A DNA stretch of 64,000 nucleotides from contig CAIIXF020000011.1 in NCBI GenBank assembly GCA_903813345.2, positions 30,372,166 to 30,436,165 of the forward strand, given 5' to 3'. Position 1 is the first letter of the stretch. Each line of letters starts with the position of its first letter. This document shows positions 1-64,000 of the stretch, piece by piece. The notes under the pieces were generated by a model that was not told the DNA's origin, did not search any database, and saw nothing but the letters and a program-made list of their open reading frames with translations. The position numbers were made by a program, and so were the translations under genes. The DNA comes from Owenia fusiformis (taxonomy: Eukaryota > Annelida > Polychaeta > Sabellida > Oweniidae).

Positions 1-303
1 ATAAAAAGGCTGCGGTCACGCCAGGCTTTTACGATAACACTACCACGGTCATGGCAGTATCCTTTTGTAACTTAAAAACACTTAATAACATGGTGACAGT
101 TGTTCAAGGCATAAGTCTTGCAACAGATAGGGTCTCTCTGAACCTTCGAGTTTTCCCCCTCTTGCCTAGCATAGAGTCTAGACTACCACCACCACAACTG
201 TAAAAATAACATTGAAAATGTCGGGCATCATCCATTACATACTTCAGATGCAATTATTCGTATATTCCATTGATGTTCACTACTGACATACAACTGCACT
301 TAC
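1..303. other. No recognisable feature
   Basis: Short open frames only, such as 91-201 on the plus strand. None has splice context, repeats or a motif that I recognise. Confidence 0.5.
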
Positions 304-390
304 CTATATTTTGCCATAAGCACCCACAAAACATCATGAAATGTTCAATGTTGTTACCTCCAAATGATTTCTGCTCGAAAATATTTCGGA
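304..390 (-). CDS. Possible internal exon of an unidentified gene
   Basis: On the minus strand a pyrimidine-rich tract ending in TTCTTCAG (acceptor AG at 391-392) is followed by 87 bases. These run to a consensus donor, ATATAG then GTAAGT (donor at 298-303). The exon length is a multiple of three, and one frame stays open and includes NIEHFMMFCGCLWQN. The open frame continues on both sides (254-526), so openness alone is weak support. No family is recognised. If real, it belongs to a gene running toward and beyond the left edge of the window. It could equally be a chance pairing of splice-like sequences in AT-rich DNA. Confidence 0.25.
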
Positions 391-689
391 CTGAAGAAAA
401 AATAATTTGTCGTTTTGAAAACACACGCGGGACAAAACGGAGAGTTTTAAACCCACAGAAATTATATTCTAAATTAGCACCGATATATAGACATTGAAGA
501 AACACACTTACTTTGGATATATACACTCCAACGGGTGAGAAAAGACCGAAAGACGATGATATTTTTTCAATAATTCACTTCTTTTCGAACTGCTATCCCA
601 GAATGCAGCAGCAGGTACTCTGGTGGTAGGTTTCAACACTAAAACACAACGAATGAGTTGTACCAGTCGCGAATCCTATATGCCCGGGC
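391..689. other. No recognisable feature
   Basis: AT-rich spacer. A second GTAAGT on the minus strand (503-508) has no convincing exon attached. Confidence 0.5.
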
Positions 690-981
690 CAGGGGCGGAT
701 CTGGGAACCAACAAGGGGGGGGGGGGCCCAAACTTCTTGTCTGAGAAAAAAACTTCCGGGCTTGCGCGGAAAAAAATTTTGGGCCCCAAAAACCCAAAAG
801 TGGGCCCAAATTTTGAAATAGCCTAGTTGAAGCCCATTTTCTTCAAAATTTAGCCTAAAATAAAAAAACAAGGCCTTAGAAGGCCAATTTTTGACCAAAA
901 GGGCCTACTTTTTGGGGCCTTAGGGCCTTTTTTTCTGGGCCCACCCAAGGGGGGGGGGGGCGGCCCCCAGATCCGCCAGTG
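690..981. mobile_element. MITE with CAxxGGCGGATCTGG ends
   Basis: The left end CAGGGGCGGATCTGG and the right end CCAGATCCGCCAGTG are inverted copies. Each is followed inward by a long G or C run, and the interior is built of GGGCCC/AAA-rich repeats. There is no coding capacity. The flanks share CGGGCC on both sides, which may be a worn target duplication. The CA(C/G)TGGCGGATC end is a common non-autonomous DNA transposon terminus in invertebrates, probably hAT-type; that assignment is inference. Confidence 0.6.
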
Positions 982-1079
982 CGGGCCTACATCTGTGGTT
1001 CTGGTTCTTCACTTGAGAGCCGTTTCGATATTCATCAAGAATGAACGATCTTGTCCAGATACTCAAAGGGACAAAACAA

Positions 1080-2031
1080 CTTGGCGGATCCAGAGGGGGG
1101 AGGTAACCAACCAGATCTACGATGTCAGGAGTAGATAACTGGGCCAGACGAGTTTGAGGTAAAACGTTATGTCAGTAGGTCCAGTTGACAAAACGGGTTG
1201 AGCTGAACCTGCTGAGGTCTGCTGATTTACCACAAATCCAAGGACGTCAAGTACGTTTCTGGCGAAGAGCATAGATTATTTAAGAGGACTGGAAACAAGA
1301 TGGCAGTCTATTTCAATTCTGCCAGTTCATCATGAAGGCTATTTATCACTATTGACTCAGTTGTTCATCTAGTTTTACTTACCTTAGATGCTTAGTAATC
1401 TATTCTTAGTATAATTTTGTTTCCAAAATTATTGTCATTTTTAGTACTAAAAGTACTTTGAACAGATCAGCTGCCACTTGCTTGGCTTAATCGTACCAGT
1501 CCACAAAAACAGTGAAATCATATTAAAAATACCAACTAAACTTTAAAATTGAGGCAGATGCGATACAAAAAGACTCTATAATACAGATATACAGGTTACA
1601 GTCACCAAGATGAGCTAATTTCAGGCGAGATTCGGGAAATAAAAAGGTAGGTCATTCTTGTTTCCAGTCCTCTAAATAATCTATGCTCCGGCTTTCGCCA
1701 GAAACTTACTTGACGTCCGTGCACAAATCAAACTTATTTTCAACCACGGACCTCTGCCAGATTACCTCCTCTGTGTCTAGGCTCAATAAATATATTATCC
1801 CTTGAGCCTACTACCAATAGGGGCTGGATCTGTGTTTTCAACCCCAATATTTCAATTCAAAAGTAGTGTGGGGGTGATTTGAAAAAACAACCTCACATTT
1901 ATGATACGCCCCCACCCTTCAATTTGGGCCCAAACATTTTGCAGGGCCTCAAAGTGTTGGCCTTTTTGGCGGTGCTTTTTTCTGATTTCAAATTTGCCCC
2001 CCCCCCTTGTTATCTTGTGGATCCGCCAGTG
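1080..2031. mobile_element. Composite element with GGCGGATCCA ends
   Basis: The left end CTTGGCGGATCCAGAGG (1080 on) and the right end TGGATCCGCCAGTG (ending 2031) are inverted and belong to the same end family as the 690-981 element. The inner right part has the same GGGCC/CCCCCC composition. A separate foldback element (1243-1717) lies inside. The two ends could instead come from two different solo insertions. Confidence 0.4.
1243..1717. mobile_element. Foldback element, ~60-bp inverted arms
   Basis: The arm 1243-1300 (GACGTCAAGTACGTTTCTGG...) returns as a near-perfect reverse complement at 1656-1717, with only a few substitutions and a 4-base indel. The 355-bp centre has no open frame of note. 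Outside the arms the similarity stops sharply. This is a non-autonomous foldback or MITE-type element, nested between GGCGGATCC ends. Confidence 0.7.
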
Positions 2032-2083
2032 AAAAGACCAACCTTGCCAATCACCTACCGGTCTGGTAACCGTAGCAATAACC

Positions 2084-2511
2084 CAGATGCGAGTAGAAAT
2101 AATCTTGATTTACGTCATTAAAAATTCAAAATTCAGTCAAAGTAATATCATATTTGAAATCTACATGTAAAATTACATCTAGAAATGTGGTTTTAAAAAG
2201 TGTTTATCAACTTTGAAAAATTAATTTTCTTTGAAAATGTGACTTCTAGCTCGGGGAGATTCCCTATAGACCCCATGCTATAAAATCACAAAAAATGAAA
2301 TATCTTTTCTTTTAGTGGACAGATAATATTTTGCTTTACTGGACATATTTTCATTAGTATAAGTATCAAACACATAAGGATTATATGAAAATTGAGCCAC
2401 TTAAATTGATAATATTCAAGTTTAAGGGAGCTTTCTTATATACCTGCCATGTTAATTGACCCGAATCAGCCACCTGGTGGTGAAACTGGTAACTACCTAC
2501 TCGCATTTGGG
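2084..2511. mobile_element. MITE family 'ATGCGAGTAG', copy 1
   Basis: It begins CAGATGCGAGTAG and ends CTACTCGCATTTGGG, an imperfect inverted terminal repeat. The interior matches the inverted copy at 17997-18426 along its length (shared blocks include GCCACCTGGTGGTGAAACTGG and a CATATTTTGATT/CATATTTTCATT region) and a decayed copy near 30010-30345. It is non-coding and about 430 bp. Confidence 0.65.
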
Positions 2512-2791
2512 TAATTAAGACGCGGCTTCAAGATCGGGTACAAACCCGGGGGTATGAAATGTTGTCAGTTGAGTGCAGTGAGTGCCCGGGGCGAGTGAAT
2601 CCCTGTTTACAATTGCAAGTAACGCCAGCATACAGTAGATATATCTGCTAAAGCTATAACTTAACAACCATCCCTGCAGCAAGGCTACATAGTATTTTAT
2701 ATAATTTAAGCATAAATGAAGTCCCTTGAAGAAGGATGATAAACAACACTTTCTTTACTTTCTTTCAGAGTACCCTAGGATTATCCTAGGG
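2512..2791. other. Spacer with a short dispersed repeat
   Basis: About 65 bases ending at 2740 (GCATAAATGAAGTCCCTTGA, then GAAGGATGAT) recur almost identically at 15250-15312. Nothing else is recognised. Confidence 0.5.
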
Positions 2792-3153
2792 TACCCGAAG
2801 GATAGGGATTACCAGAACTATCCCAACACAACTGATGAGCTTAAAGCTAACATTACACACGAAATCATTCAAATAACACTGGGGCATGATTCAGTTCAAG
2901 TTATTGTTAACTTCAATATGCGTGTTTAAGCAATACTTGGCCAGTGTGGACTTGGCCATGGACGGAACACCAAAATGGGCTTAGTGATTTGATTGGCAGC
3001 CATCAAAACACGCAGAGACGCACATGAAAATCACTTTAGTGGAACAAAACTTACATCAAAGCTTAGTCATCTCAGAAAGTTCGAGGCTAATCATGCCAAT
3101 AATGAGTGAGTTAATACACTTTAAAATCAGTAACATCTTTTTGGACTACCCTG
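2792..3153 (+). pseudogene. Relic of Tc1/mariner-type transposase C-terminus plus right TIR
   Basis: The frame contains YPKDRDYQNYP followed by TTDELKANITHEI. This matches the end of Tc3/mariner-like transposases, where a '(P/Y)xxRVYxxxPxTLDELKxxIxxEI' stretch follows the last catalytic residue. The open frame closes at 2929, just before the expected terminal helix. At 3153 the sequence TTTTTGGACTACCCTG is the reverse complement of a CAGGGTnnTCCAAAA terminus, so the 3' end of the element is still visible. The catalytic DDE/D region and the left end are absent. It is a dead fragment, and the assignment rests on a short but characteristic motif. Confidence 0.5.
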
Positions 3154-3480
3154 TGAACCGCGAGCACGGATCTCTGTGCGCGAGTGAAGAAATCCCGGGG
3201 GAGAAATATGTTCGGGAGCGAGGAAATGGTGGTGCGCGACTAAAGATTTCACGTTCGTGATGTGAGAATCGTAATTCGAGTACAAGGGACGTAGTTCGCG
3301 AGGTAAGAACTAATGTTCGCGTTGATGATAGTCTAGGAGGCCTGTCTTTTGTATGACTCAAACTAACGGTTGAGAACTAGTCTGGTGTTATCACGGGGCG
3401 GGGGGGGGGAGGGGGTTCGCTTGACCACTTAACCATAGACATTGAGATTGAAGACATCAATTCATTTAACATATACATAA
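3154..3480. repeat. CpG-rich degenerate short repeats and a G tract
   Basis: Between about 3150 and 3330, variants of a (G/C)GTTCG(C/T)GA(G/T)GT(A/G)AGAA motif recur about every 20-35 bases. The stretch is CpG-rich against a CpG-poor background. A long G tract follows near 3398-3412. It is open in places on both strands, but no protein is recognised. Confidence 0.4.
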
Positions 3481-3602
3481 AACATATTCTGTTCAGTTTC
3501 CATGACGAAATGTACACTTTGGACTACAGAATCTACTTGGTCGAGATGAAATCAGAGGTTTATAAATGTCAAACGAATTTTGTCTGCAGATTCGAAATAT
3601 AT

Positions 3603-3608
3603 TTTATT
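3603..3608 (-). promoter_or_regulatory. AATAAA poly(A) signal of the 3681-4244 gene
   Basis: AATAAA on the minus strand lies 73 bases beyond the stop codon at 3681-3683. That is a normal distance for a short 3' UTR. Confidence 0.5.
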
Positions 3609-3680
3609 TCAACTGGAAATAACAGTAAATCCGGGAGAAATCGCAAGAGTTCGAGTCTTTCGGTCTTATCCAATCGATAC

Positions 3681-4244
3681 CTAGTGATGGTGGTACATGG
3701 GTACTTTGCAAACGATCTTGCAGCACTTATAGACCATGGACTGGTAGTCGTATACATTAGGGTTCAATCGCTGCATTTTCCAAGAAACCAAAAATTCGTC
3801 AGACCCACAGGCCACGTAGTGTCGATCTAAATATTGCAGTGTCTTTCCCTGGACCCACTGGGGCGGTCCCTTGATAATCCTGCAGTTCGACCAGAAACCC
3901 TAAAATGTACAGTACAAGTCATGACAAGTTACGGTGATACCTAGAGAAACAGATATATCAATTTTAGAGTGATTTTCAACGTGCCTGAAAAGCTTATTAC
4001 TTCAAGATACACGTTCAGAAACTGTAATTGGTAATGGCGAATTGGAAAATTGGTACATTATTTTCATTGGAATAAGTCGTTTGATTATTGCGAACAAATC
4101 TTCATTGTTTCATTACTGGCAATTATCACTTACTTTGACGTATTCAAATTCGTGACGCTTTTCTCTCCCGATGTCACCGGCTCCAGAACCCCCTAAACAC
4201 ACAGCCATCAAAAGTACAGTAGCGAGCATCATTTTAAGATTCAT
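3681..4244 (-). CDS. Two-exon gene for a small secreted cysteine-containing peptide precursor
   Basis: Exon 1 is 4134-4244 and exon 2 is 3681-3899. The 234-base intron starts GTAAGT and ends ATTTTAG, in phase 0. The product has 109 residues. Exon 1 encodes a textbook signal peptide (MNLKMMLATVLLMAVC then LGGSGA), an acidic prosegment and REKR at residues 27-30, a furin-type RxKR site. The mature part, about 79 residues, carries five cysteines, including a CC pair in VYKCCKIVC, and ends in MYHHH before a TAG. The ATG is the only one giving a signal peptide; a TATA-like box lies upstream and AATAAA downstream. The role is presumably extracellular. The block C-x4-FL...R...Y-x-CC faintly recalls dermatopontin-type repeats, but I would not assign the family. 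An odd cysteine count could mean dimerisation or a missed exon. The exons show no frameshift or internal stop. Confidence 0.75.
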
Positions 4245-4301
4245 GACGATCAACCTCTCGATGACAGACAATGATAGCCTTAAAATCAACATACTGTAAT
4301 G

Positions 4302-4311
4302 TTATAATATA
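4302..4311 (-). promoter_or_regulatory. TATA-like box of the secreted-peptide gene
   Basis: TATATTATAA on the minus strand lies 58 bases upstream of the ATG. A start about 30 bases downstream would leave a 5' UTR of roughly 30 nt. The call is positional; AT richness makes chance matches common. Confidence 0.35.
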
Positions 4312-5076
4312 CTATTCTGTTATGATTTTTGAATGGGCTCACACATTCACATAACCAACCACCCTCCAAACATGCGGTCATGGTTGGTTGAATAATCATT
4401 CTTCTTGCATAGTGAATCAAAGTAGGATAGGGAGTCGGGACCAAATTTTAGACATCGCAAAAGTCAGTGAAAGAGGCCAAGTGCTATTGGAAGATCACCT
4501 GACTTGTTGTGCCTTTTTCCTTTGGGCCATCTCAGGAGTGTTCACCATCCCTCCACTAGACCAGTCTGAACCCACAGGGGACTCAAAGAGCCCTACCTGA
4601 CATGGGGAGATGAGCCCATCCCGGAGCCCATCTCTGTGTGCAAAGAAATGGTGGCCACGTGGAGGGGTAAGCGCTGTAATCTTTCATGAGTATGAGAATG
4701 ACCACAACTGTTTATGCTACACCTTCTTCCAATAGCCCCGTGTACCCGTGCACTGACTATTAAAGCGATGTTTAAAACTTGATCCCGAGCAGATGTTGGT
4801 CCACTGACTGTGCAAAAGGAATGCTTATACGGCCAACCATGATCAACATTTGAATGAATGACATACTATTACAAAGGGAGACACGCTTTATGGTACATCG
4901 AATGAAATCGGTGCAGTCGTCACCGTTTTTTGGTTTTACGAATTAAATTATTGTTGGTTTTAAACAAACTGTTTATCCTATTGGGGAGTTTCTATGGCTG
5001 AATAAAGCCAAAAGATGTCACCCTTGTATAATTTTTATTTTTGTTAGTTCAGACTGCCATAGACTTCCATGTTATA
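4312..5076. other. Intergenic; GC-richer block at 4430-4700
   Basis: The GC-richer block includes an imperfect inverted pair AGATGAGCCCAT / GAGCCCATCT. A 70-codon open frame (4388-4600) has no recognised motif. I see no RNA gene. Confidence 0.4.
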
Positions 5077-5360
5077 CAGGGTGTTCCAAAAGTAACCGGA
5101 CTTGCAAAAGTCACTTAATTTCACGATAACTGAAAACGTTTTGTTTAATACTGTCCGAAACCCAAACGGCATGATGACCCTGTCAATGTACATAAAACGT
5201 CATGGAAAATGATTTAAATGCCATAACTGTATAAATCAAAGATATAGTGGAAAATCTCACGAAAAATGAGAAGCTGCGAAATTTCTATTTAGAAACTCAG
5301 CCAGAGTGGCCTGCAAACACAGCGTCTGGTACCAATATATGTGCCTCGACATGATATATG
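5077..5360. mobile_element. Left end of a mariner-type element (approximate right limit)
   Basis: After TA (5075-5076) comes CAGGGTGTTCCAAAAGTAAC, the typical terminus of Tc1/mariner MITEs. No matching right end was found before the next element, so it looks truncated. The end resembles those at 10862 and 63901. Confidence 0.4.
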
Positions 5361-5377
5361 ATATATATAGAGATTAT

Positions 5378-5509
5378 CCTATATGAGGTTCAGGATATTG
5401 GGATTATCCCGAGGCCAATATAATATATCTGCCCGAGGGCCGTAGGTCCCGAGGGTAGATGTATTATATTGGCCAAGGGATAATCCAAATATCCTGAACC
5501 GACTATAGG
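5378..5509. repeat. 132-bp near-perfect palindrome (CCCGAGGG core)
   Basis: The two ~60-bp arms, including GGTTCAGGATATTGGGATTA and GGCCAATATAATATATCT, fold onto each other around a GTAG-containing loop with few mismatches. Immediately outside, AGATTATCC/GGATGATCT extends the pairing weakly. It is a foldback MITE or a hairpin-forming terminal part of a larger element. Confidence 0.75.
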
Positions 5510-5516
5510 ATGATCT

Positions 5517-5906
5517 GTTTATCCCATACCAATCACATTGTTCAATTGGCCACAGTTCAGAAACTTTGCAACCAACCGTGGAATTATTTAAAAATATTCA
5601 TGTCCTGTTTTGTATTATTGTCTGTAGCCGGATTTTCCTGTTCAAATCTTTGATTATTAATGGGGCATACTGCTCCTTCCCTTCTTAAAAGCATCAAACA
5701 GATCGCGATTGTCTGCGTTTTTCTCCATTGAGAACGTTACAAAAAAGAATCAATACGGGAACAGCGATTATGACGTAGCGGGCAGATATACTATATCTGC
5801 CCGCTCGGAGCGGGACGTAAAGCTATATCTGCCCGCTGATGAAAATATAAGTTTTTACAAACCGGTTTTATGTACCTGTAACACGTCCAAGTATGGGATA
5901 AAGTAC
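5517..5906. mobile_element. MITE-like element with internal AGCGGGCAGATATA palindrome
   Basis: TTTATCCCATAC near 5519-5530 reappears inverted as GTATGGGATAAA at about 5893-5904. Inside, 5777-5805 is a perfect 14-base palindrome around one base (AGCGGGCAGATATA-C-...), and its right arm is repeated at 5823-5839. There is no coding potential. Confidence 0.5.
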
Positions 5907-6449
5907 AATACGTGACACAGTTAGGATTCTCATGGAACGATGATCTGGTTGGATAAATATTGAGGGGGTCGTGAAAGTAATGTGACTTAACTGTAATAAA
6001 TTAAAAATCAGCAGTAATATAAATTAGCATTTAGATAAGAACTATTTATATATGTGTGAGATATACAGGCAAAGCAACTTCATCAGGCACCGCGTGTAAT
6101 TTTATTTGAATTTCACATCCAGGCTTAGCTGTCGAAAACATGTTATCAATACATTTTATTGAAATTTCAACCAGAAAAATAAAGTAATAAAGTATTATAC
6201 TACAGACTATTAATTCTTTTGACAATGTTTTAATGTTGTTTCGTAATGTGCTTATTGACATTTACAATAGAGTTCACATTGAATTTGAACAATTGAAAAA
6301 CATTATATACCTGTATTTTGTTTTATGAAATTTTATATATACTTATATTATACAATGCATTTGAAAACGAACAATAAAATGATGAAAACGTGATATCATT
6401 CAAGCATTAGTGGGGATTCAACGCACAAAGTCAATAAATATGGTTTGCC
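5907..6449. other. AT-rich spacer, nothing recognised
   Basis: Open frames are short and uncharacteristic. No repeats were detected by eye. Confidence 0.5.
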
Positions 6450-6805
6450 AACCTACCCTATGTATGCACGGGTTATTTACGGGTGTGTAGGCGTTAATTA
6501 CGCCCGTGCAGACGTGAAATAACGCCCGTGCAGACGTGTAGGCGTTAATTACGCCCGTGTAGGCGTTAATTACGCCCGTGTAGGCATTAATTACGCCCGT
6601 TAAGAAGTGAATTCTATACGCGTTAAAACAAACACAGGCGTAAACTAACGGCGTTAAAATGTTCAATAGCGGGCGTTAAGACATGAAAAGCATCCATACG
6701 CCCGTCGAGTTCATTTAGCGCCGTGAATTATGAACCAATCAGCATCTTGCTTACATAATGAAACAAAGCATTCTAGCTAAAAGTGCAACTCCAAGATCAT
6801 TGTGC
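6450..6805. repeat. Left arm of a 4.4-kb inverted-repeat structure
   Basis: This arm is the diverged reverse complement of 10480-10825 over about 350 bp; shared blocks include GATGCTGATTGGTTCATAA and CTAAAAG(T/A)GCAACTCCAAG on the rc strand. It carries a 21-base tandem motif (ACGCCCGTGTAGGCGTTAATT) several times between 6500 and 6605. It is rich in ACGCCCGT, which is exceptional for the region. Confidence 0.7.
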
Positions 6806-6959
6806 AAGTTAATAACATACTCACGATTGTGCCAGGAACAACTATTGCAATTTATGGCATATGAAACATTATTTCTTTTCTGGGTTTCTTGGTGCACTAT
6901 TTGTACAAATGTGAAAGATGTACATGTGACTCTAACAGACTTGCCAACCTAAAATGAAA

Positions 6960-7712
6960 AATCTTCGGGAGATTTTAAAAAAATTGCGGTACTTTTACGG
7001 GAGTTTTTTTCAAAATCCGGTAGTTTTTGTTTTTTTCAAAATCCGGTAGTTTTTGAAAAAAGCGGGAGTTTTTACGGGAGATTTAAAAAAACTGTAGTTT
7101 TTACGGGAGATTTAAAAAAACGGGAGTTTTTACGGGAGATTTTGAAAAAACGGGAGTTTTTACGGGAGATTTTTAAAAAAAGGTATTTTTCGCGGTAATT
7201 TTTTTAAAAACGACTTTTTTTACGGAAGATTTCAGAAAAAACGGGAGTTTTTGCGGTAGGTTCTGAAAAAACGGGAGTTTTTACGGTAGGTTTTGAAAAA
7301 ACTGGAGTTTTTACGGTAGATTCTGAAAAAACTGGAGTTTTTACGGTAGATTTCTGAAAAAACGGGAATTTTTACGGTAGATTTCGGAAAAAAACGGGAG
7401 TTTTTACGGTATATTTCTGCAAAACGGGAGTTTTTACGCTAGATTTTGAAAAAACTGGAGTTTTTACGGTAGATTTCTTAAAAAACTGGAGTTTTTACTT
7501 TAGATTTTGAAAAAACGGGAGTTTTTACGGTAGATTTTGAAAGAATGGGAGTTTTTACGGTAGATTTCGGAAAAACAGGAGTTCTTACGGTAGGTTTCTG
7601 AAAAAGGGGCGTTTTTACGGTAGATTTTGAAAAAACGTGAATTTTTACGGTCGATTTCTGAAAAAACGGGAGCTTTTACGGTAGATTTTGAAAAAACGGG
7701 AGTTTTTACGGT
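6960..7712. repeat. 30-bp tandem array (CGGGAGTTTTTACGGTAGAT...)
   Basis: About 25 imperfect copies of a roughly 30-base unit whose consensus is CGGGAGTTTTTACGGTAG plus an ATTTTGAAAAAA spacer. Copies differ mainly by GGGAGA versus GGTAGA and by A-run length. It lies inside the 6936-8461 element. Confidence 0.9.
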
Positions 7713-8114
7713 ATTAAATCCAGCGATTTAATTGGTTGAAATTATTATGACGCATGCGCAATTAATAAATTAATTAGAACTTATAATCTAAGATAGATGT
7801 CATTTACGTTCATTATTTCACAGCAGTCCCTACCCATAATGCGCTTTATATTGCGGGAATATTTTGTTTAGCGACATATAAAAACAAAATGTATTCTCCC
7901 GACAGAAGTATGACGTGACAGAATATGAACTGGCCTCCGTTTGTGGACATTTGGTGTGCAAACTTATACCGAACTGATCGCAGAAAAGCAATTTGAATCA
8001 TGGGAATGAAGTACTTTTAAGTTATTTATGAAAGTATCGATAGTGAACCATTGGAGTCAATCCTTCTTGGAGTAAAAGAAAGAAGCGTGCCTGCAATAAT
8101 CAAGGTCACAAATT

Positions 8115-8455
8115 TGTCAAATTCCTTTTAAATACGGTAGATTTCAACAGCAAAAAACGGAAATTTTACGGGAGTTATACCAAGAATACGGGAGATTTTA
8201 CGGGACTTATACCAGAAAACGGGAGATTTTACGGGAGTTATACCAGAATACGGGAGATTTTACGAGAGATTTCAGCAAAAATACGGGAGATTTTACGGCC
8301 ATATTTTTAAAAAAAATTACGGGAGATTTTAGTAGAAATACGGTACGGGAGTTTACGGGAGTTTTTACGGGAGAAAACGGTACGGGAGTTTGGCATTTTT
8401 TACGGAAAAACAAAAAATTTACGGAAGATTCCCGTAAAAAAACGGGAGGTTGGCA
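8115..8455. repeat. Second, shorter array of the same motif
   Basis: Copies of ACGGGAGATTTTACGGGAGTTATACCAG and relatives recur, ending against the right TIR of the same element. The unit length and spacer differ from the left array, so the two expanded separately. Confidence 0.8.
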
Positions 8456-8639
8456 TGTCTGTCTAAAGAGGACTGCATATAGATTCCAAAAAGTACACAT
8501 CTCCCTAATACCAAAGAACATATGTTGGCTAGGTATACTAGACATATAGGCTCATCTGACATTTTCAACTACTTACATTTTCAAAAAATGCCAGATCTAT
8601 AGGATAAAGCTATAGTCTAGAGTTGATATGCAGTTGATC

Positions 8640-10205
8640 AGATACTATTAGTATCTGAACACATCCTTTAGATTGTATTGTATCCTTTATTACCACATTA
8701 TTTTATGTGAGTACATTACAATGTTCAATATATTTTTTTTCAAACATATTTACATCAACAGGTTGCGTTTTTTATACATAAAATAAATTGCCTTGGCTTT
8801 AAAATCATATTAAAATCATCATCCTCTTTAAAAATCTGGAGTACATTATCTTCTCCCATTTTAAAAAGGGCTAGTAGAGCTACCCTTTCAGCATCTAGAG
8901 AGCTACAAAATATAGTAAAATGTTCTAATGTCTCAATCTCGCCGGAATTACATATAAGGCATTTTTTATTGCCCCATTTATTGTTTCCATTCAATGTTTG
9001 GTTTGTTAAGAGCTTAACCATAAGTTTAAAATACATGCATTTATCAGGATATCACAGTACCCGCCAGATTAGTGGTTTAAATGAACATCATATTCGAATA
9101 TACAAATGGGTAGAATGTTTCAAAGTACAGTTAATCATTAAGTTAAGTTTCTGAGTGTATCTTACCCGTCCTAATACTAATTTGTGCCACTCTGATTTTG
9201 AGGGATAAATACCAGTGTTTAACATGTTTTTGCCGTGTCCAACAAATTGAACCTTATCAGAGTATTCCAAATCGTATGACTAGGAGATACAACTCCGATG
9301 TTACTATTATGCTCTAATTCGGTGGCTCGAAATATGAAGATTTGTTTGTACTATTTTTGATTGGCAATTTCATTAGCATTAAGAAAAACATCAGTTTATC
9401 TATTACAATTCTGAATTCTAAATTCAACCAACCCAGAGGCTCGGTGGCAAATATGTTGTCTGAGAATTTTGGTAGGCATTGAATACGCTTACCAATTGTT
9501 CTATGTGCTAATTCAAGTTTTTCTATGTCCCTGCCTGAGTATGTTATTAAAGGGCTTCCATATAGCATCGTAGGAACAGAAATTGCCCAATACAGTCGTG
9601 ATGCTGTTAAAGGACAAAGTCCCCCACAGTTACCACCCAACCCGAGGAGTGAATATTATTTCCGTTTACCTGAGCTTATAGCATTGTCATTCTCAATAAA
9701 ATCAGTAATGTCACCGTTAACTGATAATGGTATACCTACATGTATTTGTTTCCGAACAACATTAACATTTCTATTACCAATTTTAAACACTGGTTCCACT
9801 GCATGATGTCTAACACCATAAATCATTATATTGCATTTGCCAGGATGAATCTCATATCTCCATTTCATACTGTGATTATAAGCTAAATTAAGTAATGTAT
9901 TCATAGATGTCGTACTAGTAGTAAGAAAAGAGGTATCGTCGGCATATGCAGGACAGGTGACATCCATTTCCCCCAACGATGCACCTATGCCCAGGGCTTG
10001 TAAATCAGTTAGTAAGTCAGCATTGAACAATTGGTACATCAGCATGGAATAGACCCCACCTTGATGGACCCCCTGGAGTACATCGAATGGATCAGACAGC
10101 ATGTTACTTACTCGCAGGGATACATTAGCGATTAGAGGGATACATTAGCGATCTGACTGTATAGTGCTTTGTAAGCTGCAATGCGTGTGAGCTTAAGTAC
10201 CTACC
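8640..10205 (-). pseudogene. 5'-truncated LINE: reverse transcriptase C-terminal half and zinc knuckle
   Basis: Read on the minus strand, it starts in the palm (ALYSQIANVS near 10160). It continues through VLQGVHQGG, a catalytic YADD (residues 53-56 of the frame 10102-9656) and KWRYEIHPGKCNIMIYG, then the thumb (VPTMLYGSPLITYS, LELAHRTIGKRIQ) in the same frame after one TAA at 9656-9658. A frameshift follows between 9314 and 9270 and another stop near 9085. The C-terminal CLICNSGEIETLEHF...C knuckle (9036-8755) is typical of non-LTR retrotransposons. The N-terminal RT, endonuclease and ORF1 are missing. The 3' tail runs to about 8640 with ATACAATACAAT-like sequence. The copy is inactive; I do not assign a clade. 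Confidence 0.9.
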
Positions 10206-10479
10206 CCTGAAGCCGACACCTAGATTGGAGAATTATCCAAAAATCATCGTATTAAGAAACCAAACATGTATACCTTCTCAAAATATACTGCAATTTTGTC
10301 GTTTCTACAATGGGTGTTGATAACTGCCGACATAGTACATGTATCTTCAATTTGCCTTTTAATTTGCTATAAAAATTGAATACTTTTTTGGTTAAGTCTA
10401 ACAATCTTGAACGAATATTTAAGGACCTCGATGCAATACACTAAAATGTTATCGGGCTTCTGATTGTTATTTACTTACG

Positions 10480-10825
10480 CAAGGATCTTGGAGTTGCTCT
10501 TTTAGCAAGGATGCATTGAATCATTATGTAAAGTAAGGTGCTGATTGGTTCATAATTTACGGCGCTAAAAATAAACTCGACGGGCGTGAAGATGTTTCTC
10601 AACGCGTGTAGAATAACCAGCTTAACGCCCGTAATTAATTAATTTAACGCCGTAAGTTTACGCCCGTAAATGTTGTTTGAACGCCCGTAGAATTTACTTC
10701 TTCACGGGCGTAATTTACGCCTACACAGGCATAATTTACGTCTGCACGGGCGTAATTTTAAATCTGCACGAGCGTAATTAACGCCTACACACACGTGCAT
10801 TCTTTGGGCGGGTAAGCCAACCATA
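10480..10825. repeat. Right arm of the 4.4-kb inverted-repeat structure
   Basis: It is the diverged reverse complement of 6450-6805, with the same ACGGGCGTAATTTACGCC tandem motifs. Between the two arms lie the 6936-8461 element and the LINE relic. Subtracting these leaves about 1.3 kb, the size of a typical non-autonomous element. Confidence 0.7.
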
Positions 10826-10861
10826 AAACTGTTTAAGCGGGCGTTAACAACCATCCATGTA

Positions 10862-10895
10862 CAGGGTGTCCTAAAAACAGGACCGAATTAAAGTT
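10862..10895. mobile_element. Solo mariner-type terminus
   Basis: TA (10860-10861) followed by CAGGGTGTCCTAAAAACAGG lies directly beyond the inverted arm. No partner end was found. A G run (10923-10934) follows. Confidence 0.35.
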
Positions 10896-10934
10896 GATCC
10901 ACTCGGTCAATCTTGCAAAGGAGGGGGGGGGGGG

Positions 10935-11290
10935 CGGTTGTTTGTATATGATTTGGGGAAGTTTTTCATGCATTTCGCTTATATGTTTCATCTAAAAAAC
11001 ATCAATACACTTTATTTACACATTTCATTGACTATAATAAAAATAAAAATGAAGTTTTTATATAAGTTTCATGGTTGCCAATAATTTCTCAAATTGTGTA
11101 AATTGAACACAATCTTTAATCCCTAGAATATTCTCTTGAAGGAATTTCCCATGTAAATCCAATGGTGTGGTTCCAAGCATGTTTTTAAGATAACAGGAAG
11201 GTAAATCTTTAATAAAAAAATAACCCAATAAGGTGTGTATTAAAGATCTACCTTCCCGTTATCTCAAAATCTACTTGGAACATTTTGAAT
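10935..11290. repeat. Diverged repeat, copy 1 (pairs with 12445-12830)
   Basis: Blocks such as TTTTTCATGCATTTCGCTT, AAACATCAATA(C/T)ACTTTA and CAATGGT(G/A)T(G/A)GTT recur in the same order at 12445-12830. Copy 1 contains an extra 76-bp hairpin (11189-11264) that copy 2 lacks. Confidence 0.55.
11189..11264. repeat. Small hairpin inserted in the 10935-11290 repeat
   Basis: GATAACAGGAAGGTAAATCT at the left pairs with AGATCTACCTTCCCGTTATC at the right across a ~30-base loop. Its absence from the sister copy suggests a small foldback insertion. Confidence 0.6.
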
Positions 11291-12149
11291 TTAATTAATT
11301 TTTTTGCAAAAGTTGTGGTTTGGTCTCAATACACAACTGAATGGAGAGGCGAGAGGATTTTTTTGAAAAATATGACTTTTGAAAATAGTTATTTATTGGT
11401 CATCGAATACAGCACTTTGCATTGTAAACACATTATTTTTCAAATTCAATTGGATAGATAAAGTAAAAGCTACATAAATTGAATAATATAATTAAATTTT
11501 TCATGCAACCATTAGATTTCATCTCATTTTAAAAATATTTTGATGGCATCAGATGTAATTTAAGGTGCACAAATTATTTTCATCATTTTTATCATGTCGA
11601 CCTTTTCTAGATATGCTCAACTTTCTTAACAATCATGTTCATGCCCCGATATTCCTCCCAATCATCTTTAAAGATATCCGATGATTTCGATGAATTTTTC
11701 GTTGAAACCCCTACTTTCCCCCCCCGATTTTTTAAAATTGTCAACTTAGTTTTTGAAACCATGGTTCTTTCAAGAAAGCGTGATTTTCTTATAATTTTCT
11801 TTTTAAAATATCATCCCGATTTTTTGAAAAAATAAAAAGTACGCCAATTTTTATTCTTCCAAATTCTTCCAAGTTGTTCTAATATCAACATTATTTTGAT
11901 GATATTTGATGCGCACGATGCTTTTATTTCAATATACTTATTTCAATTTTATGCAAAAGAATACATCTAAACACAGTGAAGTTTGCAAAGCAAATATATT
12001 ACATCAAATGTATTATTCACACCAGTTATTTTATTTCAAAAATTTAAAAACAAATTCCTAATTATTAGCATAAAATTATTATCGACTTACTTACTTGTTT
12101 CCCGTTGTAAAGATAAGCAGTTATCAGATGAGCACCTCGTTTTATATTG
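11291..12149. other. AT-rich spacer, nothing recognised
   Basis: Homopolymer-rich AT sequence. A 66-codon frame (11635-11835) is low complexity. Confidence 0.5.
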
Positions 12150-12335
12150 TTAGAGACAATAGAATGAATTATCATTGTTACTGCGGATTAGTATTAAAAT
12201 TGCAGAAACGCCTATGTAACTAACTCCCACCGACGTACGTGGACCAATGTGCTTTGTCCTTCTGTCTGTTGATTTTAAGTTTGTCTCCAAATGAGGACGT
12301 AGGGCAGCGGAGATAACAAAGATAGACTCCGTCAA
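12150..12335 (-). CDS. Unidentified open frame with C-terminal hydrophobic stretch
   Basis: This 61-codon open stretch has protein-like composition (RPHLETNLKSTDRRTKHIG) and then a hydrophobic run, SVGVSYIGVSAILILI, followed by a short tail and stop. The layout, extracellular linker then membrane anchor then short tail, would suit the last exon of a single-pass membrane protein. No ATG opens it (the frame starts at TTG), and the only upstream AG has a weak pyrimidine tract. The family is not recognised and it may be chance. Confidence 0.2.
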   Translation of the reverse strand: MTESIFVISAALRPHLETNLKSTDRRTKHIGPRTSVGVSYIGVSAILILIRSNNDNSFYCL

Positions 12336-12444
12336 GCGTATATTATGATAGGCAGTAATATAATTATGTTGTATATTTTAAAACTTTTGACTCTTTCGTA
12401 AAGGCCTTTTATTACTTTGTGGCTTTTTCTTCCCCAAGGACCGC

Positions 12445-12830
12445 GAGTTGTTTGTACAATGAATCGGGGTAGTTTTTTCATGCATTTCGCTTGTGTTTTT
12501 CATCTTAAAACATCAATATACTTTAAAACATTTAATTGACTATACGATTGCACAATATAATCCCAAAATATATTTCTCATTTTCGAGGAATATCTCTGAA
12601 TTAACACCCAGATATTGTTAATTTTCAAACTTCAGAGGGCTGGGAATCATTATTACGATTGCTTTTGAATAATATTAATGCTGTTTTAAATAGGTTTCAT
12701 GTATAATTGCGTAAATGGTACTCTTTAACCCATAGAACTTTTTTGATGAGTTTCCCATAGCAATCCAATGGTATAGTTTCAAGCAGATTTTGAAGGATGC
12801 AAACCTTATTAGGTTCTTTGGCTTATAATT
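12445..12830. repeat. Diverged repeat, copy 2 (pairs with 10935-11290)
   Basis: Direct, strongly diverged duplicate of 10935-11290 in the same orientation, without the small hairpin and with different indels. Confidence 0.55.
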
Positions 12831-13789
12831 ACAAGCCAATGGCTTGTCCAATCCCAAAAAGGCTAACTAATAGAATGGGTCAGTTTAAAATAAAAATTAC
12901 AACGTTGATTAAAAACTGAAAAATGTTTTTGAAGAACATTTACAATTAATGTTTTTTCTATTGATTATGGTTAACTTGTTATATTTTGCACGTTTCAGTG
13001 TTATTCAAATGTTACTCTAACAAAAAGATCTTTGTGATGAAAATTTCATCGTGTTGCATGAAATACAACAATAGCTACGTATACACCTACGTATACACCT
13101 TGACAATAACTAAATATCAAATTCTATTGCTATTGAAATAGAGTTCATTGTCTCACAGTTAAATCCAGTTTAATGAAATCCACATTTTTATGCAATGAAT
13201 AGAAATGGTATTATGGTATAAACTACATCATGAGTTAAAAAAAAATTCCTTTTATGGACAATATCCATGATATCTGGCACTAAAATCCAATGAATTATTG
13301 TTTGGTATGTGATGGTATGTGAAAAGTTCGTTTCGTGAATGAACAATAAGCCTGTTCTTATAGGACAATTAATCCTAATACACATATTTTTTCAGATGGG
13401 ACAAGGTGTCCAATACAACTACCCTATTACTAATATTGATAAGTTGAGGCTGAGGTTGAGGTACTGAAATAACGGAGGCTTAATGGAATTATATGCAAAG
13501 GAGATCCAAAAGATGAAGATGAAAGAAACATTGCTAATGAGGCTCAAAGCCAGGCCTAAACTTTTCCAGTGTGTTTGTATTTAGTTTGTCACTCGTAACA
13601 AATGTAATTCAACCTCTTAAAACCAATCTACTCTATAGGATGTAACACCAGCGCCATTTCTTGTTTTGAAAATGGGTCGTACTTTTGTTGCAGTCGTAGA
13701 AGAACGTTGGAGTTTTCACGAAAGACCTGAATATGCGTGCTAAATGTGGGACTGGTTTGCACAAACACTTCTTCAAAATATAAGTTAAT
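12831..13789. other. AT-rich spacer, nothing recognised
   Basis: Only a tiny duplication (ACGTATACACCT twice near 13079-13101) and short open frames. Confidence 0.5.
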
Positions 13790-13921
13790 GTGCCTGGTGT
13801 GTATAATAAATGATCCTTCCATGCTACGAGACTTGAATGGTGCGAGCTACATGTTTGCCAAGTGTGTACAAGTGATTCTTCCATACTACGAGACCTCAAT
13901 GGTGCGTGCTTCATGTTTACC

Positions 13922-13992
13922 TACCCTTTGCATTCGTTTGACTTCACTTCTTTAAAGAGAGCTTCGTTTAACTAGACTCTGCACGCAGGGTA
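13922..13992. mobile_element. 71-bp MITE, copy 1
   Basis: TACCCTTTGCATTCG...TGCACGCAGGGTA, with five matching terminal bases (TACCC/GGGTA) and a weakly palindromic body. It is flanked by 9-base direct repeats ATGTTTACC (13913-13921) and ATGTTTGCC (13993-14001). A 9-bp duplication is typical of Mutator-like elements; the superfamily is inferred. Confidence 0.75.
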
Positions 13993-14249
13993 ATGTTTGC
14001 CAAGTGTGTACAAGTGATTCTTCCATACTACGAGACCTCAATGGTGCGTGCTTCATGTTTGCCAAATGTGTACAAGTGATTCTTCCATACTACGAGACCT
14101 CAATGGTGCGAGCTTCATGTTTGCCAAGTGTGTACAAGTGATTCTTCCATACTACGAGACCTCAATGGTGCGTGCTTCATGTTTGCCAAGTGTGTACAAG
14201 TGATTCTTCCATACTACGAGACCTCAATGGTGCGTGCTTCATGTTTACC

Positions 14250-14320
14250 TACCCTTTGCATTCGTTTGACTTCACTTCTTAAAAGAGAGCTTCGTTTAAC
14301 TAGACTCTGCACGCAGGGTA
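14250..14320. mobile_element. 71-bp MITE, copy 2 (array duplicate of copy 1)
   Basis: Nearly identical to 13922-13992, with the same flanking 9-mers at 14241-14249 and 14321-14329. It is therefore a copy made by tandem duplication of the array, not a second insertion. Confidence 0.75.
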
Positions 14321-14571
14321 ATGTTTGCCAAGTGTGTACAAGTGATTCTTCCATACTACGAGACCTCAATGTTGCATACTACATGTTCGCTTGATGTGTA
14401 CAAGTGATCCAATTCCATACTACGAGACCTCAATGGTTCACTAGTTTGGTTAGTTGAAATAATATCGCTATGTACCGATAGAGTGCATAATTGAAGTCCC
14501 ATTCTGTAATCCGCTTGAGACTGTTGCGTGGTATGGGGATGGTTCAAGTCAAGAAGATTGCACAATCAGTG

Positions 14572-14700
14572 GTTATCCCAACGAACGAAGTTCGGTAGGG
14601 ATGTAGTGAAGCCATCTGTCCGTCCGTCTGTCAGTCCGTCCTTCAAAATATCTTTCAACATGGCCATCGCTTTAAAATTGGCGTGAATTTTTCGCAAATA
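14572..14700. repeat. Dispersed repeat head with CCGTC-rich segment
   Basis: CGAACGAAGTTCG is a palindrome. It is followed by GGTAGGGATGTAGTGAAGCC and CTGTCCGTCCGTCTGTC, an arrangement I know from dispersed repeats in molluscs and other invertebrates. The right boundary is unclear. Confidence 0.35.
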
Positions 14701-15725
14701 TCTTGAGTTTTTCATTCTAAATCAAAGTAATAAATATTATTGAAAGTTTAGTACCATACCGTGTATGGTGGAGGGGGTCGGAAAAACAGACAGTTTCGAT
14801 AATTTTGACATCTTTCCGCAGTATTGCTTTATTAGACTCAAATGAAAGACAATTTCTGATTTGGGCCTTGTAGAATTCAAAATGGCCACCTAATGTGGGA
14901 TTTCGCAATAAATTTCTGATCCCTTCAAAGTATGGCTATATTATACTCAAATTTTAATTTGAAGGAAAATTTTAAGGAATTTTAGAGTAGATCATACAAT
15001 TATGGTATTGTTTTTTCTGATCCGTGCCTCAGTAAAAGAAATTCACAATGACTTCATGAATTTGTGCCTTTGAAACTCTTTAATGGAATATTTGCCAATT
15101 TAGTCAGGGGTAGAGTAGATCAGTGGTAAATATCACATTGTGAAATTAACAGATTCATAAATATAGCGTTTGTTGGGACTAGTCCGTTGAGTTGCCGATT
15201 GCTAGTTAAAAGTTACTACAGGCAATGCTTTAGCATCCTTGCTGCAAGGGTATTTTACAAGTATATAGTATGAATTTGAGCATAAATGAAGTCCTTTGAA
15301 GAAGGATGATGCTTTAGGTGTGACACAAAGACTATACACACCACTATACAACTAGAGTGAACCAACTAGGATTCCTAGCCGAGCAGACATTTTGGGAGAA
15401 TGTCGCGCAAACTGTTTGTACAGATTGACACAAAAACACAACAATGCCATCCAAAATTCAGCGTTAAAGTTATCAAAATTTAATTCTGTTATTCTTCAGA
15501 AGTTCTATCTACACGATAGTGTTAAACTACTGTCCATGTCTATATAGCAATTTGATTTATACAGGAATAGCTATATCCTGTTGAAAGCAAGTTTAGATGA
15601 ATCCCTCAACAGTGAATTGAGGAGGTGTACCAAACAAATAATGTAAAACATACAATAGAATTTTATGATGAATCAAAATGACTTGTTAAATCCTCAGCAA
15701 TGGAAACCATAACAGCCGTAATATA
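14701..15725. other. Spacer with one short dispersed repeat
   Basis: 15250-15312 repeats the 2675-2740 sequence. Nothing else is recognised. Confidence 0.45.
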
Positions 15726-16102
15726 CAAGGTGTCTCAAAATGTACCCAAACGTATGTTACCAGCACAGAAAAACCAATCAATATTTTCAGACATTTTTTG
15801 CATGGTCATGTAGCTGAAGCATGTAAGCCTTCTCCCCAATACACAGTTTTTAGTTCAGTTTTGCCTTTTTGTACACTGTAACATGTACAATGTAAGGATG
15901 CAGGGTCTCCTCGAAATATGGGGAGGTTGAATCGAACATTGAAAAGGGTTAAAGCATTAAACACAAGACTGAACTACAAATTTAGTATTGGGGAGAAAAC
16001 TTACATGCTTTGCCTAAATGACAATGCAAAAATATCTGAAAACATTAATTGGTTTATCTTTGCTGTTGATATACTTTTGGGTACACATTTTTGAGACACC
16101 CT
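15726..16102. mobile_element. Foldback mariner-type MITE
   Basis: The left end CAAGGTGTCTCAAAATGTAC and right end GTACACATTTTTGAGACACC are inverted, and flanking TA/TA sequence is consistent with Tc1/mariner insertion. The pairing continues far inward (for example CTTCTCCCCAATAC at 15830 against GTATTGGGGAGAA at 15983), making almost the whole 377 bp one hairpin. Confidence 0.75.
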
Positions 16103-17996
16103 ATATATAGCCAACCATCTACAAAACCCACACAGTCCCAAAAGTATGATTAAATGTAAAATTAGAAAGAAGAATATCAGATATGTCCTCATAAACAGTA
16201 CACGATTATTGGTTCTCTGAAATACTAATAATGAAAATACATTTTCATTTAGCTTCTTGCAGATGTTCCCAGTGTTGCCTTTTTAATGTGCTCAATTTGA
16301 TACAATGGAACACGAGTATAATACAGGTGTTTAATCAATTAAAAGTATATTTATTTATTTGATATGTGCCCTTTTCTCAATCATTCCAAAATGTCAAAGT
16401 TTGCAGACACATTGCATGGTAATTTCATGACGAATATCAAAATAGGTTGTCCCAGATTTAGATCTGAAATCTTTATGTGACCCAACAGTTTGGTCATTCA
16501 AAGTTTTTTTTCCATTTCCATCAATCTTGTCATATTCATCCAATGTTTTATTTAAAAATGCAATTTTCAATTGCTTCCAAAATAAACATAGAAATAGATC
16601 GTTAAATCGAGGAAATCTAGCCAGAGACAACATTATCCTCAAGTGACTATCGGATGTACTGTCTCCTGGGACTATGGAAGACAAATGCGATGCTTTTGGA
16701 ACATTGATCATTCTTATACGCATCGAATCTCTTTTTCAACAATGAATATCTGATTGGGTTTGACATGATATACCTTGATGGCCTTGACCATATTTCACAA
16801 GTTCTTTTTATGTATTATATTCAGCAAGTAATCCTCCATAGAAAAAATGAAAACCTCCTCTTTATCGAGTATTATTTCCTCGTTAGTCTAGTGTGGGTTC
16901 TATGCCATGATTAGACACGACTCCCCGTCACATCGTTAATCAACCCGATCGTAATAACATTCGCATTATCAGAACATCGACAATCTCAACCCTGTACTAA
17001 TCTAGCAAATAAATAATACATAGATCAAAGATCAAAGATCTGGAGCCTGGTTCTTTTTGTGAAACATTTTGTCATGCACGCTCGAGTAAATCCGTTTTGA
17101 AAATGACTCCAACATTTTGGGTGATGTTTAACAAGAAAAATGATATCACGTGCACGATATTGGTAAATTTCATACTGTCAACCGAGTGACCTAACCATAA
17201 AATGAGTTTAATGGATTCAACTTTTAAACCCATGATTTCATTCCAAGGCTTCTCTCATTTTCTTTATAATATCGAAGCAGCATGATACCACGTATCTGCA
17301 AGAACGACAGAGTCTCTACTAAACCATTCTCAAATATCAAACACCAATCTATTTACCTTATCGTGTTCAAATCTCCGTTCCACCATCTCTTAATGCCCAA
17401 AATGATGTGATTGAAAGTGAATCAAAGATTGCGGGTGCAACACAGAGGGTTGTTGGAAGAGTTCTCTACGCAATTCACAGATCTAGACTTTTCCCCAAAA
17501 TGCCTTTATGATAAACTGTATGATATCTGAATTTTCTCAATGCAACCATGCGATGCCACGACATTATGAGTTAAAGGAGCGCGTAGGTTAATGCAAAAGA
17601 TTTCAGATGATTCTAACTTGAATCATGAATATTTTCAGATTATGAGCATGGGTGTATCTTTTAGACCTGTGCATTATCTTCAAGAAAAAAAATATATTGA
17701 TGATGTTAATCAGACCTAAGTGGTATTAAAGGGGCAATGGACAAATCAACATACTTTTTTAAAATGTTGAACTAATTTTCACCAAAAATACAACCTTTTA
17801 TTATGTTGTTGAATGTATAATTAGAATGTGCTTTGAGACATGTTCTATTCCCTAAAAGGAAAAGTGGATTCCTCCAGAGTCCAGGGACTTTAAAGATAGT
17901 GAATTTGGATGACCAAAATGAGCTGAAACCAATGGATATCATGAGTTTTTTCAATGGGGAAATAACACAGGGAACACTAATCTTTGAGGAATAACG
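16103..17996. other. No recognisable gene
   Basis: A 109-codon open frame on the minus strand (16394-16723) is the longest here. It has no motif, paralogue or splice support. GATCAAA is repeated three times near 17023. Confidence 0.45.
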
Positions 17997-18426
17997 CAGA
18001 TGCGAGTAGGTAGTTACCAGTTTCACCACCAGGTGGCTCGTTCGGGTCAGATATCACGGCGGGTATAGTAGAAAGTTCCCTTTAACTTAAATAACATCTG
18101 TTTTAGTGGTTCAATTTTCATATAACCCTTATGTATCTAATAGTTATGCAAATCAAAATATGTCCAGTAAATGAAAATGTTATCTGACCAATACAAGAAA
18201 AGATATTTCCCTTTTTGTGATTTTGTAACATGGGCTCTATGGAGAATCAACCCGAACTATATAGAAGTCACACTTTCAAAAATAATTAAATTTTCAAACT
18301 TGATAAACAATTTTCGAAACCATATTTTTAGATGTTCTTTTACATGTAGATTTCAAATATAACATCGCTTTGTCTGAATTTTGAATATTTAATGGCGTAA
18401 ATCAAGATTTTTTCTACTCGCATCTA
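17997..18426. mobile_element. MITE family 'ATGCGAGTAG', copy 2 (inverted)
   Basis: It is the reverse-orientation partner of 2084-2511, beginning CAGATGCGAGTAGGTAG and ending TTCTACTCGCATCT. Internal alignment is good throughout, including the CACCACCAGGTGGCT block near the left end. Confidence 0.65.
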
Positions 18427-19380
18427 GTCTATTCAGTTTTCCCTTTAAGAACTATTTGACACATTAAAACAAACAATACCAATGCATTAAACATTGTAAA
18501 AATGATTGCAGTTTTGGTGAAAATGAGGTCGACATCTTTGAAAAAGTGTGTTGATGGGTTGGCTAGCTAAATATCTCTAAAAGATGTACCAATTTTCATC
18601 ATCTGGCTTATGTCACAACTCACAAGTGGTGACAATGCATTACTTTTTAGTTCGAGTAACATTGCCAGATGAAATTTTTCTCGCTCCCAAACATTTGCGT
18701 TTCATATAATCTACCTTAAACTGAAGGAACACATTATGGCATTACATACAAGGTAAAAATGCACCACCCTGAGTCCAACTTTTTATTAGGTTAAGTGTTG
18801 TAGGTCAGGGCTAGTTTAATCCAATAGGCTAAAGGGCGATAGAAATAATTGTTAAATAAAGAGGGCAGGCCAATCAATTTGTGTTTATCTAACAGGTTAA
18901 TAGGATTCTACCGCTGCTGCCACCTTTATGTCGTCCCAAAATATATAGGTTTCCCCGATCTCATTCTGGACTGTGATAACATATTCACCAAAGAAAGCTA
19001 CTAGAAGCTCACCGTAGAATGGGTATAGGTGATAGCGTTGACGTTTTGGTCAAGTCTTAATCCATGAAAGTCTTCCAATTCCATGTATCAAATGTATTTG
19101 TCTCACAGGAAGCAATACTTTACCCCATTTTGAGGTATATACATATTCAAAGTCGCATGGGACATTATTATATCTAGAAAAGACATTTAGATGGTAATGC
19201 ATTCCATATCTATTCATCGGGGTATACATTCATACCAATTAACATGTCATTTAATGATGGCCTACGATGGTCAAAAAGAGAAACCCATAAACTATAATCC
19301 ACTAGATTCTAAATCGGGAAATGGAATATATTGGAATATTTGCAGAGGATCAAGGACGACTGGCTAATATAGAAGGTTTA
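18427..19380. other. No recognisable feature
   Basis: AT-rich, no repeats detected by eye, short open frames only. Confidence 0.45.
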
Positions 19381-19513
19381 TAGAAAAAACCGGGTAACCG
19401 GCGCGGGTATTCGTTTTTCGTTTTTTTGGGTACCCGGTTTTTTCGACCGGGTACCGGATACCAATTTTGAACCCAGCATGGAGGATTTACTACCCGGTAC
19501 CCGGTTATTTCTA
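19381..19513. mobile_element. 133-bp MITE rich in GGGTACCCGG
   Basis: TAGAAAAAACCGGGTAACCGG at the left returns inverted at the right (CCGGTACCCGGTTATTTCTA). The inside is a degenerate run of GGTACCCGG palindromes. Confidence 0.55.
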
Positions 19514-20710
19514 CAAACCCGAATGATTAAGTGTTTTAAATAAAGAAAACAAGAGGCAGCATCTAATCCAGCCTATGGTGACGAGATCCAGCTAACTAAT
19601 GAGAACTTTAATCAATTCCAACACGAGAGTCATGGCATTTTGTCATGTCCAGTTTGGAAATAGCCTATTATTAGAACCTCACACTTTGAAATGATACAAA
19701 TCTGATTTATTTGGTATTTTCGATAAAGGTTGCCATCGAATTGTCGTAAAGTCATGTGAAATGTTGTTAACTTATGGCATTAAAATTCAAATTTTCATCC
19801 TCCAGTTGTTATTCGGACTAGGGAACCATCGTTGGTTCAAGATTTTTTGAATACTCTCTTACACTTAGGCTAACCTTAAATTATTTTGATCTTGCTTTGT
19901 TTACCTATTCCCTCTCAACGAATCTGTCGAAATAGCCACCGAACACCTTCACCTATACTGACTATTTCAGTACGTATCTTCAAATCTTTCACTGCATTAA
20001 AATTAGACAGACGGAAGTCGAGTGAAAAAAGATGGCAAGCACGATTGATTGATGATTAAAGGAAACCGATTGCGATTTATAAACAAAATAGCATCAATAA
20101 ATTAATAATATATGAATTTATCAATTATCTTTTGAGATCACTCGTCAGGTTTTGCAATTAAAAGATCATTGACATACTAATCAAATCAAACTCCGATGTA
20201 GATCTAGAGCTATTGATCATCTGAATGGTATAACATGTCCATATTGATCTACTACGACTTAAGTGACATTCAAAATGTCTACACCCTGATACATATATAT
20301 TCCCATTGAATTGAAAGTATAAGAGGGAAATAATAAACACAAATTAGATAGAATATAATATATTTTGTCAGCCTAATTGGCTAAGAGCAATTCTAGTATA
20401 ATATATCATTACTGAACTTAACTTTAGAAAAAGAAAATTATTCACAAAAGAGACTCAGTGATCACACACATTAGAGATTGAAGCAGGAAGATTCAAACAC
20501 CCATTCCGATTTATCAGAGTCGCTCTTTATTTAAAACTTGTGAGAGTCTCTCTTTATTCCAAGGGATAGTAGAGACTGGTGATCTAACAATGTCAAACAC
20601 CTGGTAGTTTCAATACTTTTCGCAGTTTATCTCTTGTCACTGGGCCATTGGATATCATCTGCATTCACTTATGTCTCATTTTGTTATTCAAAGTCAAAAA
20701 TCTCGCCATT
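19514..20710. other. No recognisable feature
   Basis: AT-rich spacer; nothing supported on either strand. Confidence 0.45.
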
Positions 20711-21033
20711 CCCCATTGGCATCAGTATCTGCGTATTTTGACCTGTCTTTTTATTGGTCCTTCCCCATTGTCATCAGTATCTGCGTATTTCGATCTGTGT
20801 TTTTATTGGTCTTTCCCCATTGTCATCAGTATCTGCGTATTTTGACCTGTCTTTTTATTGGTCTTTCCCCATTGTCATCAGTATCTGCGTATTTCGATCT
20901 GTGTTTTTATTGGTCTTTCCACATTGTCATCAGTATCTGCGTATTTTGACCTGTCTTTTTATTGGTCTTTCCCCATTGTCATCGGTATCTGCGTATTTTG
21001 ACCTGTGTGTTTATTGGTCATTCCCCATTGTCT
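20711..21033. repeat. 52-bp tandem array with alternating A/B units
   Basis: Six full copies and a partial one. Units alternate between a TTTTGACCTGTC form and a TTTCGATCTGTG form, so the real period is a 104-bp dimer, except that the last units break the rule. As 52 is not a multiple of three, the array is open in several frames and produces spurious repetitive peptides. Confidence 0.9.
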
Positions 21034-22463
21034 ACGTTAAAACATTGAGGTTTTATCTAACCAGTAAGACTCTCATAAAAACATTTTTTGCAGATATGAC
21101 TCTATTCCTCTCATATTATTGATCACCCAAATGTTTTTCTGATTCATTGGGATGTGAAATTAAATCCTTTGAGTACCATCTTCGAGCATTCTAAGATATT
21201 AGACTGTAGTGTTAGATAAGTTTTATTTCATTCTCCCCGCCGTTAATGTATACTCGGGGTGGAAAATTTTCTAAGAGGCTCCGTTAAGGAAAAAATGACT
21301 TTATGAGCTGGATGGAATTTCTGTGTATTTTTTATTCTATTAGGGTGTCCTGCATAAGGGATTTCGCCTGCGAAGCATATAACTCTTGCGAACATATCTA
21401 AATACTGGTCCGAAGAAGACATACCTTGAATTTTTTTAGAAAAAAATTGGCTAAAAATGAAAACTACAAGAAATCAAAATGTTCAACTCAAACAAAGTTG
21501 TAGCTATTCTATATCAATATTTTGTGTTATGTAAGGTTTCTCAGATGTTTCAAGACCTTCATTAGTATACTTGTGTCTAGAAATGTGACATTTAAGGACA
21601 AATTTTGGCATTTTTAATCATTTTCGCTTTCAGCATGAACATATAGTTCCTTATATCTCGAGTTTAATGCTGACTGGTTGGTGAATTTTTGATTAAATCT
21701 GTGCTTGTACATGTGTTCTTCCATTTAAGGTATAGAAAATGTATAGTGGACAACCAATGTTTGTATGAGAGCTTTCAGATCTCCCCTACCCCATTTATTT
21801 TGGAAAATTACCGAAAAATATGAAAAAATAAAATAACTTGAAATTATAAACTTTAACAAAGTTGTAGCTATTCTATGTCAATATTATGTGTTATTTAATG
21901 TTTTTAAGATTTTTCAGAATTTTTATTGGTATTCAAGTGGCTAGAAATGAGACATTTAAGGACAAAACTTGGCATTTTTTTTATCATTTTCACTTTCAGC
22001 AGTAATATATAGTTCCTCATATCTTGAGTTTTATGCTGTCTGATTGTTGCATTTTCAATCAAATCTGTTCTTGTGCATGTCTTCTTCCATTTAAGGTATA
22101 GAAAATGTATAGTAGACAAACAATGTTCATATTAGAGCTTTCAGATCTCCCCTACCCCATCAATTATTGAAAATAAACGAGAAATATGAAAAAATAAAAT
22201 AACTTAAAATTATAGACTTTCATAAAGTTGTAGCTATTCTATATCAATATTATGTGTTATTTAATGTTTTTAAGATTTTTCAGATCTTTTATTGGTATTC
22301 AAGTGGCTAGAAATGAGACATTTAAGGACAAAACTTGGCATTTTTTAATCAATGCTGCTTTCAGCAGTAACATATAGATCCTCATATCTTGAGTTTTATG
22401 CTGACTGGTTGATGCATTTTTGATTAAATCTGTTCTTGTACATGTCTTATTCCATTTAAGGTA

Positions 22464-23243
22464 CCGTATTCTCTGTAATTACCGCCCACTCTCTAATAAG
22501 CGCCCACCCCGCTTCACAAAGTTCAAGAAACATCGAGGAATCAACAAGAATTGAAGAATATATCAGGAAAATTTTTTTTCTCAAAATCCAGGAGCGGGCG
22601 ATAATAGAGTACTTACCCTAAAACTGCTGTAAACACGACGCGTTTTGTAATTCTATGCATCCTCTCGATACATATCTATCGATGGGTGCTTCCCACACCA
22701 TACCATGCTAATATTGTCTCCAAATAGTCCATAATGAATGAAGGAATTGTTCTTTATCGGCATTCAGAAATTTCAAAAGCTACTGCGCAGATGTTCTGCG
22801 CATGTCAAGGTCGTGAACTTTCTGGTTTCTTTTTAATGTTTCTCGACTTTTACACGACTTTTGCACGAATAATGATGATCTCTCATCAAATTAGAAATAA
22901 TGTATAACTTTAGATCGATATCCAGCAGTCTCTAGTGGAAATATTGAAGGTAATCGGCGATAATGACAAAGTGGGCGTGCCGGAAATAAATTAGACATAG
23001 ACGGGTCTTCAACCACTGTCAATATTGTCTAAGCGATCTTTACCGTATTCTCTCCAATAACAGCACTTGTCATATTATTATAAAAATATGTTGAAGAAAA
23101 TGCATTCTTGTCAAGAAAAATTGCCATACATGAAATTCCTCGGGATTTCTGATTTCTTTCATATATGGGCGCTTATTAGAATGGTCTAAATAATGTATTT
23201 TCAATTTTCTAAACGCCCTGGGCGCTAATTACAGAGAATACGG
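22464..23243. mobile_element. 780-bp MITE nested in the left arm, TA target duplication
   Basis: CCGTATTCTCTGTAATTA and its exact reverse complement bound the insert, with TA at 22462-22463 and 23244-23245. Sister subrepeats read straight across the site (AAGGTATAGAAAATG), proving the insertion point. A second CCGTATTCTCT terminus at 23043 faces the same way as the left end, so the insert itself may be composite. Both ends carry GCGCCC-type motifs. Tc1/mariner superfamily is inferred from the TA. Confidence 0.85.
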
Positions 23244-23442
23244 TACTGAAAATGTATAGTGGACAAACAATGTTCATATTAGAGCTTCCAAATCTCCCCT
23301 ACCCCATTTATTAGGGAAGATGACTGGAAAATATAAAAAATAACTTCAAACTACCAGTATAAACTTTAACAAAGATGTAGCTATTCTTTATGTCTTATTG
23401 ATTGCTATAATTAATGTTTCAGGACCTTCATTAGTATACTAG

Positions 23443-23528
23443 TACCCTTTGCATTCGTTTGACTTCACTTCTTAAAAGAGAGCTTCGTCTTTGTCTTCGT
23501 AGTTTAACTAGACTCTGCACGCAGGGTA
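23443..23528. mobile_element. 86-bp MITE, third copy of the TACCC...GGGTA family
   Basis: Same ends and body as 13922-13992, with about 15 extra bases (TCTTTGTCTTCGTAG) inside. It is flanked by GTATACTAG at 23434-23442 and 23529-23537, an exact 9-bp duplication. Sister subrepeats show the empty site (TTAGTATACTTGTGTC). Confidence 0.8.
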
Positions 23529-23890
23529 GTATACTAGTGTCGAGAAATGCATTTAAGAACAAAATTTGGCATTTTTCATCAATTTTTCATCATTTTCACT
23601 TTTAGCAATAACATATAGTTCCTTATATCTTGAGTTTTATGCTGATTGGTTGATGGATTCTTGATCATATCTGTTCTTTTGCCTGCCTTCTTTGATTTAA
23701 GGTATTTAAAAATGTATATTGGAAAGCCTGTCATTATATTAGAGCTTACATATCTCCCCTACCCCATTTATTTTGAAAAAATAACCAGAAATATAAAGAC
23801 CAAACAATTTCAAAGTATAGACTTTGTCTATATTGTCGCTATTCTAGATCAACTATTTATTGTTTGATGTTTTTCAGATGTTTCAGGAAC

Positions 23891-24400
23891 TTCATGAGTA
23901 TACAAGTCTAAAAATTAGACACTTAAAGTTAAGTTGCAATTGGGGCGGGTATTCTCTATCTTTTTCCATTGGGCTTTTCTGGTAATGATACGTTGCAAAC
24001 TGCTCATGAAGCGATGCAATGTATAGTATAACACTTGGAATATATTTAAAAGTAATGGGTTCATGAGTATACAAGTCTAAAAATTAGACATTTAAAGTTG
24101 AGTTGCAATTGGGGCGGGTATTCTCTATCTTTTTCCATTGGGCTTTTCTGGTAATGATACGTTGCAAACTGCTCATGAAGCGATGCAATGTATAGTACAA
24201 CACTTGGAATATATTTAAAAGTAATGGGTTCATGAGTATACAAGTCTAAAAATTAGACATTTAAAGTATAGTTGCAATTGGGGCGGGTATTCTCTATCTT
24301 TTTCCATTGGGCTTTTCTGGTAATGATACGTTGCAAACTGCTCATGTATCGATGCAATGTATAGTACAACACTTGGAATATATTTAAAAGTATTGGGGTA
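23891..24400. repeat. Three tandem copies of a 169-bp unit
   Basis: Units start near 23891, 24060 and 24229 and are about 95% alike (TTCATGAGTATACAAGTCTA...). The unit fuses the tail of an arm subrepeat with the 5' part of the central gene relic, so the triplication happened within the element. The last copy runs into the open frame at 24357. Confidence 0.9.
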
Positions 24401-24900
24401 TAGTACTGTGATAATTATAACCAGTGATCAAGCCATATTGGTTGAATTCGCTCATTATCAATTGCAAGGTTGTCAAAGGCTTGGTGATTTCCATATTACA
24501 CTTAAGGGTGGGAAGTTCATGATGGATATTGGGCTTGGGGATATTTTGGTAAATGCAAACATTGTGAAATGAAGAACAGCCAACAAGATGATTTTGGAAA
24601 GAATTACAAAATGGTAAGCTGTCTTTGGTTTGTGAAGCAATGTTACTGTATCTCTAAAATGGGATGAATTTCACTTATGGCTGTGCTGCTATTGAACTTT
24701 GCAAAACTGATAGTTGCAACTTATAGACAATCTATCAAATACTGATCATGAAGAAGTTGACACTCTCCTTATGGTCCATGTCTATTACAGTGCTGCAGAC
24801 AAGACAAAGGAGTTCAATTTAGAGAGAATTTGTATTCAGTCTGATGATACAGAATGTTGGTTGCGAAGAAGGATGAGAGTTAAAAATAGCTTTTAAAGTT
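24357..24900 (+). pseudogene. Degraded gene of the 'DQAI...LGxFH...HEEADT' family in the foldback core
   Basis: Two frames carry ordered family motifs. 24357-24572 has MYSTTLGIYLKVLGYS, IITSDQAILVEFA, RLGDFHI and GLGDILVNANIV. 24714-24896 has NTDHEEVDTLLMVHVY and ICIQSDDTE. I recognise this order (an ITxDQAIY block, LGGFHxxM, GLxDxLVEA, then HEEADTRxLLH and a DTDV-like block) from a multicopy uncharacterised protein group of cnidarians, molluscs and other invertebrates. Its function is unknown to me. Between the blocks the frame breaks several times, so the copy is dead. Its place at the centre of a foldback element is the interesting part. Confidence 0.55.
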
Positions 24901-25739
24901 TCTTATGTCCTTCAAGGTAGCATTCTAAATTACTATATGAATCTCAAAGTGCAATACCTATTTGAAGATATATCAAAGATGGGTGTCTTGTACCAGTACT
25001 CACAAACAAACCTTCGTAGCAACACAAGAAACATATGTCCTTGGCAATTCGCAAATATAAAATGACAAAAGGCAGCAAATTGCAAATACAAAGTTTCTAG
25101 TCAAGGGTGTGTTGCTACTTGTCCATGTGGCAATAAACAACATAGTGCACATCGTTGGACAATATTATAGGATGAGTTTCTCAGAACTATAAAAGTTATT
25201 TAGAGATCTTACATATCTGAATATATAGCTTGTGGTGTCATGAGCATCTTAGACCTTTAAAATGACTTAAATGCAGCTCTCACATAGAACCAGGGAGATT
25301 TGAAAAATCAGGCTGTTGCTGGATTAAGTTCGAGAGTTGTGAACAATCATCTTTATACAAGTATATAGACATATCCTTTGATTCATATGAGAGTAAACTG
25401 TGAAATTACAAAATTATTTCGCACTATTCTATTTTTGAGTAATCTTTTAAAAATATGGTAGTGTAGTAATTTTATCTCTAATAAGTATATTTGAAACACA
25501 TTTCCATGCTTTGAAGATAACAAGACACATAATTAAATATATATGATCTAAAATATGTCAACTAATCACCATTCAACTAAGTATATAAACAACTAGTGCT
25601 GAAAGTGAAAAATAGGTCACTTTGCCCATTTATGTGTCATTTTTTGATTTTAGTGTGCCGATAAATGTGCTAAACTTTTGAAAAGTTTAAGAATATTAAC
25701 TTGCAATAACAACATTTGTGTTGGTTTTCTTATTAAATG
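24901..25739. other. Core of the foldback element, no clear coding
   Basis: Probably further decayed gene sequence (for example around 24900-25320), but I find no reliable motif. Confidence 0.4.
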
Positions 25740-27665
25740 TTGGAGGGCAGATCTTAGACCTCTAATAAGAACATTCGCTGTCTTACATACATTTTTATTT
25801 AACTTAAATCAAAGAAGACAGATTCAATAAAAAACATATATGAATCTATCATCAAAGAATTATAATTGTGGAAAATAATATGCTACTGCTAAATGCAGAA
25901 TGCTAAAAATGCCAAATTTTAGACACATGTAATCAAATGAAGGTTACATTAAATAATAATACATAGTATTCATAGAGAATAGCTACAATTTTATAAAGTT
26001 TATGATTTGAAATTACTTTTTCATTTACATTATAAATGGGGCAGGGGAGACATGAAAGCTCTAATATCAACAATATGTCCAATATACATTTTTTATATCC
26101 TAAATGGAAGAAGACATGTACAAGAACAGATCTGACCAAGAATGCACCAACCAGTCAGCATAAAACTCAAGATATAGGGACCTATACGTTATTGCTGAAA
26201 GCGAAAATGAAAAGTTTTGTCCTTAAATATCTCATTTCTAGGCATTAGAATATTAATGAGGGTCCTGAAACATCAGAAAAAGATTAAATGATGCATAGTA
26301 TTGACATAGAATAGGTACAACTTTGTAAAAGTTCATAATTTGAAGTAATTTACTTTTTATTAATATTTTCTGGTCATTTTTCCTAATAAATGGGGTAGGG
26401 GAGATATGAAAGCTCTAATATGAACATTGGTCATCTACTATACATTTTTTATATCTTAAATGAAAGAAAACATCTACATGAACAAATTTGACTAAGAATG
26501 CACCAACCAGTCCGCATTAAACTCAAGATATAAGGAACTATATGTTATTGCTGAAAGCGAAAATGGTAAAAAATGTCAAGTTTTGTCCTTAAATGTCTCA
26601 TTTCTGGGCACTAGTTTACCAATAAAGGTTCTGAAATATCTGAAAAACATAAATCAATACATAATATTGATATAGAATAGCTACAACTTTATTAAAGTTT
26701 ATAGTTTCAAGTTATTTTATATTTTCATATTTTTCTTATAATTTTTCATTATAAATGGGGTAGGGGAGATCTGAAAGCTCTAATATGAACATTGTTTGTC
26801 CACTATACATTTTCTATACCTTAAATGGAAGAAGACATGTACAAAAACAGATTGGATTAAAATTGCAACAACCAGTAAACATAAAACTCAATATATGAGG
26901 AACTATATATTACTGCTGAAAGCTAAAATGATTTTAAAAAATGCCAAGTATTGTCCTTAAATGTCTCATTTCTAGGCACTAGTATACCAAAAAAGGTTCT
27001 GAAATATCTGAAAAACATAAATTAATACATAATATTGATATAGAATAGCTACAACATTGTTTAAGTTTATAAATTCAAGTTATTTTACATTTTCATATGT
27101 TTCAGTAATTTTTCATAATAAATGGGGTAGGGGAGATCTGAAAGCTCTAATATGACCATTGGTGGTCCAATATACATTTTTTGTATCTTAAATGGAAGAA
27201 GACATGTACAAGAACAGATTTGAACAAAATTGCAACAACCAGTCAACATTAAACTCAAGATATAAGGAACTATATGTTACTGCTGAAAGCGAAAATGATC
27301 AAAAATGCCAAATTTTGTCCTTAATTATCTTATTTCTAGACACTAGTACATTAATGAAAGTCCTTAAACATCTGAAAAACATTAAATAATACATAGTGTT
27401 AATATTAAATAGCTAGAGTTTTGTTTGAGTTGAACATTTTGACTTTTTGTAGTTTCCATTTTTAGCCAATTTTTTCTAAAAAATTCAAGGTATGTCTTCT
27501 TCGGACCAATATTTGGATATGTTCGCAAGAGTTATATGCTTCGCAGGCGAAATCCCTTATGCAGGAAACCCTAATAGAGTGAAAAATACAGAGAAACTCC
27601 ATCCAGCTCACAAAGTCATTTTTTGCACAATTCTCACACCTTCCACCCCGAGTAGTAATGGATGG
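25740..27665. repeat. Right arm of the foldback element: about four and a half subrepeats, inverted
   Basis: It carries the same blocks as the left arm in reverse complement (ATGGGGTAGGGGAGAT and ATAGAATAGCTACAAC recur at about 360-base spacing near 26330, 26690 and 27050). No nested MITE is present here, so this arm preserves the uninterrupted unit. Confidence 0.85.
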
Positions 27666-27886
27666 TCTTGTTTCCACTTTTCTAGTATAGAACGCTCGAT
27701 TGCCATCTGTAATTTTTTGTCCTTTCATGAGAAATTCAGGAGCTGTTTCCGTTGTTGAATTTTAAAATATAATTCACAGTTTTCATCATTCGCCGTTTTT
27801 GAATAGGTTTGTGCTTAATTGGATATTTAGATTTTCATAATTATGAAATGTTATTATACGGGTCATTATTTAAATCTTTTTTCTAA

Positions 27887-27968
27887 AGGACAATGGATTT
27901 TAATGGATCCTAATCTTTTTCACAACCAGGACAATGAATTTTAATGGATCCTAATCTTTTTCACAACC
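27887..27968. repeat. Two tandem copies of a 41-bp unit
   Basis: AGGACAATG(G/A)ATTTTAATGG... repeated once with a single mismatch. Confidence 0.9.
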
Positions 27969-28666
27969 CTGAAACAGAAAGGTAGAACGTGTTCCAACGG
28001 TGTAGTTGTGATCCCCAATTCAGACAACTTGCTTATTGCGGTAAGAACCTCAATGTTTTTTTTTTTTTTTTTTTTTACTTCAGCTTGTACCTTAATGACT
28101 TTTTATCAGTGCTTGTATCACATTGATATCACACGGTTCCTTCGAGGACTTCCTGAGTCTGGCCTTCATCATTTAATCCATAAATCACGATCAGAAAATA
28201 GGGATCAAAAAGTACTGCTCACCTTGCCAGGAGAAAAAACAATAAAACTACAATACAACCAACTGACTGTAATAACATAATCGGAAATATCAGACTGGTG
28301 ACTTCAAATGATCACTGTTTTTAGTTTTTAGAATTTGCTTCTCATTACTCTTATAATAACATAAATGTTTTTTAGATTGAAGGACAAACTCATTTTCTAC
28401 AAATAATTGTCATCAAAGCTCGTTCAATGATTATCAGAAACACCAGCTTGATTTTTGATACAAGTTAATTCTGTTTACAACAAGAAGATAAGCGTTGGAT
28501 CAATACCCTAACACAGGGGTTAATGTGCTTCCATAAAGCTGAAATTGAGACAAGTGAAACTGAACTAACAAATTGAGTCGTATCCCTTTAACTGATATAT
28601 CAGTAACGGCATCTTACTTCGGGAACGATTAGAGATGAGTTATCGAGACAAGTGTCTTCCACAGTA
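27969..28666. other. Spacer with a 21-T run
   Basis: The T run is at 28056-28076. No LINE body was recognised next to it, and no gene is supported. Confidence 0.45.
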
Positions 28667-29288
28667 CAGGGTGGGCCAAAAAAACGCCACTTTTTTTCAA
28701 AATGTTATGACTTTTTTAATTGTTGATACAAAATCATAATTTGCATACCAAATGAAACTTGAGGTTGTTATCTAGCCATTAATTATGAATTATACACTTT
28801 TACTTAAATAAAATATGTCACCAGCGTCTCACTTAAACGTGTGGAGTGCAATGAGAAACGAGCATAATTTGCAAAATGTTCCTGAACTGATTCGGCTTGA
28901 TGGCCACCAAGCTAATAATCCCTATGCAAACCCCAGTGAGTATAGGGTATGGGGAGGTCTCCAGGAGATGGTATGAAGACACCCAATCTAAAAAATTCCT
29001 CAACTAAAGATAGCAATTAAGACGTGTTGAAAAAAATTTAGCTAACATTTCATTGATACTGCTATATCAGCAAGGCGACTAAAACTAAAATCTATCATCA
29101 AATAGGATGGCGGACCTATTGAACTCCTCTTTTAGATCAAATATAATCCAAGTTGAAGGACTTGTTACATTATATTATTACTAAGAACCCTTGGCACTAT
29201 ATAACTGCAAAATTTGGGGTATGTAGGTTGAAAAATAAAAAAGTTCTAGCGTCTTGAAAAAAAGTGGCGTTTTTTTTGGCCCACCCTG
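28667..29288. mobile_element. Mariner-type element with transposase relic
   Basis: Near-perfect 32-bp inverted ends (CAGGGTGGGCCAAAAAAACG...) lie between TA at 28665-28666 and TA at 29289-29290. Inside on the plus strand, TGGCCACCAAGC followed by NPSEYRVWGGLQEMV (28929-28973) matches the WPPxSPDLNPxDYxVWGxLQExV block around the last catalytic residue. Stops and a frameshift precede it, and the DxD region is gone. At 622 bp it is a deleted derivative that has kept its ends. Confidence 0.85.
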
Positions 29289-30009
29289 TATATATGTCAG
29301 AATAAATGACAACATCGAGTCTGCACCTCAAATGTCGTGCCTTTTCACGATAATGTTTTATTTGTCAAGTGTTCATTACTAGAACTTTACGTTAAGTTTA
29401 GAAATCTGTTGTTCTTTTGCTATGGCGTCATGGCTACTGTGGACACAACAAATAATTTAGAAATTCTAATTTTGCTAAAACAAAGATATGTGCCCATTAC
29501 CATGAATACGACATCATTGCCTGGGGATTAAGTTTATCTTTTGTATAAAAAGTAAAAGCAAGCACCTTTATATTTATTTATTAGATGGTTCGTTTGTTTA
29601 GCATATTGCCCAGGATGTTCTTTCCCCCAAATATCCCCGATTGCATGACTAAATCTGTCAAATATCGTCTTTAGCAGCCTTAGAAAATACCTAATGGTGT
29701 CATTGACGAAGCGATAAATCCGACAGGGGAAACGTGAAGGATAAATAACAGAATAGCATGACTTGTTTGAGTTTCATTTAACAGATACAATTGTTTATTT
29801 GCCTCTGCAACCACCAGATAGGACGTGGTGAAATTGGATTTGGTAATAAAAAAATCGAAAGAAAAGAAAATCGTGAATTATTACCCAAGTGCTTCGAAAT
29901 GGGCAATGAGTGCCATATTAAATGACCATTAATTGGCAGCCCATTTTGGCTGAAATGGATAATTGCGATTCTGCTTTCAATGTAATGTAGCATCAAGATT
30001 AAAGGCCCT
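29289..30009. other. No recognisable feature
   Basis: AT-rich spacer; the open frames 29337-29531 (+) and 29778-29996 (-) have no motif. Confidence 0.45.
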
Positions 30010-30345
30010 TCATTCAGCGTTTATTGTATGGCATTTAGATACATTTTTTGTTTAGTTTGTCAGAAATGACGTGATTTGAATATTTGAAAATTATATCTAG
30101 AAATGTATTTTCAAAATTTTGGAATCAAAATTTGTTTGAAAATGTGACCTCTAGGTCGGGTAGGTTCCCTGGCGACCAAATGGAATCGTGAAATTAAAAC
30201 ATCATTTATACTGAACACGATTTGAAATAATCAGATTCAAAAGAACATTGTTGCACTATTATTCTACATACATGGGTACTTATAAACCAAGCCACCTGTT
30301 GGTCAAACAGGTAACTACTACTTATAGTATCACCTAAATTACAGA
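30010..30345. mobile_element. MITE family 'ATGCGAGTAG', decayed copy 3
   Basis: The middle aligns with copy 1 (GAAAATGTGAC(T/C)TCTAG(C/G)TCGG then G(A/T)TTCCCT, and later AGCCACCTG(G/T)TGGT). The terminal repeats are eroded (GTAACTACTACTTATAG), and boundaries are approximate. Confidence 0.45.
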
Positions 30346-30376
30346 GATTTTGCAACCCAGCGTGTTTCACCCCATG

Positions 30377-31221
30377 CAGACAGATCGCCTAAAATTACAT
30401 TCGTATGATGCAAGACTCGACATTCACCAGGAAAGTAGAAACCTTTTGTCACTCATGGTGCAAATTAATTTTTTACTGCTTAATAAATGATGAATGACAG
30501 TCATAGTTCTATAAGTACGAGAAAAGCATACCGTCTTGATTTTTCAACTCATTCGAAAAATTATGGCGGTAATTGAAATGACGATGTAAAGATAGAACCG
30601 CAACGAAATATTTGTAGATTCTTTAAAAAACTAAGCAATATACATCACATGTTACATTTTTCAAAACAGAAAAAATATGTACAAATAGTAGACCTGTAGA
30701 TCCGATTCCCCCTGGTAGCATTAACATTGGTCTCGTATAAGGTATACAATTAATATTTAAAACCCAACTACCATTCGAACTTATGATCGGACATGAAGTA
30801 TGATGTGTACTTCAAGCCCAAGGCAATAAAGTAGCATCATACTTATGTCCGATCATAAGTTCGAATAATAGTTGTGTTTCAAATATTAATTGTATGACAT
30901 GTATGAGACCAATTTATACATGTCTTTTCTGTTTTGAATTCGATATGTGATGTATATTTCTTAGTTTTTCAAAGAAATCTACAAATATTTCACTACAGTT
31001 TTATCTTGACATCGTGATTTCAATCACTGCCATCAATTTTCGAACGGGTTACCTTGAAATATCAACACGTCATGCTATTCTCATAACTCAATGTGACTGT
31101 CATTGACCATTTATTAAGCAGTAAAAAATCTAATTTGCTTCATGGGTTACAAAATGTTTTCACTTTCCTGGTGAATGTCGAGTCTCGCATCATACGAATG
31201 TAATTAAAGGCGGCTTGTCTG
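30377..31221. repeat. 845-bp near-perfect inverted repeat (hairpin)
   Basis: Two arms of about 405 bp pair end to end. CAGACAGATCGCC at the left meets GGCGGCTTGTCTG at the right; near the centre, CTTATGATCGGACATGAAG pairs with CATACTTATGTCCGATCATAAG around a loop of about 30 bases. Differences are scattered substitutions and short indels, so the arms are old but still strongly pairing. There is no coding sequence. A transcript through it would form a long double-stranded RNA. Confidence 0.9.
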
Positions 31222-31334
31222 TTTTTTATAAATTCCTTATGTTTATAACTTATAAAGGTGTGAACAACGTCATCATTTGTTGCGCAGCTCTGTCCATTCA
31301 TATATGGCTGGCCATCTGGACCAATGTATCGTTA

Positions 31335-31640
31335 TTTTTACGCCGTAAAATCTACTTTTGACGCCGTCAAAATTGATTTTCAACTGCGTCGAAAATGATT
31401 TTGAATGGCTGATTTTGAAAAGCGTCAAAAACGATTTCGAACGGCGTCAAAAACGATTTTGAACGGCGTCAAGAATTGCATTTAACACGTAAATAACGTC
31501 TTAGCTTGCAGCCAATCAAAATCAGCGTTACAATAATTTTGAAATGCTAGTAGTTTGAAACGATAGATTTGATTGATTGTGCAAAATTACTTTTTGGCGC
31601 CGTAAAAAATGATTAATGGCGTACAAAATCATTTCTGAAA
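31335..31640. repeat. Short tandem GGCGTCAAAAACGATTT repeats in a MITE-like block
   Basis: About seven degenerate copies of a roughly 22-base motif (AACGATTT(C/T)GAACGGCGTCAA), followed by AGCCAATCA and more GGCG(C/T)... motifs. The style, and an ACCAATCAGC-like segment at the edge, recall the arms at 6450 and 10480. Confidence 0.5.
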
Positions 31641-34173
31641 TATTCCATCAATACAGATGAATATTTCCCATATTTTTTATTGAATACAATTGTTCTTTTT
31701 TTATTGTCAAAGCTTCAATGATAACACTTCTTGTTGTAAAATGACTAAATAAGCAACCATATCCATCGCTTATAGTTTTATTTGATTGCACTTGTCATAA
31801 GACGCATGCCATTTTATAATGCCATGCCGATAAATCTGTAAGTATCTAATTTCAAGATGTCAGATAAATCGACAATCGTTTTATCGGGCAGAGATTCCCT
31901 ATCTGTCAATCGCTAATAATTTCATTTTATAGGGAATACTCATAGGAGGAAATTGATTCTTTGATCCGTTATGGAGCATCACTTTGAAAATGGTAAGTTA
32001 GTTGTTCAGCTGCGAAAGTAGTTTATGGTCATAATTAATTTTCTATGGGCTTGACAGTTCATCGTTTCGTTAAGGATTTATGTACATCAGCTGCAAATGA
32101 CTTTATATATCATTGTGTGTGCAAAATCAATTTCTGAAGAAGAATAGTTTTTATTGAATTATTGTGTAGAGGCTATAAGTTGAAACTCGCAATTTCATTT
32201 GGAACCCTTAAGGTGAATACTGGTTGTTTTAATAATAGGAGAGGGATAGGGATCGAAACCAGCCAACTCTATGGTTGTTTTTGCAAATGGAAGTTGACCT
32301 TTTAAAACTCTTAGAGGCTGGATACTATATGTCCTTCATAATAAGATCGAATGGTCTTTACTTTAGTAATACTAGTCAGTCAGGTTCAGTAACTAAGCCA
32401 ATATTCGAAATTTGTATGTTCATCAATATTTACTGAGAATTGAGACACAACTGAAGTAAACCTCTATTTTATTATTTTCAATTTACCTCACAGCAAACGT
32501 GTAAATGATAATTTTGATGTTCTGTTATGTATTGGTGAAGCAATCTATGGCCTATTTATATATATTTCTAAATTTCCCCTATGTCCCTGTATGCCCCTCC
32601 TTCAAAAATATATGTTTTTGTCATTTTTTATCATGAGCCGACCAAAAATATATTTTTCTTGTTTACATATAGAATGAACTTTCTATTCTCGAATATTGAC
32701 AGATGGTACTGAATTTATTTTTACATGATATGGAGCAAACAAAAACGTGTCAATTAACACTGTAATATCCAACATACTTATATTTCAAGGGTAGTAAAGG
32801 GTATAAAAATAATCAAGAAAATCCATGTTTTCAATAGGATTCATCCTTGTCAAAAAACGTGGAGGAAGATATGCGGTTCGAAAAACTAACAACATGTTTC
32901 AAGTCCTTACAATTCTTGGTGGAAGCAAATATTTTGAAAGTTGTAATTTCGAATGTAATCTCCTACTCAATGCCAACAGAGATATTTACTTATTTAACAT
33001 TCGTTGGCTTGTGTCAGTGAGTAAATAAGGAGAATATGCTTTTAATTCTATATCTTGATCCCAATGGCTTTTGAAAAGGAGCGGTATATCTTCACGTACT
33101 TTTATCACCCCGAACTCAAACATTGCGAATACTTATTGTCGAACGCTTTGTTGAGAATGGATACGAGATGTACTCAAAATTAATACGTTAAAATGTGTAT
33201 TATCATCTTAATAACCACCTCACAAATTATTTTTGAAAACAAAGATGTACTATTTTTGAGATTTTTATTTTTGAATGTTGACTTACTTACTGAATCTGAC
33301 TGTAGTATCTACATCTTTTTTTGATATCAAGCGTACGTACTAACGCAGTTTAATTCGATGAAATCTTAAAATAGCGAATCGACATTAACCGTCACCATCT
33401 TGAATGTGAAGGTAACTGTCGTTACATTCTCTTGATACTGACCAGTGATATTTCTAATTTTGACTGAAAGACAAAAGATTTGTTTCACCGCTCCGATCCG
33501 TTTTTGCCACTATTCTTTTTGCTCTCAATTTTTCTGAAACTTAATAGTGATCATGATTTGGCAAAATGGCTACAGTGAATCATGTTACTAAATTCCCCTG
33601 TAGGGCCTGTACTTTTACAGAATTTTAAAAATGAAAACCATGATTATTTAGGTCAAACCTGGGAATACTAATAACAAGTTGATTTTTATACAATGACAAA
33701 CATAGACAATGAGGCAACTGCCAGTCCTGAATTTTGATCTACGATTAGCGCAACGCCTCCTGTACTGTACTCATGTGTTTCTTTTACTCCTGTACAGAAA
33801 ATGTATGCCTTTATTTTTACCATATAGTTTGAGATAATTGATGGCAGAGATATGGTTTAAATCAATTCCCATTCCATACCTGATCTTTTTCTCTTTTTTT
33901 ATAATTTTTTTTATTTCAAAGAATAAGCATGTTAAAGCATTTGCAAAAAACAATTACAGTACAGTTACATGATAAACATACATTTTACAATTTTACAATG
34001 CAGTATTGGTTAAAAGTTAGTCTTTAAGGATCTTTTTCTTGGTATAATTAGTAATCAAGCCTAAAGCAAGCGAATGTGTTTTTATCGTATGTGTCTTTTT
34101 ATTTATCAACTACGAATAGCCATTGGTGGACTCAGAACAATTTAATTGATTTTAACATAACTAACCATATACA
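31641..34173. other. AT-rich spacer, no supported gene
   Basis: Open frames of 60-67 codons only. A low-complexity, A/T-run-bearing stretch at 33880-34020 resembles a LINE 3' tail on the minus strand but is too weak to call. Confidence 0.4.
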
Positions 34174-34175
34174 TA

Positions 34176-34849
34176 CAGAGTGTGCCATAAACGTCGACCA
34201 TATTTTAAAACTTTTTTGAAAGAAGGATTTTTTGAAGGATTTTAGAAATATTTTGATGGACATGCACAAATCAAAATTGCAATTGTTCAAGAAATAGGAT
34301 AAAAATCGACAAGTGCTTCTGACTGAGAAAGATTAACAGAACTATATGGATCTAAATGAAAATATAAAGTTCTCGGGATAATATTTGGTGCAACATTAAT
34401 TTTATAATTGATATTAGTTAGCCTGAAATAAAAGTACTAGATGGATATTTAATACAGTCTGTCAGAGAGACGCATAGGTTGGTTAAGGATATTCGATTTA
34501 TTCTGGAATTATTTACAACTAAAAATGAGATATTAGAAGTAAGTGTACCATAGGACAAACTAGTAAGTTTAAGAAAAATTGATTCAGCATCATGGAAAAA
34601 AGGTGATTTGGAAATATATCTGCTGGTTCTAATAAATGGGACATCATTGATAAATTGAAACATCAAATATTACCTTGAAACTGGTATTTATAATTCACCC
34701 CCGTTGACTCCAACGTACTTTATAATTATGTATAAAAAGGTTATAGCAAATTAAAAAATTACGGACGGAGTTTGGCCTGTATAAACTTAATTTATATGGA
34801 TAAAAAGGTTGTAGCAAATCAAAATGAAGACGGATTTTGGCCCACCCTG
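34176..34849. mobile_element. Mariner-type MITE, 674 bp
   Basis: The left end CAGAGTGTGCCATAAACG and right end TTTTGGCCCACCCTG are imperfect inverted copies, with TA on both outsides (34174-34175, 34850-34851). The right subterminal 60 bp is tandemly duplicated (GGTT(A/G)TAGCAAAT(T/C)AAAA). No transposase was recognised. Confidence 0.6.
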
Positions 34850-35264
34850 TATATTGTATGTATGCCCATTATACAATTAGCCTAAACGATACTATCTTCC
34901 AAACAACACCTATTTGTATATCGGATCAGATATAGTTTCAGGCACATATCAACAACAACGAATTCTATTTTGTATGCTGTGGAATCTTCCCGGGGGAATC
35001 TTGTTGTCCCTTACATTACGTTGTCATCGTGGTAAGCCACGCCCACGCCCTCTCCATCTCTATCCTTCTGGAGAGATCTGCAATGCAACAGAGAGAGATG
35101 CTATGAGTATCAGAATGTTACGTTGTATAGAAAAAGACTAAATGTCATAAAGTCTAATTTTTTCGACTAAATTTTAATTTTGATATTAATGTTATATCTC
35201 TGTATATACTTTCTCATTGATATATATTATGGAGCATGGCACTATGTAAATATGTAGGCTATTT
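34850..35264. other. Spacer, nothing recognised
   Basis: A short GC-richer patch at 35015-35100 has a 75-codon open frame without motifs. Confidence 0.4.
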
Positions 35265-35500
35265 TGGCCAGTAGAATGATAAATGGGACAAAAAGATTAG
35301 GAAATCTTAGGAGATATTGTACATTAAATTACATTGTAAAGTACTGAATGTAATCTATAACTTTCCAGTCGGCAATGGTTTAATTGGGGCCACCATTTTT
35401 CATTCCTATCAATAAACGACTTTAGCCACCGCTAAGTGTGGTATTAAAAGAACGTCTCTTTCTTCAAATAGAAAGCCGATATTTTTGATAACTCATAGGC
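35265..35500. repeat. Diverged direct repeat left of the LINE relic
   Basis: It matches 36940-37180 in the same orientation over about 235 bp (AGT(A/G)GAATGATAAATGG, GATGTAATCTATAACT-like and CTTCAA(A)TAGAAA(G/A)CC blocks). A weaker third relative is at 43880-43990. Confidence 0.6.
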
Positions 35501-35589
35501 ATGGATGATGAAAATATGAAAAATGTTTAAACAATTGGAAGGAACTATAGAGAATTCAAACACTAACACAAGAAGAAAAAATACACAAG

Positions 35590-36210
35590 GAAGTGATATC
35601 ACTAAAAACGAATTGAAAAATGCCATACAAAAACGTGAGCATCTCCGACACTAGATGCCTTATCCTAGATTTTGGAAAAAAGGGTTGACACTAAAGATAT
35701 GTTTTATGAGATGGTCAAAGAAAGATTCACCGAAGGAGAATTCAATGAATCTTGTCATTTTTAGTGTAATCTACAAAAATGGAGAAAATGAATACTTTCA
35801 AATTACAGACCAATTAGCTTAACAAATTACGATTATACAATAATAGCTCTCACACTAACTAATAGAATTAAACATATAGTTAAAAACTAGAAGGCATAAA
35901 ACAATCAGCTAATATTGAAGGGAGATTTATTGGAACACATGCAAGATTTCTGATTGATCCAATTGTGTAAATTATGAAAATATGTATGTGATCTTAGTAA
36001 GTCTAGATTTAAAAAAGCATTCGATAGTCTTAACCGGAACTTTATGTATAATGTACTCAAATCTCGAAACAATGAATTTTGGGGAAAATTTTTGAAGGTG
36101 AGTGAAAATACATTACACAGATCCAAAACTGGAGCTAAAAATAATGGCTTCTTATTAAGGGAAGTAAAAATTGAATGGGTGTAATGCAGGGATGTCCTAT
36201 ATCAGCTCTA
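35590..36210 (+). pseudogene. Relic of a LINE reverse transcriptase (plus strand)
   Basis: Ordered motifs in shifting frames are GSDITKNELKNAIQK; IYKNGE; an ITDQLA-type remnant of the NYRPISL block; DYTIIALTLTNRIKHIV; GRFIGTHARFLID; LVSLD; FKKAFDSLNRNFM; and AKNNGFLLREV, then a decayed RQGCP-like ATGCAGGGATGTCCTATATC. This is the fingers-palm order of L1/Tx1-like LINEs. The YADD box was not found. At least three frameshifts and several stops make it dead. It lies between the direct repeats 35265-35500 and 36940-37180. Confidence 0.7.
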
Positions 36211-36309
36211 TTATTCATACATCATACTCGCTGAAACTACAGGACTGGAATCCGATAAGTGAGCTTTGTATTCAGTTTTAATAGAGCTAACCAAAACTTA
36301 GGGCCCGAA

Positions 36310-36850
36310 TTAAGCTTTTAATTCCTGTTTAAGAACCTATATTGTTACTATTAAAAATGGATTCTACCAATACTCTCCAACATGAACCTACTTGCTGAGA
36401 CTCAATAAACTTGAGTTCTTTTGAGATAACGAGGATTTTGTATATGTCCCGATAGATAGTATAAACATACGCCATGTTATGCAGCTTTTAAGTCAATTAT
36501 ATGATCATAGGAGAAAAAATCTCATTTAGACTCCAATTGGTAAAGACAGGATTCTTATATCTAAGTAATATTTTATATGTCATTTGATGAATGTAATCCT
36601 ATTTTCATTACTTTATTGCTATTCTTACTGTTAATGAAAATTGAATGTTGGATGTAGGTTTGGCCCTAAAAGGGCATTAGTACAAATAAATCCTAAAAGT
36701 TAATACACACATGCTGAAATCCTCATTTTCTAAGAAGAACCCAAGTTGATCGAGTCTCGAAAAGTAGATGCATGTGAGGAATAGTATTGATAGAATCCAT
36801 TTCCAATAGTAAGAATAGTTTTAATAGAGGTCACCTTAAACAGGTCAACG
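36310..36850. repeat. Dispersed repeat, copy 1 (partner 61600-61800)
   Basis: GTTTAAGAACCTATATT, TGAAATCCTCATTTTCT and CAATAGTAAGAATAG occur in the same order at 61600-61800, where about 330 bases between the first two blocks are missing. It may be the distal part of the LINE relic. Confidence 0.55.
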
Positions 36851-36939
36851 GACTTGCTCTTTAGAACTTTTTGTAGGCTTTATGATTAAGCCCAACTCTT
36901 CGCTTTGAAATAAACACCAACCCGCATATATTTTAAGCA

Positions 36940-37180
36940 ATTCGGTCAGTGGAATGATAAATGGAAAAACTTCAGAGAAATTACACATTATTAAATCACA
37001 CCGTGAAGTACTTGATGTAATCTATAACTATTTCTAGTAGGCGATTGGTTAATTACGGCCGAAACTTTAATTTTGACCCTTATCAATCAAAAAGATTCCA
37101 ATCGTGCAATCACCATCGCCATAGCCACCTCTAAAATTATCTTTTTTCTTCAATAGAAAACCAATCTTTTTGATAACTAA
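36940..37180. repeat. Diverged direct repeat right of the LINE relic
   Basis: Partner of 35265-35500. The pair suggests either LINE insertion into a duplicated segment or shared LINE-flank sequence. Confidence 0.6.
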
Positions 37181-37369
37181 TATTAATTCCAATACAAAAT
37201 GTCATCAAATTAATATAAACTTTAACATTTTCTAGGATTCTGGAGTAATATGTAGCATGAAGTATCGTTAATAAGAAAAATAACCAAGCACGTTTATTTA
37301 TCAAACTTTGTTTGGGGCATTTGGTATCAAAATATTGTTTAATAATAAAATAAGTTTGATCATCGTATC

Positions 37370-37720
37370 TTAGTAGTTATAGTTGGGTAAAGGCGAACGG
37401 TTGAATAAGATTAGCCATGAAATATCTTTTGAATTTGAAGCACTTCAATGAATTATAAATTGTTTAACTGGGTGATCATTTCTTTGAATTTGGCAGTTTT
37501 AGTTTAAGGCCGGAGGTAACTTAAATACGATTGACCATGAAATGTCTTTTTAATTTGACGCATAATTGCGATTCAATAAATTGTTAAATTGGATAATAAT
37601 ATCATTGAAACAGTTTCAGTTCAAGGTCAGGGGTTTGTCAGATGAGATTGACCAGGAAAAATATATTGCATAGGTTCTCTTTTGAGTCGGAGGCATAAAT
37701 GTATTATTCAATAAAGGCAA
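37370..37720. repeat. Three degenerate tandem copies of a ~120-bp unit
   Basis: The blocks GATTAGCCATGAAAT / GATTGACCATGAAAT / GATTGACCAGGAAAA and the ATT(G/A)T(T/-)AA(C/A)T(G/T)GGATAAT motif recur at about 120-base intervals. Confidence 0.6.
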
Positions 37721-38450
37721 TAACCAGTGGGCCTTTCTTGGATACACTTACAATTGCACTCCAAGTTCCCAGTTGATGCAGTAATTCAAGAGGATTTGAC
37801 ACATTATTGGTAGTGGGAGAATGAGTTGGTTGTAACAAAGCATAAAGCATTTACAGAACTCTTCAAATTGAAATAAACACCGGTCCACATATGTTTAGGA
37901 AGTTACAGAAACAACTACTATTTTACATACATGCACCACAAGAATAGATCGAAATTGAATCTTCGAGAAGTTCTTTAGAACTTATTTTCCATCAAACTTG
38001 CAGAAATAATAGGATTCGAATCTCTTGAGTGGGGTAATACGTTCTAAGGCTAAAATTGAAGAAAGTAAGTATCAAATTATATATTATCTATACACCGTAG
38101 GTCATGTATATGGAACAACATTGATATTTCCCCGATTTCATGTGCTATGAAAAAGCGGGATTTTTTCAAATATATTTTCATAGTCTTATCAGAAAAATGA
38201 ACCAAACGCTAAGCCATAATTAGATTCTTTTTGTAATTGTTATAGTTGAGAAAGAGTGTACTGATTTTTGTGAAATGTCCAATATTCCAGATTTAAGAGC
38301 AATAGTGTATTTTACATAGATTAACACACAGGTGTAAATTCTAAACTTGAATTGACTTGCTTTATGATCTAGTACATACATTTATATAAATAATTTATAA
38401 GTTCGTTTCTTTCACTAATAATCATATATTTTGTTCGTGATATACTGGAA
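37700..38450. repeat. Old duplicated block A1 (partner 45210-45860)
   Basis: Colinear, much diverged matches: AAATTGAAATAAACACCGGTCC vs AAATCGAAATAAACATTAGTCC, a shared AGAATAGATCGA block, and AATCATATATTTTGTTCGTG vs AATCATATCTTTTGTTCGTG. Confidence 0.6.
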
Positions 38451-39074
38451 GCGCTTACTAATACGAAACATGTTGTAGTTGAGTCATGTCAGGGTGACCT
38501 TGATTACCAAGGGATGGTCTACTACGTTGTTGAAAACACACGGGTGTAAATACTTATGAAGGCATTGACGACATGGCATGACTTAAAGCTGTTAAACATG
38601 CTTAAAAGCCTGTTAAGAAATTTCTAAATTACGTTTTCTTTCATGTCATTATACATGAAGTATTGGTTTGATTTCAATAGTAGCATCGTTAAATGGGATG
38701 CGTGAAACTGAATATAAAGGTGTTGTCAAATAGTAAACATAAAGATAACATCCGTTTTACTTTTTTAAACTCGTTGCAGTTAAATGTATTTTTACATGCA
38801 AATCATAACTGATTTTGAATTGGAGGCGCTTCAATTTTATTTAGCAAAACGGACCACACGTGTATACGTAATAGGTCGTGTGTCCATGGTGTGTCAGCTG
38901 ACCGATGATGTTATAGTGGAGAATGGTGCTTGGGTAAGTTTACAGTCTAAAATTGTTCAGACCTACACTACCCGGAAAACTTTCGAAATTACGATTATTT
39001 TTTCAGGGTACCAAAGAGAGAATCGGATCTAGCGAGCAGGCTAAACAAATATATTTAAGGGTTATTTCTTGTCA
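38451..39074. other. No recognisable feature
   Basis: An 82-codon open frame (38784-39032) has no motif or splice context. Confidence 0.4.
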
Positions 39075-39172
39075 TCAGTCATGGGCCCAACTTTGGGTTT
39101 TAGGGGACCAAAAATGTGTTGTTTTCCTGACTTGAAATGTGGTCCCCTTGTTATCTTCTGGATCCGCCATTG
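39075..39172. mobile_element. Partial MITE of the GGCGGATCC-end family
   Basis: It ends in CTTGTTATCTTCTGGATCCGCCATTG, very like the right end at 2031 (shown here only by its last bases, GGATCCGCCA). Inward it has GGGCCCAACTTTGGG-type sequence like the 690-981 element. The left end is missing. Confidence 0.5.
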
Positions 39173-39179
39173 TAATGTA

Positions 39180-41350
39180 TTATTTTTTCAATAAGTATGG
39201 TTATCATTTTCATCATTTGGAAGAATTTAAACATGTGTCACCCATTTTTGCACTTTGAGCCCGTAATGACTTCCACATTAACAAATCGTGAATCTATTTG
39301 GAAATATTGTATTTGGAATTGTAAGGAATATATTGGTACACGTTGCTGTAATTTTGTCACCCATCCTAGTCTGCCTTTAGATTTATGAGAGGTGGGTGGA
39401 GGGGGAATAACTAATATGGATAAAATATATGGTTGATAAAAGCACAATGATTTAACAACAAACCCAAGTGGTGAACTATGCCTGCTTTCGATTCATGTAC
39501 CTCAAAGATAAAATGCTACTTATATCTCCGCTTTTGGATAGGTTTTAACAAATGGAAACAATACTGACTTAGTTCGAATGGAACTTGTTACCAATATGCT
39601 TCCTATTTCATTGGAGTTAAACTCAGAACAGTGCTTTGATTAAAGATCATTAGTTCCGTTACTTTCTCGTATTGAATCATTTAGAGGATTACTACCTATG
39701 GTGAATAAAATATCATAATGTTGATTAGGATTTATTGGATGATATGATAGTAATAGGATAAAGCAACCTGTGCATGATTATTGGAAAATGGTCACCAATC
39801 GTAACATATTGATATCCCATGGGAGATTTTAGTTTATTCACCCAGAACAATTGATATTCACTTTGTTAGAGACTAAGACCAATACGATTTGCCCAATAGA
39901 AGTAGATGATATCATGAAATTGTTTAGTTGATTGATTTCTCGTATTGTCATCGCCCTCATTCAGATACAGACATATGTTATTGATTTCTTGCCTGATAAA
40001 AAATTAGAAGTCCAAAAATGAATGAGTTTCAGAGTGATACAGATGACATATTTGGCCATTCTTATACCTCGTGTTATATATTCTTATGCCTTGTGAAATT
40101 GTATCGGAAACATAAATGTACTGGTATGTGAAGCTTCAAGTGGTCTGGGCTACCCGTGTATTTCGATTCTTGCCGAAGTATTCTGACTTAAGAAAAGTAT
40201 TCTAGATTTACTCATTTTACCAAATACACGAGATTTTCAATTTGGCATTCAATTTTAAGTTTTTTCAAGAGATGACTGTTGGAATTAAGCAATTAATAAA
40301 TTATGCCTCGTGCAGCGACATAGCAGGGTACCTGTTGGGGGATGGCAGATACGGATTTGCGAATTATGCACCACGATGGCATATTAAATAAAATATATCA
40401 ATATAATATACTCAGGTTGGATTTCAACTTCTCAATCAGAAATATGCCTCATTTTTAGAAAGTAGGCCTTTTTGAAAAAATTGACCTCAATTTCGAAAAG
40501 TGGGTCCACATTTACTGATATAGGGTCCAAATTTTGGGAAAATTACCAATATTTTAGAGCCAATATGTACAGTTTCCTCACGAAAATGATTTTATTCACC
40601 CTTCTTTGTGAATTTCTGTTCCAATAAAATAAGTGAACTCGGACGGCTGTTTGAAAAGTTGGGCAAGAGTCCGAACACTTGGGTAGCCCAGAATAGTTGG
40701 GGTTCCACATACGTAGCATCGTTAACACTAATTTAATTATATGCACTTAGCGGCTTTAGATCGATCATTCATGAGACTGGATATATATTTTACTTTTTGG
40801 ACTTTGGGGGGCATATTAAAATGGGATAAAGCTGTTGACATAATGCAATTTTAGGGTACAGTTAGGATATGCTTTAATTAACTCTTAGTCCAGTACAATC
40901 TATTGGCATTTCATAGGAAATCTACGCATCCATTTCGGAGTATATTAGTATTGATAAGAATGAAATATATCTGCCACATAAGTACGAAAATAACAGGGCT
41001 TGCCAGTAAAAATATATTTTTGACATAATCTTTAAGGTTATCGCCATTATCAAAGTAACTGCTCTAAAAACGTTTAATACCTGACCTATGCAGGGTTAAC
41101 AAGTTAATATCCCCACCGCCTGTGTGTGAATACCCGCACTTTTTTCATAGCAAGGCGCTGCAAAGACGTCAAGGTGACTGTACGTTGTGTCCGAATTAAT
41201 GCCACCCAAAAACCTATTTTTCTAATGTATTATTTCCTATGGGTTGTCGAGATGTCAATTATCTTTATAAATTGATTAAGTCTCCGTCGCCATTTTTCCA
41301 AGGTTCCCACATTTGTAAGGAGTAGAAGAAGAGAGGAGGATTAATGAAAT
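39180..41350. repeat. Old duplicated blocks A2-A4 (partners within 49030-51150)
   Basis: 39180-39260 matches 50690-50770 (TTTAAACAT...CACCCATTTTTGCACTT). 39600-39960 matches 49030-49400 (CAGAACAGTGCT, TTGATATCCCATGGGAG vs ...TTGGAG, TTCATTCACCCAGAA). 40900-41350 matches 50790-51150 (TTGATAAGAATGAAATATATCT, AAGGTGACTGT vs GAGGTGACTGT). Block order differs between copies, so rearrangement followed duplication. Confidence 0.55.
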
Positions 41351-41890
41351 CATGTTGAACAGAAAGCTTTCCTTGCGTGCCAAATATATTGTACAGTGAT
41401 TAACTGCGGACCAAAACGTATGATTAAACAAAATAAGCGGAGCACTATGTCACTTTACACTATGCCATTTTATTCTAAATTCATTAAAACAATATACACG
41501 GTGGCCCAGAACAGACCAGGTCAAAAATAGAATAATCTGTTTCATATCTGTTAATCAACGAAATCGTCCATGTGTAGAACAACAACCTAGCACCAAATTC
41601 GTTGCGGTATTGGTAGTCGTACCAATCACTCATGGTTATTGGTACAGTTACATAATTCAATATAGTAATCAAAGATGAATCTTCAAGTGGTAATCGCCCA
41701 TCCTTCATTCAAAGGACTTCATTTATTACTCAATATGGAAAGAAGTGAAATACCCTTGGACCAAGGATGGTAATCGCCACGAGGGCAAAACTTGAGACGT
41801 GTATTTTGCTATAAAACATAGTTTTGTGGATTGCCATTTTGCCAAATTAGTATAGCTTTTATTTTCCTTCGGCACTTAGATATTTTTATT
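41351..41890. other. No recognisable gene
   Basis: A 74-codon open frame on the minus strand (41484-41708) has protein-like composition but no family or splice sites that I can support. Confidence 0.4.
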
Positions 41891-41894
41891 GCGC

Positions 41895-42150
41895 CACTTA
41901 GACATTTTAGCTTAATGTCCACGACTGTAATTCACAATTACGACTTGCATTCTTTCACAAGGATGTTTTTCTATTGTCTTTTATATTGCGTTTTGCATTG
42001 ATCAATATCTCAACTTCACAATCACATTTATCGAGAAACGGCTTACTAACACTCGGGAATATTCAAAAGTGGATTGTGTAGTCCTCATAACACATGAACT
42101 GCACAATCAATCAGTCAAGGGTTCACTGGATATGAAGCCAACCTTTTTAA
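41895..42150. repeat. Inverted dispersed repeat (partner 54180-54440)
   Basis: Reverse complement of 54180-54440 over about 250 bp. It shares AATTACGACTT(G/A)CATTCTTT, TGATCAATA, TATCGAGAAAC-type and GTTCACTGGATATG blocks. No element ends were recognised. Confidence 0.65.
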
Positions 42151-45100
42151 GTAAAAATCTTTAAATACGAGATATTCATTTTAAGAAACAACGCTTGTCC
42201 AATATCGATAATTTTGTCTGTATCATATTTGTGCGTTGGAAACATTTTTTCTTATCTGTATTATATAATGAGATATATTAATTAGTTTCGTTATGGCGTT
42301 GTTCTCCTTCTTGATTCTCAAGGTTTTAGTTGCTCCAGCTTGGAAATCGACGATGGTTGTTCTCTTAACTCGAACTTTTTGGGTGGCAAATTAACTAAAC
42401 CGATGTTTAATTTTTGGATTCGCCTGAACATGCATCAACATGTTTAGGCTTGCCTACGGAATTAACACTTTCAATACTAATCTAAGATGAAACATTCGAA
42501 CCCACCCCAAGCTTGACGTCATTACGAATGCATTGACATGTCAAAATCGATGAATAACGATTGGAGGGAACTTTTAAAGATCCTTAATAGTATTAAATTC
42601 CTTGAAATCATTAATGGTACACAAGTCAAGTGTAAATGACTTGACTTAATCCTACTTATCTCTTTGGTCTTAAATGAGCAAAATGTTGAAGTTAATGATC
42701 GCTTCCGTTTCCTGACAGTTCAATGATCGATTCTGGCAGTTTTTACTCATTTACTTTTTAATCTTCCAGTTTTGCAATGCCTACAGCAACCAACACGATT
42801 GTATCTATTACATAATTGCTGACAATGCATATTTAGTATTAGAAATAGTATCGGTTCAATACTGTGGACCCCCTTTATGTACTTGCCTATTACAAGACAT
42901 GGGCTTGCAGTAGCTAGACTATGTTAGAAATTGAAGTTTGACAAATAGATAGTATGAATCGTCGATTTTTGGTGGATTTTTGATGGACCACGTCGAACCA
43001 CGACCCAATTTTTGTGTGAAGAAGGAGCTCTATTTCATTTGTAACAACTCACTACAAAACATCATTACAATTGATGATTGGTCAAAAAACAATGTCAATG
43101 CTCTAACTGATTCAATCTTTGAACTTTTAGAAAATTGTCTGAAACAAAAATGGCGGTCATAAAAAGGAAAATAGATCGCTTTTCAAATCAGTTTTTTGAT
43201 TTTTTTTCTTTTTCTATGAATGATATCAAATTTTCAAAGATGGTATTATTTAGAGCAATATATTGGGCACATTTTCTGAAAAATTCAAAAGATTCAGTGA
43301 CCTTTCCTACCTCCTACTTTTAGCTATTTTTCAGTCACATTTTCAGAGGGCTGAAAAGGTTATTTCATCATGTTTAGGGTCATTCTGACCATGAACATTG
43401 TGATCCTGGACCTGTAAATGGTATGTGGAACTAGTTGAATTGACTATAGGTCAAAACAGAACTCTGTTATCTTTGTTCAAAAATGTCTAAAAATGCAAAA
43501 TGTTTTGTCACTTCCTGTTTTGTCATTTCCTGTTAAGTATCATGGCACCTTAGATAGGTGATTTAAAATTTGAATCATTGTTCTGAACTTGTTTGTCATA
43601 TCATTGGCATTTATAGATTAAAATTTAGGATATGGGAAACATGTTGGATTGAATGCAAATGCGTTTTTTCAAGGTCATCGAAATAGGAATAATAGTAAAA
43701 ACGAAGACACTCTTACGATTTAGTTTCAATAAAGTCAATCCAATCAGAAATTGTTTTGTCTGAAACAATGTGAAAACTGGGTTTATGAAAACATACATCG
43801 TATCGCAATGCAATTTGACATGTAAAATGATTAATGCATGGTCAATAAGATTGGGATACCATCTGAAATAAATAAATTGTGCTTTTAATTATACATCATT
43901 GTAAAGTGCTGTAGGCAATCTATAACAATGTAATGAGTAATTGTTGATTAATTAGAACCGCCATTTTATCTCTCTCTATATTATAAATTACTTCAATTAT
44001 TTTTAAGTAGGCCTAGGATGGTTTTACACGTACTTAACTTACAATTCACACAGTATTTCATATAACTGCAGCGCATTATATCACCAATCACCGCATCCCA
44101 GGTCACTCCCTGTGTGGTTGTCAATGTGACAACTTGACTCTACAGATTGATGTTTTGATTGATTGATCTCGTGTGGAAAGCAACACCTTAAAGGAATGGT
44201 CATTCCACATTACGCTGAGTCGAGGGCTTAAATCCTTAAACCACTAAAAGAACCAATACGTTTCATATCTAACATAAATATGGACATTATAATATGCTAG
44301 ACATCATAGGGAAAATTATAATTTGATCAAAACGAAATAAACGCGAACATCTTCTAAGTGCATGAAATATGGACCAATTAGAAAAAATTTCATACACTTT
44401 TTAATTGTTTTATATTAGTACTTTAATTTGGATGTATCAAAATATTGAATCTAGTCATTTTTTACATTATCAAAAGAAAAATTGAAGCTTTATCGTAGAT
44501 TCCTTGGAGCTTAATCAATATTTTATCTGCAACTTTGGCAGATTTGATCACATTATGTCACAAAGGAATATGAAAAGACAATACGAAGGTTTGCAGATGC
44601 ATAGAATAACTCAGAATTGGTGATTCAAATGGATATACATAAAAGTAATTATCAAAACAATGACACAGTTTTACACCTTTGAATGGCAAAACCATCACCG
44701 ATTTGTTGATAAATATTAAACTAGGTCTGTTTCATTGCTTAATATGTTCAAAAATGTTGTTTTTTGAGGAATTTCGAATTGAACTCCAAATGTTCAACTT
44801 GGCATCTTTACGAAAACGCAACTTTCTCGTTATGGTTGATGAATAGGGACTGATGTTGAATTTTGATTTTGGCGACCTCATTGATGTTGCTTCACCTTAT
44901 AAGACTGGACTTCTATCCCACATAATTTGAGGAAGATTGCAATAATAATACTTCATATAGCTAAGGCAGTCCTTCACATACATCGGTTTTGGATTATTGT
45001 ACCGTTGAGAGGTACCTGCATCGTTATTCATTGACATTTTCAAAATTTCTCTATGTTTTATCATTGTTTGAATTGTTCGGGTTTGTCTCCATGTAACATG

Positions 45101-45209
45101 CAAATTGTGTTCAGTTTCTTTCTACGTCACTTATATATTTATAGACTATGTAACTATAATTTACTAATAATTTATATTTTCGGGGAGGCTATCAGACCAT
45201 TTTTGCGAC
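42151..45209. other. AT-rich spacer, no supported gene
   Basis: Only short open frames. 43880-43990 is a weak relative of the 35265/36940 repeat. Around 43500, CACTTCCTGTTTTGTCATTTCC contains a doubled TTCCTGTT motif. Confidence 0.4.
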
Positions 45210-45860
45210 TGGAAGAATAAATGCGTTATGCAATAAGTCGATAACGAGTTGGCCTCACTATTGAGTATCAATATCTTAGTCTATCTCCGTGTTTTCCATC
45301 TTCCGTTTCTGCAGTAATTCCAGGGGAGCTTTCACCATATTATGCCTTAAAGTAAGAATCAAAACACGGGAACAAAACAGCAAGAACTAACACGAAGCCT
45401 TTTCAAATCGAAATAAACATTAGTCCACAAATATTGAAGAAGTTATAGAAATAAGCTAAAATTTTACAATGGTAAACATACACAACACGAATAGATCGAG
45501 ACCCCAATCTTCAAGTAGTGTTTATAATATATTAGCGTATTCTAAGCGCCTTTGAAGTAAAAGCACAGGATTCGAGTGTTTGGGTTATTGTGCGCGAGGC
45601 GGAGTTTGAGGCTATAAAAGTAGATTAAGATTGCGAAAAGTAAGTATATTTTACATAGATAAGTCTCTTCGAAAAATTGATTTTGATTGTTACAAGTAAC
45701 GTACAACAGCTAATTGTAAGACCTGCGATGAATGTGTTTCCATCGTTACCAGTAACGCTATAAATAATTAATTAGTTCATTTTTTTAACTAACAATCATA
45801 TCTTTTGTTCGTGTTCGATAACAAGAAGATTCAGTGTAGTTATGCAGTCATTAAGATAAA
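45210..45860. repeat. Old duplicated block B1 (partner 37700-38450)
   Basis: See the partner block. This copy keeps the same order and orientation, with several indels of tens of bases. Confidence 0.6.
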
Positions 45861-46670
45861 CCACGTTGACATAGCCGGGTAATAAATTAAGATGGCTGGT
45901 GATTTACGGTCGTTTTCAAAGGATACGTCGTAGATATTTCACGACATCGGCTGATGAACACTCCTCAATGCGTGACGTAAAGTGCCGTGCCATGGGACCT
46001 TCTCTGTGGGCCAAGTGAATCGTTAAAAGCTAAAGGATCAATATGTATTAGAAGGAATAGAGCGAATTGAGCCGAGTTGAGAATAAGTTTCGAAAAATTG
46101 TCACAATTTTGCAATTTGTTTTCGCTCTTCTCATTCCATCAATGGCAACAAACACTTATAACTTTTTGCATGGATACTTCTTCAATGGTTCTATAGAGCC
46201 TATAGGGTTAGCCGGCAAGAATTTGAAAAAGTATCCGTCTCATTTTCAGTTCTCATGAATTTCTGCATCTTATATCTTCAAAACTTCTATATTTGACATT
46301 TCATTCTTTCACGAAACTAGGATTGCAAGGAAAACATCGGCATAGTTTTGAATAAGGCTCCTAACATTTCAATCTAACACTTTCAATCCATTCTTGTTTC
46401 TAAATGGTGAGTCTAGCTGCAAGCCCTTGTGAGCCCCCCTCCCCCAACTCTTCAAATACATATCTCCCCAGTGTTGTGTTGGTCATGAAGTAGATAAGGA
46501 GAGAGGTCCACTGTTCCGAAGCAAGACTAGGGACCTAATCTTTTGACCATATGAATCACTAAAAGCAGAACGATCATAACGTATCAAATACCGCAGTTTA
46601 AAGGGAGTATAGAGTGAAAACAGTCACGGGAAGAGGAACCTAAAAAATAGCACATGTGAAATCAATTATT
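45861..46670. other. Spacer with a small internal duplication
   Basis: About 80 bases at 45990-46070 recur, diverged, at 46530-46615 (GGGACCT...TGAATC(G/A)(T/C)TAAAAGC...). No gene is supported. Confidence 0.4.
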
Positions 46671-46717
46671 AGGAGGCCCTTCAAGGGGCCTCCTATCATT
46701 TTTGTAGTTATTCTTCT

Positions 46718-46760
<43 letters not shown>

Positions 46761-48143
46761 TTATTCTTTTTAGCATTTTTTCTCCAACTTCCAGCTAGCT
46801 TTGACTTATCTCATATATAGTCCTATTAGGGACCTGGGCTGGACTTGTCGGGAAATTAGTTCATATCTAGGTCAAGGTCAAAGGTCAAAATCTAGGTCAA
46901 ATCTAAGCTTTTTTTAAGTTTCTCAGATTTCGTCCTCATACTTCATTATTTCTTGCGATGAATTAAAATGTAACTAGATATAAGCATTCTCTACAAATTG
47001 CTCACTATATGTACGCGTTAATTTTTTACCGTTTTTGAGATATTTGACGTCAAAAATCGGCAAAAATCGGTCATTTTTCAACTTGCTTCAAATGAACAAG
47101 ATTTTTTTAAAAAATCATCTACAAGATCTCAGGAACTCAAATATGTCCTTACTTTTGACCTCCGACCTTTGGTTGACCTTCGGTGACCTTCGAAAGGTAA
47201 AAAAAGTTGTTTTTTCAAATTGATTTTCTGGATTCAAATTTAGGTATATTTGTTTACAAAGGACCCACTGAGGTCTAAAAAAGTAAAATTTGCAAGGTCA
47301 AAGGTCAAGGTCATCAAACTAAATCACAAACTGTGTTTTCTAAGTTTCTCAAAATTGGAGACTACAAATCAATATTTTTTCATGAAAGTCAGGATATATA
47401 TTCCTCTATAAGTTCTACACATATTAGCAATTGACTATTTATTAAAATTGTGTACCAGTTTTGAGATATTGGAACTCAAAAACTGAAAAAAGGTCAAATT
47501 CCGAAACTTTTCAAGACTGAATTTCAACTTGCTTCAAATTGACCAATTTTTTTTTAAAACTCATCTTCAAATTCTCAGGATTCTAAATCTAACCTTACTT
47601 TTGACCTTTGACCTTTGGTTGACCTTCAGTGACCTCCGAAAGGTCAAAAAAGTTGATTTTTCAAATCGATTTTCTGGATTCAAATTTAGGTATATTTATT
47701 CACAAAAGACCTTCTGAGGTCTAAAAAAGTAAAATTTGCAAGGTCAAAGGTCAAGGTCATCAAACGAAATCACAAACTGTGTTTTCTAAGTTTCTCAAAA
47801 TTGGAGACTACAAATCAATATTTTTAAATGAAAGTCAGAATATTTATTCCTCTACTAAAGGTTCTACACATATTAGCAATTGATTATCTATTAAAATTTG
47901 GCTCCAGTTTTGAGATATTATAGCTCAAAAACTGAAAAAAGGTCAAATTTCGGAATTTTTCAAGGTCAAATTTCATCTTGCATTAATTCGACCAAACCTT
48001 TTTTAAAAATCATCTACAAGTTGTCTGGAGTTCATATATGACCTTGTATTAGAGATTTGACCTTTGGCTGGCCTTTGAATGTTCAGAAACGAATATAGGG
48101 CCTCCGTAAGATTGCTTGCAATCTTAGATCGTTAGATCTCTAG
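46671..48143. mobile_element. ~1.47-kb element with hairpin ends, TTTA microsatellite and 446-bp core repeats
   Basis: The left end AGGAGGCCC...GGGCCTCCT is a 24-base palindrome, followed by a (TTTA)n microsatellite (about 46721-46765). The body is about three tandem units of 446 bp. The right end has the palindrome AGATTGCTTGCAATCT and then GATCGTTAGATCTCTAG. A left module, microsatellite, tandem core and 3' hairpin is the plan of bivalve 'pearl' elements and other Helitron-related HINEs; membership is inferred. AGGTCA half-sites are dense in the core. Confidence 0.6.
47060..48090. repeat. 446-bp core tandem repeats
   Basis: CAACTTGCTTCAAAT at 47079 and 47525, GCAAGGTCAAAGGTCAAGGT at 47293 and 47739, and GGAGACTACAAATCAATA at about 47355 and 47803 fix the period. 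A third, shorter copy follows, and a decayed half copy precedes. Confidence 0.85.
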
Positions 48144-49020
48144 TTTGATATATTTTTGAGTAGTGAAAACTAAATGTGAAGCAACGGTAGCATTCTGTCT
48201 ACAAATTGATGGATCAGTGCCCGAACGTTTTCCGTATTTAAGTTTCGCCCTTAATAAGACATGCTTAGTTGTTGGATATAGCATGGCTATACTGTGTTCC
48301 CATTGGCCAGGGAGAGCTATTGGTAAAATTATTGTTAACCTTGTGAATCAAGGTAACAGTTTTTAAAAATACCGGTAAGTCACGATGCTCTTATAATATG
48401 TGTATCTCTATTGAAAACCACATAAAAGCCGCTATTTAAAGACCAATACAAAACCCCATAATTTTTATTTTTACTAAATGTGCCAATATTTTTAGATTTA
48501 TACATGCTTTTAAGGTATCAGATAACACAGCATGTTTATTCTTTACTTATAAATACATTGATTTTGATGTTTTTTAAATTCACGACTACCGTAACTTGTT
48601 TTGAAATGTGCAATTAATTTTTTTACGACCCAGCTAAAGCATCAACGGGTTATTGTGATCTAGTAACTTTTAAGGTCATTGATGGTCAACCGGAAATCAG
48701 ATTTCAATTTTGATTTCAGATTCGGAATTCTGAGCAAATTTTCTATCAAATTCGTATTAATCTCGATCGATTTGGTGATGAGAATGGCACACTCTTACAG
48801 CTCTTAAAGGCCTTCTTTCTGAGCAACATTTTGTGAATTTGACCCTTGACCAAGATACAAATTTGACCTAATTTCCCAGAAAGTAGATCACATACCCTAA
48901 CTGATCATGTAACTAGATTTACCCTCTGTGTTTTTAATGTTTTTTTTGACAAAGTATATAATCACAATAATCAAAAAACTGAAACTTATAATCAAAATGT
49001 TTCCCATTTTAACGCACTGA
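48144..49020. other. No recognisable gene
   Basis: 48163-48366 is open for 67 codons with protein-like composition (cysteine-containing). It opens at GTG, not ATG, and has no supported splice sites or known motif. Confidence 0.4.
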
Positions 49021-49517
49021 ATGCAGTAAAAGTCAGAACAGTGCTATAATAATAGATCATTAGTTCTCTTAGTTTAATGCTGATTGACTTTATGCGATTA
49101 CTGAACCACTTAATGGATTACTTACTACCTATGCTGGATAAAACAACTTGAAATAACGAGCGCTGTTATGGGGTGTTGTATGATATATAGCGTTCCATTC
49201 TTGCCTATTAGAATATGGTCACTTGACTGACTGAGATAATATCAATATTGATATCCCATTGGAGGTATTTAGTTCATTCACCCAGAATGAATGATATGCA
49301 CCCTGCAGTGATCTATGCGAGATGGGTTCTTTTTCAGATAAGTAAATTGTTCAATTGATTTATTTTCCTCGTCCTTTGATCGACTTTTCACTAAAACACA
49401 GAAATATTGACAGAAAAATTGATATTTTCATTTCGTCATCCAAAGAAGAATTTCATGGTTAAACAGATGATATAGCTGCTTGAAGGGAGAATCAGATCTG
49501 GCGTATGGTGTTAAAAC

Positions 49518-50535
49518 TGTATCAAAATTGGACATCTTATATTTATGTGATATCTCAAACACATAGAATAGCGTTTAGCAGAATACATACACAATCCGTG
49601 TGATTTCATACACGGTTTGTTCGAGTTTGTACACTTTATATTTGTAAAATCACACTTGTACATGCGTATTTGTGGATGCATTGTTTAAAAATGACATCGA
49701 ACAGGGTACACAAGTCGAACAAACTCTTGTGCGGCTCGCACAAACGTTTTCCCCTTCACAAACCATGATGTGCCGATCACACACCTTGATGTACCGATCA
49801 CACACCTTGATGTAACATAAATTGCTTTCTAGAGATGTTCGAGATTTTGTTCTAAATCTCGCGTTACTTTTGCACTGAACGAAATAACACATCAGCGCGG
49901 CAAAAAGATAATAAGATCTAGTTTGTAGTTTCTCAATATATGGCCACTGTACGTCTCCCTAGACTAGGGCCTAGGGTATCCTATTATATATTTTTAATTT
50001 AAAATTTACATTTTATCACATTTCAACGAAGGGCGCCATATTGTAGAAATCAGGATGTAAATATCATGTGACTTCAAATCTCGCACCTTGTGTGAAGTGC
50101 AACTTGTTTGTGACAGCCTATGCGAGCGGGAGCCATCCTATGCGAGTTTGAACTCAATGCGTGTGTAAAATTGACACGTTCGTTCGAAATTTACTTTGAT
50201 CCATGTGTAATTCTTTCAGTATTCTATGCAACTTATAACACAATCCGTGTGACATTTCAACATTGCTTTTGGATTTTTGGAAAGTGATTTGAGTTAGTGC
50301 TAACTCTTTGTGTGACACTTGATACAACCAGTGCGTGTGTGAATGAAAATAAGTTATGTAAGAAAATTAACTGTTGGTATAACATGGATTGAAAATGGCA
50401 CACGATGATGCGAGTTTCGCATATAATGATGCGTATTTCGCATAGTATGATGCGAGTTTCGAATCATATGGTTCGAGTATTGCATCATATAGTTCGATTT
50501 TTCCCATACATCATGTAATGTCCAATTTTGATACA
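49518..50535. mobile_element. 1,018-bp element with TGTATCAAAATTGGACAT ends
   Basis: TGTATCAAAATTGGACAT (49518-49535) and its exact reverse complement (50518-50535) bound it. Inside are families of short motifs: TCACACACCTTGATGTA-CCGA repeats near 49775-49815, CACAATCCGTGTGA twice (49591, 50241), and GATGCGAGTTTCGCAT-type repeats near 50405-50480. No transposase. No target duplication could be fixed. Confidence 0.65.
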
Positions 50536-50539
50536 AAAT

Positions 50540-51150
50540 AAATTCCATACTGGCGAGCATGCAGTCTAACAATAATTGTTTTAATTTCAGAACATTTCTG
50601 GCTTATGTCATTCCTTTTCATGTCTATTATTCTAAAAATCCCCAAAGTGACTCTGTATTTCAGGAAAACTAAAGATTTTTACAATAACGAATTATTTTTC
50701 TGTAAGAATGATTACCATTCTTGTTATTTGGGAGAGTTTAAACATTTTCACCCATTTTTGCACTTGGATTCTTGAGAAATTGACTCACCCATTGCATCAA
50801 TTGTACATTAGTTGATAAGAATTAAATATATCTACCAACCAAGACTTACCAGTAAACCTTATTCTGATATAAAGTCACATAATGCTACTCTGTTCAAGGT
50901 CTTCATCGTAATATATCGACCTGGCATTATATAAACGTTCAATTTCTGGCAGTGCGTCATGGGTTGAAGTCTGCCGCCCGTGGGTGAACTAGCACCTCTA
51001 AATCTATAGTAAGCACATCAGAGATAAGTCGAGGTGACTGTGTACTGTGTCTAAATCCATGTTTCTTCAGACTTTTTTCCAATGAAATATTTCCCTTTTG
51101 TTTTTTTGAGATGGCAAATGATTATCGTTATTAATATTCGATAGACATCT
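50540..51150. repeat. Old duplicated blocks B (partners in 39180-41350)
   Basis: 50690-50770 and 50790-51150 are diverged copies of 39180-39260 and 40900-41350. The 49518-50535 element sits just before them and seems to have inserted after the duplication. Confidence 0.5.
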
Positions 51151-52105
51151 ACTGATGAACCTCGAATTGCAAGGAGAAAAAATCAGAGAAAAACATTAAT
51201 GGGATTATATGGACCTCCAGGATTACCCTCCGCCTACGTCGTTTTACACTTGTATGTCAGCATATTATAATGTATGATTGATTCCCCTCGAGAACTGCAT
51301 CATTAAACGAATAAATACTTCCCCTATTTGAGCTAAAAGCTCCTTGAGTTCATACAACATATACTATGACATGATCTAACGTGACAGAATGCATTTTTCA
51401 AGTTTCACAACTAGCTAGGTATGCATTATCCCTTTCTGACCAATAAGAATGGAGAATAGCCATGTGCTACAGTATCTGAAGTTCTAGTGCATTTTTCTAT
51501 TTTGTCCAGATGTCAGAATCCAGTCTAACAATTTGCGGACTTATGTTTAACCCCGCATGCAAACAAACGCATGCATTGTGACCCTATGGAAAAGTTCCAA
51601 AAACAAAATGTTTACTGGAAATCAATTTTGATGTACTGAAAACCTCTGTATTTTGCTTAGTCTTGCTCAAAGACTGTATCCACCCCCCGTCACCTTCACT
51701 CTCTTTACCTGGCAATATACAGAGATATAGAGAGAAGAATAAAGGGGGAGGGGGAGTACAGGGTATTTTAAGCAAGACTATATTTTGCTGTAATTCTAAG
51801 TGCAAGTACTTTGTCTAATTAGCTAGTTTGAGATTTCTGCGATGATTCAGATAATCCAAATCTCATGTTAATGATTTCTCAATGTAATGATTGAGTTCTC
51901 GATTTCTGAATAGAAAGACGTGAATGAGCATGTGAACACTATAATATGAGAATATACAGTATAAGACAAATGACCTACACTACTCCACACTGGATCATGT
52001 ATCAAATCCTTTTTATATTTGGCGACTTTTCAAAATTCATCGCTCCGTCCTTCTGTAATTGTGGAAAAATTCAAATTCAAACATAAACAGACAATGGTGA
52101 GTCGC
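51151..52105. other. No recognisable gene
   Basis: It contains a weak inverted pair AGTCTTGCT/AGCAAGACT (51659-51780) around a G/A-rich tract. Otherwise featureless. Confidence 0.4.
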
Positions 52106-52111
52106 TTATGC

Positions 52112-53212
52112 CAAACTTTTGGAGGGGAGTGTAAAGACAGTTCGTAAAGATAGTTACAAAACTTGTGGAGAGGAGTGTAAAGACAATTCGTAAAGATAGA
52201 TACAAAACTTGTGGAGAGGAGTGTAAAGACAATTCGTAAAGATAGTTACAAAACTTGTAGAGGGGAGTGTAAAGACAATTCGCAAAGATGGTTACAAAAC
52301 TTGTGGAGGGGAGTGTAAAGACAATTCGTAAAATAGGTTGCAGAACTTGTGGAGGGAAGTGTAAAGACAATTCGTAAAGATAGTTACAAAACTTGTGGAG
52401 AGAAGTGTAAAGACAATTCGTAAAGATAGTTACAAAGCTTGTGGAGGTTAGTGTAAAGACAATTCGTAAAGATAGTTACAAAACTTGTGGAGGGAAGTGT
52501 AAAGACAATTCGTAAAGATAGTTACAAAACTTGTGGAGGGAAGTGTAAAGACAATTCGTAAAGATAGTTACAAAACTTGTGGAGGGGAGTGTAAAGACAA
52601 TTCGTAAAGATAGTTACAAAACTTGTGGAGGGGAGTGTAAAGACAATTTGTAAAGATAGTTACAAAACTTGTGGAGGGGAGTGTAAAGACAATTCGTAAA
52701 GATGGTTGCAAAACTTGTGGAGGTTAGTGTAAAGACAATTCGTAAAGATAGTTACAAAACTTGTGGAGGGAAGTGTAAAGACAATTCGTAAAGATAGTTA
52801 CAAAACTTGTGGAGGGGAGTGTAAAGACAATTCGTAGATAGTTACAAAACTTGTGGAGGGGAGTGTAAAGACAATTCGTAAAGATAGTTACAAAACTTGT
52901 GGAGAGGAGTGTAAAGACAATTCGTAAAGATAGTTACAAAACTTGTGGAGGGGAGTGTAAAGACAATTCGTAAAGATAGTTACAAAACTTGTGGAGGGGA
53001 GTGTAAAGACAATTCGTAAAGATAGTTACAAAACTTGTGGAGAGGAGTGTAAAGACAATTTGTAAAGATAGTTACAAAACTTGTGGAGGGGAGTGTACAG
53101 ACAATTCGCAAAGATGGTTACAAAACTTGTGGAGGGGAGTGTCACAAAGACAATTCGTAAAGATGGTTACAAAACTTGTGGAGGGAAGTGTAAAGACAAT
53201 TCCCAAAGATAG
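52112..53212. repeat. 46-bp tandem array, about 24 copies
   Basis: The unit is AGTTACAAAACTTGTGGAGG plus GGAGTGTAAAGACAATTCGTAAAGAT. Copies vary mostly at GGGGAGT/GGGAAGT/GAGGAGT/GGTTAGT and occasional AAGAT indels. A block of units around GGTTAGT is repeated (52440 and 52720), pointing to multi-unit duplication. Open frames through it are by-products. Confidence 0.95.
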
Positions 53213-54179
53213 TATCACACTAATCACTTATGAAGTGTGTGTTTTACTTGGAGATGAGTCTATTGGTGAAAACAATATAAGGAGCTTAGGTCTCAACTGC
53301 ACGCGTTAAACCAATAACATCATATTAAACTCAAACTATCAAGTCCATTTTGTGATTGACTTTTCTGAACGAAATCTAACTAACGTGTTTAATCAGGGAA
53401 TTAAACAGAATCCCAAGGGACTTGAATCTATATAAGGTACACATAAGTTGATTACGTTGTACCCAAGAGGGGAGAGGCTAGATATCAAAGTACACCAGCT
53501 CACTTGGTTTAAGCTAGCGTGAAATTATCTGACGGTTTCTGACATCATGGATTTCAATTGTCACACAATATTAGGTTCATTTGTCCATCTTAGATCTTCA
53601 TTAGTGTTGTGGAAGTAGCATATCAAAAATATGGATGTGTAAAATGTGTTTTATATCTTAGGTTGTTGAAACTAGCCCAGTGATGACCTTTGTAATTAGT
53701 TTTCAGCGATTGGCACACTTTAAAATTCAAATGTATATCTTTTCAAACTCAGAGGAGGAGATTTTCCAAAGTTTAAAGTTGGAGCATAAAAGTTGCCATC
53801 AAGGTCACGTGACAGACTAGTAGGTCACACGATAGAGCTATGTATAACAGCATGGCGATCTTTTTGAAATCCAGTAATAGTTTGTACATTAGTTAAATAC
53901 TTAAATGACGATTAAGTTATACGTTGTCAGCTTGAAAGTTGCAAGTTTATGCTGGATATTCGTGCTTTGCACGTTTCCAAACATACTGTAGTCCGCCATT
54001 ATGAATGTAACGTTAGGTCCTTATAAGGCTTGTAGGACCATATAGGGATTCATGAATATTAATCAATGGCAATCAATGGCAAATATTTATGAGAGCTACA
54101 CACTTCTTCTGCCTCCAACTCAAACATATTTGTTTCTAATTCGTAGCACGTGGACCACTAGAATTGGATTAATGTGTAC
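53213..54179. other. No recognisable feature
   Basis: Short open frames only; no repeats recognised by eye. Confidence 0.45.
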
Positions 54180-54440
54180 TTCAAAAGCCGGACTCCATAT
54201 CCAGTGAACGCTTGACACAATTGATTGTGCTATTGATGTGTTACGAGGACTAAACAATTAATTCACTTCTGAATATTCTCAAGTACTAGTAAGTTGTTTC
54301 TCGATTTTGATTGTGAAAGTTGGGTGGTTGGTATTGATCAATTCAAAACTAAATGGAAAAGACTATTGAAAAACATTATTGTAAATTGTAAAAGAATGTA
54401 AGTCGTAATTGAGTATATTGAATTGCATAGGCTTGGACAT
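54180..54440. repeat. Inverted dispersed repeat (partner 41895-42150)
   Basis: CATATCCAGTGAACGCTTGA and the following 240 bases are the reverse complement of the partner. The two lie about 12 kb apart, near the outer limits of the duplicated-block region. Confidence 0.65.
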
Positions 54441-57090
54441 CAGGCTAAGAGGTCTAAGTGGTTGTGGTTAATCCGTAGGGCCTTTTTATTTGGTTTCTAT
54501 GTGATATCTTGAAGAATACCAATCAGATTAGAATGGGCTGATAGATGTAGTGTCTACCTAGTGCCAGTAAATAAGAAAAGCGAAGTATTTTTACATAAAA
54601 TGAATATACATTGTTGATCAAATATTCGAAATATTGAGCATTTCACAAAAATCAGTGTATTGTCTTTTCTTTTTATTTAGAATCATAAAAGTTTCAATTG
54701 CATGAATGTATGTGAGAGTGATTGTTTTAAAATGTCCGGTTAAAAAATGTTTTCTGGGAAACCTTTATTAGCCTGAAGAATACGCTCTTTTACCAGAATA
54801 TAAATACTGGTGGACGGATTTGGTCCAAGTTATATGCTGATGCCTAGAGATAAAGGATCTCTGCTCAAAAAGAGTTTTGGTTCAATTTTTTTCAAAATTG
54901 GTTCAATTTTAGATGACTTATAAAAAACAAAATCGGTGAAAAATTCAGGAATTTTAATAATATAAAAGACGTGGGAGCTATGACACTCAAAATCTTCACT
55001 TGACTGACAGTTTACATGAGAACATCTTAGTGTCTGTTTTCTTTTCTCGTTTTTTGATTTTTGATTTTTCTTTGAAACAGACGTAAACGTCATAATAAAG
55101 AAGAAAGAGGCGCCAGACATCTAAAAATTTATTTTGCTTCTTATGTTATTATGTTCAAGTCAACGTAACCAACTCTTGGGAAAACAAAGGGGACAGATGG
55201 AGAACGTACACTAAAAATGTAAAAATATTCAGTAGTAGCTAGCATGAAGATAAGAGTGGTGATAGTAAACGTCACACAGACACCGTACTTGTACTTGAAT
55301 GTACAGTATAGTTCAGGGGGGGGGGGGGGATTTCCCAAAGATGCCCCATCATATTAGCACGTTCAATTTGCCGTTGAAATGGAACTTCAAATGTTCACTG
55401 TAGTTTTATGAGTATTCTCTACAAGTATGGATCGAGTAACTTCAATAGTATTACCGTAGGTTTGAAATGATGATGTTGAACTGATGTTAACGCCATTCGC
55501 ACGATTTCAAATTTAACTTTGCGCATGCGCAGCACTGAGAGAGCACATGCTCATGATTGTTCACGTGATCGAATCCTGCAATTTGATTGGAGATGATGCA
55601 AGAGATGATGTAATGGGGAATCCCCGAATACGATAGAATATGAAAGAATTATGGGAGCTACTCACTCCTCCTGGTATAGTTAGACTCGTTAAGGTAACGT
55701 CACTTTAAATAACTTCAAAGTATCCAAGTTTGACTTTCTTACGTTTCTCAGCATAAGTGACATAATTGTTATGTTTTTTGGCATCATGGTGTCCTTTGAT
55801 GGTAAATTATATGCCAATGCATCTAGGGGCCATTCACAGTAATTTTCGAAAAGTCGAAGGATCCACAAGTCCATATTGTTCTCATACTATGACATCACTA
55901 TACCAACGGTTACAACAATTGATTTAGGAATTCTTTCTTCAAGAAATTCGTGTTAACGAGCCCCTTGTTTAATATGCAGGCCATATCTTTTGTTATCGTG
56001 CGGTGCCTAGTGGCGCTTACTTTCAACCTCCCATGTTTGTGTACCAATTACACGCCTAATCAATGGTTTCTCTCTTGTTAGATTACTGTAGTAATAAAAT
56101 CTGAATTTGTTTGTAAATCTTCCACTTAATCGATTTTTTAGATAATATATCATCATCTTATAGATTTCTGGAATGGTTAATAGCGCAGATATAGCTGTTT
56201 AGGATAGAAAGTCAGTTTGGATTTCAGTCAAGGCCAGCATAATCAAGGTCATGGAAATATGAACATCAATTGCCTTTAATGTAGTTTTGAATTAATAAGC
56301 GGATATTATATTTTATTACATTAAGTTAGAGTTTTGTCTTCCGTTGTTTCTGCTAGGATTTTACTTGTTTTCATAATTTAGTCGCTTGCTGGGTGAGAAA
56401 ACTGAGAACAATTATTTAAAAGATACGCTCAACTGTACATGTTCCAATATATATGTTGTTACGAGGAATTGATAAATCCAACATACAAATATATCAGTTC
56501 CAATATAGATGGATATATAAGTGTATCTTAGATGGCAGTAGTATTTTGGTCGGGCAAGATAGCCATATAAAGTATATAAAAATTGACAAAATCCATTTCA
56601 AATATGATTTTTTAATATATAAACTGACTGATCAGTCTTTTTTACTGTCAACCTCTTTTTGAACCAAGTGCAGTAATCCGTTAACCATCGAATACGGCGC
56701 CGTACATTGTATACATTGTATTTCATGGTTTAAAAGCTGTATTTGATGGTGTGATGAAACGTTGTCACTGGTTGATGACTTATTATATAGCTTATATATT
56801 TAATTTAATTTCATTATACGTTACAAAAGGTGAATGGTTATGATATTGTTTCTTGAATATACTTTCACTTGTGTTATGTTTGAATTGTAACTGTTAACCA
56901 TTTGATTGATTTATACAGTGTCTTGAGTTGTTGAAAACCCAGGTACCCCTATACCTTAGAAAATAGAAGATGTTGCGTTACCTGGGTAACTCTAGAAAGA
57001 AAATAAATAATCTGTCAAGTCATGTAATAGCGTTGATAAGGTAAGTTGCGAGTACATAACATCCATAACTTCAGAATAGGCTGATCCATT
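54441..57090. other. No supported gene
   Basis: A 14-G run is at 55316-55329. A GC-richer patch with GCGCATGCGC lies near 55520. A 96-codon minus-strand frame (54830-55120) has no motif. A small hairpin, ACCCAGGTACC/GTTACCTGGGT, is at 56938-56985. Confidence 0.4.
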
Positions 57091-57094
57091 CTGA

Positions 57095-59165
57095 TGAACT
57101 ATTCCTATAATGTGTTCTTGAGATTTTTTCTCATGGACTGTTTTAATCATCTGTTATGATGAACTATTCTAATCATCTGTCATGATGAACTATTCTAATC
57201 TTCTATTATGATGAACTATTCTTATCATCTATTATGATGAACTATTCTCATCATCTATTATGATGAACTATTCTTACCATCTGTTATGATGTCCTATTCT
57301 AATCATCTATTATGATGAACTATTCTTACCATATGTCATGATGTCCTATTCTAATCATCTATTATGATGAACTATTCTTACCATCTGTCATGATGTCCTA
57401 TTCTAATCATCTATTATGATGAACTATTCTATCATCTATTATGATGAACTATTCTAATCATCTATTATGATTAACTATTCTAAGCATCTGTTATGATGAA
57501 CTATTCTAATCATCTATTATGATGAACTGTTCTAATCATCTATTATGATGAACCATTCTAATCATCTATTATGATGAACTATTCCAATCATCTATTATGA
57601 TGAACTATTCTCATCATCTATTATGATGAACTATTCTAATCATCTATTATGATGAACTATTCTAATCATCTATTATGACGAACTATTCTAAGCATCTGTT
57701 ATGATGAACTATTCTAATCATCTATTATGATGAACTGTTCTAATCATCTATTATGATTAACTATTCTAATCATCTGTTATGATGAACTATTCTATCATCT
57801 ATTATGATGAACTATTCTAATCATCTATTATGATGAACTACTCTAATCATCAATTATGATGAACTATTCTAATCATCTATTATGATGAACCATTCTAATC
57901 ATCTATTATGATGAACTATTCCAATCATCTATTATGATGAACTATTCTAATCATCTATTATGATGAACTGTTCTAATCATCTATTATGATGAACTATTCC
58001 AATCATCTATTATCGTGAACTATTCTATCATCTATTATCATGAACTATTCTAATCATCTATAATGATTAACTATTCTAAGCATCTATTATGATGAACTAC
58101 TCTAATCATCAATTATGATGAACTATTCTAATCATCTATTATGATGAACCATTCTAATCATCTATTATGATGAACTATTCCAATCATCTATTATGATGAA
58201 CTATTCTCATCATTTATTATGATGAACTATTCTAATCATCTATTATGATGAACTATTCTAATCATCTATTATGATGAACTATTCTAAGCATCTGTTATGA
58301 TGAACTATTCTAATCATCTATTATGATGAACTGTTCTAATCATCTATTATGATTAACTATTCTAATCATCTGTTATGATGAACTATTCTATCATCTATTA
58401 TGATGAACTATTCTAATCATCTATTATGATGAACTACTCTAATCATCAATTATGATGAACTATTCTAATCATCTATTATGATGAACCATTCTAATCATCT
58501 ATTATGATGAACTATTCCAATCATCTATTATGATGAACTATTCTAATCATCTATTATGATGAACTATTCTAATCATCTATTATGATGAACTATTCCAATC
58601 ATCTATTATCATGAACTATTCTAATCATCTATTATGATGAACTATTCTAATCATCTGTTATGATGAACTATTCTAATCATCTATTATGATGAACTATTCT
58701 AATCATCTATTATGATGAACTATTCTAATCATCTATTTTGATGAACTATTCTTATCATCTGTTATGATGAACTATTCTAATCATCTGTCATGATGAACTA
58801 TTCTAATCATCTATTATGATGAACTATTCTTACCATCTGTTATGATGAACTATTCTAATCATCTATTATGATGAACTATTCTCATCATCTGTTCTGATGA
58901 ACTATTCTAATCATCTATTATGATGAACTATTCTTATCATCTGTTATGATGAACTATTCTAATCATCTATTATGATGAACTATTCTAAGCATCTGTTATG
59001 ATGAACTATTCTAATCATCTATTATGATGAACTGTTCTAATCATCTATTATGATTAACTATTCTAATCATCTGTTATGATGAACTATTCTAATCATCTAT
59101 TATGATGAACTATTCTAATCGTCTGTTATGATAAAGAACTATTTTAATCATCTGTAATGATGATC
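57095..59165. repeat. 26-bp satellite-like array, ~80 copies with higher-order blocks
   Basis: The unit is GATGAACTATTCTAATCATC plus TATTAT. Variants (AAGCATCTG, GAACTACTC...CATCAATT, ATTCCAATC, GATTAACTATT, a 25-base ATTCTATCATC form) recur in the same order in several blocks of about 10-20 units, for example near 57775, 58050 and 58380. TCATC...GATGA pairs within each unit. The left edge units use GATGTCC in place of GATGAAC. Confidence 0.95.
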
Positions 59166-61595
59166 TATTCTGATAATTTAGTCTGGTGATTTATTGCAGT
59201 AACTATATGTCAATGGTCTCTTTTGCTGAACTATTGTGACGATTTATTGTGATGATCTCTTCCGATGATGTATTCAAATGAAATATTCTGACAAACTATA
59301 CTGATGAACGCTATCAGATAACTGCAAATTAGCTAACCGGCATAGCCACCGGCAGTCGCGTATCAAGAGTCAGAATGTCAGAAGGGATATTTTGAAGGAC
59401 AACACTATTACCTGTAACTTACTTGCTCTAATAATAGCCTGTCTGTTTGTCGTGTCTGCCTGTTGTTTGAGAGAAATTGAAACTTCAGTGTGAAAAGTGT
59501 CTCATATAAAAGTATTGGTATTTGCTATGGGACTTGTATGTCATTACTGTTTAGTCCAATCGGTTTCATTTTGTGCCAATATATATTCAAATTGAGAATC
59601 CCATTGGACATTCTATGTCTCCCTTCGTGAACAAGGTGATGTAAAACTTAAATTAAATTCGTCAAAGGATCTGAATTATTTAAGGATATAGACAGAGCGT
59701 TCCCCATAGCATGTGTTAACGTGTTCTAAATCTTGATAAAATACATTTTCCTATAGAGCAGATAGCCATTCTAGCAACAAATGTTGAATTGATGTTCCCT
59801 ATTAAGAGATCGTCTATCGGACCTATCCCCATGGGTAGCTTGGAAAGGAATTGCTACAGATTCATTTATAGGGACAGAACAAGACTTTCACCAATTAACT
59901 TGTGATAAATGATGAAAATGCAGCTGGTGCTGTGAGATAATTAGCACGTTAGATCGAACTAGAGAAAATTGCGTTTGAAGTTAATGAGATTTAGATCCCG
60001 GCCTAAAGGAGCAGGTGTAAATAAATTTTCTTCATTCTAGAAGGGATAGAGAGAATTCTTTACGATGTTATTTTCTGGATAAAAATTGAGATATCTGATC
60101 AAATATTTAAATTATTGAAGATTTAAGATACAGAAATGTCAAAATATAAGAGAATTTAAAAAAGAACGCCCACTTTTTCATTTTTGCTAGTTAAGCTTAA
60201 AAATCGATGAATAATCATAATCGTGAAATAAAAGTCAGAACTGTTTGTTCTTAAGAAAATTGTCATGACATTAAATGATAAGAGAAAGATATTGTTAACT
60301 ATCGACATCTTTTCGAAACTTACTCATAGTTAGGTCTCTGTCTCTTTTACGCCCTTTAAAAGCATCACAAACCATGAAACGGGTAATGATAGCTAGTTTT
60401 TTTTAGTTTTTATCTATCGTAACTGGAAATCAAGGAACTATTACAGAGAATTTGTTACACGCCTACTGATATCTTTTTACGAGAGACTGATATTTCAGAT
60501 CTTCTTGGGTGCCCATTTCTCAAAAATAATCACTCTGGCGCATGCGCTAATGGGATAGGCTGCGTAAAAGATTGATGTCGGTCGACCAGGCGCAGGTGGT
60601 ATTTAGATCATATTGCTTCTCAAAGAGACAAAATAGACCTCTTAATTCATTCGATGAGATTCATTCGGAATCGTATGTCGACGTGAAAAGCTACACCAAA
60701 GAAAGATCACTCAATGAAAGCGTATTTTGCTGTCTACCTTGATGAAGATTTCAAACAAGGGGAAATTGAAATTGAAGTTTTACATTTATCATTACAGTAG
60801 GCATTCTCATTTTGAAGTTGCTTGTTATTTTTATGCCTAAAATGGTTTTGCATAAAAAAAACTCAATTGTCCCGTCATTATAAAATACAAAAGCATTGGG
60901 TAGCAACATCAATAACAATATTATACACAATTACAATTATCGTCCAATTTTCACATACACATGGAACGACTTACTTAAATGCATCTATTAGCTCATTGAA
61001 CTTACCGACCCACCATATTAGATTAACAAGTGATACCCTTTTCAGTGAGATCGGATATGGAGAAAATGAGCTTACGAGTGGGTGTAGAACCCTTAAAACT
61101 AAGGATATACACACCCGAGATAAGATGAAAGTCTTACGAGGTGCCACTTTTTTCTGACTCACAAAGTCTTTTATCATAAACCTGACCAGACGTATATTTA
61201 ATTGGTTCAATTAACCTTTACAGAGTCGCTGAAACCGAACAGCTCCCCCTTGGCTGTTTTCATACGTCTCGCCAGGTTTACTTTCGTAATTTGCTTTGAG
61301 ATGGGGCTATAAATTAGCAGTAAAGTGTAACTCTCATCTATTTAGGAAATCACTTACGTGTTAATCCGTAAAAGGATAGAACGAGAGTTTTATGTCTTAG
61401 TATTATTAACAAAGACTTAACGGTGCGGCCTCCTCGCCTAAGCATTACCCATTAGGGAGGATGCTAAAACACTATGGACGTTCCTAGTTACACTTTGATA
61501 GCTTGTAGCTATGGGTGATTGAACAGGGCACTCTGGTATAGGTTGTCAGTGTGAAGTGCCCATTCAAGGTCATGAATATAGAGGCAACAAAAAGT
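59166..61595. other. No supported gene
   Basis: A degenerate tail of the 26-bp motif runs to about 59310. 59398-59493 encodes a hydrophobic run, and 60822-61157 is open for 111 codons without motifs. GGGGCTATAAATTAG at 61304-61318 is TATA-like but leads into no open frame that I can support. Confidence 0.4.
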
Positions 61596-61599
61596 TATG

Positions 61600-61800
61600 A
61601 AAAGCAAACCCAATGTCCGGTTTAAGAACCTATATTCTTTCTATTGGTGTTGGATTCTATATTACCGCCGGAATATTCCTGAAATCCTCATTTTCTCAGA
61701 ACTCAAGTCGATCAAGTTTCAGCAAGTATATTCAAGTGGGAGAGTATTGGTAAAATCCATTTTCAATAGTAAGAATAGGGGTCCATAAACAGGCCATTAA
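61600..61800. repeat. Dispersed repeat, copy 2 (partner 36310-36850)
   Basis: Matches described under the partner. The internal part is deleted or diverged. Confidence 0.55.
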
Positions 61801-62044
61801 AGCGTCAGTCCTTACATAGACATGAGGCAATTTTAGGTACAATTTCAATTTGTAGCTGGCAGTACATTTAAATCATCGAAAATTCACTTCAATTATTCTT
61901 TTGCGACTCTTTCGACTGACACGGGTCAATTTGATAATGATAGACATATTATTATAATGTTAACAATTCTCCCGACTAAATAAGTGGTCTGCACATACCA
62001 TATGAGATATTCACAGTCTTTTTAAAGTCTCCATCAGGGATTGC

Positions 62045-63400
62045 TCAGTCACAACCGAGGATTGCTCCAGCCACTTTCAGGGCATTCAGTCAACATTGGG
62101 GATTGCTCCAGCCACTTTCAGGGCATCCAGTCAACATTGGGGATTGCTCCAGCCACTTTCAGGGCATCCAGTCAATATTGAGGATTGCTCCATCTACTGT
62201 CAGGGCATCCGGTCAACATTGGGGATTGCTCCAGCCACTTTCAGGGCATCCAGTCAATATTGAGGATTGCTCCAGCCACTTTCAGGGCATCCGGTCAACA
62301 TTGGGGATTGCTACAGCCACTTTCAGGGCATCCAGTCAACATTGGGGATTGCTCCAGCCACTTTCAGGGCATCCAGTCAACATTTGGGATTGCTCCAGCT
62401 ACTTTCAGGGCATCCAGTCAACATTGGGGATTGCTCCAGCCACTTTCAGGGCATCCAGTCAACATAGGGGATTGTTCCAGCCACTTTCAGGGCATCCAGT
62501 CAATATTGAGGATTGCTCCAGCCACTTTCAGAGCCTCCAGTTAACATTGGGGATTGCTTCAGCCACTTTCAGGGCATCTTGTCAACATTGGGGACTGCTC
62601 AAGCCACTTCCAGGGTATCCAGTCAACATTGGGGATAGCTCCAGCCACTTTCAGGGCATTCAGTCAACATTGGGGATTGCTTCAGCCACTTTCAGGGCAT
62701 CCAGTCAACATTGGGGACTGCTCAAGTCACTTTCAGGGTATCCAGTCAACATTTTGGATAGCTCCAGCCACTTCCAGGGATCCAGTCAACAGTGCACAAT
62801 CTAGGATTGCTCCAGTCACAATCAAGAATTGCTCAAGCGACTTTCAGGGTACCCAGTCAACATTGCGGACTGCTCCAGCCACTTTCAGGGCATCCAGTCA
62901 CAATCAAGAATTGCTCAAGCGACTTTCAGGGTACCCAGTCAACATTGCGGACTGCTCCAGCCACTTTCAGGGCATCCAGTCAATATTGGGGATTGCTCTA
63001 GCCACTTTCAGGGCATCCATTCAATATTGGGGATTGCTCCAGCCACTTTCAGGACATCCAGTCAACATTGGAATTGCTCCAGTCACTCCCAGGTCTTGCT
63101 CTAATCGCAATTGATCAGGAGGACTGCTCTGGTCACTTTCAAGATATCCAGTTTCAATTGAGGATTGCTTCAGCAGCCCCCAGGGAATGCTCCAAGTGCA
63201 ATCAAGAATTGCTTCAGCCACAATTGGAGACTGCACAGTCACTTGTTGGGCATCCAGTCACAGCCGGGGATTGCTCCTGCCACTTTCAGGGCATTAGGTT
63301 ACCATTGGAATTGCTCCTGCCACTTTCAGGGCTTGGTCCAGTCACGGCCGGGGATTGGTTCCGTCACTTTCAGGGCTTACAGCCTCTATTGGGAACTACT
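62045..63400. repeat. 41-bp minisatellite, ~33 copies, open in three forward frames
   Basis: The unit is GGATTGCTCCAGCCACTTTC plus AGGGCATCCAGTCAACATTGG. Copies are most uniform from 62050 to 62760 and then become mixed with CAGTCACAATCAAGAATTGC variants. A two-unit block is duplicated at 62812-62897 and 62898-62980. Since 41 is not a multiple of three, three units give a 41-residue peptide period with no stop in any forward frame, producing apparent proteins of up to 233 residues. I treat these as by-products. Confidence 0.95.
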
Positions 63401-63869
63401 CCATACGCACCCGTATATCCGTACTTTTAATTACTTCATCTGGAAATGATTCGAAATAATCAAAGTAATAACTACCGTATCAATTCGATACCTCGTTACA
63501 TTATCAAACCACTATATATCGTCTTGCTATACAGCAGATGTAATCAAACTAATTGATTTTTACTCGAACCAGTCCAGTTGATTTGTTGCCAAAAGGAAGG
63601 GGAAGGAACTCGTAGTTAATACATGTACATGGGATCTGTTAACGTTCAAATTCCCCAAGTCGCCCAAGACCATCATAAGCAACTGCTCTCTACTATTAGT
63701 AATTAAACAGCAATCAACTATGTCTAAATTCAATATGAAAAAATTCAATAAGTAATCATTGATATATTTCGTTAATAATAGTTTTTGAAATTTTACTTCA
63801 GTAGTTGCAATACCTTCAAATATATTTTGTAAAAAATGAAAGACACTTGGCGCAGAATTAATGAAATGC
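63401..63869. other. No recognisable feature
   Basis: AT-rich spacer. Confidence 0.45.
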
Positions 63870-63901
63870 CACCACCAGTCCTGTTCCTTTTGAACACCCT
63901 G
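63870..63901. mobile_element. Solo right end of a mariner-type element
   Basis: TCCTTTTGAACACCCTG followed by TA (63902-63903). Its reverse complement starts CAGGGTGTTCAAAAGGA, close to the left end at 5077. No partner end was found nearby. Confidence 0.45.
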
Positions 63902-64000
63902 TATATGTATTTTTGGTTTTCAGATTTTGATTTATTTCTTCGCAATGATTTATACTATTAAACAGGTTGCTTAATTTGTCACATAATTGGTTCCACTTCA

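Follow-up and report, generated by a model that had tools for sequence, protein, structure and literature searches.

What kind of element lies behind two long inverted arms that enclose a decayed gene in the annelid Owenia fusiformis? The window analysed here (64,000 nucleotides of contig CAIIXF020000011.1) holds such a structure, which a sequence-only reading had placed at 21243-27665 and described as a foldback-type transposon. In this study we show that the element is a decayed foldback-type transposon, an unusual variant but no new type of element, and that this copy is dead.

Architecture and ends of the element

Comparison of the window with itself recovers both the inverted pair and the tandem arrays. 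The inverted pair aligns 21290-22463 with 27624-26452 (87.5% over 1176 columns), and self-comparison of the two arms gives a tandem period of 366 in one arm and 367 in the other. The left arm extends from 21251 to about 23926 and the right arm from about 25734 to 27654. From the tip inward each is built of an outer stretch of ~240 bp, a half unit and about four tandem units of ~366 bp, and the outer stretch is common to both arms (90.4% over 228 aligned columns, with 21 gap columns). The expected inverted arms of at least four ~360-bp units and their common ~240-bp outer domain are thus both present. A foldback architecture calls for long inverted repeats with tandem repeats inside them and an outer domain, and all three are found in this element. 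The arms and ends contain the following features:

21248-21250, no strand: target site duplication on the left, GTA (3 bp, exact), ambiguous
21251-21264, forward: left terminal 14-mer TACTCGGGGTGGAA
21251-21442, forward: left outer domain
21443-21610, forward: left terminal half unit (unit positions ~194-366)
21611-21976, forward: tandem unit L1, 366 bp
21977-22341, forward: tandem unit L2
22342-23582, forward: tandem unit L3 with two inserts (unit pieces 22342-22463, 23249-23441 and 23529-23582)
22463-23246, no strand: later MITE-like insert in L3, with TA duplication
23443-23528, no strand: later ~86-bp insert in L3, with ACCCT..AGGGT ends and AGTATACTAGT repeats on both sides
23583-23926, forward: tandem unit L4
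23891-24397, forward: three 169-bp tandem copies, 96-98% identical, starting within L4
25734-25820, reverse: unit fragment R5
25946-26205, reverse: partial unit R4
26206-26572, reverse: tandem unit R3
26573-26939, reverse: tandem unit R2
26940-27305, reverse: tandem unit R1
27306-27476, reverse: right terminal half unit
27477-27654, reverse: right outer domain
27641-27654, reverse: right terminal 14-mer
27655-27657, no strand: right target site duplication GTA, ambiguous

Where does the element end? The 14-mer at the two arm tips is identical, and words of at least 14 bases common to both members occurred in 0 of 2000 random 90-bp pairs. The shared 14-mer marks the ends, and the element therefore spans 21251-27654 (6404 bp), slightly shorter than the originally proposed span. 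Both ends start with TA. Within each arm the first two units pair with each other (L1 with L2, R1 with R2), and the terminal halves pair across the arms. The MITE-like insert in L3 has 28-bp inverted ends matching at 27 of 28 positions (the flanking GTAC counted in), and the 169-bp copies are a recent amplification across the junction of arm and core. Scanning the window for Rfam families and tRNAs gave no matches.

The core gene relic and its relatives

The sequence-only reading was right that the core holds a decayed gene. That this gene matches nothing was not borne out, and members of its protein family are present in two other contigs. The first, L001, is a 1466-aa protein and the near-complete relative, its N terminus cut by the contig end; the second, L002, is a gene relic in a 2.4-Mb mussel-symbiont assembly. 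The other four of six candidate loci (L003-L006) were set aside as chance matches once their frames had been read. The remains of the core gene are as follows:

24477-24671, forward: gene relic block 1 (RLGDFH..GLGDILVNANI), matching L001 residues 576-645
24744-24854, forward: gene relic block 2 (DHEEVDTLLMVH..ICIQSDDTE), matching L001 residues 1180-1210 and L002
24972-25146, forward: possible Cys-rich C-terminal remains of the relic gene, putative

The two blocks are collinear with L001 in a single frame, and the family blocks RLG.FH..GL.D and HEEADT..S.DTD appear in the same order in the core, L002 being compared for the second block only. When 24390-25260 was shuffled by dinucleotides, none of 1000 shuffles equalled the match of L001 to block 1, of L001 to block 2 or of L002 to block 2, the blocks having been cut out after their matches had been seen. 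The second half of the block 1 alignment is poor. With the whole L001 protein against the window, the two core matches had E values of 0.51 and 4.3 and ranked first and third. For the Cys-rich block 904 and 122 of 1000 shuffles were as good, and its better match was out of order. The conserved form of the motif is absent from the window by pattern search.

Pfam matches of L001 were all below threshold: DUF6589 (E 0.003), the TcB-binding domain model (0.079) and CXC (1.1). DUF6589 is not mentioned in the partial literature collection searched. For two pieces of L001 the structure models had mean pLDDT values of 34.6 and 35.2, too low to be of use, and PDB sequence matches (three with E values of 0.12-1.4, another with 1.6) were taken as chance.

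The L002 gene relic also lies between inverted repeats, with pieces within 86-242 and 3221-3367, and is without tandem units. In the partly masked assembly, the 12 bases that open its end word are seen nowhere but at its two ends. The termini of the window element and of L002 are weakly similar (chance 0.04-0.07), and their inverted repeats otherwise show no convincing alignment. Exact 3-bp direct repeats flank both, GTA in the window and TTA outside the L002 inverted repeats. The window also fits an 8-bp duplication, TTAATGTA/GTAATGGA, matching at 6 of 8 positions. The chance of the exact 3 bp in the window is 0.021, and that of 8 bp at 6/8 is 0.007, or 0.03 over lengths 7-10. For lengths of 8, 9 and 10 the flanks match at 6/8, 4/9 and 1/10 in the window and at 2/8, 0/9 and 4/10 in L002.

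Are there further copies or relatives? The arm of the window gave two short matches in one of the L001 and L002 genomes (spanning 36 and 58 bases of the query at E 2.1e-4 and 7.1e-4; 40 of 46 and 40 of 58 candidates were scored), and the window-type end word is absent from both. The L002 inverted repeat matched only itself in its own genome and that of L001. Related genomes contained the L001 protein in 1 of 83 and 1 of 170 cases, each time the source genome itself; plasmids, phages and viral contigs had none. In viral contigs neither arm and outer-domain words nor degenerate motif patterns were found, and none of 16 stretches fitting the relic peptide pattern was confirmed; plasmids had no match to that peptide. 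The pattern of a further query fitted 24 stretches of genome contigs and 7 of viral contigs, none confirmed, and that query had no Pfam match.

Family assignment and alternative explanations

We consider it probable, judging from sequence, that the element is an old non-autonomous cut-and-paste DNA transposon of a nuclease-encoding group, which is most likely AcademX-like, and that its foldback arms developed from terminal inverted repeats. The resemblance of motifs and the length of the duplication, rather than an Academ profile, are the grounds for this likely filing with AcademX. The HEEADT..SPDTD motif resembles XPG/FEN catalytic motifs. Searched up to E 10, XPG_I (PF00867) matched neither the L001 nor the L002 genome (2 of 2 genomes without a match); 6 of 14 control genomes were matched in the same search. 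The earlier proposal of an undescribed element class was too strong; AcademX-like DNA transposons are the likely home.

Might this instead be a true Mutator-superfamily Foldback, like Tetris or Tm1, with an unrelated transposon gene fragment in its core? The flanking domain, tandem arm units and middle part of Tetris, as given in the available part of its description (PMC4079207), and the possible 8-bp duplication at 6/8 would fit. We nevertheless regard this as unlikely. No MULE domain was matched in seven core pieces, two core read-through stretches or L001, the relic being short and L001 a relative; moreover, the L002 gene family also lies between inverted repeats, with an exact 3-bp repeat and no convincing 8-bp one. 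Pfam detected no Mutator or P-element domain in L001, a near-complete relative, and the FB/TU likeness therefore is probably one of build, not descent. The earlier reading of a foldback-type architecture stands.

Somewhat less likely still, the arms and gene could be those of a different superfamily whose ends are TA..TA, be it IS3EU or an unnamed one, the gene family being a separate, undescribed transposase. The element ends begin with TA, as do the TA..TA ends of IS3EU in the available sources, and XPG_I is unmatched, Academ membership being no more than likely. However, IS3EU duplications are usually 6 bp according to the same partial sources, and no integrase-type match is among the three weak Pfam matches of L001.

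A non-transposon origin, with unrelated DNA surrounded by a satellite array in inverted form or by a misjoined assembly, is very improbable: the units alone are satellite-like and a single copy of the element was seen, but the identical 14-mer at both arm ends and the pairing of terminal half units across the arms speak against it. The 12.6% divergence between paired units and the inserts private to the left arm rule out a misjoin.

Proposed mechanism and comparison with known systems

For the AcademX-like transposon that we favour, the transposase of full-length copies might bind the outer domain, with the repeated units serving as extra sites. It would then synapse the two ends and move the element with a short, presumably 3-bp, target duplication, and a nuclease-like part of the same protein may process the ends. 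Within a given arm, unequal exchange and slippage could each lengthen or shorten it; such within-arm copying is supported by the L1-L2 and R1-R2 pairing, with terminal halves pairing across the arms. In the available part of its description (PMC3688188), the tandem units of Galileo hold extra transposase sites, and these THAP sites in the arm repeats are a precedent for the unit function.

Several superfamilies include elements with long inverted repeats. The tandem-unit foldback arrangement, too, has already been described, mostly for other transposon families. As far as the accessible text goes, Foldback elements are mostly assigned to Mutator, Galileo being an exception that belongs to P (PMC4079207, PMC3688188). 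Tetris, a foldback element of Drosophila virilis, likewise has an outer flanking domain and a variable count of tandem units, which are ~220 bp long; its middle part is variable and without coding capacity (PMC4079207, available in part). It differs in its 8-10 bp duplications and is assigned to Mutator by its authors, whereas the window element has ~366-bp units and a relic without Mutator signature. Tm1 (Mutator/Foldback, nematodes) shares composite arms with internal repeats, but these are repeats of a ~14-bp motif, its duplications are mostly 9 bp and it has a MULE domain, in the part of the source at hand (PMC3169594). Galileo (P superfamily, foldback-like) resembles the window element in having long, internally repetitive arms outside Mutator (PMC3688188, seen in part). 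Its P-type transposase with a THAP domain may set it apart: no Pfam match to either was detected in the core pieces, the two core read-through stretches or L001, the relic being short and the L001 N terminus, the expected place of THAP, cut off.

Tandem-unit arms like those of the window element are not mentioned in the available parts of the AcademX descriptions (PMC10045372, PMC10294476), and none appeared for Academ among the matches listed, in titles and abstract starts of a literature collection of partial coverage. In the same available parts, AcademX elements are nuclease-encoding with target duplications of 3 or 4 bp (PMC10045372), and Academ elements, expanded in bivalves, are of similar length (mean 5565 bp; PMC10294476). 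The two relic blocks let the gene family be traced in other animal genomes. Tentatively, an AcademX-like lineage that encodes a nuclease and belongs to neither Mutator nor P may have evolved foldback arms of its own, the satellite-like ~366-bp units being arrays of transposase sites and a source of host satellites. If true, tandem-unit arms in such a lineage would add evidence for convergence and support the idea that the units add transposase binding sites. They would also suggest how satellite DNA could derive from the arms of a transposon, as has been put forward for Tetris.

Arms, ends and inserts of the element

Comparison of the window with itself reveals two inverted arms that enclose a core, and by build the element is a foldback transposon. 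Both arms terminate in an identical TACTCGGGGTGGAA, at 21251 and 27654, and the element is therefore 6404 bp long; a common word of 14 bases was found in none of 2000 random pairs of 90-bp stretches. Its parts are as follows.

21251-27654, foldback element
21491-22463, left array, period 366 bp (Tandem Repeats Finder)
22463-23246, MITE-like insert in the left arm
23443-23528, ~86-bp insert in the left arm
24477-24671, core gene relic, block 1 (RLG.FH..GL.D stretch)
24744-24854, core gene relic, block 2 (HEEADT..S.DTD stretch)
26024-27415, right array, period 367 bp (Tandem Repeats Finder)

Mapping one unit over the region resolved the left arm into a half unit and four units, one split and one slightly short, and the right arm into a half unit, three full units, a partial unit and a fragment. 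The arms pair in inverted orientation (21290-22463 with 27624-26452) at 87.5% identity over 1176 columns. Identity is 90.4% in the outer stretch (228 columns, 21 of them gaps) and 87.4% between 21611-22463 and its partner (851 columns, 4 gaps). Arrays, arm alignment and unit mapping thus bear out the inverted arms of tandem units with a shared outer domain that the sequence-only reading had described.

In a tree of units from the left (L) and right (R) arms, for which L3 was assembled from its three pieces, L1 pairs with L2 (support 0.939), R1 with R2 (0.923), and the terminal half units of the two arms with each other (0.982); support is weak at deeper branches. These pairings indicate that the outermost parts are cognate across the arms and that the inner units arose by copying inside an arm. 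Cognate units are slightly closer (L1/R1 88.3%, L2/R2 87.9%) than non-cognate ones (L1/R2 86.8%, L2/R1 86.0%). Three 169-bp copies (96-98% identity) begin within L4 and extend into the core, a recent amplification across the arm/core junction.

Two inserts are found in the left arm only. The MITE-like one has inverted ends CCGTATTCTCTGTAATTA..GCGCCC (27/28), a TA duplication and an extra internal copy of its end word near 23041; two shorter copies of the ~86-bp insert lie near 13.9-14.3 kb. As the arms have diverged and only the left one carries the inserts, it is very unlikely that an assembly misjoin produced the inverted structure.

The ~86-bp insert represents a tiny element (~70-86 bp, ACCCT..AGGGT ends), with one copy in the left arm and two (13922-13992, 14250-14320) within a 62-bp tandem array; its flanks (AGTATACTAGT; ATGTTTRCC) suggest ~9-11-bp duplications. 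Other repeats in the window are:

6479-6817 / 10465-10796, two inverted arms (73.7% in an alignment of 361 columns) that span ~4.3 kb in all, each with 21-bp tandem subrepeats; between them lie tandem arrays and remains of a reverse transcriptase, and the whole may be a further element with composite ends
9656-10144, minus strand, the reverse transcriptase remains (RVT_1, E 2.5e-9)
52113-53213, 46-bp tandem array
57133-59171, 26-bp tandem array, ~78 copies
62059-63087, 41-bp tandem array, open as a repeated peptide frame

The gene relic and its relatives

Core pieces gave nothing above cut-off in Pfam, and the weak matches (E 0.059-0.26), unrelated to transposases, were judged to be chance. 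We took the relic to belong to a family marked by the motifs RLGGFH and HEEADTR. The first and second blocks of a query written for this family aligned to the core (E 4.7e-7 and 0.004), and its third block had its best match elsewhere in the window; the query served as a lead only, the relic having been seen beforehand. A degenerate DNA pattern found six loci in the genome collection, four of which were rejected as chance.

Relatives of the core gene lie on two contigs of other assemblies. L001 (JAJRVU010000273.1, in a Planctomycetota bin) has a 1466-aa open frame reaching the contig end; the contig stops inside the gene, and one element end is absent. L002 (NZ_CAHJWD020000426.1, in a Bathymodiolus brooksi symbiont assembly) carries a broken gene, whose similarity to the L001 protein reaches E 3e-26. 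Both are probably animal transposon DNA within bacterial assemblies, base composition being indecisive.

With database sequence alone as query, the core is matched by block 1 of L001 and by block 2 of both L001 and L002. Each of these three matches was equalled by 0 of 1000 dinucleotide shuffles of 24390-25260, the blocks having been delimited with the matches already in view. Support is lacking for the Cys-rich block at the C terminus: 904 and 122 of 1000 shuffles were as good, and the better of its two matches lies out of order. A whole-window search with the full L001 protein ranked the core matches first and third, at E-values no better than 0.51 and 4.3; they convince because they are collinear, in one frame and located between the arms. 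The core, whose motifs the sequence-only reading could place with no transposase known to it, does match the L001/L002 protein family in two blocks. The blocks are 534 residues apart in L001 versus 72 bases in the window (570 residues versus 177 bases in a shorter alignment), so that most of the intervening gene has been lost, and stops disrupt it further. The window copy is old and non-autonomous.

Ends, candidate target duplication and proposed movement

In L002 the gene relic is flanked by inverted repeats (124-150/3313-3339 at 89%, 204-242/3221-3259 at 85%). Their outer ends, at 86 and 3367, read TAGTAGGGTGCCC, and an exact TTA lies outside each. Apart from these ends, the partly masked 2.4-Mb assembly contains no copy of the first 12 bases of TAGTAGGGTGCCC. 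Gene and inverted repeats thus occur together in a relative rather than in the host, a result that bears on the refuting condition named in the sequence-only reading, copies in which arms and core are never found together. L002 has no tandem units. The end of the window element (TACTCGGGGTGG) resembles that of L002 (TAGTAGGGTGCC), a weak likeness that 4-7% of random 12-mers equal, and beyond the ends the inverted repeats of the two gave no convincing alignment.

At the window copy an exact 3-bp repeat, GTA, fits a target duplication (chance 0.021), as does an 8-bp repeat at 6/8 (0.007; 0.03 across lengths 7-10). In L002 an exact 3 bp fits and 4 to 12 bp give nothing convincing (8 bp: 2/8); it is because of L002, not the window, that we prefer a 3-bp duplication. 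Galileo is described as having extra transposase binding sites within its arm tandem units (PMC3688188). By analogy, a transposase from complete copies might bind the outer domain and the units, and would then join the ends together and move the element, leaving a short duplication.

Comparison with known elements

Long repetitive inverted repeats occur in several superfamilies. The HEEADT..SPDTD stretch resembles, as we read it, XPG/FEN catalytic motifs; the PF00867 profile had no match in the two genomes with L001 and L002. In Pfam L001 gave three sub-threshold matches, to DUF6589 (E 0.003), a TcB-binding domain model (0.079) and CXC (1.1); in a repeat search DUF6589 scored 19.5 bits, short of its cut-off (27), and 1 of 14 control genomes also matched below cut-off. 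AcademX is reported to encode a nuclease and to make duplications of 3 or 4 bp (PMC10045372), and for Academ a strong expansion in bivalves and a mean length of 5565 bp are given (PMC10294476). On balance we would file the element, with moderate confidence, as AcademX-like. Pfam searches of the core and of L001 gave no sign of a P relative such as Galileo, nor of Mutator, to which Tm1 belongs (PMC3169594) and Tetris is assigned by its authors (PMC4079207). The foldback-type architecture first proposed from sequence is upheld, with its parts in an order also described for Tetris, in which a flanking domain is followed by tandem units and these by a middle that varies (PMC4079207).
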